The position numbers and the translations under genes are program-made. The notes under the pieces are model-generated. The model was not told the DNA's origin, did not search any database, and was given only the letters and a program-made list of their open reading frames with translations. This document shows, in pieces, positions 1 to 41,472 of a stretch of DNA of 41,472 bases. Source of the DNA: an uncultured Bacteroidota bacterium (lineage in GTDB: Bacteria; Bacteroidota; Bacteroidia; Bacteroidales; P3); assembly GCA_902778925.1 (NCBI GenBank), contig CACYZN010000022.1, positions 1-41,472 of the forward strand, written 5' to 3'. Every line of letters starts with the position of its first letter. The first letter of the stretch is position 1.

Positions 1-1
1 G

Positions 2-331
2 GGTCTCGACTTCATCTACACCGACATCTGGGTGTCGATGGGCGAACCCGACAGCGTGTGGAAAGAGCGCATCAAGATGCTGATGCCCTACCAGGTCAAC
101 GCTGCCCTGATGAAAAAGACCGGCAATCCCAAGTGCAAATTCATGCACTGCCTGCCCGCCTACCACAACCTTGAGACCAAGGCCGGCCGCGACGTGAACG
201 AGAAGTTCGGTCTGAACGGCATCGAGGTGACCGAGGAGGTCTTCGAGAGCGAGAACAGCATCGTCTTCGACGAGGCTGAGAACCGCATGCACACCATCAA
301 GGCTGTCATGGTGGCCACCCTCGGCGACTAA
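2..331 (+). CDS. argF: Ornithine carbamoyltransferase, C-terminal part (5' end off the window)
   Basis: This cytosolic enzyme joins carbamoyl phosphate and ornithine to give citrulline, or runs the phosphorolytic reverse in the arginine deiminase route. Only the last 109 residues are present; the frame is open from base 2 to the TAA at 329-331. It contains the ornithine-site motif HCLP (in [11 protein letters not shown]), the VSMGEP segment and the family ending [21 protein letters not shown]. The sequence resembles the ArgI/ArcB type more than the acetyl- or succinyl-ornithine transcarbamylases that Bacteroidales use for arginine synthesis, so a catabolic role (arcB) is possible. A strong hairpin follows. 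Family assignment is firm; biosynthetic versus catabolic is inference. Confidence 0.93.
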
Positions 332-348
332 TTCCGATTTCAAGTAGT

Positions 349-395
349 GAATGTTGAATTTTGAAGGGTTTGACGCCTTTCGAAATTCAACATTC
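349..395 (+). terminator. 20-bp hairpin, probable terminator or attenuator after ornithine carbamoyltransferase
   Basis: Bases 349-368 pair with 376-395 around a 7-base loop. The outer 13 bp are perfect (GAATGTTGAATTT with AAATTCAACATTC), and the inner pairs include two G-T wobbles. A CTTTTC tract follows. It lies 18 nt after the stop codon, so it fits a Rho-independent terminator. AT-rich palindromes of this kind also occur as dispersed intergenic repeats in this phylum. Confidence 0.65.
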
Positions 396-446
396 CTTTT
401 CAGCATTGTTCGAAATACAACATTCACAATTCATAATCAATCAACT

Positions 447-1637
447 GTGTGGTTTACTAACTTACTGACAAACGGCGGTGTGGGCACCACGGTGCTCATG
501 CTCTCCGTATCTATCTTCGCCGGCCTGCTGCTCGGCAAACTGAAAGTGAAGGGCATCACCCTTGGCATCACCTGGGTGCTCTTCGTGGGCATCCTGCTCA
601 GCGCCTTGGGCATCAAGTGCAACGGCGAGATGCTGCACATCATCAAGGAATTCGGCCTCATACTCTTCGTCACGGCTGTCGGCCTGCAGGTAGGCCCCGG
701 TTTCTTCAAGAGCTTCGCCAAGGGTGGACTGAGCATGAACATCATGGCTTTGGTCAACGTAGCCCTCGGCGTCGTCATCACTGTGATTATCGCCAAACTG
801 GCCGACCAGGAGCTCGCCGACATGGCAGGTGTCTACACCGGCGCCATCACCAACACCCCAGGTCTCTCGGCTGCCCAGCAGGCTGTCACCGACCTCAATA
901 TCGAGGGCGCCTCGGACCGTCTGGCCGCCGGCTATGCTGTGGCCTATCCGCTGGCAGTGGTGGGTATGATTGTATGCTGCATCCTGCTGCGTCCGCTTTG
1001 CCGCATCGACCTCAAGAAAGAGCCCTCTACCGAAGACACGACGCCTGTTCCCGCCGCGAAACAGGCCACCCCGACCTCGCAGCGTCACAAGATAAACCTT
1101 GTGCCTATCTTTATCATCATCGCCCTCGGCATCATCCTGGGCTCCATTCCCATCCCCGTGGGCATGAAGGCTCCGGTGAAGCTCGGCCTCGCCGGTGGCC
1201 CATTGGTGGTCGCCCTCATAGGCAGCTGGCTGGGTGTCAAGAAGGGATGGTTCACCACCGAGTTCACCGACAGCCACGGTGTGTGGATGCTGCGCGAAGT
1301 GGGCATCGCCCTCTTCCTGGCAGGTGTGGGCTTGGGAGCCGGTGGCAAGTTCGTCGAGACCGTCCAGGTACACTACATGTGGGTCGTCTACGGAGTAATC
1401 ATCACCATGGTGCCGCCACTGCTGGTGGGTCTCTTCGGCCGTCTGGTGCTGAAGATGAACTACTACACCCTCATGGGCTTCATCGGTGGCAGCCACACCG
1501 ACCCGCCGACGCTGGCCTTCGCCAATACCGTGGCCCCCGAGGGCTGCAAGCTGCCCAATACCGGCTACGCCACCGTCTACCCCCTCACCATGTTCCTCCG
1601 CATCTTCACCGCTCAGCTACTAGTGCTATTGGCATGA
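447..1637 (+). CDS. AspT/YidE/YbjL-family permease without the regulatory RCK_C domains
   Basis: An inner-membrane transporter of 396 residues with two homologous halves. Each half has about five membrane segments and a matching loop motif: GAITNTPGLSAAQ in the first and GFIGGSHTDPPTLAFAN in the second. AspT and YidE are normally about 540-560 residues, with two RCK_C (TrkA-C) domains between the halves. Here that region is a Pro/Thr-rich linker of about 30 residues (near KKEPSTEDTTPVPAAK). I chose the GTG at 447 because it gives MWFTNLL and aligns with the YidE start; upstream in-frame codons fall in the intergenic hairpin. Its stop overlaps the next start (ATGA). The substrate is unknown; an amino or dicarboxylic acid exchanger is the family expectation. 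Confidence 0.85.
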   Translation: MWFTNLLTNGGVGTTVLMLSVSIFAGLLLGKLKVKGITLGITWVLFVGILLSALGIKCNGEMLHIIKEFGLILFVTAVGLQVGPGFFKSFAKGGLSMNIMALVNVALGVVITVIIAKLADQELADMAGVYTGAITNTPGLSAAQQAVTDLNIEGASDRLAAGYAVAYPLAVVGMIVCCILLRPLCRIDLKKEPSTEDTTPVPAAKQATPTSQRHKINLVPIFIIIALGIILGSIPIPVGMKAPVKLGLAGGPLVVALIGSWLGVKKGWFTTEFTDSHGVWMLREVGIALFLAGVGLGAGGKFVETVQVHYMWVVYGVIITMVPPLLVGLFGRLVLKMNYYTLMGFIGGSHTDPPTLAFANTVAPEGCKLPNTGYATVYPLTMFLRIFTAQLLVLLA

Positions 1638-3811
1638 AGCGTCTGACGCTTATATTGATGACTCTGATATGCGTATCGGCTTATACACAGAAGCCGATAC
1701 GCATTTATAGTCTGTATACCGAGCATTATGCCGCATCACAACTTGACTCTCTGCTCCGAGCAGGTGGTTGCAAGACTACTTTCGGCGGCAAAAGCACGGG
1801 ACGAACCATCTATGTCGGTGTACCGCCGTGGATGAAGAAGAAGTACAAACCGCTGGTCGACAGCCTACGCAATGACGGATATTTCATAGTCAGCGACGGA
1901 CGTGACGTGGTGCTGCAAGGCAAGGGTGAGAAGGGTACACTCTACGCCGTCTATGCCTTTCTTGAAAAAATTGGTTACCGTCTCTACACGCCCGAGGCGA
2001 TGGTAGTGCCCGATCTGGGCAATAATCTTCGACTTTCCACTTTCCACTTTCACATCATAGAGAATCCAGCCTTCGATTGGCGCGAAGTCTCCTACTATTA
2101 CCCCAACCACAGTCAACTCTATGCCGACTGGCACCACCTGCACACACAGGCCGACCGCAATCAAGATTGGGGTATGTTTGTACACACCTTTCAGTGGCTG
2201 ATTCCTCCGAGCCGTTATTTCGACAAGCATCCCGAGTGGTTCTCGCTCAATAACGGCCGCCGCTCGCGTGACGGACAACTATGCCTGAGCGACCCCGAGG
2301 TTCTGGAGGAACTGTGCAAACGCCTGACCGACACGATGTCGTCGGCACCACAGAAGAGGATTTGGTCTGTCTCGCCCAACGACAACTATAATGCCTGTGA
2401 GTGCGACAACTGCCGTCGGCTGGATAGCCTCTATGGCGGACAGAGTGGCACTTTGCTATGGTTCATCAACCAGGTGGCACGTCGTTTCCCCGAAAAGACC
2501 ATCGCCACCTTGGCGTATCAATACACACGAAAGGCCCCAGCCAGCAACATTTGGCCCGAAAGCAACGTACTCATCATGCTCTGTCCTATCGAGGCAGGCC
2601 GCGAAGCCCCTGTCTACCAAACCGACCCGGCATTCCGGAAAGACATGGAAGACTGGGGACGCTTGACCGACAACCTCTTCATCTGGGACTATGTCGTCCA
2701 GTTCCGCAACTTCTGGAACCCATTCCCTAACCTCCACGTCCTACAGCCCAATCTCCAGTATTTCTGCAATCACGGTGTGCGCATGATGTTCGAGCAGGCC
2801 TCAGGTGCCAACAACATCACATCCTGGATGGACATCCGCTGCTATATGATTGCTAAGCTGATGTGGAACCCCGACGCCGACATGGACTCCATCATGGCCG
2901 ACTTCTATCAAGGCTATTATGGTAACGCCGGTACTTATATTAAGGGAATTGTCGACAAAATGACCTCGGCACTCAAACAGAGTGGCCAGCGTCTCGACAT
3001 CTATGGTTACCCTGTCGATGCTGCCGACGGCTACCTTTCGCCGGAGCACCGTAGACAATACTGGCAACTTATAACAGATGCTTGGAATGCAATCACTGAC
3101 AGCACCGTGGATTCCCGCTTTTACTATTTCTATACTTCATTGCTTTTCGCCGAGGTGGAGCTGGCAATTAACGAAGGCACCGCCAGCAAAGAAGATCTCC
3201 TGTCGTGGCTCGACCGGTTGACCGACTTGCTACACAAGTTGAACGTGCCACAGATGATGGAAATGGGCATCACTCCGGAAGAATACCGGACCGCCATTCT
3301 ACGCTACTTGGAGAAAAGAGGCCCGGACAACAAGGCACGACACAAGACTGTCACCCTGCGTAAGCCCGCTTCTGCGCCATACAATAATGCCGGCCTTGCA
3401 GACGGCAAAGCCGGCATCATGGACTACCGCCACGACTGGCTCGGTTTCTGGGGCGACACGTTTGACGCTGTCGTAGACCTCGGCGAGCCACAGCCCATCA
3501 ACTATATCGGCATCGATTTCTTCTTCTACCCCCTCTCGTGGATATTCCTGCCGCAGTGGGTGCGGTTCGCCGTGTCGGAAGACGGCGAACATTGGGAGTG
3601 GCGCCCCATGCAAGAGAGCGAGAACCCCGAGGTGCTGGCCACACCAGAGATATACAGCTACATATCGGAAACAGCGTGTACCATAGGCGGCGAGCCCAAC
3701 AAGTACCGCTACGTGCGTGTGGTGGCTGTTCCCCTGCCAGAGATACCCGCATGGCACCGCGCTGCCGGACAGAAACCTTGGATATTTACCGACGAAATAA
3801 TCGTAAAATGA
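1634..3811 (+). CDS. Secreted DUF4838 glycosidase-like protein with C-terminal F5/8-type domain
   Basis: A 725-residue exported protein (signal peptide MKRLTLILMTLICVSAYTQ). An N-terminal alpha-glucuronidase-like alpha/beta domain (about residues 25-130) precedes a TIM-barrel-like DUF4838 region. Family hallmarks there are the cysteine cluster CECDNC after WSVSPNDNYN, TLAYQYTRKAP, DNLFIWDYVVQF and FPNLHVLQPN. The last 150 residues form a discoidin-like (F5/8 type C) module ending WHRAAGQKPWIFTDEIIV, as found on Bacteroidota hexosaminidases. Glycan hydrolysis or binding is expected from the family, but the activity is not established. Start and stop overlap both neighbours by 4 nt, implying translational coupling. 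Composition is lower in GC than the genes around it (29 of 60 in the line at 3061). Confidence 0.88.
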   Translation: MKRLTLILMTLICVSAYTQKPIRIYSLYTEHYAASQLDSLLRAGGCKTTFGGKSTGRTIYVGVPPWMKKKYKPLVDSLRNDGYFIVSDGRDVVLQGKGEKGTLYAVYAFLEKIGYRLYTPEAMVVPDLGNNLRLSTFHFHIIENPAFDWREVSYYYPNHSQLYADWHHLHTQADRNQDWGMFVHTFQWLIPPSRYFDKHPEWFSLNNGRRSRDGQLCLSDPEVLEELCKRLTDTMSSAPQKRIWSVSPNDNYNACECDNCRRLDSLYGGQSGTLLWFINQVARRFPEKTIATLAYQYTRKAPASNIWPESNVLIMLCPIEAGREAPVYQTDPAFRKDMEDWGRLTDNLFIWDYVVQFRNFWNPFPNLHVLQPNLQYFCNHGVRMMFEQASGANNITSWMDIRCYMIAKLMWNPDADMDSIMADFYQGYYGNAGTYIKGIVDKMTSALKQSGQRLDIYGYPVDAADGYLSPEHRRQYWQLITDAWNAITDSTVDSRFYYFYTSLLFAEVELAINEGTASKEDLLSWLDRLTDLLHKLNVPQMMEMGITPEEYRTAILRYLEKRGPDNKARHKTVTLRKPASAPYNNAGLADGKAGIMDYRHDWLGFWGDTFDAVVDLGEPQPINYIGIDFFFYPLSWIFLPQWVRFAVSEDGEHWEWRPMQESENPEVLATPEIYSYISETACTIGGEPNKYRYVRVVAVPLPEIPAWHRAAGQKPWIFTDEIIVK

Positions 3812-5097
3812 ACAAAACATCTTTAATGGGTCTGATGGGCCTGATGTTTATCGTGAGCAATACAGCATTGGCGCAAGACGACAGCACCAAGGTTAGCATC
3901 AAGCCCTACGGCTTTATCCGCAACTACCTCACCTTCGACAGCCGCCGCACCTACACCGTCACTGGCGGTGAGTACAATCTGCTGCCCTACGACGAACAGT
4001 GGAACGAAGACCACAGCGAGGACCTCAACGCCGTGCCCCAGATGCAGCTACAGGCTCTCACCTCGCGCTTCGGGCTCAATGTCACCGGTCCCCGCATCTT
4101 TGGCCGAGCCAGCAGCGCCAAGCTGGAGGCCGACTTCGGCGGCTTCGGCACCAACAACCACGAACTGCGTCTGCGTCTGGCCTATCTCAAACTGAGTCAC
4201 GGAAGCAGTGAATTACTCGTCGGCCAGGACTGGCACCCCATGAGTGGCAACATCATGCCCGAAGTGCTGGGCATGGCAGCCGGCGCTCCCTTCCGTCCCC
4301 ACAGCCGCGCCCCACAGGTCCGTGCCACCTGCTACTACAAGTCCATAGGCTGTACCGCCGCCCTGATGTGGCAACTGCAATACATGAACAACGGTCCCAA
4401 AAGTCCATCAGACCCGACAAGCACCAACAGCACCGCTTTCGCCCACAACGCCCTATGGCCCGAGGCCTTCCTTGGCCTCAACTTCAGGCGTGGTGCGTGG
4501 TACCTCCAACTGGCCGTCGACGCACAGATCCTAAAACCTCGCACCCATGCCCTGCTAGGCGGCATAACCCAGAGAGTAGACGAATCGGTAACCTCGGTCT
4601 CGCCAACCCTCTACGCCCAGTATGTAACAAACAGCTGGAAGGTGAAGTTCCGCACCCTGTTGGCCTCCAACACCAGCCACCTAAACCAACTGGTCGGGTA
4701 CGGCGTTACCGCCGTCAATGCCGACGGCTCGTGGAGCTATGCGCCCCTGCGTGCCTCCATCAGCTATCTCAACATCGCATATGGCACTAAGGTGCGCGCC
4801 AACCTCTTCCTCGGCTACATGAAGAACCTCGGCGCCGGTAGCGACCTGCACGACTTCGGTGGCGGGAACTACCTTATCTACATGAAGGGAGGCTCCAACT
4901 TCACCAATCTCAACAGCATATGGCGTCTGGCGCCCTCGGTCAGCTACAACGTGAAAGCCTTCAACCTTGGCCTTGAGTACGAGGTGACTGCAGCTACCTA
5001 TGGCGACCTTGCAGCCAATGGCAGCATAAAGCTCGATGCCAACCTGCGCAACGTCGTGAACCACCGCATCTGCGCGCTGGTCAAATACAATTTCTAG
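3808..5097 (+). CDS. Outer-membrane beta-barrel protein, porin-like
   Basis: A 429-residue protein with a signal peptide (MNKTSLMGLMGLMFIVSNTALA). It is followed by alternating amphipathic strands rich in Tyr, Gly and Ser, and ends in an aromatic residue (KYNF), the usual signature of a barrel inserted by BAM. Early sequence SIKPYGFIRNYLTFDSR and the segment LLVGQDWHPMSG resemble DcaP-like/phosphate-selective-type porins of Bacteroidota; the exact family is uncertain. The start codon overlaps the DUF4838 stop (ATGA), so permease, secreted enzyme and barrel look like one unit. It would supply the outer-membrane step for whatever those two handle. It ends 8 nt from the convergent rlmI stop, with no terminator visible between them. 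Confidence 0.8.
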   Translation: MNKTSLMGLMGLMFIVSNTALAQDDSTKVSIKPYGFIRNYLTFDSRRTYTVTGGEYNLLPYDEQWNEDHSEDLNAVPQMQLQALTSRFGLNVTGPRIFGRASSAKLEADFGGFGTNNHELRLRLAYLKLSHGSSELLVGQDWHPMSGNIMPEVLGMAAGAPFRPHSRAPQVRATCYYKSIGCTAALMWQLQYMNNGPKSPSDPTSTNSTAFAHNALWPEAFLGLNFRRGAWYLQLAVDAQILKPRTHALLGGITQRVDESVTSVSPTLYAQYVTNSWKVKFRTLLASNTSHLNQLVGYGVTAVNADGSWSYAPLRASISYLNIAYGTKVRANLFLGYMKNLGAGSDLHDFGGGNYLIYMKGGSNFTNLNSIWRLAPSVSYNVKAFNLGLEYEVTAATYGDLAANGSIKLDANLRNVVNHRICALVKYNF

Positions 5098-5105
5098 CAG
5101 GATTT

Positions 5106-6281
5106 CTATTCCACCTGCAGCAACAGCCCTTTGAGGTATTCTCCCTCGGGGTGACAGATGGATACCGGATGGTCTACAGCATGCGGCAGTTGGCGCACTA
5201 TCCTCACCCGGCGGTGCGCATTCATGGCCGCCGTGAAGACCATGGTCTGGAAGTCGTCGCGACTCACCGCCTGGCTACAGCTGAACGTCATAAGCAGTCC
5301 GCCCTCCGGCAGTACCTCGAGGGCACGCTGGTTGATGCTGCGATAGCCCTTCAGCCCTGCCTGCAGTGAACGGTGGTTCTTGGCAAAAGCCGGTGGGTCG
5401 AGGATGATAAAGTTGAACGGCGAAAGGTCTGATGCGAGATACTTCAAGACATCGGCCACGGTACCCTTGTGCGGCGCCTCGGGGCCGAAGTTAAGCTCCA
5501 CATTGCGGTTGCAGAGGTCTATAGCCTTGCGGCTGATGTCGACCGTCTCGACAAACGAGGCCCCGCCGCGCAATGCTGCCAGCGAGAAGCCTCCTGTGTA
5601 GCCGAAGCAGTTGAGCACCCGCTGGCCGGCCGCGAGCTGCATCACCAAATGCCTGTTCTCGCGCTGGTCGACAAAAAAGCCCGTCTTCTGACCTTCATAG
5701 AAGTTGATGAGCATACGGTTGCCATGCTCGCATATCTCCCACTCCTGGGGCTCTATACCCCACACATAGCCGTCGGTGGCGCCCCCGGGACAGGTGGCGC
5801 TGCTTTTGTCGAAGACTGCTTTTATGCCCCATGGAGCAAGCAGCTCGACGAAAAGTTGCGTGAGCATAGGGACCAGGCGGTGCATGCCCACGGAATGGGC
5901 CTGCACGACGAGCACTCCGTTGTACCAGTCGCACACCAAGCCGGGCAGGTAGTCGCCCTCCGCATGCACCATGCGGAACACACCGTCGCCACGCAGCCCC
6001 ATACGCCAGCGGTAGTCGATGGCCGACGCCAGTCGCTGGCGGAAGAAAGCCTCGTCGATATTGGGTGTGTCGAAGCTCAGCACCTTGCACACTATCGAGT
6101 CGTTCTGGTAATGCCCCGTGGCAACCCATCGGCCGTCGGGCAGCAGCACGTCGACAAGGTCGCCCTCCTGCGGATTGCCATCCACACGGCGCACGGCACC
6201 CGAGAAGACCCAAGGGTGGTGGCGCAGCAGGGCTTTCTCCCTGCCCGCCGCTATAGTCAGTGTCGGACGGTCGTATGCCAT
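5106..6281 (-). CDS. rlmI: RlmI-type 23S rRNA (cytosine-5) methyltransferase
   Basis: A class I SAM-dependent methyltransferase of 391 residues, expected to modify a 23S rRNA cytosine (C1962 in E. coli). An N-terminal PUA domain (about residues 5-75, with REKALLRHHPWVFSGAV) precedes an EEHEE-like middle region and a Rossmann domain. Visible motifs are NCFGYTGGFSLAAL (SAM), ETVDISRKAID, the catalytic-type DPPAFAKN, and the cysteine motif FSCSQAVS. The ATG at 6281 follows the rpe stop by 8 nt and gives MAYDRPTLTIAAG, a normal family start; longer frames run into rpe. It is the last gene of the yggS-yitT-rpe-rlmI block. Confidence 0.93.
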   Translation of the reverse strand: MAYDRPTLTIAAGREKALLRHHPWVFSGAVRRVDGNPQEGDLVDVLLPDGRWVATGHYQNDSIVCKVLSFDTPNIDEAFFRQRLASAIDYRWRMGLRGDGVFRMVHAEGDYLPGLVCDWYNGVLVVQAHSVGMHRLVPMLTQLFVELLAPWGIKAVFDKSSATCPGGATDGYVWGIEPQEWEICEHGNRMLINFYEGQKTGFFVDQRENRHLVMQLAAGQRVLNCFGYTGGFSLAALRGGASFVETVDISRKAIDLCNRNVELNFGPEAPHKGTVADVLKYLASDLSPFNFIILDPPAFAKNHRSLQAGLKGYRSINQRALEVLPEGGLLMTFSCSQAVSRDDFQTMVFTAAMNAHRRVRIVRQLPHAVDHPVSICHPEGEYLKGLLLQVE

Positions 6282-6289
6282 AGCCTCCA

Positions 6290-6937
6290 CTATGCGTTTT
6301 TCATCTGGTGGATGGTGGCCACAGGGTCGTCGCTCTTGAAGACGGCGTTGCCGGCCACCAGCACATCGGCGCCGGCCTCGTATAGCCTGGGGGCATTCTG
6401 CAGGTTGACGCCGCCGTCGACCTCGATGAGGCACTGCGGGTTCTTGCGGTCGCAGAGGGCGCGCAGCTGGCGCACCTTGCCGTAGGTGTTCTCTATAAAC
6501 TTCTGGCCGCCGAAGCCGGGGTTGACGCTCATCAGCAACACGAGGTCGCACTCCTGGACGATGTCCTCAAGCAGGCTGACGGGCGACGAGGGGTTGAGCA
6601 CCACGCCGGCCTTCATGCCCGCGTCGTGGATGGCGTGGAGCACACGGTCGTGGTGATGGCAGGCCTCGTAGTGGATGGTGAGTATGTCGGCGCCGGCCGC
6701 ACGGAAGTCCTCCACATAGCGGCCCGGGTCCATAATCATCAGGTGCACGTCGAGGGGCTTCTGCGCGTGCTTCTTGATGTGTTTCACTATCGGCTGTCCA
6801 AACGAGATATTGGGCACGAAGATGCCGTCCATCACATCCACATGCAGCCAGTCGCACTCGCTGCCGTTCAGCATCTCGATGTCGCGCTGCAGGTTGCCGA
6901 AGTCGGCACTCAGCAGCGAGGGGGATATCATTCTCAT
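6290..6937 (-). CDS. rpe: Ribulose-phosphate 3-epimerase
   Basis: Interconverts ribulose 5-phosphate and xylulose 5-phosphate in the pentose phosphate pathway. The 215-residue TIM barrel is full length. Signature segments are SPSLLSADFGNL at the start, the metal/catalytic motif HVDVMDGIFVPN, DVHLMI, LLMSVNPGFGGQKFI, and the phosphate-binding end VDGGVN plus AGNAVF. The start overlaps the yitT-like stop by 4 nt, and rlmI begins 8 nt after its stop, so the three are very probably cotranscribed. Confidence 0.97.
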   Translation of the reverse strand: MRMISPSLLSADFGNLQRDIEMLNGSECDWLHVDVMDGIFVPNISFGQPIVKHIKKHAQKPLDVHLMIMDPGRYVEDFRAAGADILTIHYEACHHHDRVLHAIHDAGMKAGVVLNPSSPVSLLEDIVQECDLVLLMSVNPGFGGQKFIENTYGKVRQLRALCDRKNPQCLIEVDGGVNLQNAPRLYEAGADVLVAGNAVFKSDDPVATIHQMKNA

Positions 6938-7830
6938 AGTTTCAGTTTTTCAAAGTTCTTGCCATATACGCCCTGCGCCTTGCTGACGCTGATGAAGGCG
7001 TTCTCGTCGATGCGGTGTATAATCTGCATCACATGCGACTTGTCGGTGCGGTGCACCATCATAAGCAGCACCTTCTGCTGGTTCTTGGTGTAGCAGCCCT
7101 CGGCGTCGAGCAGCGTGGCGCCACGTCCCACCTCGCGCGTCACAGCCTCGCCAATCTCGCTGTTCCTCTGCGAGAAGACCATCACCTGGTACGACTGCTT
7201 GTTGCCGTCGAGCACCATGTCGAGCACATAGGTCATCACGCCCATCACCACATAGCCGTACACCACGTTGCCCACCTTGCCCGACACGAAGTACGAGCAG
7301 CCCACGATCACTATATCGATGAGCATGATGATGCGGCCGGGCGAGACATTGTGGTACTTGCACACGATGAGGGCTATAATATCGGTGCCGCCGGTATTGC
7401 CACCCATGATGAAACTCAGGCCTATGCCCAGTCCGCACAAGGCACCGCCGATGATGGCGCACATGAACGGGTCGAACTGCATCGTCCCGTCGGGGTTCTG
7501 GAACAGGTTCTCCACATGCAGACCCTGCTGCCACATGATGAAGAAGGCCGAACTCATGGCTATGCCGTATATCGTGTTGGCGCCGAACTTCGAGCCCAGC
7601 ACCTTAAACCCGATAGCCACCAGTATGCCATTGAAGATGAGATTCAGGATACCGATGGGGATATGTATACCCACGGCATAGTAGAGGATAGCCGAAAGGC
7701 CGCTCACCCCGCCGCCCACAATCTGCGCCGGAAGCATGAAGGCCGACCAGCCAAAAGTATACGTCATCAACCCCAGTGTGATTATCACATAGGACACGAC
7801 GATCTCCCTGCTTTTCTTGAATATCTGCAT
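6934..7830 (-). CDS. YitT-family membrane protein (DUF161 repeats plus DUF2179)
   Basis: A 298-residue inner-membrane protein. Five to six hydrophobic segments occupy residues 10-210, including GWSAFMLPAQIVGGGVSGLS and the repeat-like GLSFIMGGNTGGTDIIAL, which is the YitT hallmark. A soluble C-terminal DUF2179 domain follows (about 215-295: ATLLDAEGCYTKNQQKVLLMM). Family members are common in Firmicutes and Bacteroidota, and no transport substrate is established. It begins 78 nt after yggS and overlaps rpe by 4 nt. The gap before it holds AT-rich GAAATTC/AAAATTC repeats but no clear promoter. Confidence 0.9.
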   Translation of the reverse strand: MQIFKKSREIVVSYVIITLGLMTYTFGWSAFMLPAQIVGGGVSGLSAILYYAVGIHIPIGILNLIFNGILVAIGFKVLGSKFGANTIYGIAMSSAFFIMWQQGLHVENLFQNPDGTMQFDPFMCAIIGGALCGLGIGLSFIMGGNTGGTDIIALIVCKYHNVSPGRIIMLIDIVIVGCSYFVSGKVGNVVYGYVVMGVMTYVLDMVLDGNKQSYQVMVFSQRNSEIGEAVTREVGRGATLLDAEGCYTKNQQKVLLMMVHRTDKSHVMQIIHRIDENAFISVSKAQGVYGKNFEKLKL

Positions 7831-7908
7831 AACTCTATCTTTATGTTTTCATCTTTCAATTTCCACATCTCACCCTTACGATGAGTTTCGAAATTCGAAC
7901 TTCAAAAT

Positions 7909-8589
7909 TCAAACTTCCCCTTTCACCTTGCCATAATCCCTTGCCCCGAAGATGGAGCTGCCTATACGCACCAGCGTGGAGCCCTCCTCCACGGCCAGCC
8001 GCCAGTCGTGGCTCATGCCCATCGACAGCGTGTCGAACTCGGGTCGGTCGGCAAAGACCGTCTTCTTCAACCCGTCGAAGATGCTCTTCAGCACGTGGAA
8101 GTCGGCCCGCACACGGGACTCGTCGTCGGTGTTCGACGCCATGCCCATCACCCCGCGCACACGCACATGCCCATAGCCGGCACCACGCAAATCGGCGCCC
8201 GTCAGCTCGTCGGGGGTAAAGCCGAACTTGGTCTCCTCGCGTGCCACATGCACCTGCAGCAGCACGTCGACCACGCGCCCCACCTTGGCGGCCGCGCGCT
8301 CCACCTCGTCCAGGTGGGCCACACTGTCGACCCCGTGTATCATGCTCACAAACGGCATGTAGTACTTCAGCTGCTTGCCCTGCAGATGGCCGATGAAATG
8401 CCACTCTATATCCTTTGGCAGCACCGCCGCCTTGTCGCGCAGCTCGGTGGCGTAGTTCTCGCCAAAAGCCCGCTGACCAGCCTCGTAGGCCTCCATGATG
8501 TCCTCCACGGGCTTCGTCTTCGACACCGCCACCAGCTTCACTCCGGCCGGCAACGCAGCACGTATCTTCGCTATGTTCTCGGTAATCAT
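7909..8589 (-). CDS. yggS: YggS/PLPBP-family pyridoxal-phosphate homeostasis protein
   Basis: A 226-residue cytosolic PLP-binding TIM-barrel protein of the alanine-racemase N-domain fold. It lacks the racemase C-terminal domain and buffers PLP and amino-acid pools rather than acting as a known enzyme. The PLP lysine lies in VAVSKTKP (first Lys, residue 24). Other signatures are AFGENY, WHFIGHLQGKQ, and LSMGMSHDW near the end. It is the first gene of the minus-strand block down to rlmI. A possible minus-10-like box TACGTTTG (complement of 8600-8607) lies very close to the start, which would give an almost leaderless mRNA; this is weak. Confidence 0.95.
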   Translation of the reverse strand: MITENIAKIRAALPAGVKLVAVSKTKPVEDIMEAYEAGQRAFGENYATELRDKAAVLPKDIEWHFIGHLQGKQLKYYMPFVSMIHGVDSVAHLDEVERAAAKVGRVVDVLLQVHVAREETKFGFTPDELTGADLRGAGYGHVRVRGVMGMASNTDDESRVRADFHVLKSIFDGLKKTVFADRPEFDTLSMGMSHDWRLAVEEGSTLVRIGSSIFGARDYGKVKGEV

Positions 8590-8689
8590 AACACTTTTTC
8601 AAACGTAGCAAACCGGCTTTTATTATACCCCACCCCCATTTTTTTCACCCAACAAAACACCCTGCCAACCCCTTCACCTCGCGCCCCGC

Positions 8690-8825
8690 ACCTCTTCCCC
8701 TCCGCCCGTTCTTATGTACTTCTTATGTATTTCTTATGTTGTATTTATGTTTAAAACATAAGAAATACATAAGAAATACATAAGAACGATATAAGAACGA
8801 TCCGGAGAGGAAGGCTTGCGGAGCT
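8690..8825. repeat. Dispersed palindromic element, copy 1 (11-bp units)
   Basis: The left arm (8708-8740) is three 11-bp units of the form NTTCTTATGTN. A 14-base spacer (8741-8754, GTATTTATGTTTAA) separates it from a right arm of four 11-bp units (8755-8798). The 33-bp arms 8708-8740 and 8755-8787 are inverted repeats with one mismatch. C/T-rich sequence flanks the left side and GATCCGGAGAGGAAGG the right. It fills most of the 390-bp divergent gap between yggS and the rhodanese gene. The rest of that gap (8590-8689 and 8826-8979) shows no gene or clear promoter. Copies 2 and 3 lie near 24380 and 31840. Confidence 0.9.
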
Positions 8826-8979
8826 GGTATACAGGCGGTTACAAACAAGGCAAAAACATCACTTCCTCAACCAGTGACACTTGCCGCGCCACAAAAAGTT
8901 TCACAGAGGGTCACGGTACCACAATAAAAGCGGCACGACGGCGTTACGTAGGCAACGAAACAAAAACAAAACAACCTAT

Positions 8980-9378
8980 ATGAAACATTTATTACCACTT
9001 ATGCTCACCTTCGTACTGTGCGCCTCGTGCGGCAGCAGCCGTCAGCAGTCGGCGGCCGACGCGGCACAGGAGCGCGTAACAATACTGTGTGTGAGCGACT
9101 TTGCCCAGTTGGTGGACAAGCACGAAATGCGTGTAATCGATGTGCGCACACGTACCGAGTTCAACACCGGCCACATCAAAGGGGCCGAGAACATCGACAT
9201 GAAGCAGCCCGACTTCGTGGACCGCGTCAACGCCCGCGGGCCCGTGGCCGTCTACTGCCGCACCGGCAACCGCAGCTACCAGGCTGCCTTGATGCTCGCC
9301 GAACAAGGCATCACGGTCTACGACCTCGGCGGCGGCATCGCCGCATGGCGTCAGGCCGGCAAACCCACAGAGAAGTAG
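8980..9378 (+). CDS. Rhodanese-domain lipoprotein
   Basis: A 132-residue protein with a lipoprotein signal (lipobox LCASC, acylated Cys17) and one rhodanese-like domain (about residues 35-128). The active-site loop CRTGNRS carries the catalytic Cys93. Upstream are the family segments VIDVRTRTEFNTGHIKGAENID and the ending YDLGGGIAAW. Single-domain rhodaneses bind persulfide sulfur, and an envelope-anchored form would act in the periplasm; its sulfur donor and acceptor are unknown. I chose the ATG at 8980 because it starts the signal peptide; the longer frame upstream is low-complexity. It stands alone, with the dispersed repeat upstream and a strong terminator downstream. Confidence 0.92.
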   Translation: MKHLLPLMLTFVLCASCGSSRQQSAADAAQERVTILCVSDFAQLVDKHEMRVIDVRTRTEFNTGHIKGAENIDMKQPDFVDRVNARGPVAVYCRTGNRSYQAALMLAEQGITVYDLGGGIAAWRQAGKPTEK

Positions 9379-9400
9379 GCGCCACCGTCGCGCATACAAA

Positions 9401-9432
9401 AACGAGCCGGTGCCCACAGGCACCGGCTCGTT
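9401..9432. terminator. Bidirectional terminator between rhodanese and barrel genes
   Basis: A perfect 14-bp stem (AACGAGCCGGTGCC with GGCACCGGCTCGTT) closes a CACA loop, sitting between two convergent genes. A-rich sequence precedes it (ACAAAAA) and serves as the U-tract for the minus-strand transcript; the plus-strand side has only TTGC. Confidence 0.85.
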
Positions 9433-9449
9433 GCATTGTGGCTGGACCG

Positions 9450-10646
9450 TCAGTCCTTGTAGGTCTGGCGGTAACGCGTCGTCGACCGGCCGAAGTTGTA
9501 GATGTAGCCCACGGTGAGCGACGGGATACCGACGCCGAACGAACTGCCCGACGGGCCCGTGCTGCCAGCCATGCTGGGCGGCAGCATCACATACTTCAGG
9601 TCGGCGAAAAGGTCACTGTGCGGACCCACATAACGGCGGCACACAAGACCGAAGTCGAGCGCCATATCGAAGCGCAGGTCGTCGTAGCGCCACACCATAC
9701 CGGCACCAAGATAAGGCATGAAATTCCACTTCACACCGCGCTTGAAAGCCAAGGCATTGCTGACATTGACCATCACATCGGCATGCAACATCGAGAAATG
9801 GTAGTCGTGCAACGGGGCGGCGGTCACGGTGTCGTACTGCTCGTGGGCCGTCAGACCGGTAAGCTCGACGCGCAGCGTCCAGAAGGAGCTTAAGTTGCGG
9901 CCCACCATGATTTCGGGAGCCACGCCCAGCATGGCCCATCCGCCACGGTTCTCGTTGGTGAAGATGTCGAAAGCCGAATAGTTGGGGCCGATGCCGAGAC
10001 CGACAAACCAGTCCTCGCCAATCGAGCGCGTCTCGTGCTCGGTACGGCGATGGTAGGGATCGTTACGCTTCAGCAGGTTAATGCCGAGGCTTATGGTGTG
10101 CAAGAAATTGTCGTTGGGCGAGTTGTCGAAGCCCTGCGGCAGGAAGAAGACCTTGTACTCGAGCTTGGCATCGAGTCTGTTGCTGACGCGCACCGGCACC
10201 TGCAGGCCCAGCATGGCCTGGAAGGAATGCTCGGTGGCGGCGCTCTCGTCCTCGAAGTCGAAGTGCCACATCAAACCCATACCCACCAACGGGTAGAACG
10301 GAAGCGGTTTCATGAAGCGGCCGCTGTAGACGTGGAAGAACGTGCGGTTCACGTCCCATTTGAACTCGGCGTCGGCCAGCAGCATCATGGCGCTGTGGCC
10401 CTTGGCATTGTCGGTGAACACACCGTCGACGCCGATTTGGAAGGCCAGCGGGTCGGATATCCAGCAGCCGCCTGCCAGTCCGATGGCGGGCACACCGACC
10501 GACATCGAGCCGTTGTGGCTATAGATGGCAGCCCCTAAGTCGAACGAGCCATAGAAGGCATCGGGATGGACCACTTCGCGGCCCGACTGGGCCCACGTGC
10601 CCGTGCAAAACGCCGCGAGCAGCAGGGCGAGTACAAACTTCTTCAT
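9450..10646 (-). CDS. Internally duplicated outer-membrane barrel protein
   Basis: A 398-residue exported protein (signal MKKFVLALLLAAFCTGTWAQ) of unknown function. Two similar halves of about 180 residues are visible. FYGSFDLGAAIYSHNG...GLAGGCWISDPLAFQIGVDGVF matches FVGLGIGPNYSAFDIF...GVAPEIMVGRNLSSFWTLRVELTG, each followed by a length of amphipathic strands. This suggests two fused OmpW/OprF-size barrels, or one larger barrel made by duplication. It lies 6 nt after the trigger factor gene on the same strand, so it is probably cotranscribed with that chaperone. No peptidoglycan-binding or plug domain is seen. Confidence 0.72.
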   Translation of the reverse strand: MKKFVLALLLAAFCTGTWAQSGREVVHPDAFYGSFDLGAAIYSHNGSMSVGVPAIGLAGGCWISDPLAFQIGVDGVFTDNAKGHSAMMLLADAEFKWDVNRTFFHVYSGRFMKPLPFYPLVGMGLMWHFDFEDESAATEHSFQAMLGLQVPVRVSNRLDAKLEYKVFFLPQGFDNSPNDNFLHTISLGINLLKRNDPYHRRTEHETRSIGEDWFVGLGIGPNYSAFDIFTNENRGGWAMLGVAPEIMVGRNLSSFWTLRVELTGLTAHEQYDTVTAAPLHDYHFSMLHADVMVNVSNALAFKRGVKWNFMPYLGAGMVWRYDDLRFDMALDFGLVCRRYVGPHSDLFADLKYVMLPPSMAGSTGPSGSSFGVGIPSLTVGYIYNFGRSTTRYRQTYKD

Positions 10647-10652
10647 ACTATC

Positions 10653-12008
10653 TTATTGGTTGGCACGCTCGGCAAAGTCCTTGGCCGAAACCTTCTCAAC
10701 GGTGGGCTTCAGCTGGTCTTTGAAGAGCTTGGCGAGGTTATCGGCATACAGGCGGTCGATCACTTGCTGCACATTCTTGCGGTCGGCAGCAATCGAGCGG
10801 GCAGCTTTCTCCAGGCGGTCCTCGGTCTGCTCCTTGGTCTCTCCGGCCTCGGGCTTGTCGTTACGGCGCAGTATGTCTTTGATATAGTCGACAATCTGGT
10901 TGCTGGTGGGTTCCACCGGCTGTATCTCTTCGAGTTTGCTCTCGATGAGTTCCCACTTGAGCGAAGGCACATACTTCTCGGCCCAGTCGGCCTCGATGCT
11001 CTCGGGGGTCATGTCCTTCTCGCCGCGCGAGGCAAACCAGCGCTTCAGGAAGTTCTCGGGCAGCGGGGCGGTGAAGTTCTCGACCAAAGCCTTGCGCACT
11101 TGGTTCACGAACAGATAGTCGCTCTGTTCGCCATTGGCCTTCTCGATTTCCTTCTGTATTGCCTTGCGGAAAGCGGCCTCGTCCTTAATCTTCTGGCCGG
11201 GGAGGACCATCTCGAACAGTTCGTCGTTGATCTCGTGGGGGATGATGCGCGAGATACCGCTGAGGGTCAACTCGACATCGGATTTAAACTTCTTGGCAGC
11301 GGCGTTGTCGACATGCAGGGCGCGCTCGATGTCGGCCACGGGGAAGGCTTTGTACAGGTTGAAGACCACCTTGTCTTCGGCCTTCTTGCCCTCGAAGAGG
11401 GGCATCATCTCGGCATCTTTCAGGTTGAGCAGATTGAGGCTGACAAAAGTCTCGACGCCACCCTCTTTCTTGGCACCTTTCTTGTCGAGCTCGACAAGCT
11501 TGCCGTACATGATATCGCCAGCAGCGACAGCCTCGGGGGTCTCGAACTTGCCGTAACGGTTCACTATGTTGTTAATCTCAGTATCAACATCCTTAGCGGT
11601 CACCTTTATCTGGTTGTAGACAACACTCACCTTGTCCCACTCGACACTGAATTCGGGAGCCACAGCCACATCGAAATAGAAAGTGAAAGCGGTCTGCTTT
11701 TCGAAGTCGACAGTGCCAGTCTTCTCGTCGTTGGACATAGGCATACCCAGGATATGCAGTTTCTCGTCGTCGATGTATTTGAACAGCGAGGTATTGAGTG
11801 TATTCTGCACAGCGTCGCCGACAATGGCGCCCTTATACATGCGCTGTATCAGTCCCATCGGGGCCATTCCTTTGCGGAAACCAGGAACGGTAGCCTTCTT
11901 CTGGTAGTCTTTCAGCTGCTTGGTTACAGTCTCTTTGTAGTCGTTTTCCTCAATATCAACTTTGATACAGAGTTCCAAATCACTTAATTTCTCTCTTGTG
12001 ATGTTCAT
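10653..12008 (-). CDS. tig: Trigger factor
   Basis: A ribosome-associated folding chaperone of 451 residues. The N-terminal ribosome-binding domain carries the conserved docking segment around VPGFRKGMAP (about residues 40-50; the canonical form is GFRKGKVP). A divergent FKBP-like region with GDIMYGKLVELDKKG (about 165-180) and a long helical C-terminal arm to residue 451 follow. Bacteroidota trigger factors are similarly divergent. The FKBP loops look shortened, so peptidyl-prolyl isomerase activity may be weak. A promoter-like pair lies in the 99-nt gap before it. Confidence 0.93.
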   Translation of the reverse strand: MNITREKLSDLELCIKVDIEENDYKETVTKQLKDYQKKATVPGFRKGMAPMGLIQRMYKGAIVGDAVQNTLNTSLFKYIDDEKLHILGMPMSNDEKTGTVDFEKQTAFTFYFDVAVAPEFSVEWDKVSVVYNQIKVTAKDVDTEINNIVNRYGKFETPEAVAAGDIMYGKLVELDKKGAKKEGGVETFVSLNLLNLKDAEMMPLFEGKKAEDKVVFNLYKAFPVADIERALHVDNAAAKKFKSDVELTLSGISRIIPHEINDELFEMVLPGQKIKDEAAFRKAIQKEIEKANGEQSDYLFVNQVRKALVENFTAPLPENFLKRWFASRGEKDMTPESIEADWAEKYVPSLKWELIESKLEEIQPVEPTSNQIVDYIKDILRRNDKPEAGETKEQTEDRLEKAARSIAADRKNVQQVIDRLYADNLAKLFKDQLKPTVEKVSAKDFAERANQ

Positions 12009-12062
12009 CTGATTGATTAATTTATTGATTGTTATCCTTTTTAACTTTCTTTAATGAAGTTG

Positions 12063-12095
12063 CAAAAATACGCAAAAATATTGAAACTGAGCAAT
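12063..12095 (-). promoter_or_regulatory. tig: Putative promoter of tig
   Basis: On the minus strand TATTTTTG (complement of 12063-12070) matches the Bacteroidota minus-7 consensus TAnnTTTG. ATTG (complement of 12092-12095) sits 21 nt upstream as an imperfect minus-33 box. A second TATTTTTG at 12073-12080 has no matching upstream box. Confidence 0.5.
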
Positions 12096-12107
12096 ATTTT
12101 TTATACT

Positions 12108-13109
12108 TTATATCATATTTATGCCCAAGTTCATCAGGAAATAATAGAGACCGACATTGTTCACATTGGACGAATCGCCAGGAACCGTTATGTAGAGATG
12201 GGTACGTCGTGACCCAAGCACTCCTATGCCGTTGTCGATATTGGAATAGACTTGACGCATGTCCACGTCGCTGGAAGCCACCGATTCTGTCGACAGGTAG
12301 GCATTTAGTTCTTCTGAACATGCCATAAGGTATATGTCGAACATGCGCAAATACACCTTCTCGCGAGGGTCATCTTTCAGGCGCTGTTGCAGTTCCTCGA
12401 GGAATGTGACGCGAGGATAGTAGAGATAGTAACTACTGGCAGTGCTGCCCGGTACATTGCCGCACATAAAGTCTTCGTACATTACAGTGTCGTCGATAGA
12501 ATAATAGAAGCGTACCACTGGCTGATAGCGGCGGGCATTTTGCAATGCCGGCCACTCGATGCGACAGAATGCCGACGACGAGCCATTCCTGTCGTAGAAA
12601 CCAAAACGTCCTGAAGACCACGGCTTTGTTATCACCTTTTCGGCAGTTTGCACCACCAACGACACTGGCTTGCTCGAAGCAATCAGCGTATTGTCGGAGT
12701 TGCGCCACACGTGGATAACATACTGACAGTTCTCTTTCAGCAAATCCTTTGTACGGCAATAATACATAGGCTGTGCCTCGTTGGCGAACTCGCCTTCGCG
12801 ACGGGTCCTTTCTGTATAGGTGAACGGTAGAGAGTCTTGAAGCACACTGTTGTGGTAAGCCAAAAGGGCTACCCGAATGGCACCCGGCTGGTAGTTGAAC
12901 GAATCGCTCACAGAGGAATAGGTATGTATATCGGCATTGCCAAGGTAACAACGCTCGACCCTTGCCCAGGTGGTGTCGTCGTCCTGATCAAGTACACAGT
13001 ATACCACCGGAACATCCTTCCATTCTGCGTTGGGCGAGAAATCAACCTCGCACGAAACAAACAGCACCACAGCGAACAACAGCAACAGTATCGACAGGTT
13101 TTTCTTCAT
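12108..13109 (-). CDS. DUF4249-like outer-membrane lipoprotein
   Basis: A 333-residue lipoprotein (lipobox LFVSC after a leucine-rich signal). Its early segment DVPVVYCVLDQDDDTTWARVERCYLG resembles the start of the DUF4249 family of Bacteroidota surface lipoproteins, which often accompany outer-membrane receptors; this match is by eye. It holds several aromatic beta-strand-like stretches and no catalytic motif I recognise. The ATG at 13109 gives MKKNLSILLLLF and follows the upstream stop by one base. It is the last gene of the unit beginning at kamD. GC content is visibly lower than in kamD. Confidence 0.7.
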   Translation of the reverse strand: MKKNLSILLLLFAVVLFVSCEVDFSPNAEWKDVPVVYCVLDQDDDTTWARVERCYLGNADIHTYSSVSDSFNYQPGAIRVALLAYHNSVLQDSLPFTYTERTRREGEFANEAQPMYYCRTKDLLKENCQYVIHVWRNSDNTLIASSKPVSLVVQTAEKVITKPWSSGRFGFYDRNGSSSAFCRIEWPALQNARRYQPVVRFYYSIDDTVMYEDFMCGNVPGSTASSYYLYYPRVTFLEELQQRLKDDPREKVYLRMFDIYLMACSEELNAYLSTESVASSDVDMRQVYSNIDNGIGVLGSRRTHLYITVPGDSSNVNNVGLYYFLMNLGINMI

Positions 13110-13110
13110 T

Positions 13111-16100
13111 CTATTCTCCATTTTCATTTTTGGATGCCATGCGTTCCGACACACTTATCTCGTCCATCAACAACCAAGGCTTAAGCCCTTTGGCACGATG
13201 CCACACAGGTATCTTTTCGACGACCAAAGGTTCTATTTTTACATATCCCACGCTGTCAAGGTGTATTGGTATCAAGAGCTCAACAACACGTGCCTCGGCA
13301 TTATCCTGACTGGCTGGGTCAAACGGTATTTCACAGACTTTCTCGTTGCTGTAATTGGTACCGTCGGACGAGAATGTGAGGCGTACCTGCTTCGGAGCAA
13401 AAGCCCATGTGGCAGGCACATGAGCAAACCGCAGCGCGATGGTCTCTATATCGACATTCTTAGACAGTTCCACAATAGTAACCACACTGCTGCCTGAAAA
13501 GCCCACCCAACCATGCGTGAGGTCATCGATTGAGCCTCGCTCGCCATCATTAAGTATGGTATCGGCACCTACATTATAAGGGGTGTTTGGCTTGCGCGAG
13601 AAGGTTGTCTTTACAATATAGTCGTAATAGAAACGGCGGGTTGTTGTGAACGACGAAGGCGTTCCCTCTGCGAACTGCTTGGCCTTTATAATAGTAGTCG
13701 CGGTCAAAACTATGGGATCGCCATAAATAGGCGAATCGCTGGTAGGCTCGGTACCGTCGAGTGTGTATCGTATGGTTGCATTGGGGGCGCCTTTTATTGT
13801 TATTGTCAGTGGCTGCGAAAAACGAGCTGCCGACGACTCGATAACTGGCGGTTCAAGCGCACCTGTCGACATCGGCGGATAGTCGGTAGACAATATTTCT
13901 GGGACATCCTGACGAGAGTATCCATTACCGATATGCAGACGGAAATTGTTTTGTGACTGAGGAGCCACCGTCAATCGGTCGGCATCGATAGTCACACCAC
14001 ACAGTCCATCGAGAACACGGACAAATGTGCTACTTTCTTCCCCATAGACAGCAGCCCAACGCACTTGCTGGCGCGTCATGTTAGACTTTGGCCTATAGTA
14101 TGTACCTATTACTCCAGAGTTACTATTTTGGAATACGACCTCTCGGTCGAGGCCAAACCAAGCCACACTATCGCCACTGCAACCCGTAATATCAATTGTC
14201 GGCTTCAGTTGTTCTTTCACTCCATCTGCTGCCGATACCGTATATTCTACAACGACATCGTTACCACCGTAGAACACATACGTCGTCCTAACATCACACA
14301 TGGCCGTTCCCACTTCAGAGACATAGCGCCACAAAGCGTCGACACACGTAGTGCCTCGGTTTGGATGGCGTACCACGCTGTCCACCATCTCCGCCGACCA
14401 TCTGTCATGCCCCTCAAAACGAAGCATCAGACGATGTATGGTTGATGAAATCATACCGTCCGACTGCTCTTCCCTACCAGTTTCAAGTCTGTGCTTTGGG
14501 GCGGTCGGTTGGTTTAACCGGAATATCATCTTACCAACTTCGGAACGGTTATTGCCCCTGCGGCTAAGGTTGAAACGGATAAAGAGTTCCTCTCCAGCTG
14601 TAAGATCGAGTTGCGGGATACGCATACTCACCTTGTCGACACCGCCACCGGAAGCTGCCACCGGAAGGTCACCAGCTATGATATTGGGACGAAGATTGGT
14701 ATAGATTGTATAATCTAACGAATAATGGTTCAATCCCGAGAAGTCATTACAGTTGTATACTATGAACTCTCCTTCGTCTGGCGATATTTTTGACAGGCTG
14801 ACATCAAAAGGGCTATAGAGTTGTCGCAGTTCAGAGAGCAAGACACTACCAAGCGGCCAAATATCCACAAACCCACCTTGAAGGCTTCTGTTGTTTTTAA
14901 CGAGCTGCCACAACGGTTCTAACTGGGCGAAATCATCTCGTCCAACCGATGCCAACATCAAAAAAGGCCTCGTACTTGCTTTAGCCAGCGATTGTTCTAA
15001 TACTGATACCGATGGCTTAATCGGTGCAATTATATCAGTTGCATCACCATAGTCGGCACCGGAGAAAATAACCGGCCTACTTCGGTCAAGGGCTTTCATC
15101 CGACGGTACGCAGCAGTCATACAGACTCCGTTATCCATGCTATTACCCAGCGACCATGCAATAATACTACTATGGTTTTTGTATTTGCCATACAAGTGCT
15201 CCACACGTTGCTCGAATGCCGGAATAAAGTCGTGTTCTGTAGCCAAAGCCCTGCGCTGTGTCGAGACTGGCAACAGATTGGCGTCAGCCACCACATAGAG
15301 ACCATATTGATCGCACAACTCATAGAAGTAAGCATCCATCGGCGAAAAGCGGGCTGTACGAACCGCATTGATGTTATTATTCTTCATCGTTACCACGTCG
15401 CGCAACATCTGTTCGCGCGACGCGTAACCCTCAGTATGTTCTATTCCATAGACCACACCCTTAACTGTAATAGGCTTGCCGTTGAGTTGAAGCGTACCAT
15501 CCTTTACCTCTACACGTCGGAAGCCAAACCGAGTGGCCACCGTCTCTTCTTCCTCCATTTTCTCGTTCCGCAAGCGCACCACGGCAGTATACAGCATAGG
15601 CTGCTCGGCATTCCAAGGCAACACACCACTCCACGTACGACTCATGTCGACCAATTCTTCCGACTTTTTGTCGAATATTACCCAACGCCCCATACGATCC
15701 AGCTGCTGTCCTTTTGGATCCCAGACCTCAACCTCAACGTAATACCTTCCCTTACGACGGCTATTGTACACCTGCACATCTATTCCCAACGTACCGTTAC
15801 CTGCCTCGTAGTCGGTCGAAACAGCCATATCGGATATGCAAGGATCGGTCTTAAACAGAAGATATGGTTCTCCGTTTAGTCCAACTGTCAGAGTACTGTC
15901 TTCAAGCAATGCCCCCTGAGGGTGTAGCATAGCCTCTATAGTCAACGTATTAGGTTTGCCGTATTTAAGATACTTGTCGAGCGAGAACTCGTGCCACAGA
16001 CGAGAGTCATCCTCATAACCCACTTCCTTATCGTTAACATATACACGACATGCTCGCCCACATCGAACATTGAGGAATACAAGATACTCTTTCCACACCT

Positions 16101-16323
16101 TGTCGACATCCAGTTGCCGGCGATAAATCACCGAACTGTCGGTATGTTGCTGTTTCCAACTACCCGACAGTTCAAGGTAGTATGGCGACTCACGATAGGC
16201 CAGACGGTCTATACCCTCATCACCGTCGTATGCCGCGACATTGGCACGTGGAGTCATCACTGGTTGGGACTCCATAGCAAACATCGGCCACAAGAGCACT
16301 ACCATTGCCAACAACCGGCGCAT
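13111..16323 (-). CDS. LacZ-like GH2 protein lacking both catalytic glutamates (predicted pseudoenzyme)
   Basis: A 1070-residue exported protein with intact LacZ architecture. It has a jelly-roll sugar-binding domain (about 40-165), an Ig-like domain (170-270), a TIM barrel (275-500) and a degenerate Bgal_small_N domain to about 790. A chitobiase-type module follows (ATIRYTLDGTEPTSDSPIYG), then an F5/8-type C module ending WHRAKGLKPWLLMDEISV. The acid/base Glu of WSLGNE is Ser395 (WSLGNSMDNG), and the nucleophile Glu of ILCEY is Ala458 (FLMLASVGRD). The Mg-site motif DEANIETHG is ADANLLPVS (346-354). The frame is uninterrupted, so it looks maintained, perhaps as a glycan-binding or structural surface protein. 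GC is low (27 of 60 in the lines at 14101 and 15001). Confidence 0.88.
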   Translation of the reverse strand: MRRLLAMVVLLWPMFAMESQPVMTPRANVAAYDGDEGIDRLAYRESPYYLELSGSWKQQHTDSSVIYRRQLDVDKVWKEYLVFLNVRCGRACRVYVNDKEVGYEDDSRLWHEFSLDKYLKYGKPNTLTIEAMLHPQGALLEDSTLTVGLNGEPYLLFKTDPCISDMAVSTDYEAGNGTLGIDVQVYNSRRKGRYYVEVEVWDPKGQQLDRMGRWVIFDKKSEELVDMSRTWSGVLPWNAEQPMLYTAVVRLRNEKMEEEETVATRFGFRRVEVKDGTLQLNGKPITVKGVVYGIEHTEGYASREQMLRDVVTMKNNNINAVRTARFSPMDAYFYELCDQYGLYVVADANLLPVSTQRRALATEHDFIPAFEQRVEHLYGKYKNHSSIIAWSLGNSMDNGVCMTAAYRRMKALDRSRPVIFSGADYGDATDIIAPIKPSVSVLEQSLAKASTRPFLMLASVGRDDFAQLEPLWQLVKNNRSLQGGFVDIWPLGSVLLSELRQLYSPFDVSLSKISPDEGEFIVYNCNDFSGLNHYSLDYTIYTNLRPNIIAGDLPVAASGGGVDKVSMRIPQLDLTAGEELFIRFNLSRRGNNRSEVGKMIFRLNQPTAPKHRLETGREEQSDGMISSTIHRLMLRFEGHDRWSAEMVDSVVRHPNRGTTCVDALWRYVSEVGTAMCDVRTTYVFYGGNDVVVEYTVSAADGVKEQLKPTIDITGCSGDSVAWFGLDREVVFQNSNSGVIGTYYRPKSNMTRQQVRWAAVYGEESSTFVRVLDGLCGVTIDADRLTVAPQSQNNFRLHIGNGYSRQDVPEILSTDYPPMSTGALEPPVIESSAARFSQPLTITIKGAPNATIRYTLDGTEPTSDSPIYGDPIVLTATTIIKAKQFAEGTPSSFTTTRRFYYDYIVKTTFSRKPNTPYNVGADTILNDGERGSIDDLTHGWVGFSGSSVVTIVELSKNVDIETIALRFAHVPATWAFAPKQVRLTFSSDGTNYSNEKVCEIPFDPASQDNAEARVVELLIPIHLDSVGYVKIEPLVVEKIPVWHRAKGLKPWLLMDEISVSERMASKNENGE

Positions 16324-16335
16324 AATCGTCTTGTT

Positions 16336-16941
16336 TTAGAAGTATAAACATGCACCGATGAAGAGCATGTGTAACACCACAGCATCCTCAAGGTACGGCA
16401 CTTCGTCGCCAAATTCATTAATCATCGAACGCTTCAGCTTGTTCGATTGGAGCAGCTTATAGCCCACGTGACCGCCCACGGCGAAGTTGCGGTTCAGGGC
16501 ATAGCGGGCACCTAAATCGAGGCCAAAATAGAGGCCACCCTCGGTAATCTCGATGCTAGGAGGTTCGCTCGACGACCCCAGAGGCATCGTATAGCCCACC
16601 TGCAATGCAGTATAGGGTGTCAGCTGTCCTCGACTGAGGTGACTCCGTAATTCAACATATACCGGCAATTGGGTATAAGCACCTGACGGGTCGGCCAAAT
16701 AGGTAAAACCCACACCGACACCCGCTTCCTTGCTAAACTGGAAGCCAGCGCTGAACCCCATGCCTAACATGCCTGCCGTGTCGGCCACCCCATTAAGGCC
16801 CTCGCCTCGGTTTAGGTTAAAGCCATACGACATGTCGAGAGTTCCATAGAATCCTCGCCATCTATATTCCACATGTCGCTGTGCGGCTGCTGTGCCTATT
16901 AGGCACAGCAGCGCTACAGCAGCAATGATTGTCTTTTTCAT
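16336..16941 (-). CDS. Small outer-membrane beta-barrel protein
   Basis: A 201-residue exported protein with signal MKKTIIAAVALLCLIGTAAAQ. Amphipathic strands follow, for example FYGTLDMSYGFNL, GMGFSAGFQF, TPYTALQVGYTMPLG, and FGLDLGARYALNRNFAVGGHVGYKLL. It ends in an aromatic residue (LYF), which fits an 8-stranded OmpA/OmpX-type barrel. No function is recognisable. It starts 9 nt after the CoA-transferase stop and ends 12 nt before the LacZ-like gene, so it bridges the fermentation genes and the envelope genes. Confidence 0.78.
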   Translation of the reverse strand: MKKTIIAAVALLCLIGTAAAQRHVEYRWRGFYGTLDMSYGFNLNRGEGLNGVADTAGMLGMGFSAGFQFSKEAGVGVGFTYLADPSGAYTQLPVYVELRSHLSRGQLTPYTALQVGYTMPLGSSSEPPSIEITEGGLYFGLDLGARYALNRNFAVGGHVGYKLLQSNKLKRSMINEFGDEVPYLEDAVVLHMLFIGACLYF

Positions 16942-16950
16942 AGACTCCAG

Positions 16951-17610
16951 TTAAGCATTCATCTTCTTGAGGGTGGGGCTAACAATAAGTGTAGCCTCAG
17001 TGGCAGCCTGCACCTGTTCGACGGTGAACTCGGGGTTGATCTCGGTGAGCACAATACCCTTGGGGGTAATCTCCATCACACCCATCTCGGTGATAATCAT
17101 GTTCACCTGGCCCTTGGCGGTCAACGGAAGGGTGCATTTCTTCAATATCTTGGGGTTGCCTTTGGCTGTGTGCTCCATAGCAAGTATCACCTTCTTGGCA
17201 CCCACCAGCAGATCCATGGCTCCACCCATACCGGGGGTCTTCTTGCCAGGAATCATCCAGTTTGCGAGGTCGCCTTCTTCGTCGACCTGCATAGCACCGA
17301 GAACACTCACGTCCACGTGGCCACCACGAATGATGCCGAACGACGTGGCACTATCGAATGTCGAAGCGCCAGGCACATGGGTGATGTATCCACCGCCTGC
17401 ATTGATGAACCAGGGGTCTTCTTTACCATCTTCGGGAGTGGGACCCATGCCAATCATACCGTTTTCACTCTGCAACACCACATGTACTCCCTCGGGCAGA
17501 TAGTTAGGAATAAGGGTCGGCAGACCGATACCAAGGTTTACGACATCGCCGTCGTGCAGCTCCTGAGCCGCGCGCTTAGCAATAAAAGGTTTAATTTCTT
17601 CTTTTGTCAT
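16951..17610 (-). CDS. atoA: Acetoacetate/butyrate-type CoA-transferase, subunit B
   Basis: The 219-residue beta subunit of a family I CoA-transferase. The CoA-thioester Glu49 lies in the SENG motif (LQSENGMIGMG), and the family segments GAMQVDEEGDLANWMIPGK and GMGGAMDLLVGAKKV are present. In lysine fermentation such enzymes move CoA between butyryl-CoA and acetoacetate. The partner alpha subunit is not adjacent and not in the window, which is unusual but has a parallel in Porphyromonas gingivalis, where as I recall the two subunits are separated. It follows kamE by 51 nt. Subunit identity is firm; substrate is inferred from the neighbours. Confidence 0.88.
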   Translation of the reverse strand: MTKEEIKPFIAKRAAQELHDGDVVNLGIGLPTLIPNYLPEGVHVVLQSENGMIGMGPTPEDGKEDPWFINAGGGYITHVPGASTFDSATSFGIIRGGHVDVSVLGAMQVDEEGDLANWMIPGKKTPGMGGAMDLLVGAKKVILAMEHTAKGNPKILKKCTLPLTAKGQVNMIITEMGVMEITPKGIVLTEINPEFTVEQVQAATEATLIVSPTLKKMNA

Positions 17611-17661
17611 AACATTATTATTTTTTAAGTTTCTTTTTCTCCAATGAAGCCATTATGCTTT

Positions 17662-18450
17662 TTATTTCCATCCACGGTTCACCATCTCCTGTGCCACAAA
17701 CGATGCAACATCGTCGGCATAGGTATTGGCGCCGAAGCCGGCATCGTACCCCAGTTCCTTGGCCAACTCATGGCTGATGCGGGGACCGCCGCAGATAAGG
17801 ATTACCTTGTCGCGCAGACCTTCTGCCTCGAGCATCTCGACCAACTCGGTCATATTCTTTATATGCACATCCTTCTGGGTGACAGTCTGGCTTACGAGCA
17901 ATGCGTCAGCATGTAGTTCTATTGCCTTGGCTATAAACTCGTCGTTTGGCACCTGACTGCCGAGGTTGTAGGCGTCAATCATATCGTAGCGCTCCAGACC
18001 ATAATGGCCGGCGTAGCCCTTCATATTCATAATGGCGTCGATACCCACAGTATGCGCATCGGTACCGGTCGAAGCTCCCACACAGACAATCTTACGGCCT
18101 ATATGCTCACGGATATACTCGTCACACTCTTTCATCTCCATGGTGGTGCTCTCCACCTTGGGTACATGTATGTTGGTATAATCGACCGTGTGTGTCAATG
18201 AACCATAGCAGTTCATGAAGCAGAAGCCCCCGGTCAGCTCTTTCTGGTATACCACCAGCGGGTTCTCGAAGCCCATCTTCTTCAACAGCTGCTTGGCGGC
18301 CTCTTCGGCTTCGGCACCGGCAGGCACCGGCAGAGTGAAACTCAGCTGCACCTTGCCATCGTTCATTGTGTCGCCATATGGCTTTATCTTGGTGAGGTCA
18401 AGGGTTTTATCGTAATCCTTTGCCTCCATCGAATACAATCCTTCGCTCAT
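17662..18450 (-). CDS. kamE: D-lysine 5,6-aminomutase beta subunit
   Basis: The 262-residue subunit of the adenosylcobalamin- and PLP-dependent mutase that moves the terminal amino group of lysine or beta-lysine. The B12-binding motif DAHTVG places the cobalt ligand His at residue 133. The PLP-binding Lys falls at residue 144 (MNMKGYAGHYG). Both match the numbering known for the clostridial enzyme. A Rossmann-type cobalamin domain follows, with the LLVSQTVTQKDVHIKNM and LICGGPRISHELAKELGYDAGFG loops. It starts one base after the kamD stop. The subunit sizes (518 plus 262) fit lysine mutase rather than ornithine 4,5-aminomutase. Confidence 0.96.
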   Translation of the reverse strand: MSEGLYSMEAKDYDKTLDLTKIKPYGDTMNDGKVQLSFTLPVPAGAEAEEAAKQLLKKMGFENPLVVYQKELTGGFCFMNCYGSLTHTVDYTNIHVPKVESTTMEMKECDEYIREHIGRKIVCVGASTGTDAHTVGIDAIMNMKGYAGHYGLERYDMIDAYNLGSQVPNDEFIAKAIELHADALLVSQTVTQKDVHIKNMTELVEMLEAEGLRDKVILICGGPRISHELAKELGYDAGFGANTYADDVASFVAQEMVNRGWK

Positions 18451-18451
18451 A

Positions 18452-20008
18452 TTATTTCTTTCCTTTCATTAATTCAACAAACGGATTAAAGTAGTGCTCG
18501 CCCTTGAGGGTGACGCCGTCAAGGCCCTTGCCGCCGTTCTTGGGACGCTTCACGTTTGCGAAGATACCCTTCTCCAAGGCGGTGAAGAGGCCTTCGCTCT
18601 CCATGGCTTCAAGCAGCTTGGTGGCATCGTGCAGCACCTTCTGGGCACGACTCTTGATGATGCCACCGTCCTTAAACTCCACCTCCTCACCAATATCCTT
18701 CATATTGTTGAAGATGTACTTGGCGTTCTCGATGCTCAGGTAGCGGTCACTCATGAAGGGCGTATGTATAGCCTCGGTGGGCATACCCAGCAGCTGCAAA
18801 CCCTGGTGCGTCCACTGGCCGATGACGTTGAACAGAGCATCCTGTATGTGGCCGCGGAAGATGTTACCGGTCATAAACTTGGTCGGCGGCATATACTTAA
18901 GCGGTGCATTGGGGAATATCTCGCGCAACATCTGAGCCTGTGCCAGTTCGTAAAGGAAGCCGTTCTCGAGCATGGGGTCCATCTCGAAGGCGTGACCGAG
19001 ACCCTGCTGCTCCGAAGGCAGACCGGCCATGAAAGCCAACTGTTCATTGATGAAGTCCGATGCCAGCACAGTGTGAGCCTCCTCGTATGCGTCGGCGGTG
19101 GTCAGGTAGTTATCCTCGCCGGTGTTGATGATGACGCCTGCAAAGCCGTTGATGATGCGACTGAAGTACTGGTCTATCAGCGTGCGCTGCATGTTGATAT
19201 CGCGGAAGAGGATGCCATAGAGTGCGTCGTTGAGCATCACATCGAGGCCTTCGAGTGCGCCCATGGCGGCGATTTCCGGCATGCAGAGGCCCGAACAGTA
19301 GTTGCAGAGGCGGATGTAGCGGCCCACTTCCTCGCCCACCTCGTCGAGTGCCTTGCGCATGATGCGGAAGTTTTCCTGGGTGGCGAAGGTGCCGCCGAAG
19401 CCTTCTGTGGTGGCGCCATAGGGCACGTAGTCTAGCAGCGACTGACCGGTAGTGCGAATCACAGCTATAATATCGGCACCCTGACGGGCACCGGCCTGGG
19501 CTTGCACCACATCCTCGTAGATATTGCCCGTGGCCACGATGATGTAGAGGTAGGGCTTCGAGCCTTCGCCTATGGTCTCGATGTATTTCTCACGACGCAG
19601 ACGGTTGCCGCGCACCTTGTCGATGGTCTGTTTAATGACAGGCTCCAGAGCCTTGTCGATTTCGGCCTTTGAATGCACAGGCAGCTGGGTGATGTCGAGC
19701 TTGCCGGCGGCAATGGCCTCGGCTATCTGCTGCGGTGTTTTGCCGGTCTCTACCATGGCATTGCCCACATAGAACATCACGCCTTGGCCCAGCACGCCTT
19801 TGCTCTTCAGTTCCTCGACCACCACATTGGGCATCGGCACCTCGTTCTCGTCGATACCGTCGATGCCGAGGAAACGGCATAGTGTGCGCTCCACAGCCAC
19901 AGTGGTGTAGTCTTCCACGAAGTCCTGCACTTGTCCGGCTATGTTGCGGGCTACAGACCGTGCATGTTCAACTTCCACAAAATCAAGTCCTACTTTACTC
20001 TCTTGCAT
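18452..20008 (-). CDS. kamD: D-lysine 5,6-aminomutase alpha subunit
   Basis: The 518-residue TIM-barrel subunit that binds adenosylcobalamin and substrate together with KamE. Family segments are HARSVARNIAGQVQDF at the start, PYLYIIVATGNIYEDVVQAQAGARQGADIIAVIRTTGQSLLDYVPYG in overlapping pieces, and GFGGTFATQENFRIMRKALDE. Also present are LCNYCSGLCMPEIAAMGALEGLDVMLNDA and TPFMSDRYLS. Length is normal. It is the first gene of a six-gene tight run down to the DUF4249-like lipoprotein and has a good promoter 50 nt upstream. The other lysine-pathway genes (kamA, kdd, kce, kal) are not in the window. Confidence 0.97.
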   Translation of the reverse strand: MQESKVGLDFVEVEHARSVARNIAGQVQDFVEDYTTVAVERTLCRFLGIDGIDENEVPMPNVVVEELKSKGVLGQGVMFYVGNAMVETGKTPQQIAEAIAAGKLDITQLPVHSKAEIDKALEPVIKQTIDKVRGNRLRREKYIETIGEGSKPYLYIIVATGNIYEDVVQAQAGARQGADIIAVIRTTGQSLLDYVPYGATTEGFGGTFATQENFRIMRKALDEVGEEVGRYIRLCNYCSGLCMPEIAAMGALEGLDVMLNDALYGILFRDINMQRTLIDQYFSRIINGFAGVIINTGEDNYLTTADAYEEAHTVLASDFINEQLAFMAGLPSEQQGLGHAFEMDPMLENGFLYELAQAQMLREIFPNAPLKYMPPTKFMTGNIFRGHIQDALFNVIGQWTHQGLQLLGMPTEAIHTPFMSDRYLSIENAKYIFNNMKDIGEEVEFKDGGIIKSRAQKVLHDATKLLEAMESEGLFTALEKGIFANVKRPKNGGKGLDGVTLKGEHYFNPFVELMKGKK

Positions 20009-20058
20009 TGTTTATTATATAGTTTTTTTTTGATATTTTTATACTATAATTCGGACTG

Positions 20059-20090
20059 CAAAGATACAACTTTTTTTCCATTCGCCCATA
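20059..20090 (-). promoter_or_regulatory. kamD: Promoter of the kamD unit
   Basis: Minus strand TATCTTTG (complement of 20059-20066) is a full match to TAnnTTTG. TATG (complement of 20087-20090) lies exactly 20 nt upstream as a near minus-33 box. The start codon is 50 nt downstream. It lies between the terminator of the preceding unit and kamD, so kamD appears to begin a transcript. Confidence 0.65.
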
Positions 20091-20147
20091 AAAAAGTTGC
20101 CGGACCCACCCAAATCGACTATTTTTCCGGTATTGACACACCTCGCC

Positions 20148-20188
20148 GGCAAAAAACAATCCGCCGTGCGACAATCGTCGCACGGCGG
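20148..20188 (-). terminator. Rho-independent terminator after the HU-rng-lysozyme unit
   Basis: A perfect 12-bp GC-rich stem (20161-20172 with 20177-20188; CCGCCGTGCGAC arm) closes a 4-base loop. On the minus strand it is followed by ATTGTTTTTTG. It lies 26 nt past the GH25 stop. Confidence 0.9.
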
Positions 20189-20214
20189 AGCATAACTTCC
20201 TTGCCATGAAGCCC

Positions 20215-20955
20215 CTATTTACTTGCCGTAGTGTCGTTCTTGGCGGCAGCAGCGGCAGTGGCGTTCTTTTTGGGCTTCGGCATCTTGATGTCGCTCAGCG
20301 AATGGTTGCGGTGTATGCGGATAAAGTCGACATAACCCTTGATGCCCGAGCAGTGCCCCGTCTCGGTATACTGCCACAGGGTGAAGCGCGTCTTGGGGTA
20401 GCCGCGATAGTTGGCTATGAAGATGTGGTACTTCGAGTACTTCTTGTTGGCGAAGTGGGTCTTGTACACGCGCTCGCTGGTGTAGATTATTGGCTTCACG
20501 CCGTACTCCTTCTCCATGAGTTCGAGCAGCTTGTCGACACGTTCCATGTTGAGGCGGCCCGAATGATGTCCCTCGATGTCAAGCACCGGAACCAGGTCTT
20601 GCTCTTTCTTCTTCACCACCGACCGTATATTGCCCATCTGCTGGTAGGCGGTGGTCTTGCTGCTGTACAAGTGGTAACTGCCCACCAGCAGGCCCGCCTT
20701 GCGCGCACCCTTGATATTGGCGCTGTAATAGGGGTCCTTTATCGAGGTGCCTTCGGTAGCTTTCACATACACGAAGCGTATTGTACTGTCCTTGGCCACC
20801 TTGGTCCAGTTGATATTTCCCTGGTACTTCGACACATCGATGCCACGGGTCCGTACCTGAGCCTGCAGGACGGCAGGCGACAGAAGCGTTGCACCGAGCA
20901 ACAGCACGGCCAAGAGCCATTTGGTCCTACAGCTCGATTTCGTCGCCATTGGCAT
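20215..20955 (-). CDS. GH25-family lysozyme (muramidase), exported
   Basis: A 246-residue protein with an N-terminal hydrophobic signal (about residues 12-32) and one GH25 TIM-barrel domain (about 38-215). The conserved catalytic-site pieces are GIDVSKYQG, FVYVKATEG, the acidic pair in VLDIEG, IIYTS, and LWQYTETG with the later VD. GH25 enzymes cleave the MurNAc-GlcNAc bond of peptidoglycan. A short Lys/Ala-rich tail (KNATAAAAAKNDTTASK) follows. The start (20955, or Met3 at 20949) lies inside the end of the RNase E/G gene, so the two overlap and are likely cotranscribed. Confidence 0.9.
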   Translation of the reverse strand: MPMATKSSCRTKWLLAVLLLGATLLSPAVLQAQVRTRGIDVSKYQGNINWTKVAKDSTIRFVYVKATEGTSIKDPYYSANIKGARKAGLLVGSYHLYSSKTTAYQQMGNIRSVVKKKEQDLVPVLDIEGHHSGRLNMERVDKLLELMEKEYGVKPIIYTSERVYKTHFANKKYSKYHIFIANYRGYPKTRFTLWQYTETGHCSGIKGYVDFIRIHRNHSLSDIKMPKPKKNATAAAAAKNDTTASK

Positions 20956-22483
20956 TGAGGTATTTGAATTCCAGCAGTCCCATGCTCTCCGACTTCTTGA
21001 CGGTGAGCCACATGCGGTACTTGCGCATCCACTGCCAGCGCAGGCTGCGCAGGCCGCCCTTGGTGATATAGGCGTGGATGTAGGGGTGTGTGACGATGGT
21101 ATAGCGGTGCTCGTTTTGCGAGACGCCCAGGAAGTTCAGGTTCGACTCTATCTCGTCGACCACCACGAGGCTCTGCTTAATATGGCCTGTGCCGTCGCAC
21201 ATGGGGCACTTCTCCTGCACATCGACCTCCATCACCGGACGCACACGCTGGCGGGTGATCTGCATCAGGCCGAACTTACTGAGCGGCAGTATCGTGTGGC
21301 GTGCCTTGTCGGGACGCATGGCCTCGTTCATCACGTCGAACAGCTTCTTGCGGTTCTCGGCCTTGGCCATGTCTATGAAGTCGACAATCACAATGCCTCC
21401 CATATCGCGCAGACGCAGCTGACGTGCAATCTCGATGCCGCTTTCTATGTTCACCTGCAGGGCGGTGTCTTCCTGTCCGGTGCCGGCCTTGATGTGGTTG
21501 CCGCTGTTCACGTCGATCACATGCATAGCCTCGGTATGCTCTATATAAAGGTATACGCCCGAGCGGATGGTCACTATGCGGCCGAAGGCGCGCCGTATGT
21601 CGCGCTGTATGCCGAAGTTCTCGAAGATGGGAGCCTCCATCTTGTAGAGCTTCACAATGTCTTCCATGCCGGGGGTGATGGCGCCTACCGCGCGCCGCAC
21701 CTCGTCGTACAGGGCTTGGCTGTCGACCGTTATCGAGTTGAAGTCGTCGGTCAGCAGGTCGCGCAGCAGTGCGGTGGTGGTGTCGAGTTCGGCGTGCACC
21801 TTGCAGGGAGCCGAGACATGTTTCAGTTTCTCGGTCATCTCCTTCCAGCATTCCTCCAGGTGGTGCAGGTCGGCATCAAGTTCGGCCACCGTCTTGCCCT
21901 CGGCCACAGTGCGCACTATGATGCCGAAGTTCTGGGGGCGGATGCTCTGCACCAGCCGGCGCAGCCGGTTGCGTTCCTCCGAGCCTTTGATCTTTTGCGA
22001 GATGGATATCTTGTTGCTGAAAGGAGTGAGCACCAGGTAATGCCCCGCTATCGAGATGTCGCCCGACAGCTTGGGGCCTTTGGTCGAGATAGGTTCTTTG
22101 GTCACCTGCACCAGTATCGGCTGTCCCACCTTGAGGGTCTCGGTCAGGTTGCCCACCTTCTCGAGTATAGGTTCTATCTTGAAGTTGGCGAGGGTCTTGG
22201 CCCCGCCGTCGCCGTTCATGGCCAGCCGCAGGTATTTGCTCACCGAATTGTAGTCGGGCCCGAGGTCGAGGTAGTGCATGAAGCCCTCCTTGTCGCCCCC
22301 CACATCGACGAAGGCGGCGTTGAGGCCCTGCATTATCTTCTTTACCTTGCCAAAATATATGTCGCCCACGGCGAAGTTGCCGGCGGGTTGTTCTTTATGC
22401 AGTTCGACGAGCCGCTTGTCTTCCAGCAGGGCTATCTGCACCCCTTGCTCGTCGCGCGAGGAGATTACTAAGTCTTTTTCCAC
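20927..22483 (-). CDS. rng: Ribonuclease E/G family endoribonuclease
   Basis: A 518-residue RNase G-like enzyme for rRNA processing and mRNA turnover. An S1-like RNA-binding region near the N-terminus (NFAVGDIYFGKVKKIMQGLNAAFVDVG, read in overlapping parts) precedes the catalytic core. That core holds the Mg-site segments HVIDVNSGN and GIVIVDFIDM, and the zinc-link motif CPMCDGTGH. It lacks the long C-terminal scaffold of E. coli RNase E. I prefer the GTG at 22483 (MEKDLVISSRDEQ) because it matches family starts; the ATG at 22528 would add 15 residues and reach into an upstream hairpin region. It ends overlapping the lysozyme gene. Confidence 0.93.
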   Translation of the reverse strand: MEKDLVISSRDEQGVQIALLEDKRLVELHKEQPAGNFAVGDIYFGKVKKIMQGLNAAFVDVGGDKEGFMHYLDLGPDYNSVSKYLRLAMNGDGGAKTLANFKIEPILEKVGNLTETLKVGQPILVQVTKEPISTKGPKLSGDISIAGHYLVLTPFSNKISISQKIKGSEERNRLRRLVQSIRPQNFGIIVRTVAEGKTVAELDADLHHLEECWKEMTEKLKHVSAPCKVHAELDTTTALLRDLLTDDFNSITVDSQALYDEVRRAVGAITPGMEDIVKLYKMEAPIFENFGIQRDIRRAFGRIVTIRSGVYLYIEHTEAMHVIDVNSGNHIKAGTGQEDTALQVNIESGIEIARQLRLRDMGGIVIVDFIDMAKAENRKKLFDVMNEAMRPDKARHTILPLSKFGLMQITRQRVRPVMEVDVQEKCPMCDGTGHIKQSLVVVDEIESNLNFLGVSQNEHRYTIVTHPYIHAYITKGGLRSLRWQWMRKYRMWLTVKKSESMGLLEFKYLNANGDEIEL

Positions 22484-22510
22484 TAATCGTTCCTGGTTAA
22501 TATATAAAAT

Positions 22511-22555
22511 AAACAAATTACATACCAACCCCTCTGGGTGGTGTGTAATTTGTTT
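22511..22555 (-). promoter_or_regulatory. Long hairpin just upstream of rng
   Basis: Bases 22511-22522 (AAACAAATTACA) pair with 22544-22555. After one mismatch in the minus-strand RNA, ACC pairs with GGT, and after a bulge ACCC pairs with GGGT around a 4-base loop. In the minus-strand transcript it is followed by TATTTTATATATT. It could be a partial terminator after the small basic protein gene, or a leader structure that RNase E/G itself cuts. Confidence 0.6.
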
Positions 22556-22595
22556 TAGTAGTTTTAGTCCGGAAACAGGCAGGCCTGTGGCCTAC

Positions 22596-22685
22596 TTATT
22601 TCTTCTTATGTCTATTCTTGCGCAGGCGTTTTTTACGCTTGTGCGTCGACATCTTGTGACGTTTGTGCTTTTTTCCGTTAGGCAT
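22596..22685 (-). CDS. 29-residue basic ribosomal-like protein (COX24/mS38-like)
   Basis: A very short gene, ATG at 22685 to TAA at 22596-22598, reading MPNGKKHKRHKMSTHKRKK then RLRKNRHKKK. More than half the residues are Lys, Arg or His. As I recall, this matches the short conserved Bacteroidota proteins annotated with an AURKAIP1/COX24 domain, related to the C-terminal tail of mitochondrial mS38, and is therefore a likely ribosome component. It sits 19 nt after HU and before RNase E/G. The assignment rests on pattern memory, but the reading frame and composition are clear. Confidence 0.85.
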   Translation of the reverse strand: MPNGKKHKRHKMSTHKRKKRLRKNRHKKK

Positions 22686-22704
22686 TGCTACAAAATATTT
22701 TTAG

Positions 22705-22989
22705 TTATTTGACTTTCTTTTTCACATCCTGCATGAAAGTCTTGGCGGGCTTGAAAGCGGGAATGTTGTGTGCGGGAATAATGATGGTGGTGTTCTTGCT
22801 GATGTTGCGGCCGGTCTTCTCGGCACGTTTCTTCACGATGAAGCTGCCAAAACCACGCAGGTAGACGTTCTCGCCCTCGGAGAGGCTCTCTTTGATGACG
22901 GTCATAAACTCCTCGACGGTGGCCTGGATGGCGACTTTCTCGATACCGGTTTTCTGAGCTATTTCAGCTACGATTTCTGCCTTTGTCAT
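22705..22989 (-). CDS. HU-family DNA-binding protein
   Basis: A nucleoid protein of 94 residues with the standard fold. An N-terminal helical pair (MTKAEIVAEIAQKTG) leads to the saddle motif LRGFGSFIVKKRAEKTGRN, and the DNA-intercalating arm carries the conserved Pro in IIPAHNIPAFKPAK. Length is typical. It is the first gene of the HU, 29-aa protein, RNase E/G, lysozyme unit. Confidence 0.96.
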   Translation of the reverse strand: MTKAEIVAEIAQKTGIEKVAIQATVEEFMTVIKESLSEGENVYLRGFGSFIVKKRAEKTGRNISKNTTIIIPAHNIPAFKPAKTFMQDVKKKVK

Positions 22990-23043
22990 TTTTCTATTAT
23001 TTTTTTATTGTTATTGTTTGTTTTCCAACCAAAAATCGGACTG

Positions 23044-23074
23044 CAAAAATACTACATTTTTTTCAATCAGCGAA
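23044..23074 (-). promoter_or_regulatory. Putative promoter of the HU unit
   Basis: Minus strand TATTTTTG (complement of 23044-23051) matches TAnnTTTG. TTCG (complement of 23071-23074) lies 19 nt upstream as a weak minus-33 box. It gives a leader of roughly 50 nt that is very A/T rich. Confidence 0.55.
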
Positions 23075-23209
23075 CTTTTTTTTGCCCCGACATTCTTTTT
23101 TAACAATTTACACCACCTCAACCACCTGTAACTCAACCCTATACCTTTCAGCAATTATTTGCATTTTAAGACCACGGATGATGCTCCGAAGCCGTCCAGG
23201 ACGGCCATT

Positions 23210-24097
23210 CTAGTCCCTATCTTTTAATCTTTTACCGAACGAGACAACCATAAGTGTGACGGCGGCCAGGGTGGCACACACCGTGGGCAGCAGGCCGAAG
23301 TCGATGGGGGCCTCGGGGTCGAGGTCGAGCACCCCGCGCGCCACAAGCCAGTAGAGCACCACCACCACGGCGTTGTTTACGAAGTGGGCCGTCACATTGA
23401 CCAGCAGCGAGCCACCATAAATATATAGGTATCCGAGTATCAGGCCCAGCACCAGACGTGGCACAAACGAGAACACCTCGCCGTGGCCGAGGCTGAAGAT
23501 GACGGCCGTGGCCACGACGGCCAGATGGGCTCCCACTCCGGGCCGCCCGCCGTCGACCGACGAGGGGCTCCACCAGCGCTGCAGCAGGTTTTGTATGCCC
23601 GCCCGGAAGAAGAGCTCTTCGCTGAGGGCCGGCACCACGGCCACCACCAGCAGGTTGACCAGCAGGCCGCCCACGCTATCGACCGCGAGGAACTGCTCGA
23701 CGATGCCCTCGGTACTATCCTGCAGCCGCCGCAGCGTCTCGCCCACACGTCCCAGGTCCCAGCTGTCGTTCCACTCGGTAAGCACCTCGTTGACAGGCAC
23801 CACCAGCATCATGACCGCCACACCCGTCAGCACCGCCATCCAGCTGCGACGCGAGAAGTCGAGCCGGTAGTAGGCGCGCTGACTGCCACGGTAGTAGATG
23901 AGCGTCGTGATGAGCACCGGTGCCGCGAAGACCAGCAACTGGGTGACCATCTGCATCCACAGCATGTTTGACATCGACAGCATGTCGACCCCAGAGAAAG
24001 TGAACATCGCCGACACAATCGACACGACGATGGCAAGAACCAGCGAAATGGCCAGCATGACAAGCAGCTGGAGGAAGGGATGGGTAAATCGTTTCAT
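23210..24097 (-). CDS. CPBP-family intramembrane metalloprotease
   Basis: A 295-residue membrane protein of the CAAX-protease/bacteriocin-processing (Abi) family. It has about seven to eight hydrophobic segments and the three family motifs: EELFFR (EExxxR), FSLGH (FxxxH), and HFVNN (HxxxN). Members cut or bind substrates within the membrane; the target here is unknown, and no bacteriocin gene is nearby. I chose the ATG at 24097 (MKRFTHPFLQ) because the longer frame from 24130 starts inside the tRNA gene. The start is only 8 nt after the tRNA 3' end, so the mRNA probably comes from the same transcript. A short GCCGTC/GACGGC palindrome follows the stop. Confidence 0.9.
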   Translation of the reverse strand: MKRFTHPFLQLLVMLAISLVLAIVVSIVSAMFTFSGVDMLSMSNMLWMQMVTQLLVFAAPVLITTLIYYRGSQRAYYRLDFSRRSWMAVLTGVAVMMLVVPVNEVLTEWNDSWDLGRVGETLRRLQDSTEGIVEQFLAVDSVGGLLVNLLVVAVVPALSEELFFRAGIQNLLQRWWSPSSVDGGRPGVGAHLAVVATAVIFSLGHGEVFSFVPRLVLGLILGYLYIYGGSLLVNVTAHFVNNAVVVVLYWLVARGVLDLDPEAPIDFGLLPTVCATLAAVTLMVVSFGKRLKDRD

Positions 24098-24105
24098 AGC
24101 TTTAG

Positions 24106-24179
24106 TGACCCCGGCGGGATTCAAACCCACGACTTTCGGAACCGGAATCCGACGTTCTATTCAGCTGAACTACGGGGCC
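24106..24179 (-). tRNA. tRNA-Arg (anticodon CCG)
   Basis: A 74-nt cloverleaf on the minus strand. The acceptor GGCCCCG pairs with CGGGGTC (one G-T pair), with discriminator A. The D stem is GTTC/GAAC. The anticodon stem TCGGA/TCCGA holds the loop TTCCGGT, so the anticodon is CCG. The T stem is GTGGG/CCCGC with loop TTTGAAT. CCA is not encoded. All stems pair well. Confidence 0.96.
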
Positions 24180-24239
24180 AGATTTCGCTCTATTTAACTC
24201 CACCATTCCGATATTATTGTGCACCCCCACAATTTTTTT

Positions 24240-24469
24240 TCAAAATTTCTCACCTCCCACTCTCCGTTCTCCTCTCTCCACTCTCCGTTCTACACTCTCC
24301 ACTCTCCGCTATCCTCTCCCCTTCCCCTCCGGTCGTTCTTATGTACTTCTTATGTATTTCTTATGTTGTATTTATGTTTAAAACATAAGAAATACATAAG
24401 AAGTACATAAGAACGACATAAGAACTACCGGACCGGAAGGCTACCGGAGGACGTCCGGAAGGCGGTGCC
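24240..24469. repeat. Dispersed palindromic element, copy 2, with C/T-rich flank
   Basis: The left arm 24335-24367 and right arm 24382-24414 are perfect 33-bp inverted repeats around the same 14-base spacer as copy 1. The right arm continues with a fourth 11-bp unit to 24425. Where copy 1 has a mismatch, this copy has a C-G pair. The left flank (about 24255-24330) holds degenerate tandem CCACTCTCCGTTCT units, and the right flank is rich in CCGGA. It lies in the divergent gap between the tRNA and porU and abuts a T9SS sorting-domain fragment. No complete gene is seen in 24182-24721. Confidence 0.92.
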
Positions 24470-24673
24470 TTGGCCCCCACTTCGAGCCTGCTATACATGG
24501 CTCTGCCCTCCTACGAGGTGGCCGAACGGGTAGACATCTACTCGGCCGACGGACACCTCCCGGGCTCAACACAATACACCACCATCGACTTCGGCTCCCT
24601 GCCCGCCGGCATCTACATGCTCCGCGTCCTCACCAACCGCAATACCTGCACGGCAAAAGTTATAAAAAGATAA
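24470..24673 (+). pseudogene. Orphan T9SS C-terminal sorting domain (gene remnant)
   Basis: The frame reads VDIYSADGHL, then IDFGSLPAGIYMLRVL and ends TAKVIKR before TAA. That is the second half of a type A T9SS sorting domain, with its G-D-hydrophobic strand, LPAGIYMLRV and basic end. There is no ATG giving a signal peptide. Upstream, the same frame is open only to an in-frame TAA at 24419-24421, inside the dispersed repeat. It therefore looks like the tail of a former T9SS cargo gene whose front has been lost. The type assignment is from the motif; the loss mechanism is inference. Confidence 0.75.
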
Positions 24674-24700
24674 ACTTGAAGCACTCCGTACAATAAAAAG

Positions 24701-24748
24701 GGTCACTCTGCGTTTAGCACTATGCTAAACATTAAGGTAAAAGTGACC
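24701..24748 (+). promoter_or_regulatory. porU: Nested hairpin enclosing the porU start codon
   Basis: An inner 8-bp stem (GTTTAGCA 24712-24719 with TGCTAAAC 24723-24730) places the A of the ATG in a 3-base loop and TG in the stem. An outer 7-bp stem pairs GGTCACT (24701-24707) with AGTGACC (24742-24748). No clear TAnnTTTG promoter was found upstream of porU. Confidence 0.45.
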
Positions 24749-27700
24749 AAAAGACTATTGGTATATATCGCCCTCGTGGCGGCGGCCGTATGCGGCACGC
24801 TGCAGGCCACGGCGCAGCAGTCGGTGCTGGCCGACGGCAGCTGGTGGCGGCTCGAGGTGACGCGCACGGGCGTCTATGCCGTGGGCGTGGCCGACGTGCC
24901 GGCGCTGCAAGGGGTGGCGGTAGACCGAATAAATATGTACGGTATGGCCGGCAACCAGTTGCCGACCGACAACCGGCGGGTGCCCACCACCGGGCTGACG
25001 GCCATTGCCATCGACGTGGTGGACCGCAACGGCAACGGCACCTTCGACTCGGGCGACGAGGTGCTCTTCTTCGGCGAGGGATGCGACGTGTGGCGCTACC
25101 ACACGGGCGACGCCCGCTGGGAGATGCAGCGCCACGCCTACGCCTCGGCCAACTACTACTTCCTCACCACCACCTCGGCGGCGGCACCGCACCGCATTGG
25201 CAGCGGCACCGCCACGACGGCCGACACCACGGTGGCGTCGTACACTGCGGTGGCGGTGGTGAACAACGACATGACCAACATCTACAAGACCGGCCAACTC
25301 TGGATGGGCGAGAAGTTCTCGGCGGGCAACACCTCGCGCAGCTTCACCCTCGCCCTCCCGTCCACCGCCACCGGCATACGGATGCGCTACGCCCTGGCGA
25401 ACAAGAGCACCGCCAACGGCCGCTTCGACGTGAGCACCACCGGCCTCAGCCGCACCCACTTCATCTCGGCCAGCAAGGTATACACCACCGTGCTGGAGTC
25501 GACCACGGCATCGGCCCAGAGCCTCACCTTCGGCATCACCTACACCCCCGGCGAGAACTCGGCCGAGGGCTACCTGGACTATATCGAGTTGACGGGCCAT
25601 GTGCCGCTCGCCTTCACCGGTAGCCAGCTGATGGTGCGCAACGACCAAGGCCTGGGGCACGCCACCGTGGGCTACACCCTGAGCGGCGACAACGGAGCCC
25701 GCGTGTGGGAGGTTACCCATGCCGGCGCCGAGCGCGAGCTACAGCTGACGAACGGGCGCTGGACAGACAGCATCGGCGGCGAGGCTCGGCAATACATAGT
25801 GTTCGGGGCCAACCGGCTGCTGCCGGCATCGGTGAGCGCCGTAGCCAACCAGAACCTGCGCGGTGCCGCACAGGCCGACTACATAGTGGTGTGCAACCCG
25901 CAGTTCCGCACCCAGGCCGAGCGCCTGACCGCACTACACGCCATAAACGACGACTTGTCGACCCTAGTGGTCACCGACAGACAGGTATACAACGAATACT
26001 CGGGCGGCAAGCAGGACCCGATGGCCATACGCACCTTCCTGCGGTCGATGCGCGAGCGCCACCCCGACGCCCCGCCCCGCTACCTGCTGCTCTTCGGCAA
26101 GGCCACCTACGACAACCGCGACCTGCTGGGCTACAACCTGCCCACGGTGGTCACCTACGAGACCGAAGCCTCGTTCGACGACCAGGGCGCCTCGTACTGC
26201 AGCGACGACATGATGGGCTACCTGGACAGCGCCGAGACCGGTGCCTCGACCCAGAACCTCGACATAGCTATAGGCCGTCTGCCGGCCCGCAACGCCGCCG
26301 AGGCCGACCATCTGGTCGACAAGATAGAAGGCTACCTGATGCGCAGCGACCTGCACGACGAAAGCCAACGCGGCGACTGGCGCAACTACATAGCCCTGCT
26401 CTCGGACGACGCCGACCCCTCGCACCCGGGCGACACCGCCTTCGTCCACTCGTCGGAAGCCACCGCCAACCGCATCAAGCAGCAGTTCCCGGTGTTCAAC
26501 ATCGACCGTCTCTATGCCGACTCCTACCACCAGCAGAGCGGCGCCATAGGCTCGTTCTACCCCGACCTGAACAACGCCCTGCGGCAACGGGTCAACTACG
26601 GCTGCCTGCTGCTCAACTACATCGGGCACGGTTCAATTAAATACATAGGCACCGAGCGCTACGTGGAGCCCGGCGACATAGTGGCCTACTCGAACATAGG
26701 CCGAACCCCGTTGTTCGTAACCAGCACCTGCTCCTACGGCTACCACGACCTGCCCGACGACCAATGCGGAGCCGAGCTGTGCGTGCTGGCCCAGGGAGCC
26801 GCCATAGCCGTGGTCAGCGCAAGCCGTCCGATAAGCCACATCGAGCGCTTCAACACCGACGTGGTGCTCTTCGCCCTCGACCACGACAACACCATAGGCG
26901 AAGCACTGCGCATGGCCAAGAACCGCACAGCTGTGTCGCCATGCATAGGCCTCACCGGCGATCCCGCCCTGCGGCTCTCGCACCCACAGCACGAAGTGGT
27001 GGTGACCCACATCGACGGCCACGCCGTAGACGACGGCAACGACACCGCCACCGCGCTGTCGCAGGTCACGGTGAGCGGCGAGATACGCGACGCCAACGGA
27101 CAGCGGCTCGACGACTTCGACGGTACCGTATACCCCATCGTCTTAGACCGCGAGAGCCAAAGCACCACGCTGGCCAACGACAATCCCGATACCGAAGTGC
27201 GCTTCGCCCAGCAGAAAAGCATACTCTACAAAGGGGCCGAGCCCGTCAGGGGCGGCCGCTTCGAGTACACCTTCACCGTGCCTCGCGACGTGCCCTACCA
27301 GTTCGCCGCCGGCAAGTTGAGCCATTACGCAAAAGGTGGGAGCGACGACGCTGCCGGACAGTACGGCAGGCTCCTCTTCGGCGGACTGAACGAGGATGTA
27401 GACATACATGAGACACGGCCCGTGATAGAACTCTACGTGGGCGATACCAACTTCCGCAACGGCGGCCTTGTAGGCCCCACCCCCACCCTGCTGGCACGTC
27501 TCTCGGACTCGATAGGCATCAACGCCTTCGGCTCGGGTTTGGGACACGACATCACAGCCACCCTCGACGGCAACGCCGGCAGCACCATCGTGCTTAACGA
27601 CTTCTACGAGGCCGACCTCGACGACAGCCGCCGCGGCAGCGTGCGCTACACCCTCGAACAGCTCGCCCCCGGCCGCCATACACTCACCCTCAAAGCCTGG

Positions 27701-28051
27701 AATATCTGGGGCTACTCCAGCACCGCCACCATCGCATTCCGCGTGGGCTCGGTCGACGAGACCGACTTCTCCACCCTCGCCATGTATCCCAATCCGGCCA
27801 GCTCCCAAGCCTGCTTCCACATTGAGACCAACAGCCCCGAGACCATCGCCGAAGCCGTGCTGCACATATATTCACCACAAGGGGCACTGATCTACACCAC
27901 CGCCGCCACCATCACCGACGGCAGCTACGTGGTAGGCCCCGTGCGGTGGGACCTCTCCAATGTGAAGGCCGGCATCTACATGGCACGCATGCTGATAACC
28001 ACCACCGACGGAGAAATACACCAGTCGGCGACAAAATGTATAGTACGGTAA
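24722..28051 (+). CDS. porU: Type IX secretion system sortase PorU
   Basis: The 1109-residue outer-membrane-associated C25 cysteine peptidase that removes the sorting domain of T9SS cargo and attaches it to lipopolysaccharide. After a signal peptide (residues about 1-31) comes a beta-rich region, then the gingipain-type domain (about 380-760). His636 lies in NYIGHGS and the nucleophile Cys670 in TSTCSYG; the 34-residue spacing is close to that of P. gingivalis PorU. A C-terminal sorting-like domain follows (MYPNPASSQ to AGIYMARML), which PorU is known to retain. porV follows after 39 nt, the order known from P. gingivalis. Length and motifs are complete. Confidence 0.95.
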   Translation: MLNIKVKVTKRLLVYIALVAAAVCGTLQATAQQSVLADGSWWRLEVTRTGVYAVGVADVPALQGVAVDRINMYGMAGNQLPTDNRRVPTTGLTAIAIDVVDRNGNGTFDSGDEVLFFGEGCDVWRYHTGDARWEMQRHAYASANYYFLTTTSAAAPHRIGSGTATTADTTVASYTAVAVVNNDMTNIYKTGQLWMGEKFSAGNTSRSFTLALPSTATGIRMRYALANKSTANGRFDVSTTGLSRTHFISASKVYTTVLESTTASAQSLTFGITYTPGENSAEGYLDYIELTGHVPLAFTGSQLMVRNDQGLGHATVGYTLSGDNGARVWEVTHAGAERELQLTNGRWTDSIGGEARQYIVFGANRLLPASVSAVANQNLRGAAQADYIVVCNPQFRTQAERLTALHAINDDLSTLVVTDRQVYNEYSGGKQDPMAIRTFLRSMRERHPDAPPRYLLLFGKATYDNRDLLGYNLPTVVTYETEASFDDQGASYCSDDMMGYLDSAETGASTQNLDIAIGRLPARNAAEADHLVDKIEGYLMRSDLHDESQRGDWRNYIALLSDDADPSHPGDTAFVHSSEATANRIKQQFPVFNIDRLYADSYHQQSGAIGSFYPDLNNALRQRVNYGCLLLNYIGHGSIKYIGTERYVEPGDIVAYSNIGRTPLFVTSTCSYGYHDLPDDQCGAELCVLAQGAAIAVVSASRPISHIERFNTDVVLFALDHDNTIGEALRMAKNRTAVSPCIGLTGDPALRLSHPQHEVVVTHIDGHAVDDGNDTATALSQVTVSGEIRDANGQRLDDFDGTVYPIVLDRESQSTTLANDNPDTEVRFAQQKSILYKGAEPVRGGRFEYTFTVPRDVPYQFAAGKLSHYAKGGSDDAAGQYGRLLFGGLNEDVDIHETRPVIELYVGDTNFRNGGLVGPTPTLLARLSDSIGINAFGSGLGHDITATLDGNAGSTIVLNDFYEADLDDSRRGSVRYTLEQLAPGRHTLTLKAWNIWGYSSTATIAFRVGSVDETDFSTLAMYPNPASSQACFHIETNSPETIAEAVLHIYSPQGALIYTTAATITDGSYVVGPVRWDLSNVKAGIYMARMLITTTDGEIHQSATKCIVR

Positions 28052-28090
28052 CACAATAAACGACCTTCCCCTGCGTTATAAACACCGAAA

Positions 28091-29275
28091 ATGCAAGTAA
28101 GACAAAGAATGAAAAGACTCACTCTGTGTGCAATACTCGTCGCCATGGCTGCCAGCGCCATCGGACAGAACGATTACTCTGAGACTGGCCAATACAAGAA
28201 CTATATCTCGACAGGTATGCCGATACTGCTGATAGCCCCCGACGCCGTCAGCAGCGGCATGGGCGATGTGGGCGTCGCCACCACCCCCGACTTGTTCTCG
28301 GGCCACTGGAACAACGCCAAGTTCGCTTTCATCGAGGGCAACATGGGCGCCGGCCTCACCTACACCCCCTGGCTGCGCAACCTCAACGTGGGCGACATGA
28401 ACCTCTTTTACCTCAGCGGCTACTACCGCATCAACAGCCGTAGCACCGCCGCTGCCGGCCTCACCTATTTCACCCTCGGCGACATAGACCACACCGACGC
28501 CGACGGCAACAAGCTGACTGTGATACACCCTAACGAGTTCGCCTTCGACATCACCTATGCCTTGAAGCTGACCGACAACCTGGCCCTCGGCGCCAGCGGC
28601 CGCTTCATACGCAGCGACCTCACCAACGGTGCCACCATCGAAGACGGCAGCGGCCACACCGAGACCCACGGCGCCAACTCGCTGGCCGCCGACATCGGTC
28701 TCTACTACGAGAATACCATCGACAAGGAGCAGAGCTTCGCTCTCGGTGCCTTCATCTCGAACCTCGGCGCCAAGTTGTCGTACTCGGACGACGACAACGA
28801 CAAGGAATTCCTGCCCGCCAACCTGCGCATCGGCGGCCGCTATACCAACCGTATAGACGACTACAACAAGGTATCGCTGATGCTCGACATCAACAAGCTG
28901 CTGGTCCCCACCCCTCCGCTGCGTGGCGACACCACCGGCGCTTGGGTCACCTACAACAACATGGGTGTGATGCAGGGCGCCTTCAGCAGCTTTGCCGACG
29001 CCCCTGGCGGCATGAGCGAAGAGCTGCAGGAGCTGCAACTGTCGGGCGGCGTGGAATACTGGTATGCCGAGACCTTCGTGGCCCGCGCGGGCTACTTCTT
29101 CGAGCATGCCAACAAGGGTGGCCGCCAGTACGCCACCGTGGGCTTTGGCCTCCGCTACAACATCTTCCACTTCGACTTCGCCTACCTCATCCCCACCACC
29201 AAGATCTCCACCTCGCCACTGGCCAATACCATCCGCATCGGCATGACGATGGAGATGAAACCCGAGACGAAATGA
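28091..29275 (+). CDS. porV: Type IX secretion system outer-membrane protein PorV
   Basis: A 394-residue FadL-like 14-stranded barrel that shuttles T9SS cargo from the translocon to PorU (also called LptO). Signal peptide [19 protein letters not shown]; an alternative ATG at 28109 would start directly at it. Family segments are the early [21 protein letters not shown] with SGHWNNAK, then [11 protein letters not shown] and the ending [12 protein letters not shown], each recognisable from PorV. It follows porU directly, and its stop overlaps ispF by 4 nt. Confidence 0.94.
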
Positions 29276-29748
29276 TTCGGGTAGGTACAGGCTACGACGT
29301 ACACGCGCTGGCCGAAGGGCTGCCCCTCTGGCTCGGCGGGGTACTGGTGCCGCACAGCCACGGACTGGTGGGACACAGCGATGCCGACGTGCTGCTGCAC
29401 GCCATCTGCGACGCCCTGCTCGGCGCCGCCGCCCTGGGCGACATCGGCAAGCATTTCCCCGACACCGACCCACAGTATCGCGGCATAAGCAGCCTGAAAC
29501 TGCTGGCACATGTGGGGACTCTGCTCGCCGCCAACGGCTACACCATCGGCAATATCGACTCAACCCTTGTGGCACAAAAGCCCAAGGTGGCCGCCTACAT
29601 ACCACAGATGCGCCAGAACATAGCCGACACGCTGGACCTCGACGTGGAGCGCGTCTCGGTGAAAGCCACCACCACCGAACATCTCGGCTTCGAGGGACGC
29701 ATGGAAGGTATCTCGGCCCAGGCCATAGCACTTATAGAACACTCTTGA
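29272..29748 (+). CDS. ispF: 2-C-methyl-D-erythritol 2,4-cyclodiphosphate synthase
   Basis: A 158-residue enzyme of the MEP isoprenoid pathway forming the cyclic diphosphate. The zinc ligands Asp and His lie in GTGYDVHAL. Other signatures are the [19 protein letters not shown] helix, [13 protein letters not shown], and the C-terminal [15 protein letters not shown] loop. Length is normal for the trimeric enzyme. Its start overlaps the porV stop (ATGA) and its stop overlaps the clpS start. ispF follows porV in other Bacteroidales as I recall, so the order is ancestral rather than odd. Confidence 0.97.
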
Positions 29749-30041
29749 AAGACGATTTCAACATAGAGAAGCCCCTGGTCGACCCGCAGGTCGACAACGA
29801 GGCCGCCGTACTGGAAGACAGCGGGTGCTCGCTGGTGCTCTTCAACGACGATGTGCATACCTTCGACTACGTCATCAAAGCCTTGGTCGACATCTGCCGC
29901 CACACCGTGGAGCAGGCCGAGCAGTGCGCCATACTGGTCCATTGCCACGGCCGCTGCACCGTGAAGCACGGCTCGTACAGCGACCTGCTGCCCATGCACA
30001 CCGCCTTGCTCGACAAACAATTAACCTCTGAAATACAATGA
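29745..30041 (+). CDS. clpS: ClpS-like N-end-rule adaptor for ClpAP
   Basis: A 98-residue protein with an unstructured N-tail of about 25 residues and the ClpS core. The core shows [18 protein letters not shown], the Asn-Asp-Asp that grips the substrate alpha-amino group, and the conserved His in [11 protein letters not shown]. ClpS hands N-degron substrates to the Clp unfoldase. No ATG precedes the core: the frame opens with TTG at 29745, overlapping the ispF stop (TTGA), and the next ATG falls inside the core. The TTG is therefore the likely start, dependent on coupling to ispF translation. The nfeD start overlaps its stop. Confidence 0.87.
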
Positions 30042-30520
30042 ACACCACCCTTCTTATCATCTCGCTGGTGCTGGGCATAGTGCTGCTCACCCTCGAGATT
30101 GTGGCCTTGCCGGGCGGCATAGCAGGCTGCTTCGGCGTGGCGCTGATCGCATTCGGCGTCTGGCAGACCTACGCCCTCTTCGGCTCCACCACCGGCACCA
30201 TCGTGCTGCTGTGCTCCATAGCCCTGTGTGTGCTGCTGCTGGCCTTGTTCATGAAGAAAAAGACGTGGAGCCGCTTCAGCCTGAACGAAGAAAGCGACAG
30301 CAAGGTGAACCAGCTCTCGCCACAGGTGAAGGTGGGCGCCCGAGGCACCACCATCTCGCGCCTGGCCCCCACCGGCAAAGCCCTGTTCGACGGCGAGCCC
30401 ATCGAGGTGCACGCCGTGAACAAATTCATCGACCCCGACCATGCCATCGAGGTGGTGGCCGTCGAGGGCTACCGCATCGACGTGGTGGCCATCGACGACA
30501 ACCGCTTTGCCGACCAATAA
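30038..30520 (+). CDS. NfeD-like membrane protein
   Basis: A 160-residue protein with two to three N-terminal membrane segments (about 5-25, 28-48 and 52-72). A C-terminal OB-fold NfeD domain follows (about 95-155: GARGTTISRLAPTGKALFDGEPIEVHA). NfeD proteins pair with flotillin-like proteins, and the next gene, 26 nt on, is exactly that. They are thought to support membrane microdomain assembly; the biochemical role is not settled. Confidence 0.93.
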   Translation: MNTTLLIISLVLGIVLLTLEIVALPGGIAGCFGVALIAFGVWQTYALFGSTTGTIVLLCSIALCVLLLALFMKKKTWSRFSLNEESDSKVNQLSPQVKVGARGTTISRLAPTGKALFDGEPIEVHAVNKFIDPDHAIEVVAVEGYRIDVVAIDDNRFADQ

Positions 30521-30546
30521 GCAATCAACTTTAAACAATAACAATC

Positions 30547-31536
30547 ATGGGAACATACCTTATCATCGGAATCTGCGCCATCGCGCTCATTCTCTTCCTC
30601 TATCTGGTGCCGATAGGCATCTGGTTTCAAGCTCTTGTGAGCGGCGTCTACACCTCGCTGGTGCAGCTCATCTTCATGCGCTTCCGCAAGGTGCCGCCTT
30701 CGGTCATCGTGGGCAACCTCATCTCGGCCTCCAAAGCCGGCCTGAAGATCAAGCAGAACGACCTTGAGGCCCACTACCTGGCCGGCGGGCACGTCGGCTC
30801 GGTCGTCAACGCCCTTATCAGCGCCGACAAAGCCAACATGAACCTCGACTTCAAGACCGCCACCGCCATCGACCTGGCCGGCCGCGACGTGCTGAAGGCC
30901 GTGCAGACCTCGGTCAACCCCAAGGTGATCGACACCCCGCCGGTGGCCGCCGTTGCCAAGGACGGCATACAGCTCATAGCCAAAGCCCGCGTAACCGTGC
31001 GCACCAACATCAAGCAACTGGTGGGCGGCGCCGGCGAGGAGACCATCCTGGCCCGCGTGGGCGAAGGCATCGTGACCAGCATCGGCTCGGCCACCTCGCA
31101 CAAGCAGGTGCTCGAGAACCCCGACAGCATATCGAAACTGGTGCTCACCAAAGGCCTCGACAGCGGTACCGCCTTCGAGATACTTTCCATCGACATAGCC
31201 GACATCGACGTGGGTAAGAACATCGGCGCCCAGCTGCAGATGGACCAGGCCAACGCCGACAAGAACATCGCCCAGGCCAAGGCCGAGGAGCGTCGCGCCA
31301 TGGCCGTGGCCCAGGAGCAGGAAATGAAAGCCAAAGCCCAGGAAGCCCGCGCCAAGGTGATACAGGCCGAGGCCGAAGTGCCGCTGGCCATGGCCGAAGC
31401 CTTCCGCAGCGGCAACCTCGGCATCATGGACTACTACCGCATGAAAAACATACAGGCCGACACCGACATGCGCGCCAGCATCGCCACGCCGGCAGCCACC
31501 CCGACCAAACCCGCTACCCCCAAAGCCGACAAATAA
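30547..31536 (+). CDS. floA: Flotillin-like protein FloA
   Basis: A 329-residue membrane-anchored scaffold protein. One N-terminal hairpin membrane segment ([20 protein letters not shown]) and an SPFH/band-7-like domain (about 90-230) lead into a long Ala/Glu-rich coiled coil (about 235-300) with the [19 protein letters not shown] type repeat. The early segment [22 protein letters not shown] is typical of the FloA (YqfA) family. It is the last gene of the porU unit and is followed by a strong terminator. Confidence 0.95.
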
Positions 31537-31569
31537 AAGTCGACTACACAACATCCAGGATACCCCTCG

Positions 31570-31612
31570 CACGTCCGGCCAACCCACATTCGTTGGCCGG
31601 ACGTGTTTTTTT
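31570..31612 (+). terminator. Rho-independent terminator after floA
   Basis: A perfect 14-bp stem (CACGTCCGGCCAAC 31570-31583 with 31592-31605) closes an 8-base loop and is followed by seven T residues. It ends the porU-porV-ispF-clpS-nfeD-floA run. Confidence 0.95.
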
Positions 31613-31784
31613 ATACCCCTAACCCAATAATACGCTATACACCTCATTCTGAAAGCATAACCACATCAACCGTCATTTTTCGCCCAGCGGAAACAACGCC
31701 CCCAAAAACACCCAACAACTTGTAATCCAATGCCCCACAACCGCCGACAGCTCCTTACAGCCTGATAATCAACTCCTCAAGCCA

Positions 31785-31885
31785 TCCTCTCCGGATCCCC
31801 TCCGGTAGTTCTTATATCGTTCTTATGTATTTCTTATGTATTTCTTATGTTTTAAACATAAATACAACATACGGAGAGGACGAGG
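31785..31885. repeat. Dispersed palindromic element, copy 3 (inverted, one arm lost)
   Basis: In reverse orientation it keeps the four-unit arm (31808-31851) and the 14-base spacer (31852-31865). The opposing 33-bp arm is reduced to its first six bases (31866-31871), after which CGGAGAGG follows directly. The outer flank (31780-31806) matches the copy 1 flank with only a few changes around GATCCGGAGAGGA and GGCTTG. It fills the 460-bp convergent gap between floA and panB together with two terminators; the remaining parts (31613-31780 and 31886-31935) show nothing I recognise. Confidence 0.85.
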
Positions 31886-31929
31886 CGAGCAAAGAGTGGA
31901 GAACGGGAAATGAAGCGTGGAATATATGG

Positions 31930-31969
31930 GTACAAAAATAGGCTGACGCACCATTATAGCACGTCAGCC
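31930..31969 (-). terminator. Terminator after panB
   Basis: Minus strand GGCTGACG (complement of 31962-31969) pairs with CGTCAGCC (31941-31948) around a 13-base loop, followed by TATTTTTG. It lies 30 nt past the panB stop and ends the guaB-to-panB run. Confidence 0.7.
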
Positions 31970-31998
31970 GCTTTCATTTTTCAATTATGATCTTTCAA

Positions 31999-32817
31999 TC
32001 AGTACTGCTCGCGGTCGTTGGGGAAGGAGCCGCTCTTCACGTCGGAGATGTAGTGGCGTATGGCGTTGGAGATGTCCTCGCCGAAGGTGCCATAGGTGCG
32101 CAGATAGCGGGGTTTGAACTGCTGGGTGATGCCAAGCATGTCCTGAAGCACCAGGACCTGGCCGCTGACGCCGGAGCCGGCGCCGATGCCTATGGTGGGT
32201 ATCTTCAGTTCGTCGGTGACTTCGGCGGCGAGGGCTGCGGGTATCTTCTCGAGTACCAGTGCGAAGCAGCCGGCTTCCTGCAGTATGAGGGCGTCTTTTT
32301 TCAGGCGGTCGGCCTCCTCGGTCTCGGTGGCGCGGACGGCATAGGTGCCGAATTTGTTGATGCTTTGCGGGGTGAGGCCCAGGTGGCCCATGATGGGTAT
32401 ACCGGCCGAGAGGATGCGTTGCACGCTCTCGAGTATCTCTTCGCCACCTTCCATCTTGATGGCGTCGGCACCGGTCTCTTTCATGATGCGTATGGCGCTG
32501 GCGAGGGCCTGCTTGGAGTTGCCCTGATAGGTACCGAAGGGCATATCGACGACCACGAGGGCGCGTTTGATGGCACGCACCACCGAGGTGGCGTAGACTA
32601 TCATCTCGTCGAGTGTGATGGGCAAGGTGGTCTTGTGGCCTTGCATGACGTTGGCGGCCGAGTCGCCGACGAGGACGACGTCGATTTTGGTGCTCTCGAG
32701 GAGCGACGCCATGGAGTAGTCGTAGGCTGTCAGCATGGCAATCTTCTCGCCGTGCAGCTTCATGTTTTGCAGCACGCGAGTGGTAACCTTGGTTACATCG
32801 GTTTGTAGGTAAGCCAT
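31999..32817 (-). CDS. panB: 3-methyl-2-oxobutanoate hydroxymethyltransferase
   Basis: Transfers a hydroxymethyl group from methylene-tetrahydrofolate to ketoisovalerate, the first committed step to pantothenate and CoA. The 272-residue TIM barrel is full length. Family segments are [13 protein letters not shown] at the start, the Mg-site [44 protein letters not shown], and [19 protein letters not shown]. It follows an unknown protein gene by 44 nt holding 8-bp tandem repeats and is the last gene of its unit. No other pantothenate gene is close. Confidence 0.97.
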
Positions 32818-32826
32818 CTTTTAAAT

Positions 32827-32866
32827 GTGTTAATGCGTTAAAGCGTTAGTGCGTTAGAGTGTCAGT
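32827..32866. repeat. Five 8-bp tandem repeats before panB
   Basis: The units GTGTTAAT, GCGTTAAA, GCGTTAGT, GCGTTAGA and GTGTCAGT run without gaps. The last unit overlaps the stop codon of the preceding minus-strand gene. Degenerate GCGTTAG runs are common intergenic sequence in this order. Confidence 0.75.
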
Positions 32867-34133
32867 CTTCTATTAGTTCTTCGGGGTTGATGTTCTTGCT
32901 GTCTTTGGTCTGTTCGGTGGAAGAGGATTCCTCCTGCTCGGGGATGATGCGGAAGAGGTTGCGCAGTGGTTTTTTGAGCTCGTAGGTGCCGTTCTTGCCG
33001 GCACGGTAGGCCACATAGTAGCGGCCGGCGGCGCGGAAGGCTGCGGCCTCGGTGGGGCCGTCGACCTCGTAGAAGTACTTCTTCAGTTCGTTCTCCTGGA
33101 TGCGCTTGCCGACGTACACGGTGTCGAACTGCGAGATATTGATCGGAGCCTGCAGCACGAGGGTGCCCTTGCCGGGCAGTTTGCGGGTGGGCAGCGACTT
33201 GTACTCGATGCCGCGCGAGGTGCGCACCTTGGCGAAGAACTTCAGTTTGGCGTCGAGTTGCTCCTGGGTGACGGGGATGCGGATGAAGATACTGTCTTTC
33301 TGCGGCAGCGGGCAGGTGTCGACCCGCGCGGCCCAGTTGCTCGAGAGCACCACATAGCCGGCCTGCACTATGATGTGCTTGCGGTGGGGCACCAGTTGGT
33401 ACTGCTCGACGATGGTCTTGTAGTCGAGGCGGTCGTCGATGGTGATTTCGAGGCCCGAGGGGCAGGTGTCCTTGGTGCCGTCGACCGAGTAGACCGAGCC
33501 GCGGCTGAGGAGCATCGAGGCATAGTAGCCGTAGACCATGCTGTCGGCAGCAGGCACATAGCAGCCGCGGGCCGAGCCGACACACTCGTCGGGCTCGTCG
33601 CGGAAGGTTACAAGCACGCTGTTGGCCAGCGAGGTCCCGCCGGACAGACGGCGGCGTGCCTCGGGCAGCAACGAGGTGTTGTAGACCGCCAGGGTGGTTG
33701 GCACCTCGAAGCGGAGGGTCTCGACGGTATCGCCGTTGCACGAGCAGTGTATCGGGTTGTGGGCATAGCGCACGGGGAAGGCGCTACCGCCACGCATGGC
33801 GAAGTAGCGGTAGACGGCGTCGACACGCTCCTTGGTGAGGTTCTCGTCGTCCGAGCCATAGCCCTCAATGGTCATGGTGTAGTATCGGGGATTGTCCACG
33901 TCGAAGGCGATGCGGTAGGCCGAGTCGAGCATATCGAGGTCGCCGACGCTGAACGTGGCCGACTCGCCGCTGTAGACAATAAGCAGTTGGAACACCTCGG
34001 GGTTGGTCAGGGCACGCTTTATGTCTTTCACCGGCTTGACCGATGGGACATAGAGGCCGGTCTGCGCCGCGAGGGGCTGGCAGCACAGCAAGGCGGCCAC
34101 GGCGATAGCAAGCAGTATGGACAGTCTTTTCAT
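32862..34133 (-). CDS. Exported protein of unknown function with several cysteines
   Basis: A 423-residue exported protein (signal MKRLSILLAIAVAALLCCQPLAAQ) that I do not recognise. Residues about 45-130 include TIEGYGSDDENLTKERVDAVYRYF, which resembles the OmpA-type peptidoglycan-binding helix region. The mature part holds six cysteines in pairs or near-pairs (HCSC; ECVGSARGC; DTCPSG; DTCPLP), suggesting disulfides in the periplasm. The C-terminal end is charged and probably disordered (EESSSTEQTKDSKNINPEE). It starts 6 nt after the MoxR ATPase gene and precedes panB, within the same unit as three periplasmic folding proteins. A role in envelope assembly with MoxR is a guess from position only. 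Confidence 0.6.
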   Translation of the reverse strand: MKRLSILLAIAVAALLCCQPLAAQTGLYVPSVKPVKDIKRALTNPEVFQLLIVYSGESATFSVGDLDMLDSAYRIAFDVDNPRYYTMTIEGYGSDDENLTKERVDAVYRYFAMRGGSAFPVRYAHNPIHCSCNGDTVETLRFEVPTTLAVYNTSLLPEARRRLSGGTSLANSVLVTFRDEPDECVGSARGCYVPAADSMVYGYYASMLLSRGSVYSVDGTKDTCPSGLEITIDDRLDYKTIVEQYQLVPHRKHIIVQAGYVVLSSNWAARVDTCPLPQKDSIFIRIPVTQEQLDAKLKFFAKVRTSRGIEYKSLPTRKLPGKGTLVLQAPINISQFDTVYVGKRIQENELKKYFYEVDGPTEAAAFRAAGRYYVAYRAGKNGTYELKKPLRNLFRIIPEQEESSSTEQTKDSKNINPEELIED

Positions 34134-34139
34134 CGGGAG

Positions 34140-35099
34140 TTAAAGCATCTTGTCGCCCGAAGCGAGGAGCGAGTCAATAATCTGGTCGGTACTTATACCT
34201 TCGGCCTCGGCATAGTAGTTGCGCACTATGCGGTGGCGCAGCACGTTGTGGGCCACGGCGCGCACATCTTCTATATCGGGCGAATACTTGCCGTGCATGG
34301 CGGCAAAGCTCTTGGCACCCATAATGAGGTACTGCGAGGCACGCGGGCCGGCACCCCACGAGATATACTTGTTGCCACCCACGGCGGGGCGAGTCGCTCC
34401 GACAAGGCGCACGGCATACTCCACCACGTTGTCGGCCACAGGCATGCGGCGTATGGAGTGCTGCACAGCCATAATCTCGTCGGCCGAAAGCACGGTCTGC
34501 ACCTCGGCAGTCTGATCCACGGTGGTCTGCTTCACGATGTCGACCTCCTCCTGAAACGAGGGGTAGTCGAGGCGCACGTTGAACATGAAGCGGTCGAGCT
34601 GGGCTTCAGGCAGCGGATAGGTGCCTTCCTGCTCGATGGGGTTCTGCGTAGCCAACACGAAGAAAGGAGCCGGCAGGGCATAGCTCTTGCCGCTCACGGT
34701 GACCGACTTCTCCTGCATGGCCTCGAGCAATGCAGCCTGGGTCTTGGGAGGTGTGCGGTTTATCTCGTCGGCCAGGACGATACCTGCAAAGACCGGACCT
34801 TTGATGAAGCGGAACTGGCGGCTCTCGTCGAGTATCTCGCTACCGGTGATGTCGCTCGGCATGAGGTCGGGGGTGAACTGGATGCGGCTGAAGGTGAGGC
34901 CCAGAGCTTTGCTGAGAGTATTTACCATAAGGGTCTTGGCCAAACCGGGCACACCGAGCAGCAGGCAGTGGCCACCGGTAAACACCGACAGCAACAGGCT
35001 GTCCACGGCCTCGTGCTGGCCAACTATCACCTTCCCTATTTCACTCTTCAGCGTATTGTATTTCTCAACCAGCTGGTCGAGCTGTTCTTTGTCGGTCAT
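34140..35099 (-). CDS. MoxR-family AAA+ ATPase
   Basis: A 319-residue cytosolic AAA+ ATPase of the MoxR/AAA_3 type. Walker A is GVPGLAKT, Walker B is GIVLADEIN, sensor 1 is VLATQNPIEQEGTYPLPEAQLDRF (read in parts), and a C-terminal lid holds VGATRPAV and WGAGPRASQYL. Family members act as chaperones that insert cofactors or mature VWA-domain proteins. Here the usual DUF58 and VWA (BatA/BatB) partner genes are absent. The neighbours are a SurA-like chaperone 4 nt upstream and the unknown exported protein 6 nt downstream. Confidence 0.94.
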   Translation of the reverse strand: MTDKEQLDQLVEKYNTLKSEIGKVIVGQHEAVDSLLLSVFTGGHCLLLGVPGLAKTLMVNTLSKALGLTFSRIQFTPDLMPSDITGSEILDESRQFRFIKGPVFAGIVLADEINRTPPKTQAALLEAMQEKSVTVSGKSYALPAPFFVLATQNPIEQEGTYPLPEAQLDRFMFNVRLDYPSFQEEVDIVKQTTVDQTAEVQTVLSADEIMAVQHSIRRMPVADNVVEYAVRLVGATRPAVGGNKYISWGAGPRASQYLIMGAKSFAAMHGKYSPDIEDVRAVAHNVLRHRIVRNYYAEAEGISTDQIIDSLLASGDKML

Positions 35100-35103
35100 A
35101 CTA

Positions 35104-36438
35104 TTACTTTAGGTTTTCAAACACACAGTCTTTGTATTCGTCGCTCAGGCGGATATAGGTAATCGAGGCCTGATGGCGGGCCCACTCGGCCAGTTTGCGC
35201 TGGCGGGCGGCGGCCAGGGCGGCGTTGTAGATATTGTCGTAGTCGTCGGTGAGGTTGGCGCGGTGGGCGGGATAGACCTTATCGAGCCGCACCAGGCGGT
35301 AGGCGCTGTGGTTATCGGCCGTCTTCATGGCAGTGGCGTTGCTCACCTGTCCTTCCGACATGCCGGTAATACCCACGTTGTAGTAGCTCTCGTCGATGGC
35401 GGCCTTGTCGAAGCGCGGTGTGCCGTCGGTCTTGTTGGTGGCCTTGCCGCCCTGTTTGGCGTTGGCGGCCGTGCTATAGCGGCGCGCTGCGTCGGCGAAG
35501 GTGATGTGACCGGCACGTATCTCGTCGGCTATGCTATCAAGCTTCATACGGGCCTGCAGCATATCCTCGCCCGACACCTGCGGCGTGATAAGAATGTGGC
35601 GTGCATTGACAGTATTGCCACGACGTTCGATAAGCTGTATGATGTGGAAGCCGAACTGTGTCTCCACAATGGGCGACACTTCGCCGGGCTTCAGTGCGAA
35701 GGCAGCCGACTCGAACTCACTCACCATCTCGCCGCGCGAGAAGAAGCCCAGTTCGCCGCCTTTCTTGGCCGAGCCCGGGTCTTGTGAATAGAGGGTCGCC
35801 AGCATGGAAAACTTCTCTCCCTGCAACACACGCTCGCGCAACTCGGCCAACTGGGTGCGCACGCGGTCGCGCTCCACCTCGTTGATAGTAGGTTCTATCA
35901 CTATCTCCGACAGCTCGTAGCGCTCGGGCATCATGGGCAGACTGTCGGCCTCGATGGAGGCGAAGTAGTCGTTTACCTCACGCGGCGTTATTGTCACCGA
36001 CTCGGTAAGCTGGTACTGCGCGCGGCCGGCGAGCATCATATTGCGTATCATGCGCTCATACTGTTCCTTCAGCTCGTCGTAGGTGAAGCCTGTAGCCTCG
36101 CGCAGAGCCTCGCGGGTGCCGTACTGCCGCAGGTCGTTCTTGAGGTAGTACTGCACATTTTGGTTCACCTCGTCGTCGGTAACCTCGATGCTGTCCACCT
36201 CACCCTTGTGTATAAGTAGTTGGTTGAGGATAAGATTCTCGAGTATGGCGCAGCGGTTCTTCTGTGCATCGGCCACGCCCTGGCGCATACGCACCTGGGC
36301 GTAGGAGCGCTCTATGTCGGAGTACTTCACTATGTTGCGGCCTACCACTGCGGCCACGCCGTCGACCACCGTTTCTTGCTGTGCAGCCAAAGGCAACGTC
36401 GAGGCCACTAAGGCTGCTGCTATCAATAGTTTCTTCAT
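35104..36438 (-). CDS. surA: SurA-like periplasmic peptidyl-prolyl isomerase with two parvulin domains
   Basis: A 444-residue exported folding factor for outer-membrane proteins (signal MKKLLIAAALVASTLPLAAQ). A SurA N-terminal helical domain (about 22-170, with VDGVAAVVGRNIVKYSDIE) precedes two PpiC rotamase domains. The first (about 175-280) shows YSQDPGSAKKGGELGFFSRGEMVSEFE in parts. The second (about 285-385) shows ARHILITPQVS and a Lys/Thr-rich insertion. A C-terminal helix closes the chaperone module. It is third of three related proteins encoded in a row. Confidence 0.92.
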   Translation of the reverse strand: MKKLLIAAALVASTLPLAAQQETVVDGVAAVVGRNIVKYSDIERSYAQVRMRQGVADAQKNRCAILENLILNQLLIHKGEVDSIEVTDDEVNQNVQYYLKNDLRQYGTREALREATGFTYDELKEQYERMIRNMMLAGRAQYQLTESVTITPREVNDYFASIEADSLPMMPERYELSEIVIEPTINEVERDRVRTQLAELRERVLQGEKFSMLATLYSQDPGSAKKGGELGFFSRGEMVSEFESAAFALKPGEVSPIVETQFGFHIIQLIERRGNTVNARHILITPQVSGEDMLQARMKLDSIADEIRAGHITFADAARRYSTAANAKQGGKATNKTDGTPRFDKAAIDESYYNVGITGMSEGQVSNATAMKTADNHSAYRLVRLDKVYPAHRANLTDDYDNIYNAALAAARQRKLAEWARHQASITYIRLSDEYKDCVFENLK

Positions 36439-36447
36439 CTTCCTTTG

Positions 36448-37287
36448 TTACTTGCGTGTGATATATCCACCGCGCTCGGCCTCGGCCATGAGGTCGTCCT
36501 GCAGCTTGGCCAGCAGTTCGGTCTTGCGGTGATTTAGTATAATAGCCTTTATATTCTCCCGCTGCAGCTCGAGCGGAGCGATCTCGTCGCTTATCTTGTA
36601 GTCCACAATGCGCACGTAGTAGCGCAGCGAGTCGTCCTGCAGGGTGATGCTTCTGTTTTGCTTCAGGTACATGCTTTCATTGTATGTAGTGATAGGCACC
36701 ACGGTCTGCAGCGTGTAGAATGGTATCCAACTGTCGATGTCGTAGTAGCCCTGCAGGTGGTAGCGTGAAGCCAGCTCCTCGAGGTCTACCACGTCGGCCT
36801 CCTGGAAGTTGCGACGGGCCACTATGGCCTTCAACTTGGCGTCGATAGGCGACTTGAGGGGCGCCATAACGTAGGTAGCCTTGACAATGGGGTTCTTGAG
36901 CAGGAACTCGTCCTGGTGCGAGCTGTAGTATTCTTCCACCTGATAGTCCGACACGGCAGTATCGAGCAGCTGTTTCACAATCTGCTGCTCGTAGGTGTAG
37001 GTGAGCAGACTCTTGCGGTAGAGGTCCAGCTGGCGGCTGAAGTCCTGCTTCACATTCTTCTCGGCCTTGTCTAGCATCACGGTCTGGCGTATCCACTGGT
37101 CGACATAGTTTGCCACTATAGCCACGCTGTCGTCGTGCGCCACACCCTCGCCTACCAGTCCCTTCAGGTCGCTCTGCCTGAGCTCGTGGCCATAGACGCT
37201 GGCCACCAAGGGCGACTCGTCGACGGGCTGCCGGCAGGCTGCCACGGTGAGCAGGAGTATACTAAAAAGCCACGTCTTTGAGGACAT
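36448..37287 (-). CDS. SurA-N-like lipoprotein without a recognisable rotamase domain
   Basis: A 279-residue predicted lipoprotein (lipobox LLTVAAC, Cys18). Its helical body resembles the chaperone part of SurA/PpiD (LVASVYGHELRQSDLKGLV, DQWIRQTVMLDKAEKN), but I see no parvulin core such as ARHIL or GGELGxF. Bacteroidales often encode such a middle gene between two isomerases. The start is unclear: the ATG at 37287 gives a clean signal peptide and overlaps the upstream gene by 26 nt, while the ATG at 37305 would add six residues. A holdase role for outer-membrane proteins is inferred from neighbours. Confidence 0.8.
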   Translation of the reverse strand: MSSKTWLFSILLLTVAACRQPVDESPLVASVYGHELRQSDLKGLVGEGVAHDDSVAIVANYVDQWIRQTVMLDKAEKNVKQDFSRQLDLYRKSLLTYTYEQQIVKQLLDTAVSDYQVEEYYSSHQDEFLLKNPIVKATYVMAPLKSPIDAKLKAIVARRNFQEADVVDLEELASRYHLQGYYDIDSWIPFYTLQTVVPITTYNESMYLKQNRSITLQDDSLRYYVRIVDYKISDEIAPLELQRENIKAIILNHRKTELLAKLQDDLMAEAERGGYITRK

Positions 37288-39310
37288 CGCGATGTATCTT
37301 GACATTGTACTTCTCGCGCAGGCTGCTGTTGAGGTTGCGTTCCACCTCGTTCTGGTACTCGTTGAGGTAGTAGCCGCGTGCTTCGAGCTGTGTCTTGAGG
37401 GTGCGGGGCATCACCTCCTCCACCACCACGGCACGGTAGCCGTTGCCGCGGGGGGCGATGTATACGCCACGCTGCCACTGACCTTCGTCGAGCACCTGCT
37501 GGCGGGTACGTTCCACGAGGTCCACCTTCACCTTGACGGCCTTCTTGTCGACGTTCTTGCCGATGGCCTTGTCGAGGTTCTCTTTCATGGCCGAGCTGCC
37601 TATTTTCTTCTTCAGCGCCTTGTCGAGCACCTTCTGCACCTTGGCGCGGGTGATGAGGCTGCTGTCGGCGATGTCGAGCACGACGATGCGGGCCCGCTCG
37701 TGCCAGAAGTAGACCGAGTCGGATGGGTTGTCGAGGCGCTTGGTGACGCTGGTGCGTGCATAGAAGTCGGCAAAGCCGGTGCTGTCGTATATGGCCTTCG
37801 ACCAGATCATCTTGTCGTTATAGTCGAAAATCATCAGTCCGCGGCGGTAGTCCTCGACCAGCGCAGCGAAGTCTGGATTCTCGCGCTCGAGCTGACTGTC
37901 GGCATAGACGACAACCACGCTGTCGATGAAGGCGTCGAGATGACGGCGCACATAGAGCTTCTTGTCGACGAAGTCTTGCAGCTTTTGGTGCTTCTGTATG
38001 TACGTGGCCAAGTCGACGGCGTTGTAGGTGCGGCCGGGCACTGCCACCAGCGGACGCAGGTCGGTGAGGCTGGGCATGGTACCTTTCCAACGGCCACCGA
38101 ACACCGAGTCGGGCAGCTGGGCTTCCAGCTCGGCGGTCGAGGCCATGAAGGTGCGGCCCTTGCGGTCGGCGGGCACCACGGTGTAGTCCACCACGCCGTA
38201 CTTCTTGCGGCAGCTGGTGGCGAAGGCCTTGCGCGAGGCGTCGCCGCGCTGGTCACGGGTCATGCGCTGTTTGTAGTAGTCCTTCATCTCGTCGAACGAG
38301 GCCAGCGTATCCTTGCGTATCAGCTTCACGATGTGCCAACCGTACTGCGTGTGGAAAGGCTGCGACACCTCGCCCATGCGCATGGTGCTTATCTTGTCGA
38401 CATACTCTTGTGGCAGACTGGAGAGGCTGGCGTCGGCCATCAGGCCACCGTTGTCGCGCGTGGTGCGGTCGTCGCTGCTGCGGGCCACCTCCTCGAAGGG
38501 GACGCCGGCCTGCAGCTTGCCGTACAGCAGGTTGATGCGGTCGTGGCCCACCAGGGTGTCGCGGTTGCCAATCCAGATATGGGCCATATCGACGCGGCCA
38601 TGCAACGGCACGCGGTCGAGCAGCTTGATGATGTGGTAGCCGAAGCGGGTACGCACGGGCTGGCTCACCTCGCCGGGGCGCAGTGCGTAGGCGGCACTCT
38701 CGAAGGGGTAGACCATGTCGAACACCGAGAAGTAGCCGAGATCGCCCTCGTTGGGGCGGGCCTGTGCGCCGGGATTGCGGCGCTGCTCTTCCTCGGTAGC
38801 CACGGCGAAGAAGTCCTCGCCCGAGACTATGCGCGAGCGCAGCATGGCGGCGCGGTTGTAGGCCGCCAGGGTGTCGTCGGGCATGGCGTCGGGGCTGCAC
38901 CGCACCAGTATGTGGGCGGCGTGGAGCGAGTAGTGGTTGCGGCCATAGGCCTCGCGCAGCAGGTAGTCGAGCACCGTCGAGTCTATGAGGTAGGGGGCGG
39001 CCAATTCGCTACGGTATTTGGCCAGCTCGTCGCGCAGGGACTTCACGGTGTCGAGGCCCATGCTCTGGGCGTCGAGCATCTTGGAGCGGAAGGTGGCGTA
39101 GAGGTCAATGTACTCGTCGAGGGCTTTGCGGCGCTCGGCCTTGGTGGCGTCCTTGGCCATGCGGCTGCCTACGCTGACGTCGAACTCGTGCATGAACTGC
39201 GAGCGCGTCACCTTCTCGTTGCCGATTTCCATCAGCACGGGGTCGGTCTGGGCAAACAGCGAGCACTGGAAAGCCAAAGCCACTGCGGCCAACAATATCT
39301 TTTTCTTCAT
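37262..39310 (-). CDS. Large PpiC-type peptidyl-prolyl isomerase
   Basis: A 682-residue exported protein (signal MKKKILLAAVALAFQCSLFAQ). A SurA/PpiD-like helical region (about 22-125) precedes two parvulin domains. The first (about 128-235) shows AAHILVRCSPDA, GDLGYFSVFDMVYPFE and GYHIIKLLDR; the second (about 238-340) shows MAHIWIGN, DNGGLMADASL and GWHIVKLI. A long C-terminal half (about 345-682) resembles further chaperone helices and carries a Lys-rich stretch near residue 600. It acts in the periplasm on outer-membrane or T9SS clients. It follows guaB by 53 nt, a gap filled largely by 15-bp tandem repeats. Confidence 0.92.
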   Translation of the reverse strand: MKKKILLAAVALAFQCSLFAQTDPVLMEIGNEKVTRSQFMHEFDVSVGSRMAKDATKAERRKALDEYIDLYATFRSKMLDAQSMGLDTVKSLRDELAKYRSELAAPYLIDSTVLDYLLREAYGRNHYSLHAAHILVRCSPDAMPDDTLAAYNRAAMLRSRIVSGEDFFAVATEEEQRRNPGAQARPNEGDLGYFSVFDMVYPFESAAYALRPGEVSQPVRTRFGYHIIKLLDRVPLHGRVDMAHIWIGNRDTLVGHDRINLLYGKLQAGVPFEEVARSSDDRTTRDNGGLMADASLSSLPQEYVDKISTMRMGEVSQPFHTQYGWHIVKLIRKDTLASFDEMKDYYKQRMTRDQRGDASRKAFATSCRKKYGVVDYTVVPADRKGRTFMASTAELEAQLPDSVFGGRWKGTMPSLTDLRPLVAVPGRTYNAVDLATYIQKHQKLQDFVDKKLYVRRHLDAFIDSVVVVYADSQLERENPDFAALVEDYRRGLMIFDYNDKMIWSKAIYDSTGFADFYARTSVTKRLDNPSDSVYFWHERARIVVLDIADSSLITRAKVQKVLDKALKKKIGSSAMKENLDKAIGKNVDKKAVKVKVDLVERTRQQVLDEGQWQRGVYIAPRGNGYRAVVVEEVMPRTLKTQLEARGYYLNEYQNEVERNLNSSLREKYNVKIHRDVLKDVAF

Positions 39311-39325
39311 GTCTACTCTACTTAT

Positions 39326-39355
39326 CTACTTAACTACTGTCTACTTAACTACTGT
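39326..39355. repeat. Two 15-bp tandem repeats between guaB and the isomerase gene
   Basis: CTACTTAACTACTGT occurs twice in a row, with partial CTACTTA units on the left and CTATT on the right. It occupies the leader between guaB and the downstream gene on the minus strand. Confidence 0.8.
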
Positions 39356-39363
39356 CTATTAGA

Positions 39364-40836
39364 TTATCTGCTGTAGTTCGGGGCCTCGCGGGTGATGGCT
39401 ATGTCGTGTGGATGGCTCTCGGTGCGGCCTGCGTCGGTGATGCGTATGAACTTGGCCTTCTGCAGGTCGGTGATGGTGGCGCTACCGGTGTAGCCCATGC
39501 CGGCCTTGAGGCCGCCGACGAGTTGGTAGAGCACCTCGCTGAGGGTGCCTTTGTAGGGCACACGTCCCACGACGCCTTCGGGCACGAGCTTCTTGGCGTC
39601 GGTCTCCTTGTCCTGGAAGTAGCGGTCCTTGGAGCCGCTCTGCATGGCCTCGAGCGAACCCATGCCGCGGTAGCTCTTGAACTTGCGGCCTTCGAAGATG
39701 ATGGTCTCGCCCGGAGCCTCGTCGACGCCGGCCACAAGGCTGCCTACCATGACGCTGTGGGCGCCGGCGGCGAGGGCCTTGACCACATCGCCGCTGTAGC
39801 GTATGCCGCCGTCGGCTATGATGGGCACGTCGTAGCCTTTCTGCTTCAGGGCGCCGGCCACCTCGCAGATGGCGGTGAGCTGGGGCACGCCGATGCCGGC
39901 CACGATGCGGGTCGAGCAGATGCTTCCGGGGCCGATGCCGACCTTGATGGCGTCGGCGCCGGCTTCGGCCAGCATCAGGGCGGCGTCGCCGGTGGCTATG
40001 TTGCCCACCACGACGTCGATGTCGCTGTATTTCTCTTTCACCTTCTTCAGGGCCTCGACCACGCGGATGCTGTGGCCGTGGGCGGTGTCGATGACGATGG
40101 CGTCGGCACCGGCGCGCACCAGCGCGTCGACGCGGTCCATCATGTCGGGCGTGATGCCCACGCCGGCGGCCACGCGCAGACGGCCGTTGCTGTCCTTGCA
40201 GGCGTTGGGGCGCTCCTTGGTCTTGATGATGTCGCGATAGGTGATGAGGCCCATGAACTGGCCCTCCTTGTTCACCACCGGCAGCTTCTCGATCTTGTGC
40301 TGCTGCAGTATGTCGGTGGCTTCGGCAAAGGTGGTGCCCTCGTGGGTGGTGATGAGCTTGGTAATCATGATCTCGCTCAGGGGGCGCTCCATGTCGCGCT
40401 CGAAGCGCAGGTCGCGGTTGGTCACCATGCCTATGAGCATGCGGTTGTCGTCGACGATGGGAATGCCGCCTATACCGTACTCCTCCATCAGGTGCAGGGC
40501 GTCTTTCACCTTGGCGTCCTTCTTGAGGGTGATGGGGTCGATGATCATGCCGTTCTCGGCACGTTTCACCTTGCGCACCTCGTTGGCCTGGCGCTCGATG
40601 CTCATGTTCTTGTGCAGCACGCCGATGCCGCCCTCCTGGGCCATGCCTATGGCCATGGCCGCCTCGGTCACCGTGTCCATGGCGGCCGACACAAGGGGCG
40701 TGTTGAGGGTGATGCGCTTCGAGAAGCGCGACGCTACCGTAACCTCGCGGGGAAGCACGGCCGAATAAGCTGGGACGAGCAGCACGTCGTCGTAAGTGAG
40801 GCCTTCGCCGATAAACTTAGTGGTGTCTGTATACAT
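39364..40836 (-). CDS. guaB: Inosine-5'-monophosphate dehydrogenase
   Basis: Oxidises IMP to XMP with NAD, the rate-limiting step to GTP. The 490-residue enzyme has its catalytic TIM barrel interrupted by two CBS domains (about 95-205: [23 protein letters not shown] and [29 protein letters not shown] in parts). The catalytic cysteine lies in GPGSICSTR, the phosphate loop follows ([11 protein letters not shown]), and the flap includes [11 protein letters not shown]. Length is normal. It opens a seven-gene minus-strand run and has the best promoter in the window. Confidence 0.98.
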
Positions 40837-40871
40837 AATTGCGCAATGTTTTGTTTCGGTCTAAAATTGTG

Positions 40872-40903
40872 CAAAAATACAACTTTTCCGCGAACTGAGC
40901 AAA
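40872..40903 (-). promoter_or_regulatory. guaB: Promoter of guaB
   Basis: Minus strand TTTG (complement of 40900-40903), exactly 20 nt, then TATTTTTG (complement of 40872-40879). This is a full match to the Bacteroidota sigma-70-type promoter. The start codon is 36 nt downstream. Confidence 0.85.
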
Positions 40904-41054
40904 AAAACTTCTCGGCGAGCCCCGTCGAAGAACCTAATACCCAACAACACAAGACATTGCGGCCGCGCAAATTTTCACTCCTCCTGGCTCCGACCAACGG
41001 CAACCGGGCTTCCCATTCGATGTCGGCACAGCGGCATCTACGCCACGACCACCC

Positions 41055-41472
41055 TCACTGCCTGGCGACGACACGGGAGAGTGTTCCCTTGTCGGTGTGC
41101 ACCAAAAGGAGGTACAGTGCCTGGGGGAGAGACGATATGTCGAGGTCCAGGGCTGTGCTGCGGTGTGCCGGCTGCGCGAGGAGCAGCTCGCCGTGCAGGG
41201 AGTATACCTCGACGGCGGTAATAGCCGCGCTGCAGTCGATATGGAGCGCGCCGGTCGTGGGGTTGGGGCTTACCGTCAGGGCGTCGGGGCCGCCGTCGGG
41301 GGCCTCTACGGCGTTCAGCGCCACCGGCTGCGCCTCGCTCCAAGGCGACCACTGCCGCCAGCGGATGTCCTTACACCGGGCACGCACGTGGAAGACCATG
41401 TCGCTTGCCCCTACCACGTTACCCACTACGGCCTGCGGCAGCGGGCAGTCGACGATGGTGCCGTGGTCGGGG
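41055..41472 (-). CDS. T9SS cargo protein, C-terminal part (5' end off the window)
   Basis: The last 138 residues of a secreted protein; the frame is open to the window edge. The end of a fibronectin-III-like domain (VFHVRARCKDIRWRQWSPWSE) is followed by a linker and a complete type A sorting domain. That domain runs from VSPNPTTGALHI through VEVYSLHGELL and ISSLPQALYLLLV to the basic end RVVARQ. The sorting domain directs export through the type IX system and removal by PorU, which this window also encodes. The main domain lies outside the window. No terminator is evident before the guaB promoter. Confidence 0.85.
   Translation of the reverse strand, partial: PDHGTIVDCPLPQAVVGNVVGASDMVFHVRARCKDIRWRQWSPWSEAQPVALNAVEAPDGGPDALTVSPNPTTGALHIDCSAAITAVEVYSLHGELLLAQPAHRSTALDLDISSLPQALYLLLVHTDKGTLSRVVARQ

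Follow-up and report, generated by a model that had tools for sequence, protein, structure and literature searches.

A LacZ-derived protein lacking the catalytic residues is conserved beside lysine fermentation genes in a genus of Bacteroidales

The locus and the domain structure of the protein

The window analysed is a stretch of 41,472 nucleotides from an uncultured member of the Bacteroidales (assembly GCA_902778925.1, contig CACYZN010000022.1, positions 1 to 41,472). It contains a gene for a protein resembling β-galactosidase, here called pseudo-LacZ (Table 1). The reading frame of 1070 codons starts with ATG and has no internal stop codon, so the frame is intact as the preliminary description claimed.

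Table 1. Pseudo-LacZ, its domains and sites and the neighbouring genes; positions are those of the window.
Feature	Position	Strand	Basis
LacZ-derived pseudo-glycosidase, 1070 aa	13111..16323	-	ORF; Pfam GH2 domains; catalytic Glu absent
Likely signal peptide, residues ~1-20, no Cys	16264..16323	-	Sequence, by eye
GH2 N-terminal sugar-binding-type domain, residues 61-143	15895..16143	-	Pfam PF02837
GH2 Ig-like domain, residues 163-269; 8 of the 28 residues that are conserved in the pseudo-LacZ clade alone lie here	15517..15837	-	Pfam PF00703
TIM barrel, residues 271 to ~505	14809..15513	-	Pfam PF02836 (271-489); model secondary structure
Codons 351-353, Mg-site E416/H418 to Leu351/Val353	15265..15273	-	Alignment
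Codon 395, acid/base E461 to Ser	15139..15141	-	Alignment
Codon 458, site of nucleophile E537; Ala or a deletion, depending on the alignment	14950..14952	-	Alignment
CHB_HEX_C / Fn3-associated domain, residues 834-895	13639..13824	-	Pfam PF13290, PF13287
F5/8-type (CBM32-like) C-terminal module, residues ~905-1060	13144..13611	-	BT0459 (6q63) match, sequence and fold
Small β-barrel OMP, 201 aa, 12 bp upstream	16336..16941	-	Pfam OMP_b-brl
DUF4249-type protein of 333 aa, 1 bp downstream, with a lipobox-like Cys (by eye)	12108..13109	-	Pfam DUF4249, E=4.2e-4, under the Pfam cut-off
3-oxoacid CoA-transferase subunit B, upstream, same gene run	16951..17610	-	NCBIfam TIGR02428
Lysine 5,6-aminomutase subunit beta	17662..18450	-	NCBIfam NF052385
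Lysine 5,6-aminomutase subunit alpha	18452..20008	-	NCBIfam NF052384

The protein belongs to family GH2 by homology, the N-terminal, Ig-like and TIM-barrel domains all exceeding the Pfam cut-offs (Glyco_hydro_2_N, E=3.6e-8; Glyco_hydro_2, 4.1e-9; Glyco_hydro_2_C, 7.9e-33). Domain 4 of LacZ gave a weak match under the cut-off (E=0.022). The best PDB relatives by sequence, over residues 55-493, were the β-galactosidases of Thermotoga maritima and E. coli (E from 7.6e-51 to ~1e-48). LacZ enzymes also led the fold matches, with low TM-scores of 0.36-0.41 for the whole model. Of the two C-terminal modules which had been described as carbohydrate-binding in type, one clearly is so, namely the F5/8-type module, whose top fold match was BT0459 (E=7.6e-14). 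The other is the CHB_HEX_C/Fn3-associated domain (CHB_HEX_C_1, E=2.5e-14).

The AlphaFold2 model was modest (mean pLDDT 70.8, pTM 0.45) and therefore supports the fold but not a superposition on LacZ residue by residue. As the strands were read from the model, residue 395 follows barrel strand 4 (387-391) and residue 458 follows strand 7 (454-456). These are the catalytic positions of clan GH-A.

The N-terminus, read by eye, resembles a signal peptide with no lipobox or cysteine in the stretch, and export of the protein is predicted. The Por_Secre_tail domain of type IX secretion was absent from pseudo-LacZ among Pfam matches up to E=5. The genome as a whole has 54 Por_Secre_tail matches, 49 of them above the cut-off, and type IX secretion is therefore likely to operate in this organism. 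Elsewhere in the window, at 24722-28051 on the + strand, lies a gingipain-type Peptidase C25 with a weak Por_Secre_tail match which is a likely cargo of that system.

Conservation of the neighbouring genes

The gene order is aminomutase alpha, aminomutase beta, CoA-transferase B, OMP, pseudo-LacZ, DUF4249 and trigger factor, with gaps in the window of 9, 12 and 1 bp from the CoA-transferase through to the DUF4249 gene. Among 34 loci of the genus an OMP gene on the same strand was found in 33, as was the DUF4249 gene, and genome G376 has both. Of the 34 loci, 32 have the CoA-transferase gene, 31 that of aminomutase alpha, 31 that of aminomutase beta and 24 that of trigger factor, several loci being cut by contig ends. 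The gap upstream of pseudo-LacZ does not exceed 46 bp at 29 of the 32 loci measured, a figure which leans short since the ATG nearest to +12 was taken. The DUF4249 gene is more than 200 bp away at 9 of the 33 loci and likewise in G376, some of them with an unassigned frame in between.

Three genomes of the sister genus (G115, G219 and G309) have the aminomutase and CoA-transferase genes, and the trio of OMP, pseudo-LacZ and DUF4249 was not found there within 7.6-8 kb beyond the lysine genes. Matches to the OMP were found in 25 of 197 other genomes of the order, the best being 28% identical (E=1.6e-9). Pseudo-LacZ lies outside any recognised sugar-utilisation locus: the 28 window ORFs scanned gave no SusC or SusD Pfam match at E<=0.001, such as would mark a polysaccharide-utilisation locus, and no recognisable TonB receptor.

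Loss of the active site

Pseudo-LacZ was aligned with E. coli LacZ and with intact paralogues. The acid/base E461 of LacZ is replaced by Ser395, and E416 and H418 by Leu351 and Val353, as had been noted in the preliminary description. The replacement extends further, to H391 (Arg325), H357 (Gly293), D201 (Thr144), H540 (Ser459), W568 (Asp487), M502 and Y503, while N102, F601 and N604 fall in gaps. In LacZ, E416 and H418 belong to the Mg site and D201, H357, H391, H540, W568, F601 and N604 are sugar contacts; the letters of these residues matched the lacZ sequence. The columns were compared at ~30% identity, so the partners of D201, M502 and Y503 are the least certain. Of 15 LacZ site residues tabulated, N460 is the sole one retained (Asn394). 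The intact paralogue in the same genome (L001) has every one of the LacZ site residues above and differs only at W999. Thus the protein lacks the catalytic pair, the metal site and the listed sugar contacts of a LacZ enzyme, and the loss is wider than was first described.

The nucleophile E537 falls on Ala458 in the MAFFT alignment and in a gap in the HMMER alignment, the match being dependent on the alignment because there is a two-residue deletion at this point. The claim that the glutamate is absent therefore holds, and the claim that alanine takes its place depends on the method. By either alignment the eight columns around this site hold neither Glu nor Asp in the window protein, and no other Glu was found at either catalytic position.

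The same pattern was found in every copy of the gene that was counted. Both glutamates are absent from 36 of 36 pseudo-LacZ copies. Of the intact proteins that span the two sites, 33 of 33 have the pair; 12 of them belong to the genus, 20 come from elsewhere and the last is E. coli LacZ (L092, L095, L126 and L127 were left out of this count). A substitute Glu in the eight columns around the nucleophile was seen in 0 of 36 copies. Over the 36 copies, which include L042-L075 and L115, the N460 column holds Asp in nine and Glu, one residue ahead of the acid/base site (WSLGE), in eight others, the window copy not being one of these.

Distribution and phylogeny

The gene was found in 36 of 38 genomes of the genus, namely 34 of 36 searched, the genome of the window itself and G376. 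Two genomes, G011 (67% complete) and G034 (68% complete), did not yield the gene. Aminomutase beta likewise had no match in them, and a missing match in an incomplete genome is weak evidence. A truncated LacZ-like frame of 538 amino acids that stops within the barrel is present in G011 (L095:504-2117); its acid/base residue is Ser and its counterpart of E416 is Asp. Loci L035, L037 and L039 also lack the catalytic residues and are additional to the 36 counted; L039 (7971-10364) is a pseudo-LacZ copy missing ~300 residues, comprising domain 5 and the CHB domain, and retaining the C-terminal module.

In trees rooted at the midpoint the 36 copies form one clade with branch support of 100/100. The clade persisted with 100% SH-aLRT support by a quick method after removal of the pocket columns together with the three columns flanking them on either side. 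(The trees, and the set of intact proteins used for column entropy below, exclude loci L076, L092, L095, L121, L126 and L127.) The simplest history would be a single loss before the genus diversified. The loss was thus found to be fixed across the orthologues of the genus.

From outside the genus 23 loci (8+15) were aligned, which is a small share of the matches in 393 genomes of the order, and 20 of the 23 have both glutamates. Of the other three, L092 is truncated by the end of its contig, and the remaining two, L126 and L127 (G397:C128 and G333:C24), have the nucleophile Glu but Asn or Lys in place of the acid/base Glu. These two are short GH2-like proteins of 696 amino acids, come from a different family within the order and may be a separate degenerate GH2 group.

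Selection on the gene

Values of dN/dS were 0.126, 0.076, 0.077 and 0.141 for four close pairs of pseudo-LacZ copies, with dS of 0.46, 0.63, 2.05 and 1.20 respectively, the third pair being near saturation at a dS of 2.05. The frames ran from stop to stop and so include a few extra codons ahead of the start. The window copy itself is not in these pairs, its nearest full-length match having 58% identity (65% in G008, over residues 1-617). For comparison, three pairs of intact LacZ gave 0.338, 0.124 and 0.115. The dN/dS of pseudo-LacZ exceeds that of the adjacent CoA-transferase and aminomutase genes (0.00-0.06) and is about equal to or above that of the OMP gene (0.06-0.14); the DUF4249 value for L054/L055 was set aside because of an over-long frame. 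Pseudo-LacZ is under clear purifying selection.

A single one of the tabulated active-site residues survives, as might be seen in a decaying pseudogene. However, each of the 36 copies is a single open frame, the copies form one clade, dN/dS is far below 1 and the neighbouring genes are conserved, making decay extremely improbable; the open frames, single clade and dN/dS rule it out as an explanation. The gene is a pseudo-glycosidase in the sense that the catalytic residues are lost while frame and selection are kept. The earlier proposal of a maintained protein that is non-catalytic rather than decaying is well supported by the presence in 36 of 38 genomes, the single clade, dN/dS of 0.08-0.14 and the conserved gene order.

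Where the constraint lies

The pocket columns (12 scorable) have a mean of 0.07 bits in 31 intact proteins and 2.54 bits in the 36 pseudo-LacZ copies, the latter being greater than the barrel mean of 1.55 bits (resampling, 5e-5). Gaps occur at F601 and N604 in 26 of the 36 copies and at N102 in 35. A glycan receptor in which the barrel pocket still binds sugar without catalysis would fit the retention of fold and domain order, and 22 of the 36 copies have either Asn or Asp at N460. However, the hypervariability of the pocket and the gaps at F601, N604 and N102 count against such a receptor and it is unlikely. The earlier suggestion of a surface glycan receptor or scaffold is plausible; the evidence speaks against the old pocket as its binding site, and it may bind through the C-terminal module.

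Mean pairwise identity in the intact LacZ proteins of the genus (n=11) is 0.71 for the barrel, their best conserved domain, and 0.43 for the CBM; their values for the CHB domain and domain 4 are unreliable because of gaps. In 35 pseudo-LacZ copies it is 0.39 for the N-terminal domain, 0.52 for Ig, 0.49 for the barrel, 0.55 for CHB and 0.51 for the CBM. When the 17 nearest copies were compared the CBM (0.58) was not above the barrel (0.60) or Ig domain (0.63), so constraint has moved towards the module to a modest extent at most. Residues W939, G941, W973, P977, W1041, H1042, D1054 and E1055 of the module are common to pseudo-LacZ and to those intact proteins that have the module. Conversely, 28 residues are conserved in the pseudo-LacZ clade and not in intact enzymes, including five in the C-terminal module and also P352 and D397, which follow strands 3 and 4 respectively; those fixed in the Ig domain include E199, W201, W214, F217 and M256. 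The variable pocket, the shared module residues and the newly fixed residues therefore speak for a protein kept for its scaffold, for new surfaces and for the C-terminal module and not for the old pocket.

The protein might alternatively be a new enzyme, catalysis having switched to other conserved residues such as D347, D397, N398 and D430. D397 and D347 each occur in 34 of 36 copies; intact enzymes have mostly Gly at the former position and Glu at the latter. N398 and D430 are found in 35 of 35 rows compared. However, D347 and D397 are each absent from two members, and Asp occurs at the nucleophile column in one of 36 copies, two columns on in one and three columns on in two. A switch of catalysis is very unlikely.

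Proposed role

The active site has been lost, yet the gene remains intact and in the same place in nearly every genome, and the protein has therefore probably been repurposed as a non-enzymatic protein of the envelope. Our favoured reading, to which we give somewhat better than even weight, is that pseudo-LacZ is an exported descendant of a GH2 enzyme kept for binding or for a structural role, acting through its C-terminal module and its partners. The catalytic and metal-site residues would have been lost once, ahead of the diversification of the genus. The scaffold would have persisted after the sugar pocket had gone, leaving the CBM32-like module as the part most likely to contact a ligand, and any contact with glycan is predicted to be through this module. 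The barrel and Ig domain would hold the protein together and probably contact the OMP and DUF4249 neighbours in a putative complex. Weighing against this reading are the module's conservation, no higher than that of the barrel in the nearest copies, the loci at which the DUF4249 gene is not directly adjacent, and the position outside a sugar-utilisation locus.

A related explanation is that pseudo-LacZ is a protein-protein adaptor or assembly factor for the OMP and DUF4249 pair with no glycan role. The conserved neighbours and the Ig residues fixed in this clade would agree with this, and a DUF4249 protein from elsewhere, BT2173, has been proposed to act with a TonB-dependent transporter (PMC11003636). 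Against it, the carbohydrate-type C-terminal module retains residues common to intact enzymes and a long gap precedes the DUF4249 gene in 9 of 33 loci. An adaptor without a glycan role is possible but appears less probable than the favoured envelope protein.

A fuller scenario, offered tentatively and as a rather doubtful one, is that an ancestral LacZ was captured behind the lysine fermentation genes together with the OMP and DUF4249 genes, was deprived of catalysis in a single event and came to form the soluble component of a new three-protein envelope complex that defines the genus. The complex would be a device for uptake or sensing which lacks an adjacent TonB-dependent transporter, and the GH2 barrel would serve as a protein-interaction scaffold and not as a sugar site.

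The annotation 'beta-galactosidase' can thus mislead in these gut Bacteroidales (sheep colon, roe deer rumen). The family is also a clear example from nature of how selection can release a catalytic pocket while scaffold and binding-type module are still constrained.

Comparison with known systems

Conserved pseudo-glycosidases are a known kind of protein; no example of the LacZ/GH2 type that is fixed throughout a bacterial genus and lies beside lysine genes was found in the open-access literature searched with narrow terms. Pseudo-LacZ shares domain order and barrel scaffold with LacZ-type GH2 enzymes such as E. coli LacZ and L001, and some intact copies (e.g. L001 and L116) have a related C-terminal module. 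It differs from them in the loss of the catalytic, metal-site and most sugar-contact residues, in the missing N102 region and, in most copies, in a shortened substrate loop after strand 8. The GH20 β-hexosaminidase BT0459 (6q63) has the same tandem of CHB_HEX_C-like and F5/8-like domains, but there the tandem is joined to a hexosaminidase domain.

Chi-lectins belong to family GH18. Pseudoglycosidases such as the chi-lectins and klotho, the latter being GH1-like, likewise reuse a glycosidase fold without catalysis, but they are animal proteins of other GH families that bind through the glycosidase domain (PMC7828330), and such binding looks unlikely in pseudo-LacZ.

The nearest precedent is GH26B of Segatella copri, which has lost both catalytic residues, showed no activity and was proposed to be a binding protein, though trials with mannan-type ligands all gave no binding (PMC12704710). 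As neither activity nor mannan binding was found for it, the same caution should apply to pseudo-LacZ. GH26B lies in a glucomannan locus with SusC/D and is of family GH26 where pseudo-LacZ is of GH2, but both are Bacteroidales homologues of glycosidases in which both catalytic residues are lost and the loss is conserved, in the case of GH26B in many S. copri genomes (PMC12704710).
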